Of a DNA stretch of 64,000 nucleotides, positions 1 to 64,000 are shown in pieces. The DNA is from Aminobacterium sp. MB27-C1. Its GTDB lineage: Bacteria > Synergistota > Synergistia > Synergistales > Aminobacteriaceae. The notes below the pieces were generated by a model. That model was not told the DNA's origin, searched no databases, and was given only the letters and a program-made list of their open reading frames with translations. Location of the stretch: contig NZ_CP133089.1 of the NCBI RefSeq assembly GCF_030908405.1, forward strand, positions 496,001 to 560,000. The letters are read 5' to 3'. A program made the position numbers and the translations under genes. Every line of letters starts with the position of its first letter. Position 1 is the first letter of the stretch.

Positions 1-1101
1 TGGGTTCATGCTGTATCGGTAGGCGAAGTGCAGTCAGCTTGGCCTCTTCTTGGTGCTGTGAAAAATGATTCGAAAGATATTCCCGTTGTCTTATCAACTA
101 CAACATCTACGGGGAGGGAAATGGCTTTTAAGCTAGCTCCCGGGCTCTTTGAAACACATATCTACTATCCTTGGGATATTCCATGGATTGTTTCTCGTGC
201 CCTTGATATTATGCAACCGCGTGCCTATGCTGTAATAGAGACAGAAATCTGGCCGAATTTGCTCAAAGAGCTTGCGAAGCGTAAGATCCCAGCCTTTCTT
301 GTTAACGGACGTTTTTCTGAGACAACATCATCAAAGGGGAAAAAGCAGTCTGCATTTTGGAGGGACATTTTTTCTTGTTTTACCCGACTAATGGTTCGTG
401 CTCAAAGTGATGCCGATTATTTGCTTTCATTAGGAATAGATATAAAGAAAATTATTGTTACGGGAGATTGCAAAGTTGATGCATTGGCTTTGCGTCAAAA
501 AGCCGTCGATCTCTCGTGGGCTAGAAAAATTATAGGAGAAAAAAAGCCCATATTTTTAGCGGGCAGTACTCATACGGGCGAAGACGAAATAATACTTGAA
601 GCTTTTTCTTTGGTGAAGGCCCGTGTTCCTGAAGCACGACTTATTATTGTGCCACGCCACCCTGAACGGGCAGAAGCAATAAGTTTGTTAGCCCAAAATG
701 TTGCGTCTGTAGAGCGCTTGTCTTCTTTAGAAAAAGAGTGGAGTATCTTAATTGTTGATAAAATAGGAGTCCTTTTTGATCTTTATGGAATTTGCGATAG
801 TGCTTTTATAGGGGGCAGTCTCGTTCCGAAGGGCGGGCAGAATCTTATGGAAGCTGCGATATTCGGTGTCCCTATTTGTCATGGTCCAGATATGGAAGAT
901 TTCCCGGAAGCTGCTGGGGCTCTTGGTGAGAAGAAGGTCGCAATTACAGTACATAATGCAAAAGAGATAGCGGAGTGGTGGATAAAAAGTCTTTCCCCTT
1001 CCCTTCGAGACGATGTACGGCGAGGAGCTAGACAGTATTTTGAGGGAGTGGGGGGAGCTGCACAAATATCATGGAGAGAAATACGCGAGGTGATGAGATA
1101 A
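1..1101 (+). CDS. waaA: Kdo transferase (5' partial)
   Basis: This is the 3-deoxy-D-manno-octulosonic acid transferase that adds Kdo from CMP-Kdo to lipid A at the inner membrane. The reading frame is open from base 1, so the N-terminus lies outside the window. The first visible residues WVHAVSVGEV match the typical N-terminal WxHaxSvGE motif of the WaaA/KdtA family. A GT-B-like C-terminal half carries SAFIGGSLVPKGGQN and the later GP-D-F-E region that typically contacts the nucleotide sugar. About 366 residues are visible, against a usual length near 420. The stop overlaps the start of the next gene (TAATG), which indicates translational coupling. kdsB, encoding CMP-Kdo synthetase, lies two genes downstream and supports the assignment. 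Confidence 0.93.
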   Translation, partial: WVHAVSVGEVQSAWPLLGAVKNDSKDIPVVLSTTTSTGREMAFKLAPGLFETHIYYPWDIPWIVSRALDIMQPRAYAVIETEIWPNLLKELAKRKIPAFLVNGRFSETTSSKGKKQSAFWRDIFSCFTRLMVRAQSDADYLLSLGIDIKKIIVTGDCKVDALALRQKAVDLSWARKIIGEKKPIFLAGSTHTGEDEIILEAFSLVKARVPEARLIIVPRHPERAEAISLLAQNVASVERLSSLEKEWSILIVDKIGVLFDLYGICDSAFIGGSLVPKGGQNLMEAAIFGVPICHGPDMEDFPEAAGALGEKKVAITVHNAKEIAEWWIKSLSPSLRDDVRRGARQYFEGVGGAAQISWREIREVMR

Positions 1102-2306
1102 TGGAAGTTAATGAAAAGCTGCTGAATCAATTTTATGAGAAGTTAGATGAAAGATCGAAAACGGCTTTAGATGAAGCCGTTGAGACTATGGTGGGAGTGA
1201 AGAAAAAAGGCGGCAAAATAGTCGTTGCTACCGGAAGTGGCCCCAATATACATGAAGGAGTTACGACTCTCATCGCTGAATTAATGGATAAAGGAATTAT
1301 TGATGGAGTTACAACAAGCTCTGCTGTTATTGGTCACGAAATGGCTGGCGCTCTTGATAAAGTGAAAATGTGTAATGCATCGGAGTTAGGGTTCGACGAG
1401 AAATATATGCCCCGAGGGAATGTTTTTGAGTTTACCCAGCTTACCCCTTATGAAATAGACGTTCTTCGCCAGGAAATGGTTCTTGATGAGCTTCTTCTGA
1501 GACGTGGCGAAGAGGTTGATGGTCATATTGTTTTAAAAGCGGCTGGTAATATGGCTTACCCTATGGGATTAAGAAACGAGTCTTTGGCAGCTGAAATTTT
1601 GACGGTGTGCAAGGCATACGGCCTTCCCTTCGAACTTGTTGCAGGATGGGGTGCTGATCGCCGGACAATGATTGGTATCGGTGCCGAAAAAGGATTGCCT
1701 GTACTTGTAAGCATTCCTCAGATGATAGGAAGTGGCCATATCGGAATGTCTATCGGAGATAGCATTTCTATTTTTGAAAGGTCTAAACGGATAGCTAGTA
1801 TGCTTGAAAGCGCTGATATTATTATAGAATCGGCAGTAGCATTGACTCAGGAAATTCACGACGGTCCTTTTGAATGCTATACAGGTCACGGCATTTGGTC
1901 GTGGTGGAAAGGTCTTCACACATACAGTTTGCGCGATAAGAAGCTTATTCGCATAGATCTTGATGAAAACCTCAGAAAAGCTCAGGATCTGCAAAAGCAG
2001 AGCGCCATGATTCAGGAAGCCATCGATAAAGGATTGCCGAAGACCAAAATTTCTAAAATACCTTTCCGTATGGAGATGTCTGCCTTTGCCAGACATGAAG
2101 GAAGTATTCCTATAATTGGAGATATTGGTCAGGTATGGCCTCTTATGGCTTGGCGAGTTGCGAATGAACTCAATATAAATCTTGATTTTATGAGTTATTC
2201 CCAAGAAACAGAAGATGGTAAGGCAATGAGAGAATGGATTGTCAAGGAAATAAAATTCCTTGACCGAGAAAAATTACTTCAAAAAGCGAAGGAGTATCGT
2301 ATTTAG
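1101..2306 (+). CDS. Unrecognised 401-aa protein in the Kdo operon
   Basis: I do not recognise this family with confidence. The ATG at 1101 overlaps the waaA stop; an upstream in-frame ATG at 1071 lies inside waaA and is less likely. The protein is soluble, with no signal peptide or membrane segment. Its N-terminal part has a beta-loop-alpha element GKIVVATGSGPNIHEG followed by a helix, then TSSAVIGHEMAGAL. This resembles a Rossmann-like or SIS-type sugar-phosphate site. Later blocks rich in conserved-looking glycines (AAGNMAYPMG, AGWGADRRTMIGIG, GSGHIGMSIGDS, YTGHGIWSWW) suggest a catalytic enzyme. It sits between Kdo transferase and CMP-Kdo synthetase, two bases before kdsB, so a role in Kdo or core sugar metabolism is plausible. 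That role is inferred from position only. Confidence 0.85.
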   Translation: MEVNEKLLNQFYEKLDERSKTALDEAVETMVGVKKKGGKIVVATGSGPNIHEGVTTLIAELMDKGIIDGVTTSSAVIGHEMAGALDKVKMCNASELGFDEKYMPRGNVFEFTQLTPYEIDVLRQEMVLDELLLRRGEEVDGHIVLKAAGNMAYPMGLRNESLAAEILTVCKAYGLPFELVAGWGADRRTMIGIGAEKGLPVLVSIPQMIGSGHIGMSIGDSISIFERSKRIASMLESADIIIESAVALTQEIHDGPFECYTGHGIWSWWKGLHTYSLRDKKLIRIDLDENLRKAQDLQKQSAMIQEAIDKGLPKTKISKIPFRMEMSAFARHEGSIPIIGDIGQVWPLMAWRVANELNINLDFMSYSQETEDGKAMREWIVKEIKFLDREKLLQKAKEYRI

Positions 2307-2308
2307 CT

Positions 2309-3034
2309 ATGAATATACTTGGCGTAATTCCTGCACGTTATGGATCAACTCGACTTCCGGGGAAACCTCTTGCTGATATTTGCGGCAAACCACTTATACA
2401 GCATGTCTATGAAAAAGCACAGTGCTCTTCCTTTTTAGGAGCTGTTATTGTGGCAACAGACGATGAAAGGATTATAGAAGCAGTGCAAGCCTTTAACGGC
2501 AATGCAGTCCTTACGTCAAAAGAGCATCCCAACGGTACATGCAGAGTGGCGGAAGTTGCTGAAAACATGAATGTGGATTACGTCATTAACATTCAGGGTG
2601 ATGAGCCTCTTCTCGATCCTCGTATGATCGATGAAGTGGCCCTAGCCCTTACTGAAAACGAAGATATAGTCTCAGCGACTCTTTGTGCGCCTCTTTGTGA
2701 TGAGGCTGATTTAAGTAACCCTAACGTTGTTAAAGTCGTAAGGGATTGTCGTGGTTTTGCGCTTTATTTCAGCCGTTCACCAATCCCTTATTTTAGGGTG
2801 AAGACACCTCTTCCCGTATACGAACATATAGGGATATACGGATACCGTAAAGACTTTTTGATGAAGTATGTGAAATTAGAAGCTACGCCTCTCTCTACGG
2901 CAGAATCTTTAGAGCAGTTGAAAATACTTGAGCACGGGTATTCGATGAAAGTGGTTGAGACTGCTGTATCCCATCGCGGACCAAGTGTAGATACTCTTGA
3001 AGATCTTAATGCCGTGCGTCGTATTTTAGGCTGA
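2309..3034 (+). CDS. kdsB: CMP-Kdo synthetase
   Basis: 3-deoxy-manno-octulosonate cytidylyltransferase activates Kdo with CTP to give CMP-Kdo, the donor for WaaA. The N-terminal nucleotide-binding signature IPARYGSTRLPGKPL is diagnostic. INIQGDEPLLDP, with its metal-binding aspartate, and the SRSPIPYFR block are also present. The length of 241 aa is normal for the family (about 245-250). The gene begins two bases after the preceding stop, so it is part of the same operon as waaA. Confidence 0.96.
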   Translation: MNILGVIPARYGSTRLPGKPLADICGKPLIQHVYEKAQCSSFLGAVIVATDDERIIEAVQAFNGNAVLTSKEHPNGTCRVAEVAENMNVDYVINIQGDEPLLDPRMIDEVALALTENEDIVSATLCAPLCDEADLSNPNVVKVVRDCRGFALYFSRSPIPYFRVKTPLPVYEHIGIYGYRKDFLMKYVKLEATPLSTAESLEQLKILEHGYSMKVVETAVSHRGPSVDTLEDLNAVRRILG

Positions 3035-3058
3035 TCGGAATCATTAAGGAGAACAAAC

Positions 3059-4180
3059 ATGCATCGACAACCTGCCCTTGTTATTATTTTGAGTGATGGA
3101 ATACGAGGTCATCTTTTTCAGAGTAGAGGAATAGCTGGCTGGCTCCATAAAGAAATAGGTGCGGTCATTACAGAATATGAAGTACCTAAAGTTTTAGGGG
3201 GACGTAAGTTTCGTCTTCTCAAAATAAGAGGGCGTGCCCTACCGTCGATGAGCAAAGAAAAAATTAGAAATTGGCTTGAAGAGGCTGGAGCTGTTTCTTT
3301 ATTGCAACAGTGCCAGTCTCTTTTCGATCAATATAATGTAAAACCTTGCGATACCCTTTTTATTTCAGCTGGAAGCGGGACTGCGGCATTTAATCTCGCA
3401 TTATCGAAATATTTGGGTGCAAAAAGTTGTGCCTTAATGACTCCTTCTTTTATAGGTTCGGAACCTTTTGATTTTGGAGTTGTTCCACTGCATGATCGTC
3501 CGAAGAAGGCCAATAATGTTTTGCCGACTTTAGGCGCGCCTAATTCCATTTTCCCTGAGAAGTTACAGCAAGCTGCCGAAGAACTGGCCTTGCTTTATCC
3601 CTTTCAATCTGAGAATAGATGGGCGCTTCTTATTGGTGGAGATGACGCAAATTATTCTATTAGCAGCCAATGGATACGTGAAAACGTTGTTCCTATCATT
3701 CATGCGGCACATGGAGCATGTGCTGACCTTTATATAACAACTTCCAGACGAACGAACTCTGAAGCGGAAGAAGAGCTACTCTGTATTACAAGTAATGAAG
3801 CTCATGTTAGAATGCTGTTGTTGGCATCAAAAGATTCCATGAACCCTGTTCCTGGAATGATGAAGCTTTGTAATCGTGTCTTTTGTACAGAAGACTCTGT
3901 CTCTATGGCTTCAGAGGCTGTAACAGCAGGACATCGTGTTATATTAATGCGGGTTGAGCATAGAAAGGGAATAAGGGGAATGTTGCAACACATGAGCAAG
4001 CCCTTTTATTTGTGGGGAATTCCACGTTTTAACACACTTTTTGATGCTTTCAAAGAGAAAAGCTGTCTTGTGGAATATTCGCAGCAAGTTTTAGAAGAAC
4101 AAAATGACTATAAAGGAACGACAGAATTTAATGAAGCACGGCGTGCAGCGTTGTGGATAATCAAGAGGTGGAAAGAATGA
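3059..4180 (+). CDS. ELM1/GtrOC1-family putative glycosyltransferase
   Basis: The N-terminal LVIILSDGIRGHLFQSRGIA resembles the ELM1 (formerly DUF1022) family pattern of an SDG-x-GH-x-Q loop. Family-like blocks follow: LLIGGDDANYSIS, ITTSRRTNSEAEEEL and VFCTEDSVSMASEAVTAGHRVILM. The last resembles the nucleotide-sugar site of GT-B enzymes. The protein is 373 aa with no signal peptide. Bacterial members occur in LPS or core clusters and are predicted glycosyltransferases; the plant member was named for mitochondrial fission. An AAGGAG site precedes the ATG. The stop overlaps the next gene (ATGA). The acceptor and donor cannot be read from sequence. Confidence 0.85.
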   Translation: MHRQPALVIILSDGIRGHLFQSRGIAGWLHKEIGAVITEYEVPKVLGGRKFRLLKIRGRALPSMSKEKIRNWLEEAGAVSLLQQCQSLFDQYNVKPCDTLFISAGSGTAAFNLALSKYLGAKSCALMTPSFIGSEPFDFGVVPLHDRPKKANNVLPTLGAPNSIFPEKLQQAAEELALLYPFQSENRWALLIGGDDANYSISSQWIRENVVPIIHAAHGACADLYITTSRRTNSEAEEELLCITSNEAHVRMLLLASKDSMNPVPGMMKLCNRVFCTEDSVSMASEAVTAGHRVILMRVEHRKGIRGMLQHMSKPFYLWGIPRFNTLFDAFKEKSCLVEYSQQVLEEQNDYKGTTEFNEARRAALWIIKRWKE

Positions 4181-5193
4181 AAATCATTCAGCTTCTTCCT
4201 GAATTTTCTGAGGGGGGAGTTGAACGTCATGTTCTTGCGCTTTCAAATGAATTATCTAAAATGGGGCATACGGTGCTGGTTGTTTCTGGAGGAGGTAAGC
4301 TCCAGAAAAATCTAAAAAATGTTGAACATTGGGCTCTTCCTGTCTATCAAAAAAATCCGGCAACGGGTCTATATGCGGCAATAAAGATCGCGAACAGGGC
4401 GAAACAAGAAAAGTGGGATGTTATTCACGCACATTCTAGAGTTCCAGCGTGGATAGCGTGGTGGGCAAGTTGTTTCTCCGGGGTCCCTTTTGTTGTTACT
4501 GCCCATTCTACGTATTCTAAAAATATGGGAATAGCAGTTTTTAAGAAAGCAGCAGGAGCCATATGTATAAGTCGTTGGGTATATGAATATCTTGACGAGT
4601 ATTTACCTGCTAAGCGAGTTGTTATCTTAAATGGGCTGCCTCCCTTGAAAATCTCATGGAAGGGTGAACTTTCATCTTGTCCTTTCATCTTTTTATTTGT
4701 AGGTCGGTTAACCAAACTTAAAGGACTGCATATTGTCTTGGAAGCCTTGAAAGACTGTTCTTTTAGAGAGAAAAATAACTGGCGTCTAGATATTGTGGGA
4801 GATGGACCCTTTAAGCAAGAACTTGAGATTAAGTGTGCTGATTATAATCTTTCGGACAAAGTCTTTTTCCACGGTTTTCAGGATAATCCAGACCAATGGA
4901 TGTCAGAATGTTCATGTTTTCTGTTCCCTTCATTGTCTGAAGGGATGGGCCTTACGTTGATGAGGGCTATTCAAATGAAAGTTCCGGTTTTGGCCTCCGA
5001 TTTACCTCCCGTGAAAGAACTCTCTTTCTCTTCCGAATGTTTGATTACTCCGGGAAGTGTAAGTGAGTGGAAAGATGCTTTAGAAGAAATAATTTTGACC
5101 AGAGAAACAAAGCAGTTTTTCATGCATGAATTGCCATTTCATAAAGATATGGCGCGAGATACAGCGAATTTTTATGAAGAAATTCTTACTTAA
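4177..5193 (+). CDS. GT4-type glycosyltransferase
   Basis: A 338-aa GT-B fold glycosyltransferase that probably acts on LPS core or another surface glycan in the cytoplasm. The N-terminal domain has the acceptor-side loop LPEFSEGGVERHVLAL, typical of GT4 enzymes. The C-terminal domain has FVGRLTKLKGLHIVLEAL and FPSLSEGMGLTLMRAI, whose glutamates form the EX7E-type donor site. I chose ATG 4177 because it overlaps the upstream stop (ATGA) and follows an AGAGGTGG site; an in-frame ATG at 4153 would add eight residues. Sugar specificity is unknown. Confidence 0.92.
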   Translation: MKIIQLLPEFSEGGVERHVLALSNELSKMGHTVLVVSGGGKLQKNLKNVEHWALPVYQKNPATGLYAAIKIANRAKQEKWDVIHAHSRVPAWIAWWASCFSGVPFVVTAHSTYSKNMGIAVFKKAAGAICISRWVYEYLDEYLPAKRVVILNGLPPLKISWKGELSSCPFIFLFVGRLTKLKGLHIVLEALKDCSFREKNNWRLDIVGDGPFKQELEIKCADYNLSDKVFFHGFQDNPDQWMSECSCFLFPSLSEGMGLTLMRAIQMKVPVLASDLPPVKELSFSSECLITPGSVSEWKDALEEIILTRETKQFFMHELPFHKDMARDTANFYEEILT

Positions 5194-5213
5194 TTTCTCC
5201 AGGAGGGATATTT

Positions 5214-6293
5214 ATGAGGGTGTTGCACTACGTAAATGAAGGGACGTTGTCGTGGAGCCGCCCTTGGATTCAATTAATCCAGAGTCTACAAAATAAAAAT
5301 GTAGATAATGTTGTTGCTTGTCCTTTGGAAGGACAATTGTCATCCTTATTTACTGAAGCAGGGATTATTGTTTTTACATACAAACCCCGTATCTCTTGGG
5401 CTCCCTTTCTCTGCAAAGGTTTTGAAGAATGTCTAAAAAAGATACAGCCAGATATTATTCATACACGACTTTTTTCTGCAGCAGTTATAGGAGGATATTG
5501 GGGGGAAAAATATAATATTCCTGTTGTTGCCACAATAGATTCAAGGCCTAAAAAGAAGTATTTTCGTTATATAGATAAAACTATTGCGGTCTCTTCTTAT
5601 ATTAAACAACAAGCGATAGCAAGCGGGATGCAGAAAGAACACATTGATGTTATTCCTAATGCAGTAGAGGTGAAGTATTATGAAAAACCAGCTACTTTTG
5701 ACTTTGGAATAGTTAGAGATCGTTATGGAATAAGAAAAGAAGACGCTATTATCATTGCTGCAGGGCGTTTTGTTGGTTGGAAGGGGTTTGATGTTCTCAT
5801 TGAAGCCTTTAAGAAAATTAGCAGTGAAAATAGTAGAAATGTATGGTTATTATTGGCTGGTTGTGGTGAGGAAGAAGATAAATTAAAATTATTGGCCGAT
5901 AACCATCCTCGTATTATTTTTTTAGGTTTTGTTAATGATATTCGTCCCTTTTTGTGGGCTTCCAACCTTTATGTTTTGCCCTCGCGACTACCGGAACCCT
6001 TTGGTCTCTCTTTGTTAGAAGCTATGGCATCAGGGTTGTTATGTGTTGCTACAAGTAACGGGGGACCGAATGATATTATCAATCATGATTATGATGGTTG
6101 GCTTGTTCCTCCCGATGATTGTGAAAATCTTGCCAACACCTTGAATCAAGTTTTGCTTTCTTCTGAAGTTCGAAAAAAAGAGGTAGAAAAGCGTGCTATT
6201 CAAAAAGCGGCTACTTTTGATGTGGAACAAATTTCTTTGTTGTGTATTGATTATTATCAGTCTTTATTAATGGGAGAGAAATATGCGCATTGA
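5214..6293 (+). CDS. GT4-type glycosyltransferase
   Basis: A 359-aa glycosyltransferase of family GT4, preceded by a strong AGGAGGGA ribosome site. The N-terminal acceptor domain is followed by the C-terminal nucleotide-sugar domain with AAGRFVGWKGFDVLIEAF and PSRLPEPFGLSLLEAMASG (EX7E motif). It is only distantly similar to its upstream neighbour. The C-terminus overlaps the next gene by 11 bases, consistent with one polycistronic LPS core operon. The sugar transferred is not predictable from sequence alone. Confidence 0.92.
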   Translation: MRVLHYVNEGTLSWSRPWIQLIQSLQNKNVDNVVACPLEGQLSSLFTEAGIIVFTYKPRISWAPFLCKGFEECLKKIQPDIIHTRLFSAAVIGGYWGEKYNIPVVATIDSRPKKKYFRYIDKTIAVSSYIKQQAIASGMQKEHIDVIPNAVEVKYYEKPATFDFGIVRDRYGIRKEDAIIIAAGRFVGWKGFDVLIEAFKKISSENSRNVWLLLAGCGEEEDKLKLLADNHPRIIFLGFVNDIRPFLWASNLYVLPSRLPEPFGLSLLEAMASGLLCVATSNGGPNDIINHDYDGWLVPPDDCENLANTLNQVLLSSEVRKKEVEKRAIQKAATFDVEQISLLCIDYYQSLLMGEKYAH

Positions 6294-7296
6294 GGCATCT
6301 CGTGTTTCACGAGTATTAGTTATTGGACTTTCCTGCATAGGGGACATGCTCTTTGCTACGGCGGCTCTTAGAAACTTGCGTCATTTTTTACCTGATGCCA
6401 GTTTCACTTTATGGGCCCCACCTCGTATTATAGGAATGTTTGAAGAAGATCCTATGTGGAATAGTGTAGAATTGTATGATCGTAGAAAAGATTTTTCTGG
6501 TTTCAATGGTCGTTTAAAGGCCGTACAAAAAATGAGAGGCGGTAAATTTGACCTTGTTGTCGATTTGAGAGCAACGCTCATGCCTTTAGTTAGCGGAGCT
6601 CTGTACTCTCCTCTGTTTGCAGTAAACGAATTTTTCTTCCCCAAGAAAATTCATGAGGTGGAGAAATGGCTTTATTTTTTTTCATCTTTGGGTGTTCCAT
6701 TGTTATATCGTAATATGCGACTCCATATCTCTTCTTTTCAAAAAAATAATGTTACGACATTTTTGAAAGAAAAATTGAAAGGGAATCCTTTTTTTGTTCT
6801 TAATCCAGGGGCCGATTCCGCTAAAAGATGGCCATGGGGACATTATGCTAATCTGGGGGAAAAACTTGTCGAACGTTACAATGCCTATATTGGTGTAATA
6901 GGTTATAGCGATCAAGAACAAAAAATAGCTGCTTCTGTGCTTGAAGCTGTTGGCGAAAAGGGGATAGATTTATCAAAAAAGCTGGCATTAAGCACTTTGG
7001 GGGCGTGGCTTTCATGTGCTAATTTGGTTGTTTCAAATGATACAGGACCGCTCCATATGGCTGCTGCTCTTTCAGTTCCTGTGGTTGGCATCTATGGGCC
7101 ATCTCTACCACAGATAAATGGTCCGTGGGGGACAATACATCGAGTTGTTATTCCGCCTGTTTCATGTGCTCCTTGTATCCAAGGGAAAAAATGTAAGCAA
7201 GGCGTAGGAAGTTGCCTTTCTAGATTACCTGTTGATACTGTAATGAACGCATGCGATGATGTCTTGTCAGAGAGCCAGCGGGATTCAGAAAAATGA
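6283..7296 (+). CDS. GT9 heptosyltransferase-like protein
   Basis: Glycosyltransferase family 9, which contains the ADP-heptose:LPS heptosyltransferases WaaC, WaaF and WaaQ. Evidence is the N-terminal VLVIGLSCIGDMLFATAALR and the donor-site blocks FVLNPGADSAKRWPWGHYA and VVSNDTGPLHMAAALSVPVVGIYGP. The length of 337 aa is normal. A cysteine-rich stretch near the C-terminus (CAPCIQGKKCKQGVGSC) is common in members that end in a CxxC-type tail. It overlaps its neighbours on both sides. It is the first of two tandem GT9 genes, which could add successive heptoses to the inner core. Confidence 0.93.
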   Translation: MRIEASRVSRVLVIGLSCIGDMLFATAALRNLRHFLPDASFTLWAPPRIIGMFEEDPMWNSVELYDRRKDFSGFNGRLKAVQKMRGGKFDLVVDLRATLMPLVSGALYSPLFAVNEFFFPKKIHEVEKWLYFFSSLGVPLLYRNMRLHISSFQKNNVTTFLKEKLKGNPFFVLNPGADSAKRWPWGHYANLGEKLVERYNAYIGVIGYSDQEQKIAASVLEAVGEKGIDLSKKLALSTLGAWLSCANLVVSNDTGPLHMAAALSVPVVGIYGPSLPQINGPWGTIHRVVIPPVSCAPCIQGKKCKQGVGSCLSRLPVDTVMNACDDVLSESQRDSEK

Positions 7297-8258
7297 GAGA
7301 ATTAAACTTAGCGGGGCGAATGCTTGTTATAGCTTATAGCTCTTTTGGTGATGTTATCTCTAAATTTGGTGCAGTCAGAGAGTTAAAAAGGAAAAATCCG
7401 CATCTCTATATTACATGGCTTGTTTGTTCCCCCTACAGGGAGCTAGTAGCATCTCAACCTTTCGTAGACGAAATTATTGTTTGGGATCGTTCCCAAGGAA
7501 ATATTGGCTTTGCTAAGTTGTTACTAGAGATAAGGAGATGTAAGTTCGATATTGTTTTGGATTTACAGCGTTCTGACAGAGCTTTGGTCATGACCCTTTT
7601 CTCAAGAGCTTCTCAAAGGATAGGTTGGCACGCCTGGTTCCCATATGTTCATAATTTTTTTGTTCAAGATGCCCTTGCCTTTTTGGGGATAGATACAAAC
7701 GTTCTTGAAAAACCAAGAATCTTTGTGCCAGAAGAAGCAAAAAAACGGGTTAAATTGCTTTTGAGTTCTCCTGATCTCCCCTTAATCTTGTGTATTATTG
7801 GGGCAAGTAAACCTGAAAAATGCTGGCCAGTGGCGAACTGGATTGAATTTTTGAATCTACTTACTGACTTAAATGTTATTCCCTTTCTTATAGGCCATGG
7901 AGAATTAGAAGAAGACTGGGGACAGACAATATGTTCATCCACAACAAACAAACGTGTTAAAAATTTAATAGGAAAATTATCATTTTTAGAAATGGGCGCT
8001 GCGTGCTCTGTTGCTGCTGTCGCTTTAGGTGGAGATACTGGTCCTTTGCATTTAGCAGAAGCTATAGGAACTTCTACTATAGGTCTCTTCGGTCCCACTG
8101 ATCCTTGGGATGCGGGATATAAAGATATAGTCTTTATTACAGTTAATTGTCCTCATCTGGGATGCCAGAATTGGGATTGCACATCTCCTTGTATGAAAAC
8201 ATTAAACCCCCTAGAGATTTTTGATGTTGCGCGCGAGATTATTCACAAAAGAGCTTAA
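7293..8258 (+). CDS. GT9 heptosyltransferase-like protein
   Basis: Second tandem GT9 protein, 321 aa. The N-terminal VIAYSSFGDVISKFGAVREL and the C-terminal ALGGDTGPLHLAEAIGTSTIGLFGPT carry the family pattern, including the D-T-G-P-H donor loop. It differs clearly from the upstream GT9 gene, so the two are old paralogues and not a recent duplication. ATG 7293 overlaps the preceding stop (ATGA). The cysteines near the end (CPHLGCQNWDCTSPC) echo those of the neighbour. Its likely role is in LPS inner-core assembly; the exact linkage is unknown. Confidence 0.92.
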   Translation: MRELNLAGRMLVIAYSSFGDVISKFGAVRELKRKNPHLYITWLVCSPYRELVASQPFVDEIIVWDRSQGNIGFAKLLLEIRRCKFDIVLDLQRSDRALVMTLFSRASQRIGWHAWFPYVHNFFVQDALAFLGIDTNVLEKPRIFVPEEAKKRVKLLLSSPDLPLILCIIGASKPEKCWPVANWIEFLNLLTDLNVIPFLIGHGELEEDWGQTICSSTTNKRVKNLIGKLSFLEMGAACSVAAVALGGDTGPLHLAEAIGTSTIGLFGPTDPWDAGYKDIVFITVNCPHLGCQNWDCTSPCMKTLNPLEIFDVAREIIHKRA

Positions 8259-8275
8259 AACAAAGGAGCGTTGTC

Positions 8276-9487
8276 ATGGTTGCAGATCGCATGATTGAGT
8301 ATGGCTTTTTATGGTCTTTATTTTGGTCTCCATGGGGGCCTGTTCCGCGATATTTTGGCTGGTTAGTTGCATTGGTTGGCTTTGCAATAAAAATTGTGCG
8401 AAAAGAGCCGATTCCTCCTGTGTTTGAAAAAACAGTATCTTATGTATGTATAGGATTATTGTTATGGGGAGGGGTTGGAACGTGGATTGCGAAACATGAC
8501 CTTAACGCATGGGGGCGAGGATTCTCTATGCTTGTGGAGTTTCTTTTCGCTTGTTGGCTCGCTGCTTATGTTTTGAAAAAAGAAAAAAACATAACACGTT
8601 GGGTACGCATTTGGTACGCAACGATTATTCTTACTCTAGCTTATTCTTTTTATGAAATACTCCAATCCCCGTTAGGCGAAGGTCTTTTCTCAAATATTAA
8701 TTCTCTTGGAATTTATATTTGCATCATTTTCCCCTTTGCACTTTTATATCCCGGAAGTAATAATTTCGCAAAAATGATGCCAATAAAACGAGTTGGTTAT
8801 GTTCTCGTTGCCCTTTTAGTGTTTTTAAGCTTAGTTATGAGTTTTACCACCGCAGCATGGGGATCATGCAGTATTGCCTTATTATTACTCCTCTATTTTG
8901 ATCGGCGTGTCAGGAAAGTAACGGGGCTTTTCTTCTTAATGTTTATACTTATTGCTTCCGTTGGCTATATTTCAGGAAATTCAACTTTTCATCAAGTCTC
9001 AAATCGTTTTCTTCGGGAAATTAAGCAAATAACAAGTTTTAATGATATGAGTATGTTAACAACAAAAAGGTCGGATATTTGGAAAGTTTCCTACTATATG
9101 ATAAAAGAAAAACCCCTTTCTGGTTGGGGGTGGGGAAAATTTCATGAAGAATTTGATGCGATACGAAGAAAATGTGTTCCCCAAAATCGAATAAAAATTG
9201 CTGATGCACATAATATGTACTTCAATCTTGCCATATATGGTGGAATTCCAACACTTTTAGGAGTACTGTTTTTATTTCTAACGGCCTTAAAAAATATGTT
9301 TTATAGGTTTAGACAGTCTGGCGATAAGTGGCGTTGGCTTTTTCTTGTCTGTTGGGTTACCATAATATTAATCCTTATATACAGTATTGCAGGTGATGTC
9401 TTTTCTTTCAGATATAAGGCAGCTGTTTTATTTTGGTCTGTGCTTGGCTTTGGCTTGCAACGCAGGGATCGTATATTTAGGGCTTAA
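8276..9487 (+). CDS. O-antigen ligase-like membrane protein
   Basis: A 403-aa polytopic inner-membrane protein with about ten to twelve hydrophobic segments. It shows the layout of the Wzy_C/O-antigen ligase family: a conserved region near residues 265-330 containing KEKPLSGWGWGKFHEEF and DAHNMYFNLAIYGGI, where the histidine corresponds to the family's key periplasmic loop. In this position, at the end of an LPS core operon, it probably joins a lipid-linked glycan to lipid A-core (WaaL role). A Wzy-type polymerase role cannot be excluded. An AAAGGAG site precedes the ATG. Confidence 0.82.
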   Translation: MVADRMIEYGFLWSLFWSPWGPVPRYFGWLVALVGFAIKIVRKEPIPPVFEKTVSYVCIGLLLWGGVGTWIAKHDLNAWGRGFSMLVEFLFACWLAAYVLKKEKNITRWVRIWYATIILTLAYSFYEILQSPLGEGLFSNINSLGIYICIIFPFALLYPGSNNFAKMMPIKRVGYVLVALLVFLSLVMSFTTAAWGSCSIALLLLLYFDRRVRKVTGLFFLMFILIASVGYISGNSTFHQVSNRFLREIKQITSFNDMSMLTTKRSDIWKVSYYMIKEKPLSGWGWGKFHEEFDAIRRKCVPQNRIKIADAHNMYFNLAIYGGIPTLLGVLFLFLTALKNMFYRFRQSGDKWRWLFLVCWVTIILILIYSIAGDVFSFRYKAAVLFWSVLGFGLQRRDRIFRA

Positions 9488-9781
9488 GCCCTATTCCCAT
9501 AAAATGAATTTCACGATAGCATAGTCAGCGAAATTACTGAGTCCTTTGACAATTTGACTTGGTTCATCACAGTGCTTCGTTCATCCGTGAGTATCTCAGA
9601 AGGCAGGAAAGGAGGTGCCGACGACCCCCGGCCATAAAGAGGGAGCGGATGTTGAAGGCGGAGAAAACACATTTTAGATAAAAGACAAAAGAAGGAAACG
9701 AGGAAACTTCTATCAATGTCTTTCTCGAAAGTGTGTAATCCCGCAAAAATACAAAAAGACAACCAAGGGGGTTGCACTAAT
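9488..9781 (+). other. Leader region of the SLH porin gene
   Basis: No gene is seen in these 294 bases. A short palindrome with a TTAA centre (9478-9493) covers the preceding stop but lacks a T-tract. A TTGAAG (9652-9657) and TAGATA (9675-9680) pair, 17 bases apart, is a weak promoter candidate for the porin gene. The purine-rich stretch ending in AAGGGGG just before 9782 is its ribosome-binding region. A GGAGGT at about 9610 is not followed by a plausible reading frame. Confidence 0.4.
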
Positions 9782-11257
9782 ATGAAAAAAATGCTTGCAC
9801 TTGTAGCAGTAGTAGCATTGGTTGCATTTGCCGCACCGGCATTTGCCGCTAATCCTTTCATGGATGTACCTATGAATCACTGGGCCTATGATGCAGTAGG
9901 TCAGCTTGCCGCTCGTGGCGTAGTTTCCGGTTATCCTGATGGTTCCTACAAAGGAAACCAGCCCATGACCCGTTATGAAATGGCTTCTCTCGTAGCCCGT
10001 GCACTGGCTGTTGTTGATATGAACAAAGCCAGCAAACAGGATGTTGAGATGCTTAAGAAACTCGTTGTTGAGTTTAAAGACGAACTTGACGCTCTTGGCG
10101 TAAAGGTTGACAAACTTGACAGCAGAGTAGCTGTTCTTGAAGAGAACCTTGGCGGCTGGAAATTATGGGGCGAGTTCCGTTTCGATGCAAAGTTTGCCGA
10201 TGAAAAAGGTGGACTTTACACTGATAACGAAGATGTAGATTTTGATCTTAACCGTTATCGTATCTGGATGAGCAAGAAAGTTGACGATAAAGTGACTTTC
10301 ATCGCTCGTTTGGGTAAAGGTGAAGGTACAAACGTTGCATGGCAGCGTTACTACATTGATGTAAAAATGCCTTGGGATGTAAATATGTGGGCAGGTCTTT
10401 GGCTCTTCGATTGGGAAGGCGACGATGGACTCTATACTGATAACGATGCTCGTTTCACCGATCGTTCCCTCCAGGGTTTCTACTTCGCCAAACCTTTCAG
10501 CATGGGTGAGTTCGCTCTCTATGCTGCTCGTAAAGACACAAATACAACAGTAACAGGCTTTGATACTTTGGTGCAGTTTGATGATGATGGTAATATCATA
10601 GACGAGATGGACAACGTTGCAGGTATTCAGCTTGCTGCTGATGAGTATTATGAGTATGCAGGCCGTGTGAAATTCAACTTCAACGAGAATTTCTGGATGT
10701 CTGGAAACTACATCAAACGTGACTATGAAGTAAGCGAAGATGAGTCCGTATGGTGGGCAGCTATGGGCGTACATTTCAATCCTGAGTGGGCCTTTAAAGG
10801 TGCTTACTACAAAGAGGATCTTGGTAATGTAACTGGAGAAGATAAACCAGGTGCATGGCAGGCTATCCTTGATGTTGATCAGGAAGCTCTTGGATTTACA
10901 TCTGTTTGGATTGAGTACATGGATTTCGACGAGAATTTCAAAGCTTGGACAGATGGTCCTTGGGATGACTACGGAACAGTTACAGGCAAAGCTCTCGGAA
11001 ATTATGACAATGTTCTGTTTGTACGTTTGAATCAGAAATGGAACGATAAGTGGAGCACATTCCAGCGTTATTTGAGCGGAAGCGCTCGTGGAACAGGTGT
11101 TCTTGTTGATGACACCACTAACTGGACATTTGGCGTGAAGTATTACTACACACCAGCTCTTTCCTTTGAGCTTGCTTATGATAAGATTGAAAATAGCATG
11201 ACAGTTAATGGTCTCGACGATAACGTAGTCAGACTTCGTACTCGCGTAACATTCTAG
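9782..11257 (+). CDS. SLH-domain outer-membrane porin (OmpM-like)
   Basis: A 491-aa exported protein. Residues 1-22 form a signal peptide ending PAFA. An S-layer homology domain follows at about residues 25-70 (FMDVPMNHWAYDAV, GVVSGYPDGSYKGNQPMTRYEMA). Next is a coiled-coil linker at about 80-125 with heptad repeats (LDALGVKVDKLDSRVAVLEENL), then a long region of alternating polar and aromatic residues ending in VRLRTRVTF. A terminal aromatic residue is typical of an outer-membrane beta barrel. By analogy with OmpM of Negativicutes, the SLH domain should bind a peptidoglycan-linked ligand and so staple the outer membrane to the wall. I chose ATG 9782 for the signal peptide and AAGGGGG site; in-frame upstream starts lack both. 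A strong terminator follows, as expected for an abundant monocistronic protein. Confidence 0.92.
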   Translation: MKKMLALVAVVALVAFAAPAFAANPFMDVPMNHWAYDAVGQLAARGVVSGYPDGSYKGNQPMTRYEMASLVARALAVVDMNKASKQDVEMLKKLVVEFKDELDALGVKVDKLDSRVAVLEENLGGWKLWGEFRFDAKFADEKGGLYTDNEDVDFDLNRYRIWMSKKVDDKVTFIARLGKGEGTNVAWQRYYIDVKMPWDVNMWAGLWLFDWEGDDGLYTDNDARFTDRSLQGFYFAKPFSMGEFALYAARKDTNTTVTGFDTLVQFDDDGNIIDEMDNVAGIQLAADEYYEYAGRVKFNFNENFWMSGNYIKRDYEVSEDESVWWAAMGVHFNPEWAFKGAYYKEDLGNVTGEDKPGAWQAILDVDQEALGFTSVWIEYMDFDENFKAWTDGPWDDYGTVTGKALGNYDNVLFVRLNQKWNDKWSTFQRYLSGSARGTGVLVDDTTNWTFGVKYYYTPALSFELAYDKIENSMTVNGLDDNVVRLRTRVTF

Positions 11258-11293
11258 TTTTAAACAAATTACGGTACTAATTAAATGTCTGTA

Positions 11294-11325
11294 AAAGGGC
11301 TCCCCTTAAAGGGGAGCCCTTTTTT
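11294..11325 (+). terminator. Rho-independent terminator of the porin gene
   Basis: A 14-bp GC-rich stem (AAAGGGCTCCCCTT pairing with AAGGGGAGCCCTTT) is followed by a run of T. Confidence 0.93.
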
Positions 11326-11342
11326 CGTCTCCTTTTTCAGTG

Positions 11343-11348
11343 TATAAT
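11343..11348 (+). promoter_or_regulatory. Probable -10 box for the secreted coiled-coil gene
   Basis: TATAAT at 11343-11348 lies just after the porin terminator and about 40 bases before the TTG start of the next gene. No good -35 box is visible. Its position overlaps the only upstream ATG (11347), which argues that translation starts downstream. Confidence 0.45.
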
Positions 11349-11385
11349 GATTGCCAATTTGAGTGAAACTGAGGAGGGGCTTTTT

Positions 11386-12132
11386 TTGAAGTTAAAAAAA
11401 CAGTATATATGCACTGTCCTTTTAATTTTAACATTAGGGGTGGTTTCGTCAGGTTTTGCTAGTGATAAAATTTTGAGTCGTTGGTCTAAAACAAATCATT
11501 ACGAGAATGATTTGGGAAATGAGTTGTGGATAACCGCTACGTATTATGCTTCAGAATATGTAGAGGCTTTGGTCCAGAGTGAAGCCGAAAAAAATTTATG
11601 GACAGCAGATGAAGCAGAGCAATATAAATATCAGTTGTTAAAAACTTTAAATTTGACGGAGTATATCCCCATCTTTATAGGTATTGATAATAGAGGTCCT
11701 TCTATGCATATGGCTCCTTTTAGTGACCATATAACATTGTGGGTGGGCAAGAAAAAATTACAGCCAGTTGATTATGATAAAAGATTCAACTTCAAGCTTC
11801 AGGGTAAGCGCGATGGATTTATTTATTTCCCGAGATATGATGAAAAGGGAAAGCCTGTACTCCAGGGTGTTAAGTCGATACGCCTTGCTATTAATGGAAA
11901 TGTCAGTCCTATAACTATGGGGAAAACTATAGATTATATTTGGGATGTAGTTGATGATAATCCTGAAAAACTCTACACAGGTAAGGCAGCTGCTCGATTA
12001 GAGCTTGATCGGCTTATTAAGCGACTTGAGAAGCTGAATGATCAGAAGAAAGAGCTTGAGGGAAAATTAGCTGAAGTAGAAAGTGAGTTGCAACAGGTAC
12101 AAAAGCGAGTGGAAGAGTTGCAACGACAGTAG
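11386..12132 (+). CDS. Secreted coiled-coil protein of unknown function
   Basis: A 248-aa exported protein. I chose the TTG at 11386 because GAGGAGGGG lies six bases upstream and the product then begins with a regular signal peptide (KLKKQ, a hydrophobic core, then SSGFA). The upstream ATG at 11347 overlaps a -10 box. The central domain (about 45-170) is related to that of the protein at 21972-23120: both share an aromatic WxxxYxxE start, a PFS motif, QPxxYxxxF and an FPR motif. The last 45 residues form a strongly predicted coiled coil (LEKLNDQKKELEGKLAEVES). It is probably periplasmic or attached to the outer membrane. Function is unknown. Confidence 0.8.
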   Translation: MKLKKQYICTVLLILTLGVVSSGFASDKILSRWSKTNHYENDLGNELWITATYYASEYVEALVQSEAEKNLWTADEAEQYKYQLLKTLNLTEYIPIFIGIDNRGPSMHMAPFSDHITLWVGKKKLQPVDYDKRFNFKLQGKRDGFIYFPRYDEKGKPVLQGVKSIRLAINGNVSPITMGKTIDYIWDVVDDNPEKLYTGKAAARLELDRLIKRLEKLNDQKKELEGKLAEVESELQQVQKRVEELQRQ

Positions 12133-12149
12133 TTTTTATGTGACAATAC

Positions 12150-12175
12150 AAGGACGGCTTTGCCGTCCTTTTTTT
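12150..12175 (+). terminator. Rho-independent terminator
   Basis: AAGGACGGC and GCCGTCCTT form a 9-bp stem around a TTT loop, followed by a run of T, between the coiled-coil gene and pfkA. Confidence 0.9.
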
Positions 12176-12211
12176 ATTTTTTGCGTATTTTTTAGAGGAG
12201 GAAGAGAAGAC

Positions 12212-13171
12212 GTGAAAAGGGTTGCAGTGCTTACCAGCGGAGGAGACGCTCCTGGAATGAACGCGGCTATTCGGGCAGTGGTGCGAACAGCCATTTATCA
12301 TCGTCTTGAGGCTATTGGTGTAATGCGAGGTTTTGAGGGGCTCATTGATGGCGAATTTGCTCCTCTGAACAGGTCTTCTGTGGGAGGAATTATCCATAGA
12401 GGTGGAACTATTCTTAAAACGGCTCGTAGTGAACGTTTCAAAACGGAGGATGGTCTCAATAGGGCGCTCTACCAACTTAAGAATTCGGGAATTGACGGTC
12501 TTGTTGTTATCGGAGGCGATGGATCTTTTCGCGGCGCACAAAATCTTCATTTGAAAGGTTTTCCCGTAATAGGTGTACCGGGAACCATTGATAATGATGT
12601 TGCAGGAACGGATGAAACAATAGGTTTCGATACAGCTGTCAATACGGCCCTTGAAGCTGTGAAGAAGCTCCGTGATACAGCGAGTAGTCACGATCGGCTC
12701 TTTATTGTGGAAGTCATGGGGCGTGAAGCGGGCTTTATCGCTCTTGAAGTTGCTGTTGCTAGCGGTGCCGAATATGTAGTTGTACCGGAACTTTCATTTA
12801 GTCTCGGTCGCCTTTGCGATAAACTTCACGATACGCGGTCTCGCGGTAAAACACATTCACTTATTATTGTTGCAGAAGGGGCTATGTCTGCGGCGGATCT
12901 TAAAAATAAACTTCAGGATACGGCTGGGTATGACGCGCGAATAACTGTTTTGGGATATATTCAGCGGGGGGGGAGTCCAACTTCCTTTGATGCGATTCTT
13001 GCTTCTCGTATGGGCTCCTTTGCAGTTGAATCTTTACTTGAAGGGCATAAAGGAATGATGATAGGTACGGTGGCTCATCAAATGACTCTGTCGCCCCTAT
13101 CCGCTTCATGGCAAACTAGAAAAATACTGAGTCCAGAGAAATTGGAACTTGTTGAAAAGTTGAGTATATAA
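12212..13171 (+). CDS. pfkA: ATP-dependent 6-phosphofructokinase
   Basis: Phosphorylates fructose 6-phosphate to fructose 1,6-bisphosphate, the committed step of glycolysis. The 319-aa length is the bacterial PfkA norm. Visible motifs are LTSGGDAPGMNAAIRA, GGDGSFRGAQ, the catalytic PGTIDNDVAGTDETIGF and GYIQRGGSPTSFD. The glycine in PGTIDND, where PPi-dependent enzymes have lysine, indicates ATP as donor. I chose GTG 12212 because GAGGAGGAAG lies just upstream and the product then begins KRVAVLTSGG as in other PfkA proteins. The next gene starts two bases after the stop. Confidence 0.96.
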   Translation: MKRVAVLTSGGDAPGMNAAIRAVVRTAIYHRLEAIGVMRGFEGLIDGEFAPLNRSSVGGIIHRGGTILKTARSERFKTEDGLNRALYQLKNSGIDGLVVIGGDGSFRGAQNLHLKGFPVIGVPGTIDNDVAGTDETIGFDTAVNTALEAVKKLRDTASSHDRLFIVEVMGREAGFIALEVAVASGAEYVVVPELSFSLGRLCDKLHDTRSRGKTHSLIIVAEGAMSAADLKNKLQDTAGYDARITVLGYIQRGGSPTSFDAILASRMGSFAVESLLEGHKGMMIGTVAHQMTLSPLSASWQTRKILSPEKLELVEKLSI

Positions 13172-13173
13172 CG

Positions 13174-14052
13174 ATGATCGAAATTAAAGAACTTTGTTCT
13201 CTTGTTGCCTCAGACAGGGCAGCAAGACGAGTCTCTCTCCTTTGTGCGCCAGAACTTTGGAGTCGGGCTCTTGATCTTTTAGTGGCTTCTTCTTCCCTTG
13301 CTATTGTTACGGGCTTCTATGTCCCCTCAGCTGACGCCCCTGAGACAGATGGTCCTTCAGGGGCTGTCGTTTTAGGACGCGCTCTTGCACGTTCTAAACG
13401 TAATGTCACCCTTTTTACTGATCCGTTATGTTACCCTGTGGTGAAGGCTGCGAGTCAGGCTATCAATGGGCCAGACATAGTAGCAGTGTCGACATCTGAA
13501 GAAATATTGACATCAGATTTCTTTGATGCTTTCGTGTATATTGAACGATTAGGTAAAAATTCTTCAGGTTGTTATCATAATATGCGGGGCAAGGATATTT
13601 CACAGTGGACTGCACCTTTAGATGATGCTGTTACGCATGCTTTAAAAAATAAAGTATCAGTACTTGCAGTGGGAGATGGGGGTAACGAGGCCGGAATGGG
13701 GGTTTTCTTCCCTGAACTTTCACGATTGTTGCCTGAATTTAAAGATTCCCTATCAATTGTTTCAGCAGATGTAACATTGCCAGTTGATGTGTCGAGTTGG
13801 GGAGGATACGCCTTGGCAGCATTACTTTCTCTTTATGAATCTCAATGGCTAGGTCAAACTTCCGAAGAAGAAGAAAAGCTTCTAGCCGCACTTTATGAGG
13901 CGGGGGCTGTTGACGGTGTAACAAAAAAGAGGGAGCTTTCCATAGATAGCTTCCCTCTTGATGTGCATATTCGGATTGTTGAGTCATTGTATAACTGGTG
14001 GAGAAAGTCTATGAATTTGAAAGAAGAAAGGGCTTCAGGCGTTTTTCAATAA
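13174..14052 (+). CDS. DUF4392 protein, D-glutamate cyclase-like
   Basis: A 292-aa soluble protein matching the catalytic C-terminal domain of vertebrate D-glutamate cyclase (DGLUCY; Pfam DUF4392). That enzyme converts D-glutamate to 5-oxo-D-proline. Shared blocks are TGFYVPSADAPETDGPSGAV, VYIERLGKNSSGCYHNMRG, AVGDGGNEAGMG and VSSWGGYALAALLSL. The order of motifs and the GDGGNExGMG signature are as in the mammalian domain. The gene is coupled to pfkA by a two-base gap. Its end overlaps the convergent ECF gene by 44 bases. A role in removing D-glutamate from wall turnover or peptide fermentation is inferred. The bacterial enzyme's activity should be treated as predicted. Confidence 0.85.
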   Translation: MIEIKELCSLVASDRAARRVSLLCAPELWSRALDLLVASSSLAIVTGFYVPSADAPETDGPSGAVVLGRALARSKRNVTLFTDPLCYPVVKAASQAINGPDIVAVSTSEEILTSDFFDAFVYIERLGKNSSGCYHNMRGKDISQWTAPLDDAVTHALKNKVSVLAVGDGGNEAGMGVFFPELSRLLPEFKDSLSIVSADVTLPVDVSSWGGYALAALLSLYESQWLGQTSEEEEKLLAALYEAGAVDGVTKKRELSIDSFPLDVHIRIVESLYNWWRKSMNLKEERASGVFQ

Positions 14053-14506
14053 GAGGAGCAAGAAGTAATGCAAGAAGTGCCCCTATTCCTGTTTGTGTAA
14101 TGTCAGTTGCAAATTCTACCGGTGCTGCCTGAACTCCATAGAGTAATGTAGCCATACTCGTATAGCCGATAATCATAACAATAGCTCCTACTGTTATGGC
14201 TAGTATTTTGTTTTTTTCGCGTAATTTACCAGTTATAAAACCTTCAGTGCCTTTAATTATGAGAGTGAAGGGGGCCCATAAAGGGTAACCTAGAATGAGA
14301 TCAGCGAGAGATGCTCCGATACCTCCGCATAAGGCACCATATCGTGGCCCGAAAATAAGAGCAATAGTGTAGATCACTCCTTCTCCCATGTTAAAATAGA
14401 GGCGAAATCCAGGCATGGGAATACTTATAAGAGTAGCAACTGTAACTATTGAGGCCATAACAGCTCCGAGAGCGACGCGAAATGCCTGAGTGTTTTTTTT
14501 CATCAT
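14009..14506 (-). CDS. ECF transporter S component
   Basis: A 165-aa, very hydrophobic protein with five or six membrane segments, of the type of substrate-capturing S components of energy-coupling factor vitamin transporters. The N-terminal basic patch MMKKNTQAFRVALGAVMASI, followed by conserved-looking segments PGFRLYFNMGEGVIYTIA and GPRYGALCGGIGASLADLI, fits the ECF-type family (riboflavin-like fold). No EcfA or EcfT genes are in the window, so it presumably shares a module encoded elsewhere. No riboswitch is visible upstream, and the substrate is unknown. Either of two adjacent ATG codons could be the start. Confidence 0.82.
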   Translation of the reverse strand: MMKKNTQAFRVALGAVMASIVTVATLISIPMPGFRLYFNMGEGVIYTIALIFGPRYGALCGGIGASLADLILGYPLWAPFTLIIKGTEGFITGKLREKNKILAITVGAIVMIIGYTSMATLLYGVQAAPVEFATDITQTGIGALLALLLAPLIEKRLKPFLLSNS

Positions 14507-14632
14507 ACGATCAGCTCCGTCCTAGTGGGAATGTATAGATATAGTACTATGATTCTAAGTCTGGTTTTAGAGCCAGTTTGACAATGATTGCAGCATTTCT
14601 GGACCTGAATAAATCTTTTTTATTTTAAAAGC

Positions 14633-14662
14633 TTGTCATATTCGAGGGGCGATGGGTATAAT
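14633..14662 (+). promoter_or_regulatory. Sigma-A-type promoter
   Basis: TTGTCA (14633-14638) and TATAAT (14657-14662) are separated by 18 bases. If used, transcription starts near 14669, downstream of the ATG codons at 14652 and 14661. The promoter may therefore serve a shorter form of the next protein or the fsa-rho genes. Confidence 0.6.
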
Positions 14663-15116
14663 GTCTAGGAACGGGAGAGTATTCCTCCTTTTAGTGGTTT
14701 CATGTATTGTGCTTCTTCTTGGTTTTTCCTGTTGGGCAGTAAAACACAATCGACGGGCAACAGATTCTTCCTTCCAGCTTGAAAACATAGTGCTTTGCGA
14801 CGAAGTAGACGAAAAACTGCGACCTCTTCATACAGGGACTCAGTTTATGGCGGGGGTTCGCCAGTTGTGTTTATGTTTTGACTATAGCCTTGATAGCAAA
14901 AGAAGCGATATTCGAATTAAGTGGTATTATGGAGATCATTTGATCTATTCTGAAGTTCTTCTGCTTTCTCCAGGTAAGGGATCGAAAGTGTTTTGCCTTT
15001 TACGGGAAGATGGTTCTCCGTTACCCATAGGCATGTATGATGTGCAAGTTTGTTATGAAGGAACCGTGTATTCCAACCTGAATTTCGAAATTTCCAATTC
15101 AATAAAAGGTGAATAG
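14661..15116 (+). CDS. Small membrane-anchored protein, unknown
   Basis: About 151 aa. An N-terminal hydrophobic segment ([20 protein letters not shown]) acts as anchor or signal sequence. The rest looks beta-rich and extracytoplasmic, ending in a [17 protein letters not shown]-type strand pattern like Ig-like accessory domains. I do not recognise the family. The start is uncertain: ATG 14652 is only two bases from AGGGGC, ATG 14661 has better spacing, and both lie upstream of the predicted transcript start of the promoter at 14633-14662. A GTG at 14694 is a further possibility. The gene precedes fsa-rho. Confidence 0.65.
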
Positions 15117-15147
15117 CTCTAATTTAAAAAGTAAAGAAGGGATGTAT

Positions 15148-15807
15148 GTGCAGTTTTTCCTTGATACAGCCAACCTTGATGAGTTAAGACAGGCTGCAGC
15201 GTGGGGAGTTATTTCAGGAGTGACAACAAATCCTTCTCTTATAGCGAGAGAGGGGAACGTAGAGTTTCAAGAGTTAATTAAAACCATTACAGGTATTATA
15301 AATGGTCCAGTGAGTGCCGAGGTTATTGCGATTGATACAGATGGAATGATTAATGAAGGTCGTCAGCTCGCCTCTATTTCCCCGAATATAGTAGTAAAAA
15401 TCCCTATGACACAAGAGGGGATGGGGGCGGTAAGAGTTCTTTCCCATGATAATATTCCTACAAATGTAACTCTTGTCTTCTCTCCTCAACAAGCGCTTTT
15501 AGCTGCTGCCGCCGGAGCGAGTTACGTGAGTCCTTTTGTGGGCCGTCTTGATGATATTGGCGAAGATGGTAGCGGTCTTGTGCAAGATATAGCTGATTTA
15601 TTCCATATTCATTGTATAGAAACAAAGATAATAGCGGCCAGCGTCCGTCATCCTGCCCATGTTTCTGAGGTAGCGATGGCTGGTGCACATATTGCAACGG
15701 TGCCTTTTAAAGTGATGAAACAGATGTTTTATCATCCCTTGACTGAAAAAGGCCTGCAGCAATTTATTTCAGATTGGGAGGGGTATCGTAAAAGCCATGA
15801 CAGATAA
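15148..15807 (+). CDS. fsa: Transaldolase / fructose-6-phosphate aldolase family
   Basis: A 219-aa class I aldolase of the short transaldolase (TalC/FSA) family. It begins [19 protein letters not shown] and carries [12 protein letters not shown], the Schiff-base lysine in [10 protein letters not shown] and the C-terminal [15 protein letters not shown]. Short members act either as transaldolase in the pentose phosphate pathway or as fructose 6-phosphate aldolase. The sequence alone does not decide. A split transketolase elsewhere in the window (33236-35028) makes a pentose-phosphate role plausible. I chose GTG 15148 because AAGAAGG lies seven bases upstream; ATG 15142 is too close to it. The 3' end overlaps rho by 11 bases, an order (tal before rho) also known from Firmicutes. 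Confidence 0.93.
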
Positions 15808-17179
15808 TCAGAATTCGGAAAATAACATGATAGATAAACCCATTAATACAGAAAATGAAGTACCCGAGGTCAATGAGACCGAAGAAGAGGCAGAGGTTGA
15901 GGTGGCTGAGGTGAAATCTGTACCTAGACCACGATATAATTACGCGAAACTCTCATCTCAGCTCATAACAGAACTTAGAAAAATTGCAAAAGATATTGGT
16001 GTAACCGGATTTTCCTCTCTCCGTAAAGATGACCTCATCATTGCTATTCTTACTACGCAAGCTGAGCAACTTAATTACCGTTTTGGTGGAGGAACCCTTG
16101 AAATATTGAATGAAGGGTATGGTTTTTTAAGGCCTAAAGGACTCTTGCCAAGCGATCATGACATCTATGTTTCAGCTTCTCAGATTCGTCGTTTCGGTTT
16201 GCGTAATGGAGATGTTGTTTGGGGAATGGTAAGACCTCCCAAGGAACAGGAGCATTATGAGGCCCTCTTACGGGTGGAAATGGTAAATTTTGCAGACCCT
16301 GAAGCAGCACGCAGACGTCCTCATTTTGGCGCATTGACACCAATATTCCCCGATTCAAGATTAACGTTAGAAACAGACCCCAAAGAAATATCAACTCGAT
16401 TGATAGATCTTTTTGCCCCTGTGGGAAAAGGGCAACGTGCTCTTTTAGTTTCTCCCCCGAAAGCAGGCAAAACAACGGTATTAAAGAAAATTGCGAATGC
16501 CGTAACAGTTAATCACCCTGACATAATACTTATGGTTTTGCTGATAGACGAACGCCCAGAAGAGGTTACAGATATGGCTCGTTCAGTAGATGGTGAAATA
16601 ATAGCGTCTACATTTGATCGTCCTGCCGAAGAACATTTACGAGTAGCAAATCTTACTTTAGAAAAGGCGAAGAGACTCGTTGAAACGGGGAAAGATGTCG
16701 TATTGCTTCTCGATTCCATTACTAGACTCGCACGTGCTTCCAACCTTGTTGTTCCGCCATCTGGTCGTACCTTGTCAGGCGGTATGGATCCAGCAGCACT
16801 TTATTTCCCTAAGCGATTTTTCGGAGCCGCGCGTAATATAGAAGAAGGCGGAAGTCTCACTATTATTGGTACGGCCTTAGTTGATACAGGCAGTCGTATG
16901 GATGACGTAATATATGAAGAGTTTAAAGGAACAGGAAATATGGAACTTCATCTTTCAAGAAAACTTTCCGAACAGCGTATATTCCCAGCTGTGGATATTA
17001 CAAAGTCTGGAACACGAAGAGAAGAATTGCTTATGCCTGAGGAAGACTTGAGCCGTATCTGGTTATTACGACGAAGAATGGTTAATGTTGATGAAGCTGG
17101 AGCTCTATCTTTAATTATAGATAAATTGAAGAAATCGCCAACGAATAAAGATTTCCTGTTGACCATTAAGATGGCGTAG
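15797..17179 (+). CDS. rho: Transcription termination factor Rho
   Basis: Hexameric RNA-DNA helicase that ends transcription at Rho-dependent sites. The 460-aa protein has an acidic N-terminal extension of about 45 residues, the Rho N-terminal helical domain, and the RNA-binding cold-shock-like domain ([15 protein letters not shown]). The ATPase domain follows, with Walker [16 protein letters not shown], Walker [15 protein letters not shown] and the Q/R-loop region [19 protein letters not shown]. The low-complexity acidic start is a common Rho insertion type and may modulate RNA binding. The start overlaps the end of fsa. Confidence 0.97.
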
Positions 17180-17214
17180 TATAGAGTAGTGGGAGTGTTT
17201 AAGGAGGGACGAGT

Positions 17215-18633
17215 ATGAAGGATTCTCCAGCCCAAGGTACCCATTCTAAATCAGGCCGTATGGGCTTTATGATAGTAATGCTTCTTATGTTCAGTACGGC
17301 TATCTTTCTTACTGTTTGTGCAAGTAATCGTTCCGCAGGAGTGGCCTGGGGAAATCTTCAAGGTAGTGATGATTCAGAAGAAGGGCGAGTTCCAGCTGGT
17401 TTTGTTGTTATTGATATGTCTGGAGCAGTTGCAAATGAAACGGATGTAAATAGCGAAACTTTAGGAATAGGTCCCCTTCCTGAGGGAGAAGCTCTTTCTA
17501 GCGCAGAGGATTCTGTCCTTATGGCAGAAGGAGAGAGTTCCGATGCTACTGATGACGTTGATCCCAATGTAGATTATGTATCTGCGAAAGCTGCTGAAAA
17601 TGCAGAAAGTAGTGGCGGTGATGTCGTTCTTTCCGAAGTGAAGACGGAGTGGGAAGAATATACTGTAAAAACAGGGGAAACACTTATTGACATTGCCTCT
17701 CGTTATAACGTAACTGCAGAGGATATTGCTCGTGCTAACGAATTAAAAAACCCTAATCGTTTAATGGAAAACCAAAAACTCCTCATTCCTCATTCTGTGG
17801 ATAAAGTAGAGGTGGTTTTGGAGGAAGTAAAAGCACGAAAGGCAAAGCTAGCAGAAAAAAGAAATAGAGTAAAGCCTCTTGAAATAAAAAAATATACTGT
17901 TGTTAACGGCGATAGTTTGTGGTCTATTTCTAACACATTTAACCTTGAAATAGACACACTTTTTGGAAGTAATGATTTAAGAGACCCCAATGTTTTGAAA
18001 CCGGGAAAAGAGTTGCGAATTCCTAACCAAGATGGAATTTTCTACACGGTAAAAAAGGGAGATACATTGGCTACTATCGTTAAAAAATTCCAAATCTCCA
18101 TGGAAAAGACCAAAGAAATAAATGAATCTCGAGTAGATCTAAGTGTTTTAAAAGTAGGAGAAGAACTATTCCTTCCTGAAGCTCGCCCAGAGGTTTCAGT
18201 ATTGAATGCTTCTGGTAGGGGCTCTTCATCTGGAAGTTCTTCGTATTCGAGGTCTTTTAGGTGGCCTGTTGTAGGGCGTATTAACAGTCCTTTTGGCTGG
18301 CGTCGTCATCCAATTACTCGACGTAAAAGTTTCCATACGGGTATTGATATAAAGGCTTCTCGTGGTTATCGTATTCGCGCTGCAAAAGATGGCAGAGTCG
18401 TGTATTCTGGTTGGATGGGTGGATACGGGCGAGTTGTTGTTTTAAGCCATGGAGGAAGTTATTCTACTTTATATGCTCACTGTTCCAAGTTGGCTGTAAG
18501 AAAAGGACAGCGAGTTAATCAGGGACAAGTTATTGCTTATGTTGGTGCTACCGGTCGTGCAACTGGACCTCATCTTCATTTTGAAGTGCGTAAAAATAAC
18601 AGTCCTATTAATCCCTTAAAGGTGCTTCGATAG
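17215..18633 (+). CDS. LysM-M23 cell-wall endopeptidase
   Basis: A 472-aa exported murein hydrolase. After a short cytoplasmic start comes a hydrophobic segment at about 15-37, then an acidic, Ser-rich linker. Three LysM peptidoglycan-binding repeats follow at about 145-190, 222-268 and 272-317, each starting YTV and containing a G-D/E-T/S-L-x-x-I pattern. The C-terminal peptidase M23 domain (about 350-470) has the zinc ligands in HTGIDI and HLHFEV and the YAH motif. It probably cleaves peptide cross-bridges during growth. An AAGGAGGG site precedes the ATG. A terminator follows the gene. The M23 domain resembles that of the EnvC-like protein at 36599-37840, but the architecture differs. Confidence 0.94.
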   Translation: MKDSPAQGTHSKSGRMGFMIVMLLMFSTAIFLTVCASNRSAGVAWGNLQGSDDSEEGRVPAGFVVIDMSGAVANETDVNSETLGIGPLPEGEALSSAEDSVLMAEGESSDATDDVDPNVDYVSAKAAENAESSGGDVVLSEVKTEWEEYTVKTGETLIDIASRYNVTAEDIARANELKNPNRLMENQKLLIPHSVDKVEVVLEEVKARKAKLAEKRNRVKPLEIKKYTVVNGDSLWSISNTFNLEIDTLFGSNDLRDPNVLKPGKELRIPNQDGIFYTVKKGDTLATIVKKFQISMEKTKEINESRVDLSVLKVGEELFLPEARPEVSVLNASGRGSSSGSSSYSRSFRWPVVGRINSPFGWRRHPITRRKSFHTGIDIKASRGYRIRAAKDGRVVYSGWMGGYGRVVVLSHGGSYSTLYAHCSKLAVRKGQRVNQGQVIAYVGATGRATGPHLHFEVRKNNSPINPLKVLR

Positions 18634-18673
18634 GCTTCGGGCCCCATGACAAGGGAACTTCGATTGGTTAAAC

Positions 18674-18712
18674 TGGACCAGGGATTTGTAGCGGCCCTGG
18701 TCCATCTTTTTT
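18674..18712 (+). terminator. Rho-independent terminator
   Basis: TGGACCAGGG and CCCTGGTCCA form a perfect 10-bp stem with an 11-base loop, followed by a run of T. Confidence 0.9.
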
Positions 18713-18741
18713 GATATTTTATTTCCTAGGTGGAGGATTAA

Positions 18742-20346
<1,605 letters not shown>

Positions 20347-20384
20347 AAAAACGGCTACTGATAGTTAAAGGAGGGACCCATAGA

Positions 20385-21467
20385 ATGAAGAAAATGCTGA
20401 AATTGTTCGTGACAGTAATGATTTTAACAGCCCTGTGTTTAGGTGTTTCAAATACTGCTTTGTTTGCTCAGAGTGACGAAGGAACGTCGACTTTTCAAAC
20501 ATTGAACCATGTAGAGGATATACTATACGGTAGAATTAAGACTGGTGGTTTAATAGAGCGGCTGAGTAATATTGAGAAAGATCTTTTTGGCCGGGAACTT
20601 CCTGGAAGTATTGCTGAACGACAGACGGCTATTCTAGACTTTTTGGAAAAGGGAACATCTGGGCAACCTTCCATGCTTTTTAAATTAGGAGTTGCTGAAT
20701 GGGCGATTAATCAACGGGTAGATGCGTATAACCCTGTTAACCGACGTGTTGATGCGCTGGAAACGGTCCTTGAGGGGACAGCAAAACCTGACAAACCTAT
20801 AGCCATGAGATTAGAACGTATATTAGGACTAATTCTTTCAGATGCGGTCCAGTGGCAAGATTCGGAGATTCCGGCAGGGCAGGTCTTTAAGGTGAAATTT
20901 AAAAATACTCTTTCCCCTTCAACCGCTAAAAAGGGTGATAGTGTGGATCTTGAACTTTCGGAAGATTTAGTTTCAGGAAATACTCTTTTGGCACCCGCTG
21001 GTTGTCGAGTTGTGGCTCATATCGATAGTGTGACGAAACCGCGTAGTTTTGGTCGTCCCGCAGAAGTTAATGTAGGAGTTGACCAATTGTTGCCTTTGGG
21101 GCCTGAAGTTATTCCGGTAACTATAGGAGAACAAGCTAAAAAAGCTTCAAAGGCTGAGTCTTCTCAAATTGCAGCTGCTGGTACAAGCTTTATTGGGGCT
21201 ATCCTTTTCGGCCCGGTAGGTCTGGCTGGTGGCTTTTTGGTGAGGGGAGATGCGAAAGAGATACCGGCAGGAACTGAACTTTTCATAGAAACAGCACAGG
21301 CTGTTCGTATCTCAGCGTATCCAGTGCCGGCAGGATTGCAGGGGATGGTTCGTTCAAATGAAATATCTGGCGAACCTGAATCTGGTGGTGTAGCTCCTGT
21401 CGATGAGCCTAACACGACAGAAGCTACAAGTAACGAAACAAATAACACATTAACTCCTATAGATTAA
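20385..21467 (+). CDS. Secreted repeat protein of unknown function
   Basis: A 360-aa exported protein, with signal peptide residues 1-28 (ending ALFAQ). Residues about 38-145 hold three degenerate copies of a helical repeat of the form L-x-x-hE-x-x-L-hG...G-h-x-x-R-h (VEDILYGRIKTGGLIERL, IEKDLFGRELPGSIAER, LETVLEGTAKPDKPIAMRLE). A beta-rich domain follows (about 165-315) with KKGDSVDLELSEDL, TLLAPAGCRVVAHID and FGRPAEVNVGVDQLLP. It includes a Gly-rich hydrophobic stretch that may insert in a membrane. The C-terminus is Thr/Asn-rich. I cannot name a function. Location upstream of lptC/lptD-like genes suggests outer-membrane biogenesis. Confidence 0.82.
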   Translation: MKKMLKLFVTVMILTALCLGVSNTALFAQSDEGTSTFQTLNHVEDILYGRIKTGGLIERLSNIEKDLFGRELPGSIAERQTAILDFLEKGTSGQPSMLFKLGVAEWAINQRVDAYNPVNRRVDALETVLEGTAKPDKPIAMRLERILGLILSDAVQWQDSEIPAGQVFKVKFKNTLSPSTAKKGDSVDLELSEDLVSGNTLLAPAGCRVVAHIDSVTKPRSFGRPAEVNVGVDQLLPLGPEVIPVTIGEQAKKASKAESSQIAAAGTSFIGAILFGPVGLAGGFLVRGDAKEIPAGTELFIETAQAVRISAYPVPAGLQGMVRSNEISGEPESGGVAPVDEPNTTEATSNETNNTLTPID

Positions 21468-21513
21468 CCCGTGTGTAAGAGTGTTTTTGAGTAGTGAAGG
21501 AGTGAAGAATTTT

Positions 21514-21948
21514 ATGAAATTCGTTAAGAAAAAAATAGCAGCTGTAGTTCTCGTTTTAGTTTTATCTTTGTCAGGCGTAGCCTATGCAGTAAATCTTGGA
21601 GACCTTATTGGTGTTGTAGGCGGCGGTTTTTTGGTCTCTCAGATAGCGGGCCCTCTTAATGATTTTATTAACAAAATTACCTTTAATAAAGGTGCCAAGG
21701 TTGAGGGGCATACGAAAGTTGTTCCTATTGTTTCTTTAGGTTCCGGAACGCGTATAGGTGCTGCTCAGGTTGCAGGGCCACGTGGTGAAGCTATAGAAAA
21801 AACAAAGGCAGTAGCGCAGCTTGAAGTTACGTTCAGAGATCGTCTGCGTGTCAAGATTTTGATACCAGTTGACTCGGAAAATCCAATAAAACAGTTTAGG
21901 CGAGTTCAAGGTGTGGGAGTTTCTGCCATAATTGACTTTAAACTGTAA
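21514..21948 (+). CDS. Small secreted protein, unknown
   Basis: A 144-aa protein with a clear signal peptide (basic KFVKKK, hydrophobic core, ending AYAVN). The mature part begins NLGDLIGVVGGGFLVSQIAG, a short hydrophobic glycine-rich stretch, and continues as a beta-rich domain with PIVSLGSGTRIGAAQVAGPR and a C-terminal GVGVSAIIDFKL. Its end resembles an outer-membrane or lipid-associated beta protein, but I do not recognise the family firmly. I chose ATG 21514 for its signal peptide and the AAGGAG site upstream. It lies between two other exported proteins of the same block. Confidence 0.8.
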   Translation: MKFVKKKIAAVVLVLVLSLSGVAYAVNLGDLIGVVGGGFLVSQIAGPLNDFINKITFNKGAKVEGHTKVVPIVSLGSGTRIGAAQVAGPRGEAIEKTKAVAQLEVTFRDRLRVKILIPVDSENPIKQFRRVQGVGVSAIIDFKL

Positions 21949-21971
21949 TAAAGGAGGCTCGCGACAGCCCT

Positions 21972-23120
21972 ATGAAACAGAGACATGTTGTGCTTATTCT
22001 GATCCTCATCTTAGGGACTTTTGTTGCCTCGCCATTGTGGGGCATGGAAGCGTTGGCGCGAGCGACAGATATTTTAGAAAAATGGACTTCCTTTCATTGG
22101 GGGCGAGATTGCCTCGTCTGGTTGGTACATTATCCTGAAGAATTAATAGAGCCCTGGGTCGATGCGGAATCGACCCGGGCTGCTATGTCTTCCCAAGAAA
22201 AGGAAGCCTATAAGAAAGCTTTCGTTGATCAGCTTCGTATTGAAGAAACGGAATCTTTTCTTGTAACTGTCTATTCTTTTGGCGTTAAACCTCTTTTGCT
22301 TCATCCCTTCTCAGAAGCAATTTCCATGCTTTTGCCAGATGGAACGCGAATTCAGCCCCTTTCCTATGAACTAAAATTTGATGAACCGATAAACGGGGTT
22401 GTGCAGGGACTTGTTTTTTTCCCTCGTCAAAACGTACCGGTTTTTTCAATAGCAATGAAAGGAATGGGCATTTCTGACGAGTCTATATTTGAATTTGCAG
22501 CTGCGAAAGAGAATGATAGAAATACTGAAACTGTTGCTGTTGCAGAACAGAGTAAGAAGAAAGAGCGGGTTGTTATTGAACTTCCACCTCTAAAGGAAGG
22601 ATCAAAAGAAGAAAAGAAAGAAAAAGAAGAGCAAAAAACTGAAAAGGTTGTAAAGGCTGAAATTGAAAAAATTGAGGAGCCTTTTGTCCCTGTTGTTCCT
22701 CCGGTAAAAATAGATCTTTCAGGATATGAACCATTAACAAAAGAAGAAGAGGAGAAAATTGATACTTCAAGTGTCGATACTAAGAGTTTGAAGGAATCTG
22801 CATTAGAGAAGAGCAGTGAATTAGGTGCGGATAAAGAGAAGGTACTTGAAGAATTTTTGGCACATTGGCAAAAGGGCAATGTTGAAGAGATGTATGATTT
22901 ATTATCAACTGATGCAAAAAAAATGTGGAATATTGGATCTTTTAAAAAAGACGTAGAGAGTAAAAATATGCGCGTGCCTCTTAGTGGTGGGTACAGTGTC
23001 GAATGGAATGGAGAACAGGCACGTATAACTTCTGTTCAAAAGTTGCTTTTTGTTCGGACTTTACGAAAAATGACAATTTCAATGGTAGGAGAAAAAGATG
23101 GTTGGCGAGTTCAGTGGTAA
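21972..23120 (+). CDS. Secreted protein with charged linker, unknown
   Basis: A 382-aa exported protein (signal peptide to about residue 24). Its N-terminal domain (about 40-165) is paralogous to that of the protein at 11386-12132, sharing an aromatic Y/W start, HPFSEAISMLLP versus APFSDHITLWVG, IQPLSYELKFDEP and VFFPRQ. A Lys/Glu-rich linker (about 195-230) and a Pro/Val stretch (FVPVVPPVKIDLSGYEPL) follow, as in periplasm-spanning proteins. The last about 100 residues (LEEFLAHWQKGNVEEMYDLLSTD to the end) look like an NTF2-like fold. The gene overlaps the LptC-like gene by 23 bases, so the two are co-translated. Role unknown; an envelope assembly role is inferred. Confidence 0.8.
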   Translation: MKQRHVVLILILILGTFVASPLWGMEALARATDILEKWTSFHWGRDCLVWLVHYPEELIEPWVDAESTRAAMSSQEKEAYKKAFVDQLRIEETESFLVTVYSFGVKPLLLHPFSEAISMLLPDGTRIQPLSYELKFDEPINGVVQGLVFFPRQNVPVFSIAMKGMGISDESIFEFAAAKENDRNTETVAVAEQSKKKERVVIELPPLKEGSKEEKKEKEEQKTEKVVKAEIEKIEEPFVPVVPPVKIDLSGYEPLTKEEEEKIDTSSVDTKSLKESALEKSSELGADKEKVLEEFLAHWQKGNVEEMYDLLSTDAKKMWNIGSFKKDVESKNMRVPLSGGYSVEWNGEQARITSVQKLLFVRTLRKMTISMVGEKDGWRVQW

Positions 23121-23655
23121 AAAGAGATTTTTAGTATTCATTTTGATTATATGTGGCAGTATTGCCTTCTATCTATGGTCTGCTTGGAAGGATCTTCATC
23201 TTGATCCTAATTCTATAAAAAAAGTCGTTAAAGAGGGGCCGACTGTAGTTGTGGAAAGCCTTTCTATGGAGAAAGAGATATCTGGGGGGGTATGGCATAT
23301 TCATGCCGAAAGAACTGTTCGGAAATCAGGTAATATTTCTGCAGAATCTTTGACGATGCAGGGAAACACGGCTGATGGTAACAAATGGAACGTAACGGCT
23401 CCTTCTGGAAATTTTGATGAAAAAACATCTGATGGCATATTGTATAAACCAAGTGGTACTACGACAGGGAAAGATTTTACTGTGACGTGGAATGCTCCAG
23501 AGGTCTTATGGAAGAGTACAAGTGCAGAGTGGATTTTTCCTAAGGGGATATGGGCGGAACATACCCGTGGTACTTTAACAGGGTCATATGCCCGTGTTAC
23601 TGAAGATGGTACATTTTATGTCGAGAAAGGGGCTAGTCTGACGTGGAAAGAATAG
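23098..23655 (+). CDS. lptC: LptC-like LPS export protein
   Basis: A 185-aa protein with a single N-terminal membrane segment (FLVFILIICGSIAFYLW) and a periplasmic beta-rich domain. The repeating strands (VVESLSMEKEISGGVWHIHA, SAESLTMQGN, WNVTAPSGNFDEKTSDGILY) are typical of the LptC/LptA/OstA jellyroll, which passes LPS from the inner-membrane ABC exporter across the periplasm. Similarity to LptC is at the level of topology and pattern, so the name is probable and not proven. The next gene, LptD-like, overlaps by 13 bases, strong context for LPS transport. Confidence 0.75.
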   Translation: MVGEFSGKKRFLVFILIICGSIAFYLWSAWKDLHLDPNSIKKVVKEGPTVVVESLSMEKEISGGVWHIHAERTVRKSGNISAESLTMQGNTADGNKWNVTAPSGNFDEKTSDGILYKPSGTTTGKDFTVTWNAPEVLWKSTSAEWIFPKGIWAEHTRGTLTGSYARVTEDGTFYVEKGASLTWKE

Positions 23656-25322
23656 GCCGTAACTGTTTCACCGCTCTGGTATGCATGTTAACCATAATAG
23701 TATCTAGCCATACACCTAGTTGGGCTTCTCAGCCTTCTGAGGTCTTTCTGGAAGCAGATCTTGTTACATACAATGAAAAGGGGACTATTGCTACAGCAGA
23801 AGGAAGCGCAAACCTTCGATACGGTACCATTCGGATTTATGCCGATTATATTCACTTTGATGTAGAATCTCAGGAAGCGTACGCTACGGCATTGCCTGAA
23901 AAAAACGTTACTATTCTTTCTGGCGGAAACAAGCTTTATGGGGAACGACTTTTATATCACCTTCCTACGGAAGAAGGCGTTCTTGATGGCGCAAGCGGAC
24001 AAGCACCAGCAGGAATAGGGCAGCTTTATATAAAGGGGAAAAAACTTGATTTTGCTCCTGCAGAGAGTGCTGCTAAAAAAGGCTGGATCAGCAAGAAGAC
24101 CGCAGCACGTTTTAAAGAGAAGGTTACCATAGGGAAATGGAGCGAAACTTCTTTAACGACGTGTCCTCAGGAGAATCCTCATTACAGAGTGGTCACGAAT
24201 AAATTAACCATTATCCCAGGGAAAAGTATTGTCGCAAAAAAACCCAAAGTATATATAGGTGGGTCATACCTTTTTACATATCCTTTTGATTACGTTGTTC
24301 GTTTAAATAAAAAGAAATCTTTCCTTGACTCAGAATTGATGCCAGCTATTGTTCATGATTCTGATAAAGGTGTGGGATTTGGGTATAGTGGGCCTATAGT
24401 TTGGGATGATGGAGAAGCTCGAATAGGTCTTACAGCTTGGACTAAAAAAAATATGGAATGGACTCTTGCTCTCTCTCAGAGTTTGCAGAATTTAGGGCTA
24501 TCTGGAGTTTCTCTCTTTGCTAATGTGGAGTATTCTTGGGAGGAAACGACAGATCAGCAGGCATATCGTCCTTTATGGGGAGTAAAAGGAAGCTGGAATG
24601 GATGGACAGCCAAGTTATGGTGGTCTCAGAGAGAAAGTTTGAACATAGAAAAGGGCGGCGGAGAGATTTATAAGAATCTTTTATACCGAGAACCTGAATT
24701 CCATTTTTATAGTCCCTATTGGCCTCTTATGTCTTGGATGAACACGAAATGGCGTATTGCCGGTACTGCTGGGAAATATGAAGAACGACGAGCTAAAACT
24801 ACCTATACGACAGATCGTTTGGGTTTGGGGCTGATGGTATCTGGTGTTGCCGATCCTGCGCCTATTCGTCCATTCTGGAGTTCCAGTTATTGGCATTATC
24901 GATATGATGGCGGAGATGATGAACAGAAAATTTTGTGGCTATCGGCAGGCGCGGGATATAAAGTGGGACCTCTTGATGCAAGAACTGCGTATCGCCGACG
25001 TTGGGTTTCGGGGCATTCGCCCATGCTATGGGATAGATATGGCAATTTGGAAGAACTCTACCAGCAGTTTGCTTTCCCCGTGGGGAAAGATGTGTCTCTG
25101 GCTGTTCGCGGTGCCTACAATATACGCACTTCAGACTGGTTTGAACGGGCATATATTTTGTCTTACGATACAAGCGATTGCTTGAAATGGCAGCTTGTCT
25201 ACCGAGATGATTTAAGTCGCGAGAACGACGATTGGATAAGTATGAAGCTTGTTATTAATGCGTTCCCCGACAAACCTTTGGCCTTTGGAGATAAAAAATT
25301 ATCGAGCCCATTCCCTTTTTAG
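23643..25322 (+). CDS. lptD: LptD/OstA-like outer-membrane protein
   Basis: A 559-aa exported protein starting at GTG 23643, with a signal peptide to about residue 28. The N-terminal OstA/LptA-type domain (about 33-145) contains VFLEADLVTYNEKGTIATAEG and IRIYADYIHFDVESQEAYA, the hallmark of LptD and LptA. The rest is aromatic and strand-rich, as in a barrel, and ends with the aromatic sequence SPFPF. At 559 aa it is clearly shorter than the 700-800 aa of proteobacterial LptD. The expected job is final insertion of LPS in the outer leaflet. Overlap with the LptC-like gene supports this. Confidence 0.8.
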   Translation: MERIGRNCFTALVCMLTIIVSSHTPSWASQPSEVFLEADLVTYNEKGTIATAEGSANLRYGTIRIYADYIHFDVESQEAYATALPEKNVTILSGGNKLYGERLLYHLPTEEGVLDGASGQAPAGIGQLYIKGKKLDFAPAESAAKKGWISKKTAARFKEKVTIGKWSETSLTTCPQENPHYRVVTNKLTIIPGKSIVAKKPKVYIGGSYLFTYPFDYVVRLNKKKSFLDSELMPAIVHDSDKGVGFGYSGPIVWDDGEARIGLTAWTKKNMEWTLALSQSLQNLGLSGVSLFANVEYSWEETTDQQAYRPLWGVKGSWNGWTAKLWWSQRESLNIEKGGGEIYKNLLYREPEFHFYSPYWPLMSWMNTKWRIAGTAGKYEERRAKTTYTTDRLGLGLMVSGVADPAPIRPFWSSSYWHYRYDGGDDEQKILWLSAGAGYKVGPLDARTAYRRRWVSGHSPMLWDRYGNLEELYQQFAFPVGKDVSLAVRGAYNIRTSDWFERAYILSYDTSDCLKWQLVYRDDLSRENDDWISMKLVINAFPDKPLAFGDKKLSSPFPF

Positions 25323-25370
25323 GCAGTGGATATACTACATTACATCTTTCAACGAAATGAGGATATAGCT

Positions 25371-26324
25371 GTGAAAAAAGCTTTGAATATTGCTGTTTTA
25401 TATGGAGGAGACGGACCGGAACGTCAGGTTTCTCTTAAAAGTGGTCAAGCTGTGATTCAGGCTTTGCGGGATGCTGCCTATAAGGTCGAACCTTTTGATG
25501 TGAAAAGCATAGAGCAATTAATGGATTTGAAAAGTTCGAAGTTTGACAGTGTTTTTATAGCCCTTCACGGCAGTTGGGGTGAAGACGGGCGCGTTCAATC
25601 AGTCTTAGAAACCATGAAACTTCCTTATACAGGTTCGGGACCGTTGGCTTGTTGCTTATCAATGGATAAGGCTGCAAGTAAAGGACTTTTGAATCTTTTT
25701 GGGATATCAACTCCTGAAGGTGTGCTTGTTTTAAAAGATTCCGATTATTCGCTGGAAAAAGCTAACTCCTTTGTGCAAAAACACGGTACCATTGTAGTCA
25801 AACCTTGCAATGGTGGTAGTACTTTAGGAGTCACAATTGTTTCAGAAGGGCAGAGTCTTTCTCAAGCTCTTTGCGAAGCGTGGAAATATGATACGAGATG
25901 TATTCTTGAAAAATACATAGAGGGTGTAGATGTTGCTGTGACAGTATGGAATAATAACGGCTCTCTTGAAGCGTTACCATCTGTGATGATTTGCCCGGAA
26001 AAAGGCTTTTATGATTATGACTCGAAGTACACTCCGGGGATGACGAGATATATTGTACCTGCTCCTTTTATGCCGACAGTCAATACGACAATTGCCACAA
26101 TGGCTTGCAGAACCTTTGAAACCCTGAGTTGTGATGGATACGCGCGAATAGACTTCAGAGTTGAAGAAGACGGTACACCTTGGGTTCTTGAAGTCAATAC
26201 GGCACCGGGAATGACGGGAACAAGTTTGGTCCCTAAGGCTGCAGCAGCTGCAGGTTACGATTTTTCTACGTTTTTGTCGAAAATCGTCAGCTTATCCTTT
26301 GATAAAAAAGGCGTCTGCCGTTAA
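25371..26324 (+). CDS. ddl: D-alanine--D-alanine ligase
   Basis: ATP-grasp enzyme that makes D-Ala-D-Ala for peptidoglycan stem peptides. The 317-aa length is normal. Motifs include AVLYGGDGPERQVSLKSG, FIALHGSWGEDGRVQ, VVKPCNGGSTLGVTIV, and YARIDFRVEEDGTPWVLEVN with the metal ligands. A C-terminal PGMTGTSLVPKAA lid follows. I chose GTG 25371 because it places the first strand (KKALNIAVLYGG) correctly after a GAGGAT site; an upstream in-frame ATG at 25326 adds 15 residues with no family match. The stop codon lies within the terminator hairpin of the convergent greA. Confidence 0.95.
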   Translation: MKKALNIAVLYGGDGPERQVSLKSGQAVIQALRDAAYKVEPFDVKSIEQLMDLKSSKFDSVFIALHGSWGEDGRVQSVLETMKLPYTGSGPLACCLSMDKAASKGLLNLFGISTPEGVLVLKDSDYSLEKANSFVQKHGTIVVKPCNGGSTLGVTIVSEGQSLSQALCEAWKYDTRCILEKYIEGVDVAVTVWNNNGSLEALPSVMICPEKGFYDYDSKYTPGMTRYIVPAPFMPTVNTTIATMACRTFETLSCDGYARIDFRVEEDGTPWVLEVNTAPGMTGTSLVPKAAAAAGYDFSTFLSKIVSLSFDKKGVCR

Positions 26325-26335
26325 ACGGCAGACGC
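26304..26335 (-). terminator. Rho-independent terminator of greA
   Basis: A perfect 12-bp stem, GCGTCTGCCGTT with AACGGCAGACGC (26311-26335), is followed on the minus strand by CTTTTTT. On the plus strand there is no T-run. The stem contains the ddl stop codon (26322-26324). Confidence 0.85.
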
Positions 26336-26349
26336 ATCGATGAAGCACA

Positions 26350-26841
26350 TTACATTACTGCAATACTTACAATACGTAAGCTTCTGATTCCTCTAGGAAC
26401 CTTGACTAGAATTTCTTCTCCGACTGTTTTGCCAAAAAGGGCTTTTCCTACTGGACTTGAAGATGAAATGCGGTTTGTTTTGGGGTCTGCTTCTTCTGAT
26501 CCGACAAGTGTGTACGTAAAAACTTTCTGATGGGTAGTATCTTCTATCGTAACTGTTGTACCGAGGGTAACGCGGCTGGTGTCTACGTCGGAAGCATCTA
26601 TGACTTTAGCTTTACTTAGCTGATATTCCAACCATGAGATTCGGGCTTCCAACTTAGATTGTTCATCTTTTGCGGCAGAGTATTCTGCGTTTTCACTTAA
26701 GTCACCAAAGGATCTGGCTTCTTCAAGTTGGCGCGATATTTCGGCCCGTCCGTTACTTCTCAAATCAATGAGCTCGGCAGTAAGCTTATCGTAACCGCTT
26801 CGTGTCATTACAGGTGCAGAATCAAAATCACTTCGACTCAA
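26350..26841 (-). CDS. greA: Transcription elongation factor GreA
   Basis: Binds RNA polymerase in the secondary channel and promotes cleavage of backtracked RNA. The N-terminal coiled coil carries the GreA signature (LEEARSFGDLSENAEYSAAKDE, holding the catalytic acidic tip). The C-terminal FKBP-like domain has ISSSSPVGKALFGKTVGEEI. I chose TTG 26841 because AAGGAGG lies nine bases upstream; an in-frame TTG at 26850 directly abuts that site. That gives 163 aa, within the family's usual 155-165. The first ATG in frame lies beyond residue 10 and would trim the N-terminal strand. Confidence 0.95.
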   Translation of the reverse strand: MSRSDFDSAPVMTRSGYDKLTAELIDLRSNGRAEISRQLEEARSFGDLSENAEYSAAKDEQSKLEARISWLEYQLSKAKVIDASDVDTSRVTLGTTVTIEDTTHQKVFTYTLVGSEEADPKTNRISSSSPVGKALFGKTVGEEILVKVPRGIRSLRIVSIAVM

Positions 26842-26885
26842 AAAGTTCAACCTCCTTCAGAGGGAAAAATCTACGGTAACGTAGT

Positions 26886-26914
26886 ATGTTATCAAAAAAG
26901 TGCTATTCTGGCAA
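26886..26914 (-). promoter_or_regulatory. Promoter of greA
   Basis: On the minus strand TTGCCA (26914-26909) and TAACAT (26891-26886) are 17 bases apart. Transcription would start about 30 bases before the AAGGAGG of greA. Confidence 0.6.
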
Positions 26915-26936
26915 TGTTATTTTAGGAGGTGCATGA

Positions 26937-28670
26937 ATGCCAGACAATAAAAAAACTCGACGTCGCCCTAGACGGCAAAGAAAAAGTAACAATCTTAAGG
27001 TTTTTGCCCTTGGGGGACTCGGCGAAATTGGGAAAAATATGTACGTATTTCAATATAAAGATGACATTATCGTTGTCGATGCAGGATTGATGTTTCCAGA
27101 TGAGGAAATGCTTGGCATAGACTTCGTCATCCCTGATACATCGTACCTAGAAGAACATCGCGAAAATATAAAAGGTATTATTATTACTCATGGACATGAA
27201 GATCACATTGGCGCACTGCCCTTTATTTTACCTCGTCTTGACGTTCCTGTTTATGGAACGCGGCTGACTCTCGGTATGGTTAGGCATAAATTAAGAGAAA
27301 CAGCTTCGGGATATGCAGAAAAATTTGTAGAGGTAGAGACTGGAGCCCAAGTTACTCTTGGCGCCTTTACCGTGCAATTTGTTTCAGTTTGTCACTCTAT
27401 TCCCGATGGCGTCGGACTGGTAATACAAACTCCCCTAGGGACTATTGTGCATACAGGAGATTTTAAATTAGATCCCACTCCAATAGACGGACGTCTTACC
27501 GACTATGCTGCGTTTGCCGATGCAGGTGAAAAAGGTGTTCTTCTTATGCTTTCAGATTCGACGAATGCCGAAAAAAAAGGTTTTACATCTTCAGAATTTT
27601 TAATAGGAGGAACTCTCGATAAGGTTTTTCGATTACATCGAAATAAGCGCATTATTATAGCTGCATTTGCAAGCAACCTTCATCGAGTTCAGCAGGTAGC
27701 CGATGTAGCGAGTAGATTTAATAGAAAAATAGCTTTTATAGGCCGAAGTATGATCAATTACGTCGATTTGGCAAGGGAGCTAGGTTATCTATCCATTGAT
27801 GATAAGCTGATAATTCCCGCATCTGATGTCTATCAGTATGCTCCTAATCAAGTTGTTGTTATGACTACTGGAAGTCAGGGTGAGCCTTTTTCTGGCCTTG
27901 TCTTGATGAGTAAGGGAGAACATAAACAGATACAGTTGGGGGCAAAAGATGTAGTTGCCATATTTGCCACACCTATTCCAGGCAATGAAAAACTTGTAAG
28001 TAGCACCATAAATCGTCTTTTCGCCTGTGGATGCGAAGTTATTTATGAAGGAGACAAAGAAATTCACGTCTCTGGGCACGCTGCACGCGATGAATTGAGG
28101 TTAATGATCAATCTTGTAAAGCCGAAGTATTTTATTCCTATTCATGGAGAATATCGTCATCTCGTTCGTCATGCTCAACTTGCAGAGGAAATGGGAATTC
28201 CGTCAAAGCATACCTTTGTTATGCAGAACGGAGATGTACTTACTGTCTCTGAGCACAAAGCTCAAGTCCGTGATCATGTGACAGTTGGTCGAATCATGGT
28301 CGACGGTGTGGCTATGGGGGAATTGGAAGGTAGCATTATGAAAGAGCGTCGGGAATTAGCAGAAGATGGTCTGATTGTCGTTTCCGTTGTTGCAGATGTG
28401 AATTATAATCTTCTATCTGAGCCTTGCATTGAGAGCAGGGGATTCCTTCACATGGAAGATGCATCTAGTTTGCATAAAGATTTACTTTCATCTGTTAAGA
28501 AAGTTTTTGAGCATTTTGCTAAAAAGAATAAAGTTATAGATCAAGATACAATCGCATTACGAGTGAAAAGCCGGGTCCGCGAAACTATTCGTCGTCGTTA
28601 CGAACATTCTCGACCGATGATTCTTCCAATCATAACCATAGTAGAGGAGACACTTCATAATGAGCATTGA
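26937..28670 (+). CDS. rnj: Ribonuclease J
   Basis: Metallo-beta-lactamase and beta-CASP family nuclease with 5'-exonuclease and endonuclease activity, central to mRNA decay and rRNA maturation. The 577-aa protein has a basic N-terminal tail (KKTRRRPRRQRK). It carries zinc-site motifs IITHGHEDHIGALP and VHTGDFKLDPTP, beta-CASP blocks (FASNLHRVQQVADVA, MTTGSQGEPFSGL, VSGHAARDELRLM, PIHGEYRHLVRHA) and the RNase J C-terminal domain. The ATG follows AGGAGGTG. Its end overlaps uppP by 11 bases. Confidence 0.96.
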   Translation: MPDNKKTRRRPRRQRKSNNLKVFALGGLGEIGKNMYVFQYKDDIIVVDAGLMFPDEEMLGIDFVIPDTSYLEEHRENIKGIIITHGHEDHIGALPFILPRLDVPVYGTRLTLGMVRHKLRETASGYAEKFVEVETGAQVTLGAFTVQFVSVCHSIPDGVGLVIQTPLGTIVHTGDFKLDPTPIDGRLTDYAAFADAGEKGVLLMLSDSTNAEKKGFTSSEFLIGGTLDKVFRLHRNKRIIIAAFASNLHRVQQVADVASRFNRKIAFIGRSMINYVDLARELGYLSIDDKLIIPASDVYQYAPNQVVVMTTGSQGEPFSGLVLMSKGEHKQIQLGAKDVVAIFATPIPGNEKLVSSTINRLFACGCEVIYEGDKEIHVSGHAARDELRLMINLVKPKYFIPIHGEYRHLVRHAQLAEEMGIPSKHTFVMQNGDVLTVSEHKAQVRDHVTVGRIMVDGVAMGELEGSIMKERRELAEDGLIVVSVVADVNYNLLSEPCIESRGFLHMEDASSLHKDLLSSVKKVFEHFAKKNKVIDQDTIALRVKSRVRETIRRRYEHSRPMILPIITIVEETLHNEH

Positions 28671-29466
28671 ACCGCTTGTTTTAGGCATTGTGCAGGGATT
28701 GACTGAATTTCTTCCTGTAAGTAGTTCCGGTCATCTTGCTCTATTGCAAAATATTTGGGGAATAACAGATAACAACCTTACATTTGATCTGTTACTTCAC
28801 TTTAGTACGATGATAGCTACATTGTGTTTCTTTTGGAGGGATATATTTTCTCTCGCATGTGAATGGATAAGCGGTTTTCTCTCTGATGCTGGTCGACAGA
28901 CTCAAGGGTGGCGGTTCGGTTGGGCTGTAATCGTGGGAACGATAGCTACTGCTTTCATCGGCTTCCCACTAAAGCCTGTTGTGGAGCGATGGATGGGCGA
29001 ACCTCTTCTTATTGGAGTGTCTTTGCTTATGACTTCTTTTCTCCTCTTTTATGCTTCGAGGTTGCCACGTTCTTCATCGGAATTATCACTACGTTCTGGT
29101 CTTATTATAGGAATTGCGCAAGGATTTGCCGTCATTCCCGGGATTTCCCGTTCCGGATCAACTATTGTTACTGGACTAAAACGAGGATTGTCTCCTGAAG
29201 AAGCTTTTCGTTTTTCTTTTCTTCTCTCTTTACCAGCAATTTTAGGAGCGACTATTTTACAGCTACTTGATGTATCGGAGAGTGGATTTTCCCCTGCAAA
29301 TACGTTGCCTGATTTTTGGTATGGTGGAGTAGTTGCGGCCTTTATAACTGGTTATATGGCCCTTGTTTGGTTGCGGAGGATGGTGACATTGGGACGCTGG
29401 CGGATATTTGCACTATACTGTCTAATTCCTGCTAGCGTGAGTATAATATTTCATTTTTGGAGGTAG
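28660..29466 (+). CDS. uppP: Undecaprenyl-diphosphatase (BacA family)
   Basis: Inner-membrane phosphatase that recycles undecaprenyl diphosphate, the lipid carrier for peptidoglycan, O-antigen and other wall glycans. The 268-aa protein has about eight membrane segments. The two signature loops are present: LTEFLPVSSSGHLALLQ near the N-terminus and PGISRSGSTIVTGLKRGLS in the middle. The gene start overlaps the end of rnj. The carrier it regenerates would also be needed for the O-antigen ligase-like and CsaB pathways in this window. Confidence 0.96.
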   Translation: MSIEPLVLGIVQGLTEFLPVSSSGHLALLQNIWGITDNNLTFDLLLHFSTMIATLCFFWRDIFSLACEWISGFLSDAGRQTQGWRFGWAVIVGTIATAFIGFPLKPVVERWMGEPLLIGVSLLMTSFLLFYASRLPRSSSELSLRSGLIIGIAQGFAVIPGISRSGSTIVTGLKRGLSPEEAFRFSFLLSLPAILGATILQLLDVSESGFSPANTLPDFWYGGVVAAFITGYMALVWLRRMVTLGRWRIFALYCLIPASVSIIFHFWR

Positions 29467-29472
29467 ATAGAG

Positions 29473-29721
29473 GTGGCCGTGGGAAAAACTTTTTCTGTTC
29501 GTTGGTGGATGCTTGTCGTTGCTATTGTTATTGGAACCCTTATCGGTTTTTATTTGCAGCGTTTTGTCCCTACGGCTCCGTATTTTCGCAACATTGTGTC
29601 TGTAGGGTTCAACTTCCAGGATTTTAATTTGCTCGTAGTTGATTTTGGCTTGAAATTTTATCTTCATGTAAATTTGGGAACACTGATCGGAGGCATTGTA
29701 GGATTGTGGCTTGCACGGTAA
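29473..29721 (+). CDS. DUF4321 small membrane protein
   Basis: An 82-aa protein with two hydrophobic segments, WWMLVVAIVIGTLIGFYL near the start and LGTLIGGIVGLWLA at the end. The short middle FQDFNLLVVDFGLKFYLHVN resembles the DUF4321 family of unknown function. GTG 29473 follows GGAGG by nine bases; GTG 29479 is an alternative. In several Gram-positive genomes such a gene lies next to maf, as here, where the two overlap by 16 bases. No role can be stated from sequence. Confidence 0.75.
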   Translation: MAVGKTFSVRWWMLVVAIVIGTLIGFYLQRFVPTAPYFRNIVSVGFNFQDFNLLVVDFGLKFYLHVNLGTLIGGIVGLWLAR

Positions 29722-30311
29722 ATAAAAAGATTATTTTGGCTTCGGGAAGCCCTAGACGAAAAGAACTTTTAGAATCTTTAGGGTGGTCTTTTGATGTTAT
29801 TGTTTCAAATATTGATGAAGAATTATTGGCTGGAGAGGCTCCTCCCGATATGGTTAAACGTTTGGCTATAGAAAAGGCTAGGGCCGTTGCCGTAAATTTT
29901 CCAGATGCCTATGTTATTGGTTCAGATACCAGCGTTGTTATAGAAAAGAAGGTATTAGGCAAGCCAGAAAATAAGAAAGAATCGATAGAGATGTTGAAAT
30001 TACTCAACGGAAGAACACATTACGTTTATTCGGGAGTTGCTCTTTGCTTTGGCGATAATGTTTTCTCAGATTTTGACTCTACTGAAGTAACCTTTCGGTA
30101 CTTAAATGAAGAAGCTCTCTTTGCTTACGTTGAAAGCGGAGAGGGACTTGATAAAGCAGGATCATATGCTATACAAGGTCTTGGTTCTCTTCTTGTTGAG
30201 TCTATTCGTGGTTGTTATTTTAATGTTGTAGGTTTACCGTTATATTCTTTAAGTTGTCTTTTTGAAAAAGCCGGAATTTCCCTGGCTGATCAATGGAGGA
30301 TGAGGAGTTAA
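29706..30311 (+). CDS. maf: Maf nucleotide pyrophosphatase
   Basis: House-cleaning nucleoside triphosphate pyrophosphatase that hydrolyses non-canonical or modified nucleotides (dTTP/UTP-type in many Maf proteins) and has been linked to septum control. The 201-aa sequence has the diagnostic ILASGSPRRKELLE, IGSDTSVVIEKKVLGKPENKKESIEML and YSGVALCF. The C-terminal DKAGSYAIQGLG block is also present. The GTG start at 29706 lies inside the upstream gene. The stop overlaps the next gene (TAATG). Confidence 0.95.
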   Translation: MACTVNKKIILASGSPRRKELLESLGWSFDVIVSNIDEELLAGEAPPDMVKRLAIEKARAVAVNFPDAYVIGSDTSVVIEKKVLGKPENKKESIEMLKLLNGRTHYVYSGVALCFGDNVFSDFDSTEVTFRYLNEEALFAYVESGEGLDKAGSYAIQGLGSLLVESIRGCYFNVVGLPLYSLSCLFEKAGISLADQWRMRS

Positions 30312-32230
30312 TGAAATTTAAGAAAGGGTATTTTACTCTGTTTATCTTAACGCTAACACTAATCAGTGCTGGCTTGGCCCTTGTTCCTCGCTGGAATGCG
30401 GAAAAAGAGCATAGGAATACTGCTATTATCATTGAGTATAGAGATGTACTTTCTTTGGCAAAGAAGAGTAACGAGAAGGCAGATATTGTTTTTGACAGAC
30501 TCCGCCAAGCGGGGGTTTCAGGCCTTATTGTCTCTGAAACTATTGGTAAAGACCTTTCTTCAGGGTTGCTTCCCATTTATTATGGCACAGTAGCGGATCT
30601 TCCAGATGATCTAGGAAAAGGAATTAATGAGCCTTACGGTTCTGCTGCATTGTGGATTCCTTCAAACCTTATGGAATCGGAATGGTATGATACAGCCTTG
30701 CAGACTCGTTTCCCGAATAGCCATAGATATGTAAAAGAAGAGGGAGTAGTTTATGTGCTTCCTCATACCTTGGATGAACTATTAGAGACAGGGGTTTTGC
30801 CTGATTTTTCAGGACTTCTCTTTGCATTATCTACGGGAACGCCGGTAATGTACCGAGTTGCTCCAGTTACTCCTTCCGATACACAAAGCGAGATGACGTT
30901 ACTTGAAGCGTTGCTTGACGATTTCTCTTCTGTTATACGTGTTATCTCTCCTTCCGGACTTTTTGCAGCTGGATATCCCAACTTAAAACCTCTATCTCAT
31001 GTTTTAAAAGAGGCGGGAATTCCTGTAGCGATGGTTGAATTTTCAAGACAATTCGGAGCACCTCAGTTAAATTGGTTGATGTACCCGAATTTGCTTTCAC
31101 TTCATAGTGTTACAACCGAAGAGATCATAAGTCGTAATATATCTCGACACACACTTTATGAGCGAATGCTTCGAGCGGCAAAAGAGCGAAGCGTGCGCTT
31201 ATTGCTTATGCGTCCTTCTGTGATTGAAGCGGCAGAAGACCCTCTTTTAGTCTTCGAAAAAGAGATTCAGCGCTTATCACAAGGTTTATCAGATCAGGGG
31301 ATCACTCTTCAATGGCCTGAACCTCTTTCAGAATGGAAAATGTCTTTCTTCGGGGCAGTGGCATGTTCTTTCATTTTCCTTTTGACCATTGCTCTACTAG
31401 CTGATCGTTTTGAACTTCTTAATTTGACATCAGTAAATCTTTCTCAGACGATTGCCTTTATAGTTATTAGCGTTTTTCTTGCTATAGGTGTCTGGAAAGT
31501 TTTATTTATAGCCCGTATTGTTGCAGCTTTTACTGCTGGCCTTCTTGCTTCTGAAGCGTGCCTTATGGCGTTGGAGCAGTGGAGAAAGCCTTTACGGGGG
31601 CTGATCTTCAGTTTCCTTGTCGCCCTCATTGGTGGGCTTGCCATAGCAGCTCTATTTAGTTATCCCATTTATACGTTGCGGCTTAGAACCTTTTCCGGAG
31701 TGAAATTAACACTCTTTTTACCCTTGATAATTGTGCTTATTCATGACTTGCGACGGCGGGTGCATCCAGAATCTCTAGGTCAGGTTCTTGCAAGACCTCC
31801 TCTTTGGGGAGAACTCGCTCTTATTGGAGGACTGCTTGCTGCTGCTGCTATTGTTCTATTACGAAGTGGTAATGCTCAATTTGTGCCAGGATGGGAAGTT
31901 GCCGTTCGCGATACTCTTGAGAGAATTCTTGTTGCTCGTCCGCGTAATAAAGAGCTTTTCGCAGGGTATCCTGCACTTTTGCTTTGGTTTTATTTTAGAA
32001 GAAGTCAGCTTTGGGGACGATACCGTGAAATTTTTAGATTGGCATCGACGTTAGCTTTCTCTTCCCTTGTTAATAGCTTCTGCCATTTCCATACGCCTTT
32101 GTATTTCATTCTCTGGAGAGAATTTAATGGCTGGTGGTCTGGTATTTTGCTTGGTGTATTCTTCCTTGTGGTGTTTCATTACGTTCTTCGGCCTCTGTGG
32201 AATCGTTGGCGAGGAGTGATTTGGGATTGA
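30311..32230 (+). CDS. DUF5693 polytopic membrane protein
   Basis: A 639-aa protein. One N-terminal membrane segment (YFTLFILTLTLISAGLALVP) is followed by a large extracytoplasmic domain (about 35-340). In that domain alternating beta-alpha elements resemble a TIM-like fold (RLRQAGVSGLIVSE, LPHTLDELLETGVLP, VIRVISPSGLFAAGYPN). Seven or eight closely spaced membrane helices follow (about 350-635). The layout matches DUF5693, a family of unknown function. The start overlaps the maf stop, and the stop overlaps the csaB start (TTGA), so it is translationally coupled to csaB. A role in moving or modifying the lipid-linked wall polymer that CsaB pyruvylates is inferred from this coupling only. Confidence 0.85.
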   Translation: MKFKKGYFTLFILTLTLISAGLALVPRWNAEKEHRNTAIIIEYRDVLSLAKKSNEKADIVFDRLRQAGVSGLIVSETIGKDLSSGLLPIYYGTVADLPDDLGKGINEPYGSAALWIPSNLMESEWYDTALQTRFPNSHRYVKEEGVVYVLPHTLDELLETGVLPDFSGLLFALSTGTPVMYRVAPVTPSDTQSEMTLLEALLDDFSSVIRVISPSGLFAAGYPNLKPLSHVLKEAGIPVAMVEFSRQFGAPQLNWLMYPNLLSLHSVTTEEIISRNISRHTLYERMLRAAKERSVRLLLMRPSVIEAAEDPLLVFEKEIQRLSQGLSDQGITLQWPEPLSEWKMSFFGAVACSFIFLLTIALLADRFELLNLTSVNLSQTIAFIVISVFLAIGVWKVLFIARIVAAFTAGLLASEACLMALEQWRKPLRGLIFSFLVALIGGLAIAALFSYPIYTLRLRTFSGVKLTLFLPLIIVLIHDLRRRVHPESLGQVLARPPLWGELALIGGLLAAAAIVLLRSGNAQFVPGWEVAVRDTLERILVARPRNKELFAGYPALLLWFYFRRSQLWGRYREIFRLASTLAFSSLVNSFCHFHTPLYFILWREFNGWWSGILLGVFFLVVFHYVLRPLWNRWRGVIWD

Positions 32231-33243
32231 GTCGATATCGCCCCTTTAAGGTAGCCATTGCTGGCTATTATGGATTTAAAAACTTAGGCGATGAACTTTT
32301 AGCAGCGTCTCTTATTGCGTCACTTGAAAAATCCGGAGTGGCAAAAAGTGAAATGGTTGTATTGTCTAATTCTCCTGAAGAAAGCAGAATGTCATTTGGA
32401 ACTCATGCTGTTAATAGATGGAATTTACGCGACGTTATGCAGACTTTATCCCGTTCGGAAACCTTGATTTTCGGTGGGGGTGGGCTTTTTCAAGACACGA
32501 CAAGCCTCCGTTCATGTTTATACTATTGGGGGCTACTTCGTATGGCGAAAATAGCCGGATGTCGTTCTGCAGCATTAGCCCAATCAATTGGTCCCTTTCG
32601 TTCCCGAACAGGGGAAATTTTAGCTCGTAATGGCTTATCTCTTTGTGAAATCAGAACGGTTCGTGACCAGAGATCGCTAAATTTGCTTCATAAATGGAAA
32701 CTTGAAGGCGATCTTGTTTTTGATCTTGTTATGGGACTCCCTATTCGCGAGAATTATGATAAGCCTAAAGTGTTGCTTGTTAATATTCGACCATGGGAAG
32801 GGGATTTGGCTGTTAAAACGGCCAAGGCAGCGGCAAAGTATGCTAGAGAGCATTCTCTTCCGATCATAGGTGTAGGCATGGCTCCAGAAGATGAAAAGCT
32901 TTTACGCTCTTTTTCTGCAACAGAACTTTTGCCCTGTCAGGAAGTTCGGCTTGTTCGAAATTTACGTGATATTGAAGACGTTTGGCAGTTAGGTGGATTA
33001 GCTATGGGTATGCGGCTGCATTTTTGTATGATTTCACTGCTCTCAGGATGTCCTCTCGTTGCCGTTCCATACGATCCCAAAGTGGAAGCATTCGCGCAAG
33101 AATGGGAAATCCCTCTTTTCCCACAAGGCGATTTACCTCCTTTGCCGTGGCCGTATCCTTGTGGCGAAAAATTAAAACGTGCGCGCAAAAAATGTGATGA
33201 ATCCGTAAGAAGAGCCTGGAAGGAGTTGAACTCTCATGAATAG
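32227..33243 (+). CDS. csaB: Polysaccharide pyruvyl transferase CsaB
   Basis: Adds pyruvate ketals to a peptidoglycan-linked secondary polymer; in Gram-positives this modification is the ligand of SLH domains. The N-terminal VAIAGYYGFKNLGDELLAASLI and LIFGGGGLFQDTTSLRSCLYYWG are the CsaB signature. Later blocks are ALAQSIGPFRS, TVRDQRSLNLL and GMRLHFCMISLLSGCPLVAVPYDPK. I chose TTG 32227 because it overlaps the upstream stop and follows GAGGAG by ten bases; TTG 32221 is an alternative, and longer in-frame starts lie wholly inside the upstream gene. The product is 338 aa. The SLH porin at 9782 is an obvious beneficiary. The 3' end overlaps the transketolase gene by eight bases. Confidence 0.92.
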   Translation: MSRYRPFKVAIAGYYGFKNLGDELLAASLIASLEKSGVAKSEMVVLSNSPEESRMSFGTHAVNRWNLRDVMQTLSRSETLIFGGGGLFQDTTSLRSCLYYWGLLRMAKIAGCRSAALAQSIGPFRSRTGEILARNGLSLCEIRTVRDQRSLNLLHKWKLEGDLVFDLVMGLPIRENYDKPKVLLVNIRPWEGDLAVKTAKAAAKYAREHSLPIIGVGMAPEDEKLLRSFSATELLPCQEVRLVRNLRDIEDVWQLGGLAMGMRLHFCMISLLSGCPLVAVPYDPKVEAFAQEWEIPLFPQGDLPPLPWPYPCGEKLKRARKKCDESVRRAWKELNSHE

Positions 33244-34075
33244 AATTCCTGAGAATGAAGTAAAAGTTCTCGAAGAGGCTGCTGCTTCAATTCGAAAGGA
33301 TGTTGTTCGCATGATTGGAGTGGCGCGTTCTGGCCATCTTGCCTCTTCTCTTTCGATAGTAGAAATCATGGCTTGGCTCTATTGGAAAGTCCTTAATATA
33401 CGTCCAGAAGATCCTAATTGGGAGGAAAGAGACAGAGTTGTCTTAAGCAAGGGACATGGATGCCCGGCCCTTTATTCCGCTCTTGCGAACAGAGGTTTTT
33501 TTACACGAGATGAACTATGGAATTATAGGCGTCTTGGAGCTATGCTGCAGGGACATCCTTTGGTGAGCCGTACACCTGGAATAGATGCTTCCAGTGGCTC
33601 TTTAGGGATGGGGTTGGGAATATCTAACGGCCTTGCCCTTGGGATGCGACTTAAGGGATTTCAGGGTAGAGTCTATTGCATTACTGGAGATGGTGAACTT
33701 CAGGAAGGGGCAATCTGGGAATCTGCCATGACATCTTCCCACTATAAGCTTGACAACGTTGTAATGATTATTGATCGAAACGATATGCAAATGGAAGGCT
33801 CAGTTGAAAAAGTTATGTCGATTGAACCATTAGAAGCAAAACTGCAATCCTTTGGATGGGAAGTTTGCATGGCTGATGGGCATGATTTTCCTAGTTTGGA
33901 TAACGCCCTATCCTTGAGGGTCTCTGGTAAACCATTGGCCATTATTGCTAAAACAATTATCGGAAAAGGCGTTTCCTTTTTAGAGGGACGACAACATGAG
34001 CCATCTGTTGTCCTTACCCGTGATCTTGTAGACAAAGCTCTTAGAGAACTTGATTCAGGGGGATTATTATTATGA
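33236..34075 (+). CDS. Transketolase, N-terminal subunit
   Basis: The thiamine-diphosphate-binding half of a split transketolase, which transfers two-carbon units between sugar phosphates in the pentose phosphate pathway. The 279 aa show SGHLASSLSIVEIMAWLYW, DRVVLSKGHGCPALYSALA, GSLGMGLGISNGLALGMRLK and the ThDP/Mg motif ITGDGELQEGAIWESAM. AAGGAG precedes the ATG. It overlaps the C-terminal subunit by four bases, so both halves should be made in equal amounts. Two-gene transketolases are common in anaerobes and archaea. Confidence 0.95.
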   Translation: MNRIPENEVKVLEEAAASIRKDVVRMIGVARSGHLASSLSIVEIMAWLYWKVLNIRPEDPNWEERDRVVLSKGHGCPALYSALANRGFFTRDELWNYRRLGAMLQGHPLVSRTPGIDASSGSLGMGLGISNGLALGMRLKGFQGRVYCITGDGELQEGAIWESAMTSSHYKLDNVVMIIDRNDMQMEGSVEKVMSIEPLEAKLQSFGWEVCMADGHDFPSLDNALSLRVSGKPLAIIAKTIIGKGVSFLEGRQHEPSVVLTRDLVDKALRELDSGGLLL

Positions 34076-35028
34076 CAACTGATGAGACGAAAAAGAGTAC
34101 TCGTGATGCCTATGGAGCTGCACTTACAGAATTGGCTACTTTATATGACGACATAGTTGTAATAGATGGGGATGTCGGATCTTCAACTCGAAGTGTCGCC
34201 TTCCGTAATTTGCACCCTGACCGATATTTTGATCTGGGAATAGCTGAACAGGACATGATTCTCACATCTGCCGGATTAAGTCTCGCCAATTTTCGTGTTT
34301 TTGTCTCTTCCTTAGCATCTTTCCTTGTGGGGCGTGCTTATGATGAAATTCGTGAAACCATTGCTATTCCAGGCTTGCCTGTAAAACTTATTGCTACCCA
34401 TGGAGGAGTAACTGTCGGAGAAGACGGAGCAACTCACCAAATGCTTGAGGACATAGCATTGATGAGAGCTTTACCTGGAATGGGAGTTCTTGTTCCTTCA
34501 GATTACAATTCTGCTCTTACGTTGATCAAAATAGCGGCTGAATGTACCAAGCCTGTTTATGTGCGTTTAGGACGGCCGGAACAGCCACTTCTTTATGAAA
34601 ATAATGATACTGATTTTACGCTTGGTGGCGGCAGAGTTTTAAAAGAAGGAACAGAAGTGACCATATGTGCGTGTGGTATTATGGTTCATGAAGCATTAAA
34701 GGCATCAAAAATACTTGCGCAGCAAGACTTATGCGCAGAAGTTATTGATTGTTATAGTGTCAGTCCATTACCAGCTCAGCAAATTCTTGAATCTATTCAT
34801 CGTACGGGTTGCTGCGTTGTTGCCGAAGAACATTTGCTTCATGGTGGATTAGGAGAAGCTATTGCAAGTCTTGTTTGTCGCAGTTATCCTGTACCAGTTA
34901 AATTTGTGGCTGTAGATAATAAATTCGGTCAGAGTGGAACGGCAGAAGAATTACAAGAATATTACGGGCTCACATCGAGCCAGATTGTGAGTGCTGCAGT
35001 ACAGGTTTGGACGATGCGCAGGAGGTAA
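34072..35028 (+). CDS. Transketolase, C-terminal subunit
   Basis: The pyrimidine-binding and C-terminal half of the split transketolase, 318 aa. Features are DAYGAALTELA, VVIDGDVGSSTR, DLGIAEQDMILTSAGLSLA, THGGVTVGEDGATHQMLEDIALMRALPGM (given here only as motif positions about 107-135), and a C-terminal transketolase domain with VAEEHLLHGGLGEAIA. The invariant glutamate that activates ThDP lies in GIAEQD. It is coupled to the N-terminal subunit by an ATGA overlap and followed two bases later by ftsE. Confidence 0.95.
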   Translation: MTTDETKKSTRDAYGAALTELATLYDDIVVIDGDVGSSTRSVAFRNLHPDRYFDLGIAEQDMILTSAGLSLANFRVFVSSLASFLVGRAYDEIRETIAIPGLPVKLIATHGGVTVGEDGATHQMLEDIALMRALPGMGVLVPSDYNSALTLIKIAAECTKPVYVRLGRPEQPLLYENNDTDFTLGGGRVLKEGTEVTICACGIMVHEALKASKILAQQDLCAEVIDCYSVSPLPAQQILESIHRTGCCVVAEEHLLHGGLGEAIASLVCRSYPVPVKFVAVDNKFGQSGTAEELQEYYGLTSSQIVSAAVQVWTMRRR

Positions 35029-35030
35029 AA

Positions 35031-35726
35031 ATGGATATACGCCTGGCAGGAGTCACTAAAATTTTTCAACCAGACATTACAGCTTTAGAAGACGTCTACC
35101 TTGATATTAAGCAAGGAGAGTTTCTTTATCTCGTAGGAACGACTGGATCGGGCAAAACAACTCTCATGAGGCTTATTACACGAGAACTCGTTCAAACACG
35201 AGGTCAAGTTACTGTAGGAGGACGTAACTTAAGGAAAATCAGACCTTCAGAATTACCGTATTATCGTAGAGATATAGGAGTTGTCTTTCAGGATTTTAAG
35301 CTTCTTCCCAATCTAACTGCGTGGGAAAACGTTGCTTTCGTTCTTGAGTCCATGGCGATGCCGCCTCGAATGGTAGAGAAGCGTACCAATGATGTAATAG
35401 ACCAGGTCGGTTTGTGGCGTCGACGTTTTTTGTATCCCCCGCAACTTTCAGGAGGAGAACAACAGCGAGTAGCTATTGCTCGCGCTATGGCTAATTCCCC
35501 ATCCATTTTTATTGCTGATGAGCCCACCGGTAACTTGGACGTTCATACTGCAGAAGATATTATGCGTCTTTTGATATCGCTCAATACTGCAGGGGCAACA
35601 GTTCTTATGGCGACGCATGATCAATACCTCGTAGACGCTTACAGACAAAGAGTTGTAGAGCTTCATGAGGGACGTATTGTTCGGGATGAAGAAAAGGGGA
35701 GGTATCTTATTGATGGCGAGCTTTAG
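35031..35726 (+). CDS. ftsE: Cell division ATP-binding protein FtsE
   Basis: ABC-type ATPase that works with FtsX at the division site to switch on peptidoglycan hydrolases. The 231-aa protein has Walker [17 protein letters not shown], a FtsE-like Q-loop region [23 protein letters not shown] signature [16 protein letters not shown], Walker [13 protein letters not shown] and the switch histidine in LMATHDQ. I chose ATG 35031 because GGAGG lies just upstream; an earlier in-frame ATG at 35007 lies within the transketolase gene. ftsX overlaps the end by 14 bases. Confidence 0.95.
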
Positions 35727-36597
35727 ATATGCACTGCGAGATACCTTCAGGTTGGTTTTTCGACACTGGGGATTGAGTGTCCTCACACTTCTTACTGCAG
35801 GTGCTGTTATATACCTTCTTGGTATGTCAGCTCTTTTTTCTTTGAATGTTCGGTCTATGGTGTCGAAGGTCGAGAGTGAACTCGTTGTTCAAGCCTATCT
35901 CAAAGATGACAGTAAGATTCAGCAAACGGTAAAGGAAATTAAAACTATTCCATATGTAACGCAGGTAAAGGCCGTATCACCAGAAGAAGCTCTTGAACGA
36001 CTGCGTGCCAAACTGGGAACTAAAGCAAAAGCAGTGACCCTTCTTGGGGAAAATCCACTTCCATGGAGTATTGAGGTTAAAGTAAAGCGAGCTGGAGAAG
36101 TTGCTCCGCTTGTGCGAAACCTTACGACAATGCCGGCAATAGAAGAACTTGTTTATGCCGGAAAACTTGCGGAAAAACTATCAAAAATCTCTTTTATGGT
36201 CTCAAGAGTTTCCGTTGTAGTTCTTGGATTAGCCCTTATAATTAGTGCTCTTGTTGTGTATAACACTATTCGAATCTCTCTTTATTCTCGTAAAGAAGAG
36301 ATACAGGTTATGGTCTTAGTTGGGGCGACGAAAACATATATTTCGCTTCCCTTTGTTTTACAGGGGATGATTTTAGGTTCCTTGGGAGCTTTATTTGCCG
36401 TTCTCGCTGTCGTGGGTTCCTATACTTCGGCGCAGGAGGCTATACGAACAACTCTGCCTTTTGTGGAACTTATCGGCGATTCGCAATTCTTGTTGAAGTT
36501 TTATGTATTACTCTTAGGAATTGGAACAACTTTAGGGTGGATATGCAGCTGGTTTGCGGTGAATCGTTTTGTTCGTGTGGCACAAAAGCCCCTTTGA
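35713..36597 (+). CDS. ftsX: Cell division protein FtsX
   Basis: The 294-aa membrane partner of FtsE. A first membrane helix (LSVLTLLTAGAVIYLLGMSALF) precedes a periplasmic domain of about 130 residues (VVQAYLKDDSKIQQTVKEI, VSPEEALERLRAKLG), which docks the hydrolase activator. Three C-terminal helices of the FtsX/MacB type complete it. I chose ATG 35713, which gives a normal length. The periplasmic loop should contact the EnvC-like protein encoded next. Confidence 0.93.
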   Translation: MASFRYALRDTFRLVFRHWGLSVLTLLTAGAVIYLLGMSALFSLNVRSMVSKVESELVVQAYLKDDSKIQQTVKEIKTIPYVTQVKAVSPEEALERLRAKLGTKAKAVTLLGENPLPWSIEVKVKRAGEVAPLVRNLTTMPAIEELVYAGKLAEKLSKISFMVSRVSVVVLGLALIISALVVYNTIRISLYSRKEEIQVMVLVGATKTYISLPFVLQGMILGSLGALFAVLAVVGSYTSAQEAIRTTLPFVELIGDSQFLLKFYVLLLGIGTTLGWICSWFAVNRFVRVAQKPL

Positions 36598-36598
36598 T

Positions 36599-37840
36599 AT
36601 GAAAGAGTGGAGGAATAAGAGTCTCTTGAAGAACTTCACAAAAAGACAATTATTCGGTATTCTTCTAACGGTTTTTTCTACTTTTTTTGTCGTTTTGCCT
36701 GCTTTTGGATTAACGTCACGAGAACTTGACGAACAAATAGCGGCAGAAGAGCGTCGCATGACGATAATGGAAAGACGGACGGCTTATTATGAACAACTTA
36801 TAAAGAAAGCCGGAGAGAAAGAAAAGGGAATTCTTGACCAGATTACTCAATACGATCAACGTAAAGGGAAGGCAGAACAACAGATCAAGGTTCTTGAATT
36901 AAAGCAGAACAAGGCTGAACGAAGAATAAAAGAATTGAATAATGATATAAAAAAGACAGATGCACGTATTGTAGAGATAAAGGGGTATTTGAAAGAACGC
37001 TTTGTAGCTATATATAAATACGGAGGAATGGCTGAATTAGATCTTCTCTTAACAGCTTCGACGGCCCACGAGGCAATGGCCACATCTATCCTCCTTAGTA
37101 AAATAGCCAGAGAAGATGAAGATATGATAGAAGAATTAGGTATTAGCCGTGAGAAGCTTGATGCATCGAAAAAGGAATTGGAAGAACAAAGAGCACTTTA
37201 TGCATCTCAGGAGAAAAAACTTCAGGCAGAACGTCAAGCTTATAAAGCTGAAATACAGAAGAGAAATCAACTCTTGTCGAAGTTGAGAAAAGAAAAATCG
37301 CTTCATGAACAAACGGCAAAAGAGTTGCAAAAAGCGCAAGAAGAAGTGGGAGATACGATTCGGCGCCTTATGCGTCAGAAGCAAGAGCTTCTTGCCAGAG
37401 AAAAAGAAAAAAATAAAAAGCGTCCGTCTACGAATATTACATATTTACCCTCAGGTGGCCAGCTGGCTTGGCCTGTGAGGGGAGAGATATCTGAAAGATT
37501 TGGAAAACGGGTTCATCCTGTTTTTAAAACAACTTCAATGCATACGGGAATAGATATCCGAGCGCCTCGAGGAACGTCAGTTCATGCAGCAGGACCCGGC
37601 GAAGTTCTCTATGTTGGATGGTTGCGTGGATATGGACAAATTATAATAATTGATCATGGAAATGACTTGAGTACTGTTTATGCTCACCTTTCAAGCACAT
37701 CTGTAGATGAGGGGCAAGGGATATCAAAGGGACAAATTATAGGGCAAGTTGGAAGTACAGGTGTCAGTACGGGTCCTCATCTTCATTTTGAAGTGCGCAA
37801 AAATGGTGATGCGCGAGATCCAATGAAATATTTGCGATAA
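36599..37840 (+). CDS. envC: EnvC-like murein hydrolase activator (M23)
   Basis: A 413-aa exported protein. The N-terminal signal sequence covers about residues 10-38 (QLFGILLTVFSTFFVVLPAFG). A long coiled coil follows (about 40-270; KAEQQIKVLELKQNKAERRI and other Lys/Glu heptads). The C-terminal LytM/M23 domain (about 290-410) contains HTGIDIRAP, YAH and HLHFEVRKN. Unlike E. coli EnvC, whose M23 site is degenerate, this domain keeps the zinc ligands, so it may cut peptidoglycan itself. ATG 36599 has no good ribosome site and may depend on coupling to ftsX. A TTG at 36626, 12 bases after GGAGG, is an alternative start. The ftsE-ftsX-envC order implies FtsEX control. Confidence 0.93.
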   Translation: MKEWRNKSLLKNFTKRQLFGILLTVFSTFFVVLPAFGLTSRELDEQIAAEERRMTIMERRTAYYEQLIKKAGEKEKGILDQITQYDQRKGKAEQQIKVLELKQNKAERRIKELNNDIKKTDARIVEIKGYLKERFVAIYKYGGMAELDLLLTASTAHEAMATSILLSKIAREDEDMIEELGISREKLDASKKELEEQRALYASQEKKLQAERQAYKAEIQKRNQLLSKLRKEKSLHEQTAKELQKAQEEVGDTIRRLMRQKQELLAREKEKNKKRPSTNITYLPSGGQLAWPVRGEISERFGKRVHPVFKTTSMHTGIDIRAPRGTSVHAAGPGEVLYVGWLRGYGQIIIIDHGNDLSTVYAHLSSTSVDEGQGISKGQIIGQVGSTGVSTGPHLHFEVRKNGDARDPMKYLR

Positions 37841-37877
37841 ATATTCTTGAGATGAGAAAAGGAGTAAAAAACAGAGC

Positions 37878-39086
37878 ATGCTGAAACGACTAAGAGGCGT
37901 CATTTTTGGACTGGTATTAGGGGTAGTTCTCACAGGAGCCCTTTTGGGAGCTCATGCTTCTGATTTGGAAGATTTCGCTCGTTTTGTTCCTTTTAAGCTG
38001 GAAAATCTTTGGCTTATGAAGCAGGCACGAGCAATTATAGAGACGTATCAGGTTGACAGCGATAAGGATAAAAAAGAAGAGAAAGATCTTGTCTATGGTG
38101 CCATGAAAGGCTTTGTGCAGGCTTATGGAGATCCTTATACTCGCTTTGTTGATCCTGAAGAACTAAAAGAAGAAGAAATAGAAATGGAAGGGGAATATGG
38201 TGGACTTGGTATTTACCTTGGGCATAGAGACGGAAAAACTCTTGTAATAAGCCCTATAGAAGGGACCCCTGCAGATCGGGCTGGTTTAAAGCCTGGAGAC
38301 GAAATAGTCAAAATAGGTGACGATATTATTATTGGTTGGGAATCTCAGCAGGTTGTCAAACGACTTCGCGGTGCGGCAGGAACCTCTGTTACTATATGGG
38401 TTCGTCGCGAAGGAGAAGATAAGTTGCTTCAATTTGATTTGATGAGAGAAAATATAAAACTGATATCAGTACGATCAGAAATGCTTGAAAAAAATACGGG
38501 ATATGTCAGGCTCTCTCAGTTTAAACAAAAAACTGCCGAAGAGGCCCGGGATGCCATCATCGATTTAGAGAAAAAAGGTGCTAAGGGGTTAATTTTAGAC
38601 CTACGCAATAACGGTGGTGGTTTATTAAATGCGGCTGTTGATATTAGCGACCTCTTCTTGGATGGCGGTTTGGTTGTTGGAATGAAAGGGCGCGTAGAAC
38701 GGGCAAATGATAAGTTATATGCGCAGGCCGGAGTTTTGACGAAGCTTCCTCTTGTCGTATTAATTAACGAAGGAAGTGCCAGTGCTTCGGAAATAGTGGC
38801 TGGTGCTCTCAAGGATCGCCAAAGGGCTGTGCTTGTAGGAAAAAAGAGCTTCGGAAAAGGATCTGTACAGACTCTGTTTAATCTTTCGGATGGATCGGGG
38901 TTATATGTTACGATAGCTCGGTATCATACTCCTTCTGGAACAATTATTGATCATATAGGATTAACACCTCATGTGACAGTCGAAGGAGAATATAATCCAG
39001 ATCGTAAAAAAGACATTCAGTTGAAGCGGGCTATGGACGAGCTGCTAAAGCTTGAAAAAGGAACATCTAAACTGCTGAAAAATTAA
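37878..39086 (+). CDS. ctpA: C-terminal processing peptidase (S41, CtpA/Prc)
   Basis: A 402-aa exported serine protease of family S41A. The signal or anchor segment is at about 8-28. A PDZ domain follows at about 100-185 (GLGIYLGHRDGKTLVISPIE, AGLKPGDEIVKIGDD). The catalytic core holds the serine in NEGSASASEIVAGAL (about residues 297-311) and the lysine in GKKSFGKGSVQTL (about 325-337). Related enzymes trim envelope proteins or peptidoglycan hydrolases. The position directly after envC suggests that it controls a wall hydrolase, as shown for other Ctp proteases; this is an inference. Confidence 0.95.
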   Translation: MLKRLRGVIFGLVLGVVLTGALLGAHASDLEDFARFVPFKLENLWLMKQARAIIETYQVDSDKDKKEEKDLVYGAMKGFVQAYGDPYTRFVDPEELKEEEIEMEGEYGGLGIYLGHRDGKTLVISPIEGTPADRAGLKPGDEIVKIGDDIIIGWESQQVVKRLRGAAGTSVTIWVRREGEDKLLQFDLMRENIKLISVRSEMLEKNTGYVRLSQFKQKTAEEARDAIIDLEKKGAKGLILDLRNNGGGLLNAAVDISDLFLDGGLVVGMKGRVERANDKLYAQAGVLTKLPLVVLINEGSASASEIVAGALKDRQRAVLVGKKSFGKGSVQTLFNLSDGSGLYVTIARYHTPSGTIIDHIGLTPHVTVEGEYNPDRKKDIQLKRAMDELLKLEKGTSKLLKN

Positions 39087-39099
39087 TTAGAGGAAAATT

Positions 39100-40017
39100 A
39101 TGCCGAGAAAAAAGACGAGAAAGAGGGGGAGGTCTAGAGGCCTCCTCTTTATCCTGTTCGGGATATTGATTTTACTGGTATTTGTTCCGCTCATAAAATC
39201 TCATGATACTGTGAGAGATATAACGGAAGAAAGGTCAGAAAATAATGTCTCAGCAGACAATAAAGAAGTATATGTAGTAAATGTTCAAGAGAGACCTGAA
39301 ACGTCTATAGAAGACGTTGTATCTGAAGACAAGATAGAAGAGCAACATGGTGCTCTTGTGGCTCTTGTTATAGATGATTTCGGATTCTCATATTCCATGG
39401 CAGAAGAGATAGCAGCTATAGATCTTCCTTTTACGTGGGCAATTATTCCGCATCAACGTTTCACAGAAAAAACAGTTCTATTGGCGGAATCAAAAAAAAT
39501 TCCATACTTGGTTCATATGCCTATGGAAGCATTAGCCGATAAAGCGCAGGGGGACTCTCTTATTGGAGTAAGCATGTCTGCTCCAGCTGTTGCAAAGGCT
39601 GTAAAAGATGTTTTTGCAATCATGCCAAACGCGATAGGAATGAACAATCACAGAGGTTCAAAAGCAACAAGTAACGACCAGATTATGAGTGTGCTGATGG
39701 AGACTTTGGCTCCTATGAATAAAATTTTTATAGATAGCCGAACATCGTCTAAATCTGTCGCTTATAAAACTGCTCAGCGCTTCGGGGTTCCAAGTGCTTA
39801 TAATTCAATTTTTCTTGACCATGAGACAAATATCGAATTTATGAGAAAGCAGTTTCAAAAGGCTGTTACTATTGCAAAAAAAAGAGGATGGGTTGTAGCC
39901 ATTTGTCATAATAGACCGGATACAATTCCTTTTTTACAAGAGCTTTGCGATTCTAATATAAATGACGTAAAATTTGTAACTGTGCCTGAACTTCTTAGAA
40001 TTCAAAAGGCACAATGA
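39100..40017 (+). CDS. Divergent polysaccharide deacetylase family protein
   Basis: A 305-aa protein with an N-terminal basic stretch, one membrane segment (LLFILFGILILLVFVPLI), an acidic linker and a divergent polysaccharide deacetylase domain (YibQ-like; about 85-305). The domain has ALVIDDFGFSYSMAEEIAA, FTWAIIPHQRF, YLVHMPMEAL, IGMNNHRGSKAT and FIDSRTSSKSVA. The conserved Asp pair and the NNHxGS motif are typical. In E. coli yibQ follows envC; here ctpA lies between the two. Substrate is unproven; a wall glycan is the usual guess. Confidence 0.9.
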   Translation: MPRKKTRKRGRSRGLLFILFGILILLVFVPLIKSHDTVRDITEERSENNVSADNKEVYVVNVQERPETSIEDVVSEDKIEEQHGALVALVIDDFGFSYSMAEEIAAIDLPFTWAIIPHQRFTEKTVLLAESKKIPYLVHMPMEALADKAQGDSLIGVSMSAPAVAKAVKDVFAIMPNAIGMNNHRGSKATSNDQIMSVLMETLAPMNKIFIDSRTSSKSVAYKTAQRFGVPSAYNSIFLDHETNIEFMRKQFQKAVTIAKKRGWVVAICHNRPDTIPFLQELCDSNINDVKFVTVPELLRIQKAQ

Positions 40018-40030
40018 GGAGGCCTTGAAA

Positions 40031-41317
40031 GTGAAAGGACGAGTAGAGATTATTATTGGAGCCCAGTGGGGTGATGAAGGCAAGGGGCGTGTTGTAGATG
40101 CCCTTGGCAATCGAGTGGAAGTGTTTGCTCGTTATCAGGGAGGCGCCAATGCTGGACATACAGTGATTGTAGAAGGGGAAAAATATGTATTTCATCTTTT
40201 ACCATCAGGAATGCTTTATCCCTGTAAATTGTGTGCTATAGGGAACGGAGTTGTTGTCGATCCTGAGCAGCTAATTAATGAGCTTAAAACATTACAGGAG
40301 CAGGGAAAAGATCGAGCCCGTCTTATCATTAGCGGATCAGCCCATGTCGTTATGCCTTATCATAAAATCCTTGATAAGGCCGACGAACAGTTTAGAAGTA
40401 AAGATAAAAAGATAGGAACTACAGGACGTGGAATCGGTCCGTGTTATGTTGATAAATTTAACCGTTGTGGCATTCGTATTGAAGATCTTCTTGATCCGGA
40501 AATACTGCGCGAGAAACTTTCCTTCAATCTTGATCTGAAAAACCTTATTTTAACGAAGGTTTATAATGCAGAACCTGTTGCTTTCGATGATGTGTATGCC
40601 CAGGCACTTTCCTGGGGAGAGACATTAGCTCCCTATGTTGCCGATGTCTCTTTAGCGTTGCAAGAAGCCATGTTAGAAGGTAAGGGCGTTCTTTTCGAAG
40701 GGGCTCAGGGTACCCTTCTTGATGTTGATCACGGAACGTATCCCTTTGTAACGAGTTCCTCACCTATAGCAGCTGGTGGCTGTGTTGGATTAGGGGTAGG
40801 TCCTTCCGATGTTGATCGTGTTATTGGTGTTGTAAAGGCCTATTGTACCCGTGTCGGCGAAGGTCCTTTCCCTACAGAAGATCTTGGAAACGATGGACAG
40901 ACATTACGAGACAAGGGGGGAGAGTATGGAGCTACAACTGGCCGTCCTCGGCGCTGCGGTTGGCTTGACCTCGTAGCGCTTAAATATGCTGTACGCGTTA
41001 ATGGTATGACTTCCATAGCTCTCACCAAACTTGATGTTCTTACTGGGTTTGACAAAATTAAAGTTTGTACCCACTATGAAGCAAATGGTAAAAAATACGA
41101 GAATTATTTGACGAATACATCCCTTCTTGAAAAGGCTACGCCAGTTTATACTACATTGGATGGTTGGAAAGAAGACCTCTCAGCCTGCCGAAACTTTGAT
41201 GACTTGCCTGAGACAGCGAGAAAGTACGTGGAGTACATAGAGAAAGAGACAGGTGTACCTGTGCAACTTATAGGAGTTGGTCCGGGGAGAGATCAGACTA
41301 TTATCAGGGGGCTTTAA
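40031..41317 (+). CDS. purA: Adenylosuccinate synthetase
   Basis: Joins IMP and aspartate using GTP, the first step from IMP to AMP. The 428-aa product starts at GTG 40031, eight bases after GAGGAGG; the in-frame TTG at 40025 is too close to that site. Motifs are IIIGAQWGDEGKGRVVDAL (catalytic Asp and GTP loop), YQGGANAGHTV, KIGTTGRGIGPCYVDK, FEGAQGTLLDVDHGTYPFVT and the Arg-rich loop TGRPRRCGWLDLVALKYA. Length and motifs are normal. Confidence 0.97.
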   Translation: MKGRVEIIIGAQWGDEGKGRVVDALGNRVEVFARYQGGANAGHTVIVEGEKYVFHLLPSGMLYPCKLCAIGNGVVVDPEQLINELKTLQEQGKDRARLIISGSAHVVMPYHKILDKADEQFRSKDKKIGTTGRGIGPCYVDKFNRCGIRIEDLLDPEILREKLSFNLDLKNLILTKVYNAEPVAFDDVYAQALSWGETLAPYVADVSLALQEAMLEGKGVLFEGAQGTLLDVDHGTYPFVTSSSPIAAGGCVGLGVGPSDVDRVIGVVKAYCTRVGEGPFPTEDLGNDGQTLRDKGGEYGATTGRPRRCGWLDLVALKYAVRVNGMTSIALTKLDVLTGFDKIKVCTHYEANGKKYENYLTNTSLLEKATPVYTTLDGWKEDLSACRNFDDLPETARKYVEYIEKETGVPVQLIGVGPGRDQTIIRGL

Positions 41318-41319
41318 TA

Positions 41320-41781
41320 CTGTCTTTTTTATTTGTAGAAATAGATTTTGCTTCCCTTAGCGATATTGACTCTCTTTGTTCTCTTGAAGTGGAAAAAGGT
41401 GGAGCCGCTTGGCCCCGCGAATTTATAGTGGAAGATATTAAAAACGGGCTGTCAGTGTATATGACAGCCCGTTGGCATTCTCGTATAGTTGGGCTTATCG
41501 TGTTAGAAAAGAAGAAAAATGCAATTATGATTAGTGATTTATTTGTTAGCAAGAGCCATAGGAAAAGAAAGATCGCTAGCCAATTACTTCTCGCAGCAGG
41601 TGAATTTTGCCTTAATGAGGGGTATAATAAATTGAAACTTCATGTTCGTGAAGATAACGAAACAGCAAGAAAATTATATTTAAATTTCGGATTTCGCGTA
41701 ATTAAAAAAGAAGAACATTACTACGAAGATTTTGCTACGGCTTTACTTATGGAGACAAAACTTCCCTTTCATTGCAGCTAA
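41320..41781 (+). CDS. rimI: GNAT acetyltransferase, RimI-like, non-canonical start
   Basis: A GNAT-fold N-acetyltransferase, likely the ribosomal protein S18 alanine acetyltransferase or a relative. Motif A is IMISDLFVSKSHRKRKIASQLLL, with a degenerate acetyl-CoA loop (RKRKIAS in place of R-x-x-G-x-G/A). The C-terminal motif is VREDNETARKLYLNFGFRV. The first ATG/GTG/TTG in frame is GTG 41389, but the 23 codons upstream stay open and encode the expected first GNAT strand and helix (FVEIDFASLSDIDSLCSLE). A CAGGGGG site at 41305-41311 is eight bases before a CTG at 41320, so I place the start there; ATA 41317 is the other option. The product is 153 aa. Confidence 0.75.
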   Translation: MSFLFVEIDFASLSDIDSLCSLEVEKGGAAWPREFIVEDIKNGLSVYMTARWHSRIVGLIVLEKKKNAIMISDLFVSKSHRKRKIASQLLLAAGEFCLNEGYNKLKLHVREDNETARKLYLNFGFRVIKKEEHYYEDFATALLMETKLPFHCS

Positions 41782-41845
41782 GATGCACCTTTAAGTCTAA
41801 AATTGTGTATTTAAAATTGTATACCAGACGAGTAGGCATAAAAAA

Positions 41846-41920
41846 TGGTGGGCGACACAGGGTTCGAACCTGTGACCTCTTCCGTGTGAAGGAAGCGCTC
41901 TTCCACTGAGCTAGTCACCC
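41846..41920 (-). tRNA. tRNA-Val (CAC)
   Basis: The minus strand folds as a complete cloverleaf. The acceptor GGGTGAC pairs with GTCGCCC, with A73 and an encoded CCA. The D arm is GCTC/GAGC, the anticodon stem CTTCC/GGAAG with loop TTCACAC, and the T arm ACAGG-TTCGAAC-CCTGT. The anticodon CAC reads the valine codon GUG. Confidence 0.97.
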
Positions 41921-41932
41921 ACAATAGCAGGT

Positions 41933-41961
41933 ATTATAGCTGTCTTATCTCATTATTTCAA
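41933..41961 (-). promoter_or_regulatory. Promoter of tRNA-Val
   Basis: On the minus strand TTGAAA (41961-41956) and a perfect TATAAT (41938-41933) are 17 bases apart, just upstream of the tRNA. Confidence 0.85.
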
Positions 41962-41974
41962 GCCAATGAGATAA
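41945..41974. repeat. Perfect 10-bp inverted repeat over the tRNA promoter
   Basis: TTATCTCATT (41945-41954) and AATGAGATAA (41965-41974) are exact inverse copies around a 10-base centre that contains the tRNA-Val -35 box. The plus strand continues ATTTTG, so a weak terminator for the purA-rimI transcript is also possible. Confidence 0.7.
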
Positions 41975-42018
41975 ATTTTGTACATATAAAGCATATTCTT
42001 GATTCAAGGGTGATGCGT

Positions 42019-42441
42019 ATGGTTGATATGTCTTTTCTATATGGCAAAAGTATGGATTTTTGGACGTATTGGGGTTTTGAACCATGGTCTCATAATTTGA
42101 TGAGGGGGGTTTATCGAAAGGTAACCTTCGTAAAAGATTCCCTTTTAGGGGAAGTCGGAAAGTATTATGCATATGATTATATAGTTTGGTCACATCAAGG
42201 GCGACATGACGCCGAATATATCCTCTCCACATGGAAACCAATTCCTGAAGTAATGACTCAGCGCTTCCTTTTCATAGAAGAAATTTCCAGTTTCCCCAAA
42301 AAAGTTAAGATGTTTTTCTTTGGCTTAAAAGGATTTATTGAAGTTTATTCTTACGTTCCGGGAACTAAATGGAATCCTAAAATTAAAGATTTGGCTCCAT
42401 TAGTTAATAAAGCTCGGGAAATAGCCATTTCTGATATTTAG
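42019..42441 (+). CDS. Hypothetical 140-aa protein
   Basis: I do not recognise this protein. It is soluble and rich in aromatic residues, beginning VDMSFLYGKSMDFWTYWGFE. The repeated W/Y/F pattern suggests a compact beta-rich fold. ATG 42019 lies eight bases after AAGGG and is preferred over ATG 42013. The gene stands alone between tRNA-Val and cstA, with no clear promoter. The absence of frame-breaking codons and the ribosome site support a real gene. Confidence 0.65.
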   Translation: MVDMSFLYGKSMDFWTYWGFEPWSHNLMRGVYRKVTFVKDSLLGEVGKYYAYDYIVWSHQGRHDAEYILSTWKPIPEVMTQRFLFIEEISSFPKKVKMFFFGLKGFIEVYSYVPGTKWNPKIKDLAPLVNKAREIAISDI

Positions 42442-42520
42442 GGGGGTGATCTTGCCATAACGAAGAAAAGAGTAGTCCTTTTAATTTATGGAAATACATA
42501 ATTTTTTGGAGGTGAAACAG

Positions 42521-44143
42521 ATGTTAGCAATGCTATTCATTGTAGCAATAGTATTTTTTGCAATCGCATACCGCGTTCATGGGCGGTATATGGCACGTAT
42601 TTATGAACTTAATAATGATAATCCTACTCCGGCTGAGACTATGTACGATGGCATAGACTATTGTCCCGCGCATCCAGCTGTTTTGCTTGGACACCACTTT
42701 GCTTCCATCGCTGGAGCTGGCCCGATTGTAGGACCTATTGCTGCTGCTAGTATGTTTGGATGGCTTCCTGCATATTTGTGGTGTCTTATCGGTTCTGCTT
42801 TCCTTGGTGGTCCGCACGATATGGGTGCTCTTGTTTCTTCAATGCGGCATAACGGAAAATCTGTTGGCGAAGTTGTTGACCACTGGATCGGACGGCGTGG
42901 AAAATTCTTTTTCCTGACTTTTACAATTTTAAGCCTTGTCCTCGTTGTTGCTGTTTTCCTTCAGCTTTCTGCAAATACCTTTGCTGCGGACCCAGCAGTT
43001 GCTTTTTCAAGTACTCTTTACATCTTTATGGCTGTTATCTTTGGTGTCCTTGTTTATAAGTATAATACGCCACTTTGGCTTATGACCCTTGTAATGGTTC
43101 CTATAGTAATCGGAGCTTGTTGGTATGGAAATTACGCTGATTGGGTAGCAGGCAGCTTTACTTATTCTATGCCCGCCTGGCGTTGGGTTCTAGCTGTTTA
43201 TATTCTTCTAGCCTCTGTTCTTCCAGTGTGGCTTTTGTTACAGCCTCGCGACTATCTTGCTTCTTTCTTCCTTTATTTTGCTGTTATTATCGGTGCCATT
43301 GGAATGATTTTTGGTGGAAAATTTGAAGTTCAGCTCCCCGCTTTTAAGGGGTTTGTTGCAGGAACACAATATATGTGGCCTATGCTTTTTGTAATCGTTG
43401 CCTGTGGAGCCATTTCTGGTTTCCACTCCCTTGTAGGAAGCGGAACAACATCGAAACAGCTTCGTCGTGAAACAGATAGCACTCTTGTCGGTTATGGTTC
43501 TATGCTTCTTGAAGGAGTTGTTGCTGTTATCGCTATCGGTACTATCATGATTAGCGGTAAAATTCTTGAAGGTGGTCCAGTTGTTACGTATGCTCAAGGT
43601 TTTGGTAAATTTGCAGGCCTTGTCGGAATAGATCCTAAAATTGGTGCTTCATTGGGCGGATTGGCGATAAATTCTTTCTTGCTTACCTCTCTTGATACAG
43701 CAACACGTCTGACCCGTTATCAAATTCAGGAACTTACTAATATGAAGGTCGATAAATACACAGCAACAATTGTAGCGGTTGCTGCTGCAATGGCCTTGCT
43801 CCTTGTTAAAACAGTGGGACCTGATGGAAAGCCTATTCCGGCATGGGCGGCTATTTGGCCGATGTTTGGTGCAGCAAACCAGCTAGTTGCTGCTCTAGCT
43901 CTTCTTGCTGTCGGAGTTTGGATTGCCAAGGGGTTAAAGAAAAACAACTCTTTCCTTATGGTTCCAATGTGGTTTATGTTGGCGACAACAGTAGCTGCTT
44001 TGCTCATAATGATAAAAGAGAAGCTTACTGGCGTTCCTAATTATTTACTCGTTTCAATTTCTGTCATATTGTTGGTCTTAGCTGTCTTGATGGTGAGAGA
44101 GGCTTTCAATGCTCTAAAAACAAAAGATACTACGGAAGCGTAA
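42521..44143 (+). CDS. cstA: CstA-family transporter
   Basis: A 540-aa inner-membrane protein with about 14 hydrophobic helices, of the carbon starvation protein A family. Family members include E. coli CstA and BtsT, which import peptides or pyruvate. The N-terminal VHGRYMARIYELNNDNPTPA and YCPAHPAVLLGHHFASIAGAGPIVGP are diagnostic. GPHDMGALVSSMRHNGKS and the internal SGFHSLVGSGTTSKQL with LDTATRLTRYQIQE are also present. I chose ATG 42521 because GGAGGTGA lies just upstream; an in-frame ATG at 42488 precedes that site. The likely role is uptake of pyruvate or peptides, which suits an amino-acid fermenter; the substrate is not proven. Confidence 0.93.
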   Translation: MLAMLFIVAIVFFAIAYRVHGRYMARIYELNNDNPTPAETMYDGIDYCPAHPAVLLGHHFASIAGAGPIVGPIAAASMFGWLPAYLWCLIGSAFLGGPHDMGALVSSMRHNGKSVGEVVDHWIGRRGKFFFLTFTILSLVLVVAVFLQLSANTFAADPAVAFSSTLYIFMAVIFGVLVYKYNTPLWLMTLVMVPIVIGACWYGNYADWVAGSFTYSMPAWRWVLAVYILLASVLPVWLLLQPRDYLASFFLYFAVIIGAIGMIFGGKFEVQLPAFKGFVAGTQYMWPMLFVIVACGAISGFHSLVGSGTTSKQLRRETDSTLVGYGSMLLEGVVAVIAIGTIMISGKILEGGPVVTYAQGFGKFAGLVGIDPKIGASLGGLAINSFLLTSLDTATRLTRYQIQELTNMKVDKYTATIVAVAAAMALLLVKTVGPDGKPIPAWAAIWPMFGAANQLVAALALLAVGVWIAKGLKKNNSFLMVPMWFMLATTVAALLIMIKEKLTGVPNYLLVSISVILLVLAVLMVREAFNALKTKDTTEA

Positions 44144-44146
44144 ATG

Positions 44147-44186
44147 AAAAAAGAGGTCGGAGAGCTATTCTCCGACCTCTTTTATT
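44147..44186 (+). terminator. Bidirectional terminator between cstA and the zinc ribbon gene
   Basis: A 13-bp stem, AAGAGGTCGGAGA with TCTCCGACCTCTT, has a GCTAT loop. A run of T follows on the plus strand and six T on the minus strand, so it can end both convergent transcripts. Confidence 0.88.
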
Positions 44187-44361
44187 ATTTTTCTGGTCTG
44201 CCGACGCTAAAAGACTTACTATTCCAAGATTTTCCTCGTTTTAACGGTTCTCCTTCAATCTTTGAAAGAAATCTGCTTCCGCAATAAGAACATCTCATTA
44301 TCGGAGCTGTCGATTCTAATTCGAACTCTTTTTTGCATTCCAGACATTGGAACTTAGCCAT
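44185..44361 (-). CDS. Small zinc-ribbon protein
   Basis: A 58-aa protein with two CxxC knuckles (CLECKKEFEL and CSYCGSRF, about residues 6-9 and 24-27) and a basic C-terminal tail (EPLKRGKSWNSKSFSVGRPE). The size and cysteine spacing resemble zinc-ribbon proteins such as the archaeal RNA polymerase subunit P and other short bacterial zinc ribbons. AGGAGGTG-like GGAGGTG lies seven bases before the ATG. The gene is divergent from korA and convergent with cstA. It may bind nucleic acid, but no function can be assigned. Confidence 0.8.
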   Translation of the reverse strand: MAKFQCLECKKEFELESTAPIMRCSYCGSRFLSKIEGEPLKRGKSWNSKSFSVGRPEK

Positions 44362-44440
44362 ATATAAACACCTCCATATAGATATCTCACGACGGCCTAT
44401 TTATTATAATTGATTTGTGCTTTTAATGAAGATATTTAGT

Positions 44441-44462
44441 TATAATAATACAAATTTGTATT
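44441..44462 (+). promoter_or_regulatory. korA promoter -10 box with adjoining palindrome
   Basis: TATAAT at 44441-44446 is followed at once by a perfect 16-bp palindrome AATACAAATTTGTATT (44447-44462), placed at the expected transcript start, about 36 bases before the korA ATG. This is the geometry of a repressor operator. No convincing -35 box is seen, and the regulator is unknown. Confidence 0.55.
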
Positions 44463-44497
44463 GTAATATTAACATGTTTTGAGAGAGGAGGTTTTTA

Positions 44498-46237
44498 ATG
44501 ACTATTCCAATCGGGAAATCAAGAAAAGAGATATCTTTGGTTCTTTGTGGAGCTGCTGGACAAGGAGTACAGACAGTTGAAGAGTTACTTATACGGGCTA
44601 TACGTCATATTGGCTACAGCGTTTTTGCCAGTCGTGAATATATGTCTCGCGTAAGAGGAGGAAATAATTCTACAGAGATACGAATATCTCCTTGGCCAAT
44701 ACGGGCCTTTGTAGATCGTATCGATATAGCGGTGCCTTTAAGTTTGGGAGTCAGAGATAATATTTTGCGACGTATTTCGAAGGAAACGATTGTGATCTGC
44801 GATCAAGAGGATTTAGGCAGTGAAATAGAGAAGTTTAGGGGCTCTATATTAAATGTGAATATTAATGAAGTCGCAAGAGAAATTGGAGGGAAGGTCTTTT
44901 CTAATTTTATTGCTGCAGGCGTTATATTAGGTCTTATCGGTGGAGGAATGGAGTCGGCAAAAGCATTTTGTGATGAAAAGTTCAGTGGTAAAAAAGAGAA
45001 ACTTGCAGAACAGAATAAGGTGGCCTTAGAGAGAGGCTATGTTATAGGAAGATCATATATTGGAGATGATTCTATTCTTCTTCCACCTGATCAGGCTATT
45101 AGATCTGCTCAAAGAGTTGTAATGAGTGGAACAGAAGCAGTCTCCTTAGGGGCTCTTTCTGCTGGATGTTCTTTTGTTACGGCATATCCCATGTCTCCTG
45201 CAACGGGAGTTTTAACATTTATGGCTCAAAAGGCTAAAGAGATGGAAATTATTGTTGAACAGGCTGAAGATGAAATTGCTGCAATAAATATGGCGATAGG
45301 GGCCTCATATTCAGGAGCCAGATCTATGGTTACGACGTCGGGAGGAGGTTTTGATCTTATGTGTGAAGGCGTCAGTCTGGCTGGAGTAATGGAGACACCT
45401 GTAGTTATCCATCTTGCTCAGCGTCCAGGGCCAGCTACTGGTATGGCTACACGTACAGAGCAAGGAGATCTTAATGTCGCTTTATATGGTGGACATGGCG
45501 AGTTTCCACGAGCTGTATTAGCGCCGGCTTCTCTTGAGGAAGCCTTCAGACTGTCATCAAAAGCCTTTTATTTGGCTGATACATATCAGATTCCCGTTAT
45601 TCTCATGACAGATCAATACTTTCTCAACACATATTATGATATGGCTATGCCTGATGTGAAGGGTACGTTGGTCCCCCCTGCAATTGTTGAAGCGAATGAC
45701 AATTACAGACGGTACGAGATAACTCATGATGGAATTTCACCGCGAGCTGTTCCAGGATATGGAAATGGGTTGGTTGGAGCAGATAGTCATGAACATGATG
45801 AGATTGGACATGTGTACGAAGACTTTGATCTTCGTGAACGTATGGTTCAAAAGCGCTTGCGAAAGATTGAGAGCATGCAGAAGGATATCGAAGAGCCGTT
45901 ACTAATTGGTCCAGAAGATTTTAGAACGCTTATTATTGGATGGGGGTCAAGCTTCCATATTATTGAAGAGACGTTGGAGTTTATAGGACGTTCTGATACA
46001 GCTTTAATGCATTTTCAACAGATCTATCCACTTCCTCAAAACATAGGAATGAAGTTGGAACAAGCACAAAAGATTATCGTTATAGAAGGAAATAAAACGG
46101 GTCAATTTGCAAGATTATTGACACAACATACAGGGAGGATGATTGATTATGTTCTTCCTTATTATTCTGGGTTGCAATTCTCAGTAGAGCAACTGACGCG
46201 AGACCTTGATTCTTGTTTAAACGGGGAGGTGCTGTAG
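44498..46237 (+). CDS. korA: 2-oxoacid:acceptor oxidoreductase, fused gamma-alpha subunit
   Basis: A 579-aa subunit of a ferredoxin-dependent 2-oxoacid oxidoreductase, which oxidatively decarboxylates 2-oxo acids to acyl-CoA. The N-terminal third (about 10-190) is the gamma domain (VLCGAAGQGVQTVEELLIRA, YMSRVRGGNNSTEIRIS). The alpha part follows (about 205-579; MSGTEAVSLGALSAGCSFVTA, YPMSPATGV, EQAEDEIAAINMAIGASYSG, TTSGGGFDLMCEG). The gamma-alpha fusion with a separate beta subunit is the KorAB type. No ferredoxin-like subunit is encoded nearby. The substrate could be 2-oxoglutarate or a branched or aromatic keto acid from amino-acid fermentation. A GAGAGGAGG site precedes the ATG. Confidence 0.93.
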   Translation: MTIPIGKSRKEISLVLCGAAGQGVQTVEELLIRAIRHIGYSVFASREYMSRVRGGNNSTEIRISPWPIRAFVDRIDIAVPLSLGVRDNILRRISKETIVICDQEDLGSEIEKFRGSILNVNINEVAREIGGKVFSNFIAAGVILGLIGGGMESAKAFCDEKFSGKKEKLAEQNKVALERGYVIGRSYIGDDSILLPPDQAIRSAQRVVMSGTEAVSLGALSAGCSFVTAYPMSPATGVLTFMAQKAKEMEIIVEQAEDEIAAINMAIGASYSGARSMVTTSGGGFDLMCEGVSLAGVMETPVVIHLAQRPGPATGMATRTEQGDLNVALYGGHGEFPRAVLAPASLEEAFRLSSKAFYLADTYQIPVILMTDQYFLNTYYDMAMPDVKGTLVPPAIVEANDNYRRYEITHDGISPRAVPGYGNGLVGADSHEHDEIGHVYEDFDLRERMVQKRLRKIESMQKDIEEPLLIGPEDFRTLIIGWGSSFHIIEETLEFIGRSDTALMHFQQIYPLPQNIGMKLEQAQKIIVIEGNKTGQFARLLTQHTGRMIDYVLPYYSGLQFSVEQLTRDLDSCLNGEVL

Positions 46238-47101
46238 ATGACTACGCCGAAAATTTTCGACCTTCCAGAAGCTGATATAGCGTGGTGTCCGGGATGTGGC
46301 GATTTTAAAATACTTGAAGCTCTCAAATCTGCTTTTTCACAATTAAACTGGCAACCTAATGATGTAGTTGTTGTATCTGGTATAGGTCAGGCTGCGAAGA
46401 CACCCCATTTTATAAAATGTCATTTTTTAAATGGTTTACACGGTAGAGCTCTTTCCAACGCGACAGGAATTAAAATAGCTAATCCAAAACTGAATGTTAT
46501 AGCTATAGGTGGAGATGGAGATATGTATGGGGAGGGCGGAAATCATTTTATCCATACTATTCGTCGGAATCCTGACATTACAAATTTGGTCTATAACAAT
46601 ATGGTTTATGGTTTAACGAAGGGACAAGCCTCTCCTACAAGTTTTACTGGTTTTAAAACACCTGTTCAAGTAGATGGCGTATTTGCCACTCCTTTTAACC
46701 CTTTAGCTGTTGCCATTGTTTTGGGGGCTACTTTTGTTGCACGAGCTTTTGCAGGAGATGTGGAACAAACAACCTACCTAATAAAACAGGCTATTGAACA
46801 TCGTGGCTATGCGCTAATCGATATATTTCAACCGTGTGTTTCCTTTAATAAGATAAATACATATAAATGGTACGAAGAGAATACATATTATATTGATGAT
46901 ACTCATGATCCTGAAAACCAGATCTCTGCGCTTTCTTTAGCGCTAAAGAAAGATAAATTCCCTTTAGGTGTTTTGTATAAGCAGGAAGGAAGAAAAACAT
47001 TTGAGGAGAATTTTTCTCTGTATAAAGAAAAAAGAACGCCTCTTTTTCAAAGAAGTGCTAAAATCAGAGAAATTGAAACTTGTATTACAGGTATGATGTG
47101 A
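46238..47101 (+). CDS. korB: 2-oxoacid:acceptor oxidoreductase, beta subunit
   Basis: The 287-aa thiamine-diphosphate-binding beta subunit, starting directly after the korA stop. It begins with [16 protein letters not shown], where the CPGCG cysteines help hold a [4Fe-4S] cluster. The ThDP/Mg motif [21 protein letters not shown] and the conserved [16 protein letters not shown] follow. Length and motifs are normal for KorB. Together with KorA it forms the enzyme that supplies acyl-CoA and reduced ferredoxin. Confidence 0.95.
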
Positions 47102-47140
47102 GAACGAAAAGGATGTTTCTTGAAAGGGAGGGAAGAATAA

Positions 47141-47719
47141 ATGGAAGGGTTAATTCCGTTAGGATATGAAGCTCCTGATTTTTCGTCAAGAGACCAAAAC
47201 GGTAAAAACGTAATTCTTTCCACTTTGATAGGGAAAAATATCTTGCTTTCTTTTCATCCTTTAGCTTGGACAAGTGTTTGTCAAGCGCAAGTCAATACAA
47301 TAGATACTCATATGAGACTTTTTGATAAATTAAATACTATACCTTTTGCTCTCAGTGTAGACTCATATGCCAGCAAAAAGGCATGGAGTGACGCCCTTGG
47401 AATAAAAAAGCTACAATTCCTTTCTGATTTTTGGCCTCATGGTTCTATAGCGAGACAATATGGCGTCTTTAGAGAACAAGATGGAATTTCTTCTCGTGCG
47501 AATATACTTCTCAATGAGAAACATGAAGTCATTTTTACTAAAATATACGGACTGGAAGAAACACCTGATCTTCGAGAAATAATCTTCGTACTTAAAGATT
47601 ACACTCGAACTGAAATCCCTAATATTGAAATTGAAATACAAAGATGCATGAAAGATGCTCTGGGTAGAACTGTCTGTATCAAAGATAGCAGAGCCAAAGG
47701 TATCGATGCAACAAACTAG
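47141..47719 (+). CDS. Peroxiredoxin (AhpC/TSA family)
   Basis: A 192-aa thioredoxin-fold protein, probably a cytoplasmic peroxide reductase. The beginning PLGYEAPDFSSRDQNGKNVI and the active-site block SFHPLAWTSVCQAQV, with peroxidatic Cys47, fit the family's P-x-x-x-T/S-x-x-C pattern. The C-terminal part has further cysteines (CMKDALGRTVC, about residues 172-182) that might act as resolving residues. It follows korAB by 39 bases with its own AAGGGAGGG site. Protection of the oxygen-sensitive Kor enzyme is a reasonable but unproven reading. Confidence 0.88.
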   Translation: MEGLIPLGYEAPDFSSRDQNGKNVILSTLIGKNILLSFHPLAWTSVCQAQVNTIDTHMRLFDKLNTIPFALSVDSYASKKAWSDALGIKKLQFLSDFWPHGSIARQYGVFREQDGISSRANILLNEKHEVIFTKIYGLEETPDLREIIFVLKDYTRTEIPNIEIEIQRCMKDALGRTVCIKDSRAKGIDATN

Positions 47720-47726
47720 ATGAGAA

Positions 47727-47749
47727 AACCCCCCAGTTCTCGGGGGGTT
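47727..47749. terminator. Bidirectional terminator hairpin
   Basis: AACCCCCC and GGGGGGTT form an 8-bp stem around AGTTCTC. A short T-run follows on each strand. It lies between the convergent peroxiredoxin gene and the secreted protein gene and includes part of the latter's stop codon. Confidence 0.75.
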
Positions 47750-48503
47750 AATTTTGCCAGTTGAGGCTGAGTATTTTCTTCCAAGAGAAATTAATAATAG
47801 CTTCTCGCGATGGAGTTTGCCCTTTTCCCATTTTTTCAAAATCGTCGTAAAGGTTGTTATAGGCGTTTTTTATTACTGGGTCCGTTTCTGCTTGACGCAC
47901 GAGTTCCGTAATAGGTAGAAGCTGCTTGTAAACTTCAGGGACAAGCACAAAGTTAGGACCATCACGTGTAAGTCCGACTGTGTAGACAAATGTGAGAAGG
48001 GAAGAACTTTCTCTTTCTATATTTTCTAACTCAGAATATGACGGAAGTGTTGGAGATACATAGAGAAAAACATCATCAGGCATGGATAATTGCAAAGGTA
48101 AAGAGTCCCAACATGAACCCCCTGCTGGTGTAATGGCTAGCCATGCTCGAGGCGTTTCTGTGAGAGAGGTGATCCAAAGAAAGTAAACTTTGGAAGTGTT
48201 GCTATCAACAAATGAGAGTCGCCATATAAGGTCAGGGCAAAGATCACTGTCTGCCAGAGGTTGGCGCCACGCACTGCCGGTGATCTTTTTCCCTTGAAGC
48301 ACATTGAGTGGATGAAGTCCCGCTGGGGAACGAAGCCAAGCTTCTTTGATAACGCCTCTATCACTTTGTATCGTCAAGGCCAGAGGATGTCCTGGCACAG
48401 AGTATATTCTAGTTGTAGTTGCTGCTTCCAAGGAAAGAGGTGCTGTTAAAAGAAGACAGACCATATAAAAGATGAAAGAAATTCTGATCTTTTTAAAAGA
48501 CAT
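47748..48503 (-). CDS. Secreted protein of unknown function
   Basis: A 251-aa exported protein with a signal peptide (KKIRISFIFYMVCLLLTA, ending SLEA). The mature domain is beta-rich at first (TRIYSVPGHPLALTIQSDRG, VYFLWITSLTETPRAWLAIT) and helical at the end. I do not recognise the family. It lies 21 bases downstream of folK on the same strand, with its own AGGAGGTG site, so it may be carried on the fol transcript without a link to folate. Confidence 0.78.
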   Translation of the reverse strand: MSFKKIRISFIFYMVCLLLTAPLSLEAATTTRIYSVPGHPLALTIQSDRGVIKEAWLRSPAGLHPLNVLQGKKITGSAWRQPLADSDLCPDLIWRLSFVDSNTSKVYFLWITSLTETPRAWLAITPAGGSCWDSLPLQLSMPDDVFLYVSPTLPSYSELENIERESSSLLTFVYTVGLTRDGPNFVLVPEVYKQLLPITELVRQAETDPVIKNAYNNLYDDFEKMGKGQTPSREAIINFSWKKILSLNWQN

Positions 48504-48524
48504 AAATGCTAAACACCTCCTGTT

Positions 48525-49019
48525 TTACAAACTTGAAATTTTAATTAAAGTTTCATCTTGTAGATTGAGTTTTTGCGCAAGCGCATCAATAGTTGTCTTT
48601 GAAAGAGGATGAACCCAATCTGGTGCTATTTGTGCCAATGGGACAAGAACGAAAGCTCTTTTATACATTTCAGGATGAGGAATGCATAAGGTGGAGCTTG
48701 TATAGGTTTGTCCATTTTCTAAAAGTAAAATATCAATGTCTATTTCTCTCGGTCCCCAGTGAACTCTTTGTACACGACCTATTTCTTGCTCTATGGTCTT
48801 TATAGTAGAAAGCAACTCTTCAGGTTTTGCTTCAGTTTCTATAATTACACACGCATTTAAAAAACGAGGCTGTTGTGTCACGCCTACTGGAGCGGTTTCA
48901 AAAATATCACTTTTTGCAATAATGGCGATCTTTTTTTCTTTCAACAGCTGCACTGCCTTTCGCAGATTTCCCATTCGATCACCAATGTTGCTGCCTATTC
49001 CTAATGCAACGCGCATCAC
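48525..49019 (-). CDS. folK: HPPK, folate biosynthesis
   Basis: 2-amino-4-hydroxy-6-hydroxymethyldihydropteridine diphosphokinase, the ATP-dependent step before dihydropteroate synthase. The 164-aa protein has the start RVALGIGSNIGDRMGNLRKA, FETAPVGVTQQPRFLNACV and the signature RVHWGPREIDIDILLLEN, with the metal-binding Asp pair. IPHPEMYKRAFVLVPLAQIAP is also visible. It overlaps folP by four bases, so the two consecutive steps are translated together. Confidence 0.96.
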   Translation of the reverse strand: MMRVALGIGSNIGDRMGNLRKAVQLLKEKKIAIIAKSDIFETAPVGVTQQPRFLNACVIIETEAKPEELLSTIKTIEQEIGRVQRVHWGPREIDIDILLLENGQTYTSSTLCIPHPEMYKRAFVLVPLAQIAPDWVHPLSKTTIDALAQKLNLQDETLIKISSL

Positions 49020-50233
49020 ATTTCTGCCTCCCTTACCGCTTCTACCATTTTTATAACATCATGTGTAGCCTCTACGTCGTGAACTCTAACGAGTTCTACT
49101 CCTTCTTGTGCGCAATGAGCAGAAACTGCAAGGGTTCCATAAAGGCGAGACTGAAGGTCCTCTTTGGCGAGAATAGTTTTTATAAAACCTTTTCGCGAGT
49201 GTCCAATGAGAAGAGGATGGCCTAAACTTCTAAACGATTGTATTGACTTCAAAATACGGAGATTATCTTCTAACCGTTTTCCAAAACCTATGCCTGGGTC
49301 AATAATAATACGCTCTGCTGAGACACCCGCATCTTGAAGCCTTTGTAGCTTTTCTTTGAAATAGTCGAGGCTTTCCCCAATAACATCATTATAATACGGG
49401 TTTGTTTGCATATTCTTAGGGGCCCCCTGAATATGGGAAAGAACATAGGGTAACGTAGTCTGAGCTACTGCCTCAAGCATTTTATCATCAAGGGAGAAAC
49501 CGGAGATATCATTAATAATATCTGCACCGTTTTCTACTGCAATTGTTGCAATTTCCCCTTTATAGGTGTCTACTGAAATAATCGCTTCAGGAAACTCTTT
49601 TCTTAATGACTGAAGAGAGGGGAGTAAGCGTTCTTTTTCTTCCTCTTCGCTAATAGGATCAGCACCTGGACGAGTCGATTCAGCCCCTAGATCAAGAATG
49701 TCAGCTCCTGTTTCAAGCATGTGTTCTGCCTGCTTCAGTAGGTCAGCAATGGATTCTAAGCGGCTTCCAGCGTAAAAGGAATCGGGGGTGGCGTTAAGGA
49801 TGCCCATAATTTTTGTTTCCCCCTGCTTTAAATTTAGAAAACGACCTCTCGGAAGTGGTAATTTCCATGATGAAGCAAAATATTTTTTAAAAGAAACTGC
49901 TAACTCTTTTCGTATTTTTTCAATGCCCCAACATGACATGGCTTCCAGTTTAGGAAAAAGTGCTTTGTATTGTCCTTCTGTTCCTATAAGAAGAACATTA
50001 CTATATTTGCTCTGTGCATCTATAACATTGCGATGAACAACAGCATCTCCACCTCTGGCAAGCATCTCTTGCTTGAGATAGGCGGCGGCACGAAAATCAA
50101 CATCTGGAATCCAAAAAGCGAAGACTTCTCGTTTAGGAACAAAATATGCCACTGATCGGGGATCAGCTCCTACTTTTGCTATCAAAGATACGAGGTCTTT
50201 ATTACTCTTGATTTTTACTGGGTATATAGCCAA
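49016..50233 (-). CDS. folP: Dihydropteroate synthase with N-terminal extension
   Basis: Condenses hydroxymethyldihydropterin diphosphate with p-aminobenzoate. The TIM-barrel core starts at about residue 138 (IMGILNATPDSFYAGSR). It includes LDLGAESTRPGADPISEEEE, ISVDTYKGEIATIAVENGAD, YVLSHIQGAP, IIDPGIGFGKRLEDNL and IGHSRKGFIK. The preceding about 130 residues form an additional domain with alpha-beta character (VLLIGTEGQYKALFPKLEAM), so the protein has 405 aa against about 270-280 for the core enzyme. Similar long forms are known in some bacteria; the role of the extension is unknown. folK follows with a four-base overlap. Confidence 0.94.
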   Translation of the reverse strand: MAIYPVKIKSNKDLVSLIAKVGADPRSVAYFVPKREVFAFWIPDVDFRAAAYLKQEMLARGGDAVVHRNVIDAQSKYSNVLLIGTEGQYKALFPKLEAMSCWGIEKIRKELAVSFKKYFASSWKLPLPRGRFLNLKQGETKIMGILNATPDSFYAGSRLESIADLLKQAEHMLETGADILDLGAESTRPGADPISEEEEKERLLPSLQSLRKEFPEAIISVDTYKGEIATIAVENGADIINDISGFSLDDKMLEAVAQTTLPYVLSHIQGAPKNMQTNPYYNDVIGESLDYFKEKLQRLQDAGVSAERIIIDPGIGFGKRLEDNLRILKSIQSFRSLGHPLLIGHSRKGFIKTILAKEDLQSRLYGTLAVSAHCAQEGVELVRVHDVEATHDVIKMVEAVREAEM

Positions 50234-50316
50234 TGAACTATTCCCTTCCTTTAGTGATTAATAAGCATGAAACACAAAGATAATAAGTCCTCTCATAAAG
50301 GAGGTCAAGAAAAAGA

Positions 50317-50967
50317 CTAAATCCACTCGGTTTGTACTTTTTTCAGATGAAATGTCTGATTTAATGAGAAAAGGCTATACCCTCGTTTTTCATCATGAGT
50401 AAGAACGCTATACGAAGCTGTATCCATGTGAGTTTTCCAGAAATATGGTTCAGGTATATGAATACAAGCTGCAATGAGAGGTTTAAGAACTGTACGATGG
50501 GAGACCACAACAAAAGTTTCGCCTTTATGTCTTTTCACGAGCTCATTGAGAGTTTGTATGGAACGCTTTTGAACATCGGCAAGAGTTTCAGCGCCAGGGA
50601 GAGACAATTTTTCCGGATAGGTAAGCCACATCTGCCATTCCGAAGGATATTCAAGTGCTATATCCGTTTTGAGCCGGCCTTCCCATGAACTGAAGTTAAT
50701 ATTATTTATCCCTTCTAGAATCTCAACTTTTTCTATTGAGCATGATGTAGCTATTGCTGACGCTGTCTGGCGAGCTCTGAGCAAGGGACTTGTATATGCA
50801 TATTGAGGAGAGAGAGCAATAAGGGCTTTCCCCAGATCAGAAGCTTGCTCTAGCCCTCTTTCGTTAAGTGGATAGTCGACTCGTCCTCGGAATCGTTCTT
50901 CCTTGTTCCCTTGGCACTCACCGTGACGAGCGAGAATAATAGTGGTGTGTTTATATTGAGATGCCAT
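50317..50967 (-). CDS. Histidine phosphatase family protein
   Basis: A 216-aa phosphoglycerate-mutase-like phosphatase. The phospho-accepting histidine lies in IILARHGECQGNKEERFRG, followed by DYPLNERGLEQASDLGKAL. A second active-site histidine lies in VVSHRTVLKPLIAACI. The pattern fits broad-specificity phosphatases and CobC-like alpha-ribazole phosphatases. The neighbouring folate genes do not define a substrate. AGGAGGC precedes the ATG. It is the first gene of a minus-strand group running to 47748. Confidence 0.9.
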   Translation of the reverse strand: MASQYKHTTIILARHGECQGNKEERFRGRVDYPLNERGLEQASDLGKALIALSPQYAYTSPLLRARQTASAIATSCSIEKVEILEGINNINFSSWEGRLKTDIALEYPSEWQMWLTYPEKLSLPGAETLADVQKRSIQTLNELVKRHKGETFVVVSHRTVLKPLIAACIHIPEPYFWKTHMDTASYSVLTHDEKRGYSLFSLNQTFHLKKVQTEWI

Positions 50968-51017
50968 ATAAAAGCCTCCTCACACTTTAAAAGGTATTTT
51001 TATCTTTATATCAAAAG

Positions 51018-51047
51018 AAAGTATAACAAAAAAAAGTATAACAAAAA
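51018..51047. repeat. Tandem 15-bp duplication
   Basis: Two exact, adjacent copies of AAAGTATAACAAAAA lie 13 bases upstream of the hrcA -35 box, between the divergent hrcA and phosphatase genes. Their A-tracts could act as an UP-type element. Confidence 0.8.
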
Positions 51048-51059
51048 GGCTGACCAGTC

Positions 51060-51088
51060 TTGACAATACACCCCAGGGTTGATAATCT
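51060..51088 (+). promoter_or_regulatory. Sigma-A promoter of the hrcA operon
   Basis: A perfect TTGACA (51060-51065) and TAATCT (51083-51088) with 17-base spacing lie just ahead of the CIRCE operator. Confidence 0.85.
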
Positions 51089-51108
51089 ACCTTTTGTAAA
51101 CATGAGGG

Positions 51109-51135
51109 CTAGCACTCATTGGCATAGAGTGCTAA
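51109..51135 (+). promoter_or_regulatory. CIRCE operator (HrcA-binding site)
   Basis: CTAGCACTC-N9-GAGTGCTAA matches the CIRCE consensus TTAGCACTC-N9-GAGTGCTAA with one changed base in the left arm. It lies about 20 bases after the -10 box, in the transcribed leader of hrcA, where HrcA would block transcription. Confidence 0.95.
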
Positions 51136-51160
51136 TACGTCCTCAAGAGGAGGGAGCTTT

Positions 51161-52177
51161 GTGCTTACCGAGCGACAACTAGAGATCGTTCTTGCCGTTG
51201 TTTATGAGTATATACAGACTGGGGAACCTGCCGGTTCCAGAACAATTGCTCGTAAATACTTAAAAGGTTGCAGTGCTGCCACGGTAAGGAATGAGATGTA
51301 CGATCTTGAGCAGATGGGGTATTTTTACCAGCCTCATACGTCAGCCGGGCGACTTCCTACGTCTAGAGCATATCGTCTTTATGTCGACTCTATATTGCAT
51401 CGAAGAAGAATTGCACCTGTGGGGTTTAAAAGTTGGAGAAATGGTATCAAAGACCAAAAGCAAGGTATTGAATCCATTCTTTCGTATGCCTCTCAACTCT
51501 TGGGCCGGGTTACAAATTATGTCGGTGTGGCTGCCATATCCTCTCTTCACGAAGTGGAAATACAGAGGGTAGATTTTGTCCGTCTTGGGGGAAATGCCGT
51601 TCTCGTAATACTCGTTCTTCAAGGTGGCCTTGTTCACCATAATAATGTTACCCTGCCGTGTGAGCTTTCCCAAGAAACTCTTGACGAGTTGGCTCGTCGT
51701 ATAAATATGATTGTTGTCGGACATCCGTGGGCTGAAGTTCGCCAGGTTCTTTCTTCTTATGTTCTTGAGGGACTGGAAAGATTGTCAGAGGCGTGCCATG
51801 TTGCTATCCTTCAAATGGACGACATGTTGCAGAAATATAACTATAAGCTTTTTGTCGGAGGCGCCCAGCATATTCTCAGTTTGCCTGATTTTCAGGACAT
51901 TAGTAAGTTGCAGGCTATAATTTCACTTCTTGAAGAAGAATCGGCTATGGTAGATATGGTAGACCGGTGTTCTATCGATCTTGGAGTTAACGTGACCATT
52001 GGTGATGAAAATCCTGAAGAAGGAATGCAAGATTGCTCAGTCCTTATGGTTCCTTCCCGTAAAAGAGGGCGCAAAACTGTATTGGGGATTATTGGTCCCA
52101 TACGAATGGATTATGAAAAAACTATTACAGTCCTCGAAGCCATGATGGCTGACATTGAGAAAGAAAATATCGATTAA
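51161..52177 (+). CDS. hrcA: Heat-inducible transcription repressor HrcA
   Basis: Represses the chaperone operon by binding CIRCE and is itself kept folded by GroEL. The 338-aa protein starts at GTG 51161 after GAGGAGGGAG. An N-terminal winged helix (ERQLEIVLAVVYEYIQTGEP, CSAATVRNEMYDLEQMG, PHTSAGRLPTSRAYRLYVD) is followed by the dimerising and regulatory domain. That domain has NMIVVGHPWAEV and the C-terminal GIIGPIRMDYEKTITVLEAM. Autoregulation through the CIRCE at 51109-51135 is expected. Confidence 0.97.
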   Translation: MLTERQLEIVLAVVYEYIQTGEPAGSRTIARKYLKGCSAATVRNEMYDLEQMGYFYQPHTSAGRLPTSRAYRLYVDSILHRRRIAPVGFKSWRNGIKDQKQGIESILSYASQLLGRVTNYVGVAAISSLHEVEIQRVDFVRLGGNAVLVILVLQGGLVHHNNVTLPCELSQETLDELARRINMIVVGHPWAEVRQVLSSYVLEGLERLSEACHVAILQMDDMLQKYNYKLFVGGAQHILSLPDFQDISKLQAIISLLEEESAMVDMVDRCSIDLGVNVTIGDENPEEGMQDCSVLMVPSRKRGRKTVLGIIGPIRMDYEKTITVLEAMMADIEKENID

Positions 52178-52202
52178 TAATATTTAAGGAGGTTTCACCT
52201 TT

Positions 52203-52859
52203 ATGGCCCCTGTAGATAAAGATAAATGTGAAAGACAAGACGATCAGGTCGTTCAGGAAAACCAGACCGATGTGTTAGAAGAGTCTGCACATCTTATTGA
52301 GAATGAGGATGAGATGGAAATCTTAGTTAAAGAAAAAGAAGAGATGGAAAAAGTTATAGAAGAGCTTAAAACGGAGAATAGTGCCCTTAAAACAGCTGCA
52401 GCTTCGGCCAGGGCTGATTTTTTTAATTTTAAAAACAGGGTAGAGCGAGATAAAGAGAGGTATATCCGTTTAGCTAATGAGGATTTGATTTTGCAGTTAT
52501 TGCCAGTTCTCGATAACTTCGATAGAGCGTTGAATCAATCGGGTGATTTTGCAGAAGATGATATACGAAAGGGTGTCTTGATGATTCGTAGGCAGTTTTT
52601 CGGAGTTTTGGAGAGTGCCGGTGTCTCTGAGATTCCTACTGTGGGAGAGAGTTTTTCACCCCTTTGCCACGAAGCGGTAGGAATAGAAGCCGTTGATGAT
52701 CCTCAAAAAGATGGAGTTATCGTAACAGAACTTCAAACGGGGTATAAGATCGGGGATAAGGTTGTTCGAGCATCTAGAGTAAAAGTAGGCAAATATGTAG
52801 GTAAAAAAGATTCTGATGCGAGTATAAATAGCGATAAAGATAAGGAAAAAGACGCATAG
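52203..52859 (+). CDS. grpE: Nucleotide exchange factor GrpE
   Basis: Releases ADP from DnaK. The 218-aa protein has an acidic disordered start, a long coiled coil (about 38-95; EKEEMEKVIEELKTENSALK), the four-helix region (FFNFKNRVERDKERYIRLAN, LQLLPVLDNFDRAL) and the C-terminal beta-wing (SFSPLCHEAVGIEAVDD, VVRASRVKVGKYV). Both length and order of elements are normal. AAGGAGG precedes the ATG. It lies 25 bases after hrcA in the same operon. Confidence 0.96.
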   Translation: MAPVDKDKCERQDDQVVQENQTDVLEESAHLIENEDEMEILVKEKEEMEKVIEELKTENSALKTAAASARADFFNFKNRVERDKERYIRLANEDLILQLLPVLDNFDRALNQSGDFAEDDIRKGVLMIRRQFFGVLESAGVSEIPTVGESFSPLCHEAVGIEAVDDPQKDGVIVTELQTGYKIGDKVVRASRVKVGKYVGKKDSDASINSDKDKEKDA

Positions 52860-52918
52860 CGCGTTAATATTTAAAAATACATACAAAAAACTAACTCTTT
52901 TTTATAGAGGTGATATTC

Positions 52919-54751
52919 ATGTCAAAAGTAGTAGGAATAGACCTTGGGACAACGAATAGCTGTATTGCCGTTAAAGAAGGCGACAGCGTTACTATTATCC
53001 CTAATGCTGAAGGAGCCAGAACCACTCCATCTGTTGTAGCGTTCACGAAAGATAATGAAAGACTTGTGGGCCAGTTAGCCAAACGTCAGGCTATTGTCAA
53101 TGCCGATCGTACTATTATGTCGATTAAACGAGACATGGGTACTGAAAAGACCGTGAAAGTTGACGATAAGCCGTATACGCCGCAAGAGATTTCAGCCATG
53201 GTTTTACAAAAAATGAAGCGTGATGCAGAGGACTATCTTGGCGAGTCTGTTACGAAGGCTGTCATAACGGTTCCTGCATATTTTACAGACGCTCAGCGTC
53301 AGGCAACGAAGGACGCAGGAACAATTGCGGGGCTTGAAGTATTACGTATTATCAACGAGCCTACAGCTGCCTGCCTTGCCTATGGAGATTCTAAACAGGG
53401 CGAGAGTAAGTTGCTTGTTTTTGACCTTGGCGGCGGAACCTTCGATGTTTCCATCCTTGATGTAGGAGAAGGAGTATACGAAGTACTTGCAACATCTGGA
53501 GATAACAGACTCGGCGGAGATGATTGGGATAACTGCATTGTCGAGTGGATGGTAAGTGAGTTTAAGAAGGCCGAAGGTATTGATTTAAATAATGACCGTA
53601 TGGCTTTGCAGCGTTTGCGTGAAGCTGCTGAGAAAGCTAAGGTAGAGCTTTCTTCTATGCCTGAAACAACCATCTCCTTGCCTTTCATTACGGCGAATGA
53701 GACTGGTCCCAAACATCTTGAAATGTCTCTTTCCCGCGCTAAATTTGAGGAGCTTACATATAACCTTATGGCAAGAGTAGAAGGGCCTGTAAAGCGTGCG
53801 TTAAAGGATTCAGGCTTAACAGCTAACGAGATCGATAAAGTATTGCTTGTTGGTGGTTCCTCTCGTATGCCTATGGTTCAGAAGAAGATTAAAGATCTGC
53901 TTGGAAAGGAACCGACCAAAGGCATTAACCCTGATGAATGCGTAGCTGCAGGAGCTGCTATTCAGGGAGCGATTTTATCTGGAGACCATAAAGATATAGT
54001 TCTAGTTGATGTCACTCCTCTTTCTTTGGGAATTGAGACTCTTGGTGGCGTCTTCACAAAGATAATTGAACGAAATACAGCTATTCCTGTTTCTCGTAGC
54101 CAAGTCTTTACGACAGCTGCAGACAACCAGAACCAGGTTGAAATAATGGTTTTGCAGGGAGAGCGTCCTATGGCTGCTGATAACGTAAAGCTGGGAAGTT
54201 TCGTTCTTGACGGGATTCCTGCAGCACCACGGGGAATACCCCAGATTGAGGTCACATTTAATATAGACGTCAATGGAATTTTGAACGTATCTGCGAAGGA
54301 TAAAGGAACAGGTAAGGAGCAGAAAATTACAATTCAGTCTTCAAGGCTTTCCGATGACGAAATCGATAAGATGACGAAGCAGGCAGAGGAAAACGAAGCA
54401 GAAGACCAGAAACGTAAAGAAGCGGCAGAAATTAAGAATGAGGCCGATGGCGTTGTATATCAGGCCGAAAAATTAATGAGAGATCACGGCGATAAAATAT
54501 CTGCTGAGGAAAAAGGAAAAATTAATACGGCTATAGAAAATGTAAAGAAATCCCTTGAAGGTTCTGACTTAGAGAAGATGAAAGAGGCCAAAGAGGCTCT
54601 TATTAAACAAATTCAAGAGTTTTCCACTCGCTTGTATAGTCAGGCTGGAGCTGATTCCAATCCAGGCGCCGAAGAATCACAGCAGAGTGCAGACTCTGAG
54701 CAGGCTGGAGAAACAGTAGACGCTGAATTTAGTGATCAGAGTCAGGCGTAA
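52919..54751 (+). CDS. dnaK: Chaperone DnaK (Hsp70)
   Basis: The main Hsp70 foldase. The 610-aa protein has the complete ATPase domain ([53 protein letters not shown]). The interdomain linker [17 protein letters not shown] and the peptide-binding domain with [20 protein letters not shown] follow, then a full helical lid and an acidic tail (about 575-610). I chose ATG 52919 because AGAGGTG lies seven bases upstream; GTG 52910 overlaps that site. It is co-transcribed with grpE and dnaJ under CIRCE control. Confidence 0.98.
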
Positions 54752-54764
54752 GGGGTGATCTGAG

Positions 54765-55907
54765 GTGCCAGCTCCCGGTGCGCAGGAAGACTTTTATGAA
54801 ATACTTGGCGTTCCCCGGGATGCCTCGGCTGCTGATATCAAGAAAGCCTATCGGCGGCTTGTTCGGAAGTATCATCCCGATGCGAATCCAGGGAACGCTG
54901 AAGCCGAAGAAAAGTTTAAAAAAATAAATGCAGCCTACGAAGTTCTGAGTGATTCAGAAAAGCGGGCTCAATACGATCAGTTCGGAACTGTAGGCGATAT
55001 GCCGCCAGGAGGTAGTCCCTTTGATGGGTTTGGCGGAATGGGAGATGTCTTTGGAGATATCTTTGATAATATTTTTGGTGGCGGAATGGGTCGACGCCGT
55101 TCAGATCCTAGAGCTCCCCGGCGAGGATCCGACCTTGAAATGCGCCTTACAATTACGCTTCAGGATGCTGCCTTGGGAATTGATCATGAAGTAGATATAC
55201 CAAGGTGGGAAACGTGCTCAAAGTGTAACGGTAGTGGAGCAGAACCTGGAACATCTCCTGAAACGTGTTCAAGATGTGGAGGAACTGGTCAGGTTGAAGT
55301 GCGTCAACAGACGCCTTTTGGTCAATTTGTTTCAGTGACCCCATGTCCTGAATGTGGAGGTACGGGGCAGATCATTCGAAATAAATGCTCAGAATGTCAC
55401 GGAGAAGGACGTGTCAGAAAAACTCACCGGGTGAAAGTAAAGGTCCCGGCTGGAGTGGATACTGGAACGCGTCTTCGTATTCAAGGAGAGGGAGAAGCCG
55501 GTTTAAACGGAGGTCCGTCTGGAGATTTATACTTCGTTATCAATGTAGATGAGCATCCGGTCTTTAAAAGAGACGGAGCTGATCTACATAAAAAGGAAAC
55601 CATAGCATTTCCCACTGCGGCTTTAGGCGGAGTGATCCATTTGGAAACGCTTATCGACGGTAAAGAAGAGCTTGATGTTCCTGCAGGTACGCAACCAGGA
55701 AAGGTCTTCCGCGTGCGAGGAAAAGGAATGCCTAAGCTGAGAGGTGGCCGAGGTCGTGGCGATTTGTTCGTACATGTAACGATAGAGGTTCCTACTCGGC
55801 TTACTGAAAAGCAAAAGGCTCTGATTGAAGGTCTAGCAAAAGAGATGGAGCTTGAAGTTAAAGACGAAGGACTTTTTGCGAAATTTAAAAATATTTTTGG
55901 CTCTTAA
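54765..55907 (+). CDS. dnaJ: Chaperone DnaJ (Hsp40)
   Basis: Type I J-protein that delivers substrates to DnaK and stimulates its ATPase. The 380-aa protein starts at GTG 54765. It has a J domain with HPD at residues 37-39, a Gly/Phe-rich stretch ([19 protein letters not shown]), and four CxxCxGxG zinc repeats ([32 protein letters not shown]). Two C-terminal beta domains complete it. The five-residue N-terminal extension (PAPGA) before the usual start is a minor variation. A terminator follows. Confidence 0.97.
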
Positions 55908-55912
55908 CGAAT

Positions 55913-55945
55913 CGGGGGGGCTGTCTTTGCGGCTCCCCGTTTTTT
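55913..55945 (+). terminator. Probable Rho-independent terminator after dnaJ
   Basis: CGGGGGG and the facing GCTCCCCG pair over about seven bases, with one G-T pair, around a loop, followed by six T. Confidence 0.7.
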
Positions 55946-55987
55946 CCCTATATTTTCATAATGAAATGATTTAGAGGAGGACGAATA

Positions 55988-56854
55988 ATGACCGGGGCAG
56001 ATAGTTTCTGGTGGTATATAACACTTGAAGGAGGATCTGAGCAAGAAGAAGCACTTTCTTCTTTAGCAGATCTTTCTGGAGGGATAGGGTCAGAGGAACA
56101 TGAAGGCTCTGGGAAAATTCGTCTTCGAATTTATTACCGAACGTCTCACGATCTCGGATATTGGCTCGAATTGCTTAATCATGTTTTAGAATCCTTCCCT
56201 GGAATAAGTGTAGTGGACATGGGAAAAATTGAAAATCGCCAATGGCATACAGAATGGAAAGAAGCCTTTCCTCCCCTTCCCGTAGGAGAGAAGTTTGTTG
56301 TATTGGCTCCTTGGCATCGTGGATCGGAACCTAACGATCGCATTCCCCTTTATATTTATCCTGGTTCGGCCTTTGGCACTGGATATCATGAAAGCACCCA
56401 GATTGCTTTGACACTTTTGGAACGTCACATGAAACCTCACTGGAATATAGCTGACATTGGAACAGGGTCAGGCATTCTTTTTATTGGTGCTATTCGACTT
56501 GGCGCTGGTAAAGTGTATGCAAGAGATCTTGATCCTGCAGTACTCAATGAAGTGTTGAATAATATGGAACTCAATGGCATTTATAAAGAAGAGGTGGATC
56601 TTAAAGAAGGAAATCTTCTTCAAGGTTTCGATCATACCGTAAATTTATTAATGGCAAATATTATAATAGAACCTCTTATGTCTATGATTCCTGATGTTCC
56701 CCATGCTTTATGCGATGGAGGAATTGCGATTTTCTCTGGCCTCCTGACGAAGGAAAAAGATACATTTATCGAGACGCTTAATAAGGCAGGTCTAAAAATT
56801 ATCGATGAGCTTGAAAGAAACGATTGGTGGGGAGTGGCAGTAACTAAGAAATGA
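55988..56854 (+). CDS. prmA: Ribosomal protein L11 methyltransferase
   Basis: Uses S-adenosylmethionine to trimethylate ribosomal protein L11. The 288-aa protein has an N-terminal L11-recognition domain (WWYITLEGGSEQEEALSSLA). The SAM-dependent Rossmann domain includes PGSAFGTGYHESTQIALTLL, motif I IADIGTGSGILFIGAIRLGA (about 152-171), and the NPPY-like loop NLLMANIIIEPL. AGAGGAGGA precedes the ATG. In Firmicutes prmA usually follows dnaJ in this way. The end overlaps mtaB by four bases. Confidence 0.95.
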   Translation: MTGADSFWWYITLEGGSEQEEALSSLADLSGGIGSEEHEGSGKIRLRIYYRTSHDLGYWLELLNHVLESFPGISVVDMGKIENRQWHTEWKEAFPPLPVGEKFVVLAPWHRGSEPNDRIPLYIYPGSAFGTGYHESTQIALTLLERHMKPHWNIADIGTGSGILFIGAIRLGAGKVYARDLDPAVLNEVLNNMELNGIYKEEVDLKEGNLLQGFDHTVNLLMANIIIEPLMSMIPDVPHALCDGGIAIFSGLLTKEKDTFIETLNKAGLKIIDELERNDWWGVAVTKK

Positions 56855-58155
56855 TAAGTCAGCTCAAAGGGAAGAAAATTTGTATTATTGCTATGGGGTG
56901 TCGATCCAATCAGTCTGAGGCAGACTCCCTTGCTTCTATGTTGCAGGCTGCTGGGGCAGATATTGTAAGCGAGCCACCTTTTGACGGTGCTGTTCTGGTG
57001 ACATGTACTGTAACAGCTGTGGCTGATAAAAAAAGTCGACAGCTGTTAAGACGCTTACGAAGGCAGGCACCACAAGCCGTTATCGTTGCTACAGGTTGTT
57101 GGGCTCAACAAGCTGAATCTCACCTCGCGCAAGTTTTAGGAGTTGACTTTCTTGTAGGAAACCGGCAAAAGTGGCAAATACCCTCTCTTTTCAGTATGGC
57201 CTTTTCGTCGAATCAGCCCATGGCTTTTACTGATATGAGAAGCGATGTCCTTCGTGATGCCCAATGGGATCATTTGTTTCAATATCACCCTCTTCTTCAT
57301 AGCCGAGCCTTTGTAAAAATACAGGACGGATGTAATCATTTCTGCACATATTGTATTATCCCCTTTGTTCGGGGGAATCCGGTAAGTCGTCCTCTTAATG
57401 ACCTCCTCAAAGAGGTCTGTTCAATAGTGGATTCAGGATGTTCTGAAATAGTGCTCACAGGAGTTCATCTTGGTCTTTATGGTAAGTATGGAGAGGTTTC
57501 ACTTGGAGAAGTTGTACGGCAAATAGGAGCAATTTCTGGAGTGAAACGAATCCGCTTTGGTTCCCTTGAACCATTTGGGATAGATGATGAACTGCTTAGT
57601 TCTTTGGCAGAAACACCTCAATTTTGTCCTCATCTTCACCTCCCTCTCCAGAGCGGAGATGACGGAGTGCTAGAAAAGATGGCTCGTGGATATAGTGTAA
57701 ATGACTATATGACTTCAGTAAAAAAGGTTCGTCGTTTTCTTGGCGATAATGTGCATATAAGTACGGATATTCTCGTAGGATTTCCAGGTGAAGACGAAAA
57801 GGCTTTTGCCAATACTCTTGCCCTAATGGAAAATGTAAAATTTGGTAAAGTACATGTTTTCCCTTATTCACGAAGAAAGGGAACAAAAGCTGCCTCTTTG
57901 GGAGGACAGATACAGCATGAAATAATTCAGGAGAGAGTGCATCGGGTTTTAGAAACTGGCGAAAAACTTCTGAATGAGTATTGTTCTCAGTGGATAGGTA
58001 AGACCTTCCCTATCCTAATAGAGGAGGCAGGAGAAAACGAATCTTCGGGATTAGCTCCCTTTTTTGTAAAAGCTGTTGTTCCCCGAAAGATGTCTGTCGG
58101 CCAAATAATTGAGGTTTCTCCACGTAAATATGCATCAGAGCAATTCTATGCATAA
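56851..58155 (+). CDS. mtaB: tRNA t6A37 methylthiotransferase MtaB
   Basis: Radical SAM enzyme that converts t6A37 to ms2t6A37 in tRNAs reading ANN codons. The 434-aa protein begins with the UPF0004 domain and its three cysteines (IAMGCRSNQSEADS, LVTCTVTAVADKKSRQ, VATGCWAQQAE). The radical SAM triad CNHFCTYC follows at about 161-168, then HLHLPLQSGDDGVLEKMARG and a short C-terminal TRAM-like region. The G-C-R-x-N start is typical of MtaB over MiaB. It overlaps prmA directly; the rsmE gene that lies between them in many Firmicutes is absent here. Confidence 0.95.
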   Translation: MISQLKGKKICIIAMGCRSNQSEADSLASMLQAAGADIVSEPPFDGAVLVTCTVTAVADKKSRQLLRRLRRQAPQAVIVATGCWAQQAESHLAQVLGVDFLVGNRQKWQIPSLFSMAFSSNQPMAFTDMRSDVLRDAQWDHLFQYHPLLHSRAFVKIQDGCNHFCTYCIIPFVRGNPVSRPLNDLLKEVCSIVDSGCSEIVLTGVHLGLYGKYGEVSLGEVVRQIGAISGVKRIRFGSLEPFGIDDELLSSLAETPQFCPHLHLPLQSGDDGVLEKMARGYSVNDYMTSVKKVRRFLGDNVHISTDILVGFPGEDEKAFANTLALMENVKFGKVHVFPYSRRKGTKAASLGGQIQHEIIQERVHRVLETGEKLLNEYCSQWIGKTFPILIEEAGENESSGLAPFFVKAVVPRKMSVGQIIEVSPRKYASEQFYA

Positions 58156-58164
58156 GGCCGATTC

Positions 58165-58193
58165 CTGAAAATGAATTCTTACACTGGTATAAT
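58165..58193 (+). promoter_or_regulatory. Extended -10 promoter of the second Hsp70 gene
   Basis: TGGTATAAT (58185-58193) is a perfect extended -10 box. CTGAAA (58165-58170) lies 17 bases upstream. Transcription would start near 58200, and no CIRCE-like repeat is visible between there and 58247. Confidence 0.75.
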
Positions 58194-58246
58194 GAATATA
58201 GATTAAGCGGAGTCTCAATGCTATAAGTGGAAGGCGGTCTGTTTGT

Positions 58247-59803
58247 ATGGACTCTATGCTTGGGATAGATCTTGGAACTCGATATGCCCTGGCGGCCTGC
58301 AAAATTAATGACAAAGTTGAAGTGCTTTCGAATCGGTGGGGATTGAAAAAAACTCCCTCCGTTGTTTCGTGGGCATCCGAGGGGTGGCTTGCTGGCGAGG
58401 AGGCTGCTCGTCGTGAAGTGGCGTTTCCAGAGTACACATATTGGGACATGAAGAGGCATATAGCTTGTACCGGACCTATTCGATGTGGTCGGCGTACCTT
58501 CTCTCCAGAAGAACTGTTAGTCCCCCTTCTTTCGTTGGTCAGAGAGGATGCGGAAGCAACACTAACTCGTTTTATAACGTCGTGTGTCCTCACTGTTCCT
58601 GCTTCTTTTAATTTTTCCCAGCGACAAGCTGTTGCGCGAGCTGCGGATAAAGCTGGTTTTGAAGAAATAAAAATAATTAACGAGCCTACAGCTGCAGCGT
58701 TTGCCTATGGAAAAGAAGGGCTCTCTCTAATTTTAGATTTTGGAGCGGGAACTGTCGATGTCTCTGTAGTTGAAGCTGAACAGGGTATATGGCAGGTTTT
58801 AGAGAGTGTCGGTGATTCGTGTATAGGGGGAAGAGAAATTGATTTTCTTCTCGCTCGCATGCTTCAGAAACGACTTTCATTGATCTCTAAAACGTTAGCA
58901 GATAGTGAAGCGCTCTGGCGGTACCTCCTTGGTGAGGCGGAGAATATAAAAGTAGCTCTCTCGACGTGTTCTTCCTTTACGTGGTTGCCTTCCTTTGGAA
59001 TTTGTCAGTCAAGCAAACCGATATTGATAAGAAGAGAGGAATTGGAGCGTCTTATGCGCCCCATGCTTCATAAAGTGGTTAATATAGTAAGTGAACTTTG
59101 GAAAAAGTACTCTCCTCAACGTCTTTTGCTTGTAGGCGGGAGCAGTCGCATACCTTTATTGCACTCAATGCTTGAAGAACGAGTTGCCCGACCTGATCAC
59201 TTGAATCAATGTCCTGATGAGGCTGTTGCTATTGGCGCAGCTCTTTTTGGAGCAAGTTCAGAAAAACGTTTTTTGATAGATGTTCTTTCTCAAGATCTTG
59301 GTATCCGCTCTGCAACTGGCGATTTTGTTTCTGTTCTTCAAAAAGGCTCACCTCTTCCTTGTAAGGCTTCGAAAAGATTTATAAGCATTGCTAACGGCAG
59401 TTTGGATTTGCATATAATGCAAGGAACATCTGAGGGGCAGTTTTCAACATTAAATCAGGTAACGATCGACTTTCTTTCAGAAAAAGAAGAAGTTGAACTC
59501 TTTTTCTCCGTAGATTCTAACGGACTTCTTGCTATAGAGCTTCAAAGAAAAAATGGAGAGAGAATAGCAATTCCTGATATTACGGTAGAAGAATGTACGT
59601 TAAAGGAAAACCCTGTACCGCCGGAAATAAAAGATTTGGAAAAACGTTTAGCCCGTGTTTCTATTGCTCTACCTTCAGAGCAACAAGGCAGGCTTTTGTC
59701 TCTTTTTAGTTCCGCCAGAACACTTTCCGATAAATCTATTTATGGGGATGCTGTAGCTATTCTTGAAGAGATGGTTCGTGAAATGGAGAGGGTTTCCCTA
59801 TGA
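58247..59803 (+). CDS. Divergent Hsp70-family protein
   Basis: A second Hsp70, 518 aa, distinct from DnaK at 52919. The ATPase core is complete: phosphate-1 GIDLGTRYALAACK, VLTVPASFNFSQRQAVARAA, INEPTAAAFAYG, phosphate-2 ILDFGAGTVDVSVVEAE and adenosine motif [17 protein letters not shown]. The linker is altered: DVLSQDLGIRSATGDF replaces DnaK's [11 protein letters not shown]. The peptide-binding region follows (SVLQKGSPLPCKASKRF). The helical lid is cut to about 60 residues and there is no acidic tail. It overlaps a J-protein gene by four bases. It is not an obvious HscA, since no isc genes are near. A second in-frame ATG at 58256 could be the start. Function unknown; the client is probably narrow. 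Confidence 0.92.
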   Translation: MDSMLGIDLGTRYALAACKINDKVEVLSNRWGLKKTPSVVSWASEGWLAGEEAARREVAFPEYTYWDMKRHIACTGPIRCGRRTFSPEELLVPLLSLVREDAEATLTRFITSCVLTVPASFNFSQRQAVARAADKAGFEEIKIINEPTAAAFAYGKEGLSLILDFGAGTVDVSVVEAEQGIWQVLESVGDSCIGGREIDFLLARMLQKRLSLISKTLADSEALWRYLLGEAENIKVALSTCSSFTWLPSFGICQSSKPILIRREELERLMRPMLHKVVNIVSELWKKYSPQRLLLVGGSSRIPLLHSMLEERVARPDHLNQCPDEAVAIGAALFGASSEKRFLIDVLSQDLGIRSATGDFVSVLQKGSPLPCKASKRFISIANGSLDLHIMQGTSEGQFSTLNQVTIDFLSEKEEVELFFSVDSNGLLAIELQRKNGERIAIPDITVEECTLKENPVPPEIKDLEKRLARVSIALPSEQQGRLLSLFSSARTLSDKSIYGDAVAILEEMVREMERVSL

Positions 59804-60780
59804 CAGATATATCACTTCAGATCGAAGAAAGTCTGGCAATCCTTGGCGTTGCTTCTGGCGCTTCAATGAAAGAAATTCGCTCTGCTTTTAGACGCTTGGC
59901 ACGCACATGCCATCCTGATATAGCAGGACCTCAGACGGCAGCAGAGTTTGAAAAGATTACGGCGGCATATCTTTTTTTGAAAAAGAAGGGAACCACTCTT
60001 ACTCGCAAAGAAACAAAGACAACTAAAGATCGTTATACTCGTACGAAGCCAAAAAGAGAGGGTTTTAGAAAAGCTCAATCGCAACGTACAGAAAAAAAAG
60101 CGAATCCTGAAAAAATAAGGCATCTTCTTACAGAAAAAATAATAGTTGAAGCAGAAATAAAAATGGCTAGACTTATGGAGAAAGTTGCAGAAAAACAGGG
60201 GGAATCAGATTTTTATAGGTCACAAAAGAGACTTTTAAGTTCCCATCCTGAAGTTCGATCTCTGGCGGCATCTCTCCTTTTCAATCATTTAGATGAAAAA
60301 GGTGTCGTTGATTCTTTTGCAGAAATGATTCAAGCGTATCCTGAAGACGAATACGTGTTACAGTACATTTTTGATGGAATATATTTTCAGAACAGATTTA
60401 TTCCAATTGCAGAAGCGGTAGCTGCAAAAGCTTCTCAGCTTACAGAGAAAGTAGCTCTTTCTTTTTTGCGCTGGATTGCACGCTTCGATAAACGTAAAAT
60501 ATATCTCGAACGTTTTCTTTCCCATCCATCGGAAGATGTTGTAGCGAAAGCTTTGACACGATGGCCTCATGGGAAAGGGCTTCCCGACGATTTAAGTTTA
60601 ATTCGTCTTCTAAAGAAAGATAAAGAAGAAATTCTCGTTCCCCTTTTGCAAATATTGAGAAGAGAAGAAAATGTACCCTCTTGGACCATGGCGAAAATAA
60701 AATTGCTTGCTCAATCTCATAGTGCAGCAAGTGTACGAGTTTGGGCGGGGTCTATTGTCCGGAATAAAAATCTGGTATAG
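59800..60780 (+). CDS. J-domain protein with helical-repeat C-terminus
   Basis: A 326-aa protein. Residues about 8-68 form a J domain (LAILGVASGASMKEIRSAFR, with HPD at 38-40 in ARTCHPDIAGPQ). A very basic linker follows (about 70-110; KETKTTKDRYTRTKPKREGF). The remainder (about 115-326) is all helical, with HEAT-like elements (SSHPEVRSLAASLLFNHL, LSHPSEDVVAKALTRW, SHSAASVRVWAGSIV). There is no Gly/Phe region or zinc domain, so it is a type III J-protein. The ATGA overlap with the upstream divergent Hsp70 shows they are a dedicated pair. The repeats probably bind one particular client. The family is not one I can name. Confidence 0.88.
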   Translation: MTDISLQIEESLAILGVASGASMKEIRSAFRRLARTCHPDIAGPQTAAEFEKITAAYLFLKKKGTTLTRKETKTTKDRYTRTKPKREGFRKAQSQRTEKKANPEKIRHLLTEKIIVEAEIKMARLMEKVAEKQGESDFYRSQKRLLSSHPEVRSLAASLLFNHLDEKGVVDSFAEMIQAYPEDEYVLQYIFDGIYFQNRFIPIAEAVAAKASQLTEKVALSFLRWIARFDKRKIYLERFLSHPSEDVVAKALTRWPHGKGLPDDLSLIRLLKKDKEEILVPLLQILRREENVPSWTMAKIKLLAQSHSAASVRVWAGSIVRNKNLV

Positions 60781-60809
60781 AATAACGTGAAGCTGAGAGG
60801 TGGGTTTTG

Positions 60810-61151
60810 GTGAGCGAAAGTTGTCTTTTTTGTAAAATTATTAAAAAAGAGCTAAATGCTGATATCGTTTATGAAGATTCTAAGGTCGTAGCATTTAGGG
60901 ATGTTAATCCTCAGGCTCCTGTTCATGTGCTTATTATTCCCAAAGAGCACGTTGGTTCATCAGCCGAAGTTAGCGAAAATAGTCTTTGGGCCGATCTTAT
61001 GGCATCAGTAACGTATGTTGCCAAAGAGCTTGGCTTGAATAAATCCGGTTACAGGTTAGTTATTAACTGTGGTGCTCAAGCTGGACAAACAATCCCCCAC
61101 CTTCATGTTCACCTGTTGGCGGGACGGTCGTTCCGCTGGCCACCAGGTTAG
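60810..61151 (+). CDS. hinT: HIT-family nucleotide hydrolase (HinT)
   Basis: A 113-aa histidine-triad protein that hydrolyses purine nucleoside phosphoramidates and related adducts. It begins with a CLFC pair in [22 protein letters not shown]-like sequence (residues 2-23) and has [19 protein letters not shown]. The catalytic triad is in [14 protein letters not shown] chose GTG 60810 because of the AGAGGTGGG upstream; TTG 60807 is possible. HinT followed by rpsU and yqeY is a common bacterial order. Confidence 0.95.
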
Positions 61152-61185
61152 TCAATGTGGGTGGCACAGAAAGGGGGGATCCAGT

Positions 61186-61374
61186 ATGACTACGATCATT
61201 CGGAAAGATAACGAGTCCCTAGAAGATGCGCTTAGACGTTTTAAACGTGAGGTTTCGAAAGTTGGAACCCTTCGCGAGGCACGTAAACGCGAACATTACG
61301 AGAAACCAAGCGAAGTGAAGAAAGCGAAAAGGGCCGAAGCGGCCAGAAAACGACGGGGCAAATCCAGGGGGTAA
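61186..61374 (+). CDS. rpsU: 30S ribosomal protein S21
   Basis: A small basic protein of the 30S platform, 62 aa. The start [20 protein letters not shown] and the continuation [20 protein letters not shown] are diagnostic, and the C-terminus is Lys/Arg-rich ([14 protein letters not shown]). I chose ATG 61186 because AAGGGGGG lies just upstream; a longer frame opens inside hinT. yqeY follows six bases later. Confidence 0.97.
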
Positions 61375-61380
61375 TTTAAG

Positions 61381-61845
61381 GTGAGCAATCTGTCGGAACG
61401 TATTCAAAAAGATCTTGTGGCAGCGATGAAAGCGAGACAAGATATGGAACTTTCAACGTTGCGAATGTTGAAATCAGAAATACAGAAAGCCCAAACAGAA
61501 AAAGGGCGCACGACGGAACTTACAGACGAAGATATTGTGATTCTTATCCAACGTCTCATAAAACAGAGACATGAATCTGCAGAACAATATTCTGCCGGTG
61601 GAGCCGCCGATAGGGCTGCAGAAGAATTGAAAGAAGCTACGTTCCTTGAAGTTTATCTTCCTGAACAGCTTTCTGATGTAGAGCTTGATGAAATGATAGA
61701 GAAAGCTGCTGCTGCCTCAAAAGCTACGGGGCCCAAAGATATGGGGCGAGTAATGGGGCGTTTGATGGGGGAGATTCGAGGCCGGGCTGATGGGAAAAGA
61801 GTTAAAACCCGGGTTCAATCGTATTTGCAGTCTCTCGTTGATTAA
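61381..61845 (+). CDS. yqeY: GatB/YqeY domain protein
   Basis: A 154-aa helical protein of the YqeY family, which resembles the tRNA-binding tail of the GatB amidotransferase subunit. Typical features are LSERIQKDLVAAMKARQDME, LSTLRMLKSEIQKAQ, LIQRLIKQRHESAEQYSAGG, YLPEQLSDVELDEMI and MGRVMGRLMGEIRGRADG. It may bind tRNA, but its role is unknown. It starts at GTG 61381 after a GGGGG-type site and is followed by a terminator, which closes the transcript that starts at the second Hsp70 or earlier. Confidence 0.94.
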   Translation: MSNLSERIQKDLVAAMKARQDMELSTLRMLKSEIQKAQTEKGRTTELTDEDIVILIQRLIKQRHESAEQYSAGGAADRAAEELKEATFLEVYLPEQLSDVELDEMIEKAAAASKATGPKDMGRVMGRLMGEIRGRADGKRVKTRVQSYLQSLVD

Positions 61846-61860
61846 CTTTTGTATAAAAAT

Positions 61861-61892
61861 AAAAGCCGGGTATTATACCCGGCTTTTATTTT
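61861..61892 (+). terminator. Rho-independent terminator after yqeY
   Basis: AAAAGCCGGGTA and TACCCGGCTTTT form a perfect 12-bp stem with a three-base loop. T-rich sequence follows, and the A-run on the left makes it usable in both directions. Confidence 0.9.
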
Positions 61893-61919
61893 TAATGTCA
61901 CTTTAGAGGGGGACCCTAT

Positions 61920-62381
61920 ATGAGATGTCCTAAGTGTGGAGCAATGGAAACAAGGGTGATAGAGACACGTACTGCAGATGAAGGACGTGTCGTACGCCGT
62001 CGTCGCGAATGTCCCGAGTGTCTGGCGCGTTTTACAACGTATGAAAAAGTTGAAGAAAAAAAGACCCTGCGTGTTATCAAAAAAGACGGAAGCAGAGAAT
62101 TTTTTGATAAGGAAAAAATTACAAGGGGGATTAGCAAAGCATGCGAGAAACTTCCAGTCTCCTTAGAGCAGATTGAGGAAGTAGCTTCTCGTATAGAAGA
62201 AAGTTTCCGTTCAAGTGGTTATGGGGAAATTCCAGTCTCTCTCATTGGAGAAAAAGTTATGGAAGAACTCAAGTTACTGAATAAAGTAGCATACGTCCGT
62301 TTTGCCTCTGTATATCGTGAATTTACTGACCTCTCAAGTTTCCAGCGTGAAATTTCACGTCTTTCTGACGAAAGAGAATAG
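61920..62381 (+). CDS. nrdR: Transcriptional repressor NrdR
   Basis: Represses ribonucleotide reductase genes in response to ATP/dATP. The 153-aa protein has an N-terminal zinc ribbon with cysteines in RCPKCGAMETRVIET and RRRRECPECLARFTTYEKVE, followed by the ATP-cone (about 47-137; LRVIKKDGSREFFDKEKITR). The C-terminal VAYVRFASVYREFTDLSSF is also typical. No nrd genes or clear NrdR boxes are seen nearby. AGAGGGGG precedes the ATG. Confidence 0.97.
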   Translation: MRCPKCGAMETRVIETRTADEGRVVRRRRECPECLARFTTYEKVEEKKTLRVIKKDGSREFFDKEKITRGISKACEKLPVSLEQIEEVASRIEESFRSSGYGEIPVSLIGEKVMEELKLLNKVAYVRFASVYREFTDLSSFQREISRLSDERE

Positions 62382-62423
62382 TCTTTTTCTATATAATCGT
62401 CTCTCTAGTTAAAATTTATACCA

Positions 62424-62450
62424 TTGTTTGATTGGATATTCGTGTATAAT
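62424..62450 (+). promoter_or_regulatory. Candidate promoter of the binding-protein gene
   Basis: TATAAT (62445-62450) is clear. TTGTTT (62424-62429) lies only 15 bases upstream, so the -35 assignment is weak. The leader to the start codon is about 60 bases and AT-rich. Confidence 0.45.
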
Positions 62451-62518
62451 TACATTATCTTTCTGTATCTTATACTCATATATCTTTTTATTAATATGAA
62501 AAAGGAGGGGTTTGGTTT

Positions 62519-63652
62519 ATGAAGCTGAGAAGAGTAGCATTGGCTCTGGCAATGGTTCTGCTTCTTACAGGGGGGGCTTTTGCCCAGGATACGATTCGTA
62601 TCGGTGTCTATCTTCCCCTGACAGGGCAGAATGCTTTCGGTGGTCAGTTGGAGTTGGACGGCGTGAAAATGGCTCATGAAGAAATACCAGAAGTGATGGG
62701 AAAGAAAATTGAACTTATCGTTGTTGATAATAAGTCAGACAAAGTTGAGTCAGCAAATGCTGTTAAACGACTGATCGAAAAGGAAAAAGTTATAGCTATT
62801 ATAGGAACCTATGGATCTTCTTTGGCTATGGCTGGTGGAGAAGTAGCAGAAAAAGCGGGAATTCCTGTTATGGGTACATCATGCACAAATCCTCTCGTAA
62901 CCCAAGGGAAAAAGTATTATTTCCGTGCGTGCTTTATAGATCCTTATCAGGGCGCAGCTGCTGCAACATACGCAATTCGCGAACTTGGTATAAAGAAAGC
63001 CGCTGTTCTTGTTGATGTTTCTAACGACTATAGCGTTGGTTTGGCAGGATTCTTCAAACAGTCTTTTGCAAAACTGGGCGGAGAGATAGTCTCTGAACTT
63101 AAATATAACACTGGAGATCAGGATTTCACGGCCCAGCTTACTGAAATTATCAGTAAGAAACCTGGCATTATGTTTATTCCTTCTTACTTTGCAGAAGGTG
63201 CCATTATCATGAAACAGGCTGCTGAACTCGGAGCAGAGTTTAAGATAATGGGCGGAGATGCCATGGATAATCCAGAGATAGTTACTATTGGTGGAGAAGC
63301 GGTCGAAGGCTTTATGCATACAACTTTCCCATATGACCCATCTATGAAAGATATGAGTCCTCTTGCCAAACAGTTTACTGAAAATTGGAAAAAGGCTCAC
63401 CCCGATAAAGATCCTAACGTCAATGCAGCGCTTGGCTATGATTCGTATCTTCTCGTTATCGATGCCATTAAACGGGCTGGAAACGCTGAGCCAGAAGCGA
63501 TTACCAAGGCTCTGACCGAAACGAAAGACTTCCCCGGAGTAACAGGTAACACCACGATTAATGAGACTCACGATGCTGAAAAAGAAGTAGGAATTGTTAT
63601 GATCAAGGAAGGTAAAAAGACATTTATAGGTACAGTGAAGCCTGAAATGTAA
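62519..63652 (+). CDS. Branched-chain amino acid-type ABC transporter substrate-binding protein
   Basis: A 377-aa periplasmic binding protein of the LivJ type (type 1 fold). The signal peptide covers residues 1-22 (RRVALALAMVLLLTGGAFA). The mature part begins DTIRIGVYLPLTGQNAFGG and has IIGTYGSSLAMAGGEVAEKA, VMGTSCTNPLVTQGKKYYFR and the C-terminal GVTGNTTINETHDAEKEVGI. It probably binds a branched-chain amino acid or related compound; the ligand is not predictable here. AAGGAGGGG precedes the ATG. The LivH permease gene follows after a hairpin. Confidence 0.94.
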   Translation: MKLRRVALALAMVLLLTGGAFAQDTIRIGVYLPLTGQNAFGGQLELDGVKMAHEEIPEVMGKKIELIVVDNKSDKVESANAVKRLIEKEKVIAIIGTYGSSLAMAGGEVAEKAGIPVMGTSCTNPLVTQGKKYYFRACFIDPYQGAAAATYAIRELGIKKAAVLVDVSNDYSVGLAGFFKQSFAKLGGEIVSELKYNTGDQDFTAQLTEIISKKPGIMFIPSYFAEGAIIMKQAAELGAEFKIMGGDAMDNPEIVTIGGEAVEGFMHTTFPYDPSMKDMSPLAKQFTENWKKAHPDKDPNVNAALGYDSYLLVIDAIKRAGNAEPEAITKALTETKDFPGVTGNTTINETHDAEKEVGIVMIKEGKKTFIGTVKPEM

Positions 63653-63696
63653 AATGGCCTTTCATGTCTCTTTTCAGTAAATTTTAATTTCTATAG

Positions 63697-63728
63697 AGGC
63701 AGGAAGGATAATTTCCTTCCTGCCTTTT
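63697..63728 (+). terminator. Intra-operon terminator/attenuator hairpin
   Basis: AGGCAGGAAGGA and TCCTTCCTGCCT form a perfect 12-bp stem with a five-base loop, followed by TTTT. It lies between the binding-protein gene and the permease gene. Confidence 0.85.
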
Positions 63729-63746
63729 CACAAGGGGGAAGTTGCT

Positions 63747-64000
63747 GTGAGCCTAAATATGTTTATTCAGCATTTATTTAATGCTATTACCCTTGGCTCT
63801 CTATACGGCCTTATTGCCATTGGCTACACTATGGTTTATGGAATTTTACGTCTTATCAATTTTGCTCATGGCGATATTTTTATGCTTGGTGCTTATTTTG
63901 TCTTTTTCTCTGTCACTCTTACTAAATTGCCGTGGGGAATAGCTGTTATTGTTGCTGTAATACTTTCGACTTTTTGTGGAATTTTGGTAGATCGTGTTGC
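63747..64000 (+). CDS. livH: LivH-type permease (3' partial)
   Basis: The first 84 residues of an inner-membrane permease of the branched-chain amino acid ABC transporter family, cut by the window end. The start is GTG 63747 after AAGGGGGA. The visible sequence contains the LivH signature FNAITLGSLYGLIAIGYTMV, followed by YGILRLINFAHGDIFMLGAY, and three hydrophobic helices. It should pair with a LivM permease and LivG/LivF ATPases downstream of the window. Confidence 0.93.
   Translation, partial: MSLNMFIQHLFNAITLGSLYGLIAIGYTMVYGILRLINFAHGDIFMLGAYFVFFSVTLTKLPWGIAVIVAVILSTFCGILVDRV

Follow-up and report, generated by a model that had tools for sequence, protein, structure and literature searches.

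A divergent Hsp70 and its adjacent J-HEAT protein in Synergistota, with probably related pairs in Spirochaetota

Aminobacterium sp. MB27-C1 encodes a complete DnaK/DnaJ/GrpE set, as do the other genomes that bear the gene pair described here, and the question raised by this locus is what a further, divergent Hsp70 and an adjoining J-protein could be for. We analysed the window, a stretch of 64,000 nucleotides (NZ_CP133089.1, positions 496,001 to 560,000), and compared the two genes, here called X70 and XJ, with those of other bacteria. The results indicate that the pairing of this chaperone and co-chaperone is genuine and ancient, that it occurs in two bacterial phyla and that it is apparently undescribed. 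Our preferred reading, to which we assign a probability of about 0.7, is that the two proteins constitute a dedicated two-component J-HEAT/Hsp70 machine with a client of its own.

Domain structure of X70 and XJ

X70 (518 aa, 58247..59803) and XJ (326 aa, 59800..60780) overlap by the sequence ATGA and, like the other features located in this section, lie on the + strand. They are preceded by mtaB (56851..58155) and followed by hinT (60807..61151), an arrangement that the open reading frames and the neighbourhood comparison confirm exactly as the earlier note had given it. Upstream of X70 there is a weak promoter-like site, CTGAAA-17-TATAAT with a TG before the −10 element (58165..58193); the consensus scan of the region found seven such sites, against 4.1 expected.

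Pfam HSP70 scores X70 at 236.6 bits, and the AlphaFold2 model, computed from an alignment of its relatives (mean pLDDT 84.6), retrieved DnaK in several states when used in Foldseek. According to this model, a nucleotide-binding domain (NBD; aa 1–338, 58247..59260) is followed by an interdomain linker (aa 339–349, 59261..59293), a substrate-binding beta domain (SBDβ; aa 350–442, 59294..59572) and a C-terminal three-helix bundle (aa 459–517, 59621..59797), and the long lid helices of DnaK are missing. By E. coli DnaK numbering, the residues D8, K70, E171, D201 and T199 are retained in 33 to 37 of 37 full-length relatives, the J-contact residue R167 is R or K in 32 of them, and D393 is also retained. 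With its actin-like NBD, SBDβ and conserved catalytic residues, X70 is thus a member of the Hsp70 superfamily, and the intact ATPase motifs, altered linker and short lid noticed earlier from the letters of this one sequence were all recovered. The linker reads RFLIDVLS, compared with IVLVDVTP in DnaK, and is the best-conserved stretch of the family (mean pairwise identity of 66%, versus 52% in the NBD, 30% in SBDβ and 29% in the tail), which indicates that it has been changed, rather than degraded, relative to DnaK. The dN/dS values for full X70 are between 0.03 and 0.14.

In XJ, the only domain matched by Pfam is DnaJ (44.5 bits). This J-domain (aa 11–61, 59830..59982), also recognised through PDB sequence matches, lacks an accompanying zinc finger or DnaJ C-terminal domain, so that XJ is a class C (type III) J-protein, as proposed before. 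Its HPD motif (59911..59919) is present in 42 of 43 aligned relatives, including those that occur alongside reduced forms of X70. The AlphaFold2 model (mean pLDDT 80.7) shows the J-domain, a flexible linker (aa 63–102, 59986..60105) that is disordered at residues 67–100 (pLDDT < 50), and an all-helical region (aa 103–322, 60106..60765) resembling a HEAT/ARM solenoid. The HEAT-like C-terminus claimed in the earlier note is suggested by the fold and not by the sequence: Foldseek retrieved generic ARM/HEAT solenoids (best E = 9e-3, none below E = 1e-3), but no Pfam HEAT family matched XJ above threshold. HEAT_2 does pass in most of the spirochaete homologues and in those of a deep Synergistota family, f11. 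The linker is strongly basic in this XJ (net charge +11), but the trait is not conserved, since the charge is positive in 32 of 43 relatives and ranges from −11 to +13. The dN/dS values for XJ are 0.10–0.18.

In the cycle that we propose, the solenoid would hold a specific client, the flexible linker would let the J-domain reach ATP-bound X70, and the HPD motif would trigger ATP hydrolysis; X70 would then use its interdomain linker and small substrate domain to clamp or remodel the client. Because X70 has no long lid, weak and fast binding is expected, and we propose that the J-HEAT arm supplies most of the specificity.

The pair across Synergistota

Full-length X70 stood apart in a profile search of 188 Synergistota genomes, with scores of 396 bits or more, whereas DnaK-like proteins did not exceed about 327 bits. 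X70, full-length or at a contig edge, was found in 72 genomes; in the comparable set, 68 genomes have XJ. Of the 72, 67 contain both genes, adjacent in 66 and split over two contig ends in the other one (G050). Among the five genomes with X70 and no XJ, at least two (G008 and G118) run off the contig end, and one that is 97% complete (G016), where X70 is located elsewhere, represents a genuine exception. The prediction that the two genes form a dedicated, divergent pair and co-occur across the phylum was therefore borne out. The idea that the surrounding chaperone-translation cluster gives a clue to function was not, since in many genera the pair is not accompanied by the dnaK operon, and it lies in other surroundings in family f11 and in Spirochaetota. 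The gene mtaB adjoins X70 even in genera whose dnaK operon lies elsewhere, and mtaB and hinT remain in place where the pair has been lost (L115).

Trees of many families placed X70 as a long-branched clade outside DnaK. A recent duplication of dnaK, which would have undermined the earlier proposal, is excluded by this separate clade and by the 30–33% identity between the proteins; membership in DnaK was also rejected, X70 scoring 207 bits against cut-offs of 648 and 822. In a denser tree, 18 Hsp70s from pairs (X70, spirochaete and f11) were split from 18 DnaKs by a branch with 100/100 support, in an unrooted topology with long branches. The position of the f11 Hsp70 was less stable: the first quick tree grouped it with Synergistota DnaK (SH-aLRT 95), this placement changed in later trees, and a clade of X70 and the f11 Hsp70 was not rejected (p-AU 0.21). 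The genome of the window encodes, in addition, a third Hsp70 of 627 aa (G000:C1:43895-45376; L243:5890-7773) that is 55% identical to DnaK and forms its own clade with copies from families f7 and f10 that have a J-protein alongside.

The flanking genes provide a view of the deep families that is independent of long branches. In f11, an Hsp70 of 570 aa, 55–58% identical to DnaK, is overlapped or abutted by the gene of a 254–259 aa J-protein with clear HEAT_2 repeats, in the order bpsA-Hsp70-J/HEAT-hinT and separate from an hrcA-grpE-dnaK-dnaJ-prmA-mtaB operon. Families f9 and f2 have the order mtaB-bpsA-X70-J, with hinT directly next in f9, and in f10 the order is mtaB-bpsA-hinT, with the pair missing. 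Because bpsA and hinT are common flanks, we argue, on the basis of synteny, that the pair is orthologous across the deep Synergistota families. The gene bpsA, which encodes a branched-chain polyamine synthase, accompanies the pair as a conserved neighbour (L093, L094, L095, L231-L233, L247). In f2, X70 is accompanied by a short J-protein of about 140–149 aa in which most of the HEAT domain is missing (L095:10293-10712, L097:2667-3086).

Reduced forms of X70 were observed in several genera. In three of them (g8, g10 and g12), the gene that follows mtaB encodes 381–423 aa, corresponding to the NBD and the C-terminal helical bundle, which tail alignments show to be retained; SBDβ is gone, and XJ is at another locus. 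In genus g16 (L201-L230), 39 of 43 genomes carry after mtaB an even shorter X70 of about 320–340 aa, in which K70, T199, R167 and mostly E171 are replaced while D8, D194 and the glycine motifs are kept; judging from these residues, it may be a pseudo-Hsp70. The reduced forms remain under purifying selection, with dN/dS of 0.11 for a g16 pair and of 0.17 and 0.31 for pairs of genes lacking SBDβ. This series suggests that X70 can lose its peptide-binding domain and still retain the tail bundle and a J-partner; the proteins without that domain may have acquired a new role or be in slow decay. Genus g20 (L112, L113) presents the opposite case, XJ beside hinT with no X70 detected. There, XJ lies downstream of a gene resembling a TtcA/TilS-type tRNA thiolation enzyme.

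These variants bear on an alternative in which XJ would combine a J-protein with a nucleotide-exchange factor, its HEAT/ARM domain acting on X70, in the manner of Sil1 or HspBP1, instead of on a client. The ARM/HEAT fold agrees with this, Sil1 of the Sil1-BiP complex (3qml_C) is among the weak fold matches of XJ, and XJ is kept alongside X70 proteins that have no peptide-binding domain. However, the solenoid matches are unspecific, as their E values indicate, and XJ persists in g20 in the absence of a detected X70, so that we consider this role unlikely.

Somewhat less probable again is a general role of the pair in folding or stress, as a second machine that diverged from DnaK/DnaJ and serves as its backup. 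The architecture of an Hsp70 with a J-domain protein would fit, and so would the similarity to DnaK that the f11 Hsp70 still has, but SBDβ shows little conservation and has been deleted from X70 in several genera, the same genomes contain the full DnaK/DnaJ/GrpE set, and relatives have lost the pair cleanly. A scan of the window for the CIRCE operator likewise found none at X70; the only site (51109–51135, one mismatch) directly precedes hrcA, and heat-shock control of the pair through CIRCE was rejected.

Spirochaete pairs and a possible link to motility

A scan of genome contigs revealed at least three spirochaete loci with a HEAT-repeat J-protein encoded downstream of a short Hsp70; none of the matches listed came from outside Synergistota and Spirochaetota, which is weak evidence for such a restriction. 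With a J-HEAT profile (A8), full-length matches were obtained in 24 of 247 Spirochaetota genomes, and in 18 of these 24 the gene lies directly downstream of a non-DnaK Hsp70, as it does in the 66 adjacent Synergistota pairs. The same profile gave only J-domain matches, none of them full-length, in 246 Planctomycetota genomes and in 379 genomes from the phylum of an Oscillospiraceae MAG, the sampling beyond the two phyla being thin. Comparison of the XJ and A8 profiles yielded E = 1.4e-20 over the full length, J-domain included; compared by themselves, the HEAT parts are weakly similar, with f11 giving the best score, 18.9 bits. The pair is thus not confined to the dnaK cluster or to Synergistota, and pairs that are probably related exist in Spirochaetota. 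The six remaining spirochaete J-HEAT genes (L327, L335-L339) have no Hsp70 within 1.5 kb, and several of these genomes encode a second short Hsp70 at another site.

Of 17 spirochaete pair loci, 13 adjoin flhF, flhG, fliA, fapA, cheW, cheR or cheA, the typical order being flhF-flhG-x-fliA-fapA-x-DUF6115-Hsp70-J/HEAT-(cheW-cheR)-cheA. Such a setting, with genes for the flagellum and for chemotaxis on either hand, suggests that the client is related to motility. Spirochaetes are flagellated as a rule, and J-HEAT is detectable in only about one tenth of the Spirochaetota sampled, which argues that it is not generally required for flagella.

The Synergistota loci examined have no motility gene beside the pair. 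Within the genus of the window, a genome that is putatively Aminobacterium colombiense (G001) lacks exactly the pair, with 185 bp between mtaB and hinT, and one third of this genome, taken as a sample, contained no clear flagellar gene; this loss is a single event. A. colombiense is reported to be non-motile and to have no flagellar assembly genes, and A. mobile is motile (PMC3035294). The pair is present in the putative Thermanaerovibrio acidaminovorans (G048), a motile species (PMC3035242), and in the putative Aminomonas paucivorans (G130), which is non-motile yet has plenty of motility genes (PMC3035310). A sample of about 269 kb (11%) from the genome to which the window belongs contained no flagellar structural gene. 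The only flagella-related hint from that genome was a 90-aa protein similar to the C-terminus of FlhB (YlqH type; L413:8876-9148, G000:C1 near 429 kb), encoded two genes from rnhB.

Considering this association, the flagellar/chemotaxis apparatus appears to be the most likely client class, although we put it at somewhat below even odds. A broader proposal, that the pair represents an ancient fourth type of bacterial Hsp70 machine, serving flagellar/chemotaxis assembly through a HEAT-repeat J-protein, with an Hsp70 able to shed its peptide-binding domain and persist as an ATP switch worked by the J-partner, is more doubtful.

Relation to known Hsp70 systems

Bacterial Hsp70s have been divided in a review into three types, namely DnaK, HscA and HscC (PMC8215388). 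Literature searches of incomplete coverage for a J-domain combined with HEAT in bacteria found nothing relevant. If the present reading is true, a pair that fits none of the three types, present in two phyla and in motility operons, would be an added type of Hsp70, and its motility-operon setting would suggest a concrete class of client. The full Hsp70, the form with NBD and helical bundle, and the catalytically altered remnant would also make a natural series in which to ask how an Hsp70 functions once its peptide-binding domain is gone.

The neighbours prmA, mtaB, hinT, rpsU and yqeY are suggestive of a pair associated with translation or the ribosome, like Ssz1/zuotin. This neighbourhood is conserved in Synergistales, the XJ of the window has its basic linker, and Ssz1 of RAC appears at rank 49 among the Foldseek matches of X70. 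Nevertheless, the f11 and Spirochaetota pairs are in quite other contexts, the basic character of the linker varies among relatives, and mtaB and hinT remain together when the pair is lost, which makes a ribosomal role improbable. The likeness to RAC lies in the pairing of a reduced-lid Hsp70 with a J-protein whose C-terminal region is helical; XJ differs in its HEAT-like solenoid in place of the zuotin domains, and X70 in having kept the catalytic residues.

That X70/XJ is the HscC/DjlC system, with its short divergent Hsp70 of similar size and neighbouring class C J-protein, is very improbable. In one quick tree the branch to DnaK left HscC on the same side as the pair, but HscC sequences cluster in a supported group of their own. 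With the model of the XJ C-terminal domain, DjlC reaches a score of 0.2 bits. Moreover, DjlB and DjlC carry HPE (PMC13254874) and are tail-anchored membrane proteins (PMC8215388), whereas XJ has HPD and a HEAT domain and lacks such a tail. The orthology that would have contradicted the earlier note was accordingly not observed.

A PADLOC search returned no defence-system match for X70 or XJ, and membership in such a system was rejected. The conflict systems with GAP1-N2 GTPases (PMC7159879) also contain prokaryotic Hsp70s without SBD and DnaJ-domain proteins, but their J-domain occurs as a fusion with FNIII repeats, within GTPase loci, and X70/XJ has another neighbourhood. Compared with DnaK/DnaJ, X70 has the same fold and catalytic residues, but it falls below the 648-bit equivalog cut-off and has no long lid, and XJ has neither the zinc finger nor the DnaJ C-terminal domains. 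Finally, membership in HscA/HscB was rejected because X70 reaches 202 bits, far short of the 708-bit cut-off for HscA, and there are no isc genes nearby. XJ also differs from HscB in its HEAT-like domain, but the two systems are alike in combining a dedicated Hsp70 with an adjacent gene for a dedicated J-protein and in the narrow client expected of such a pair.
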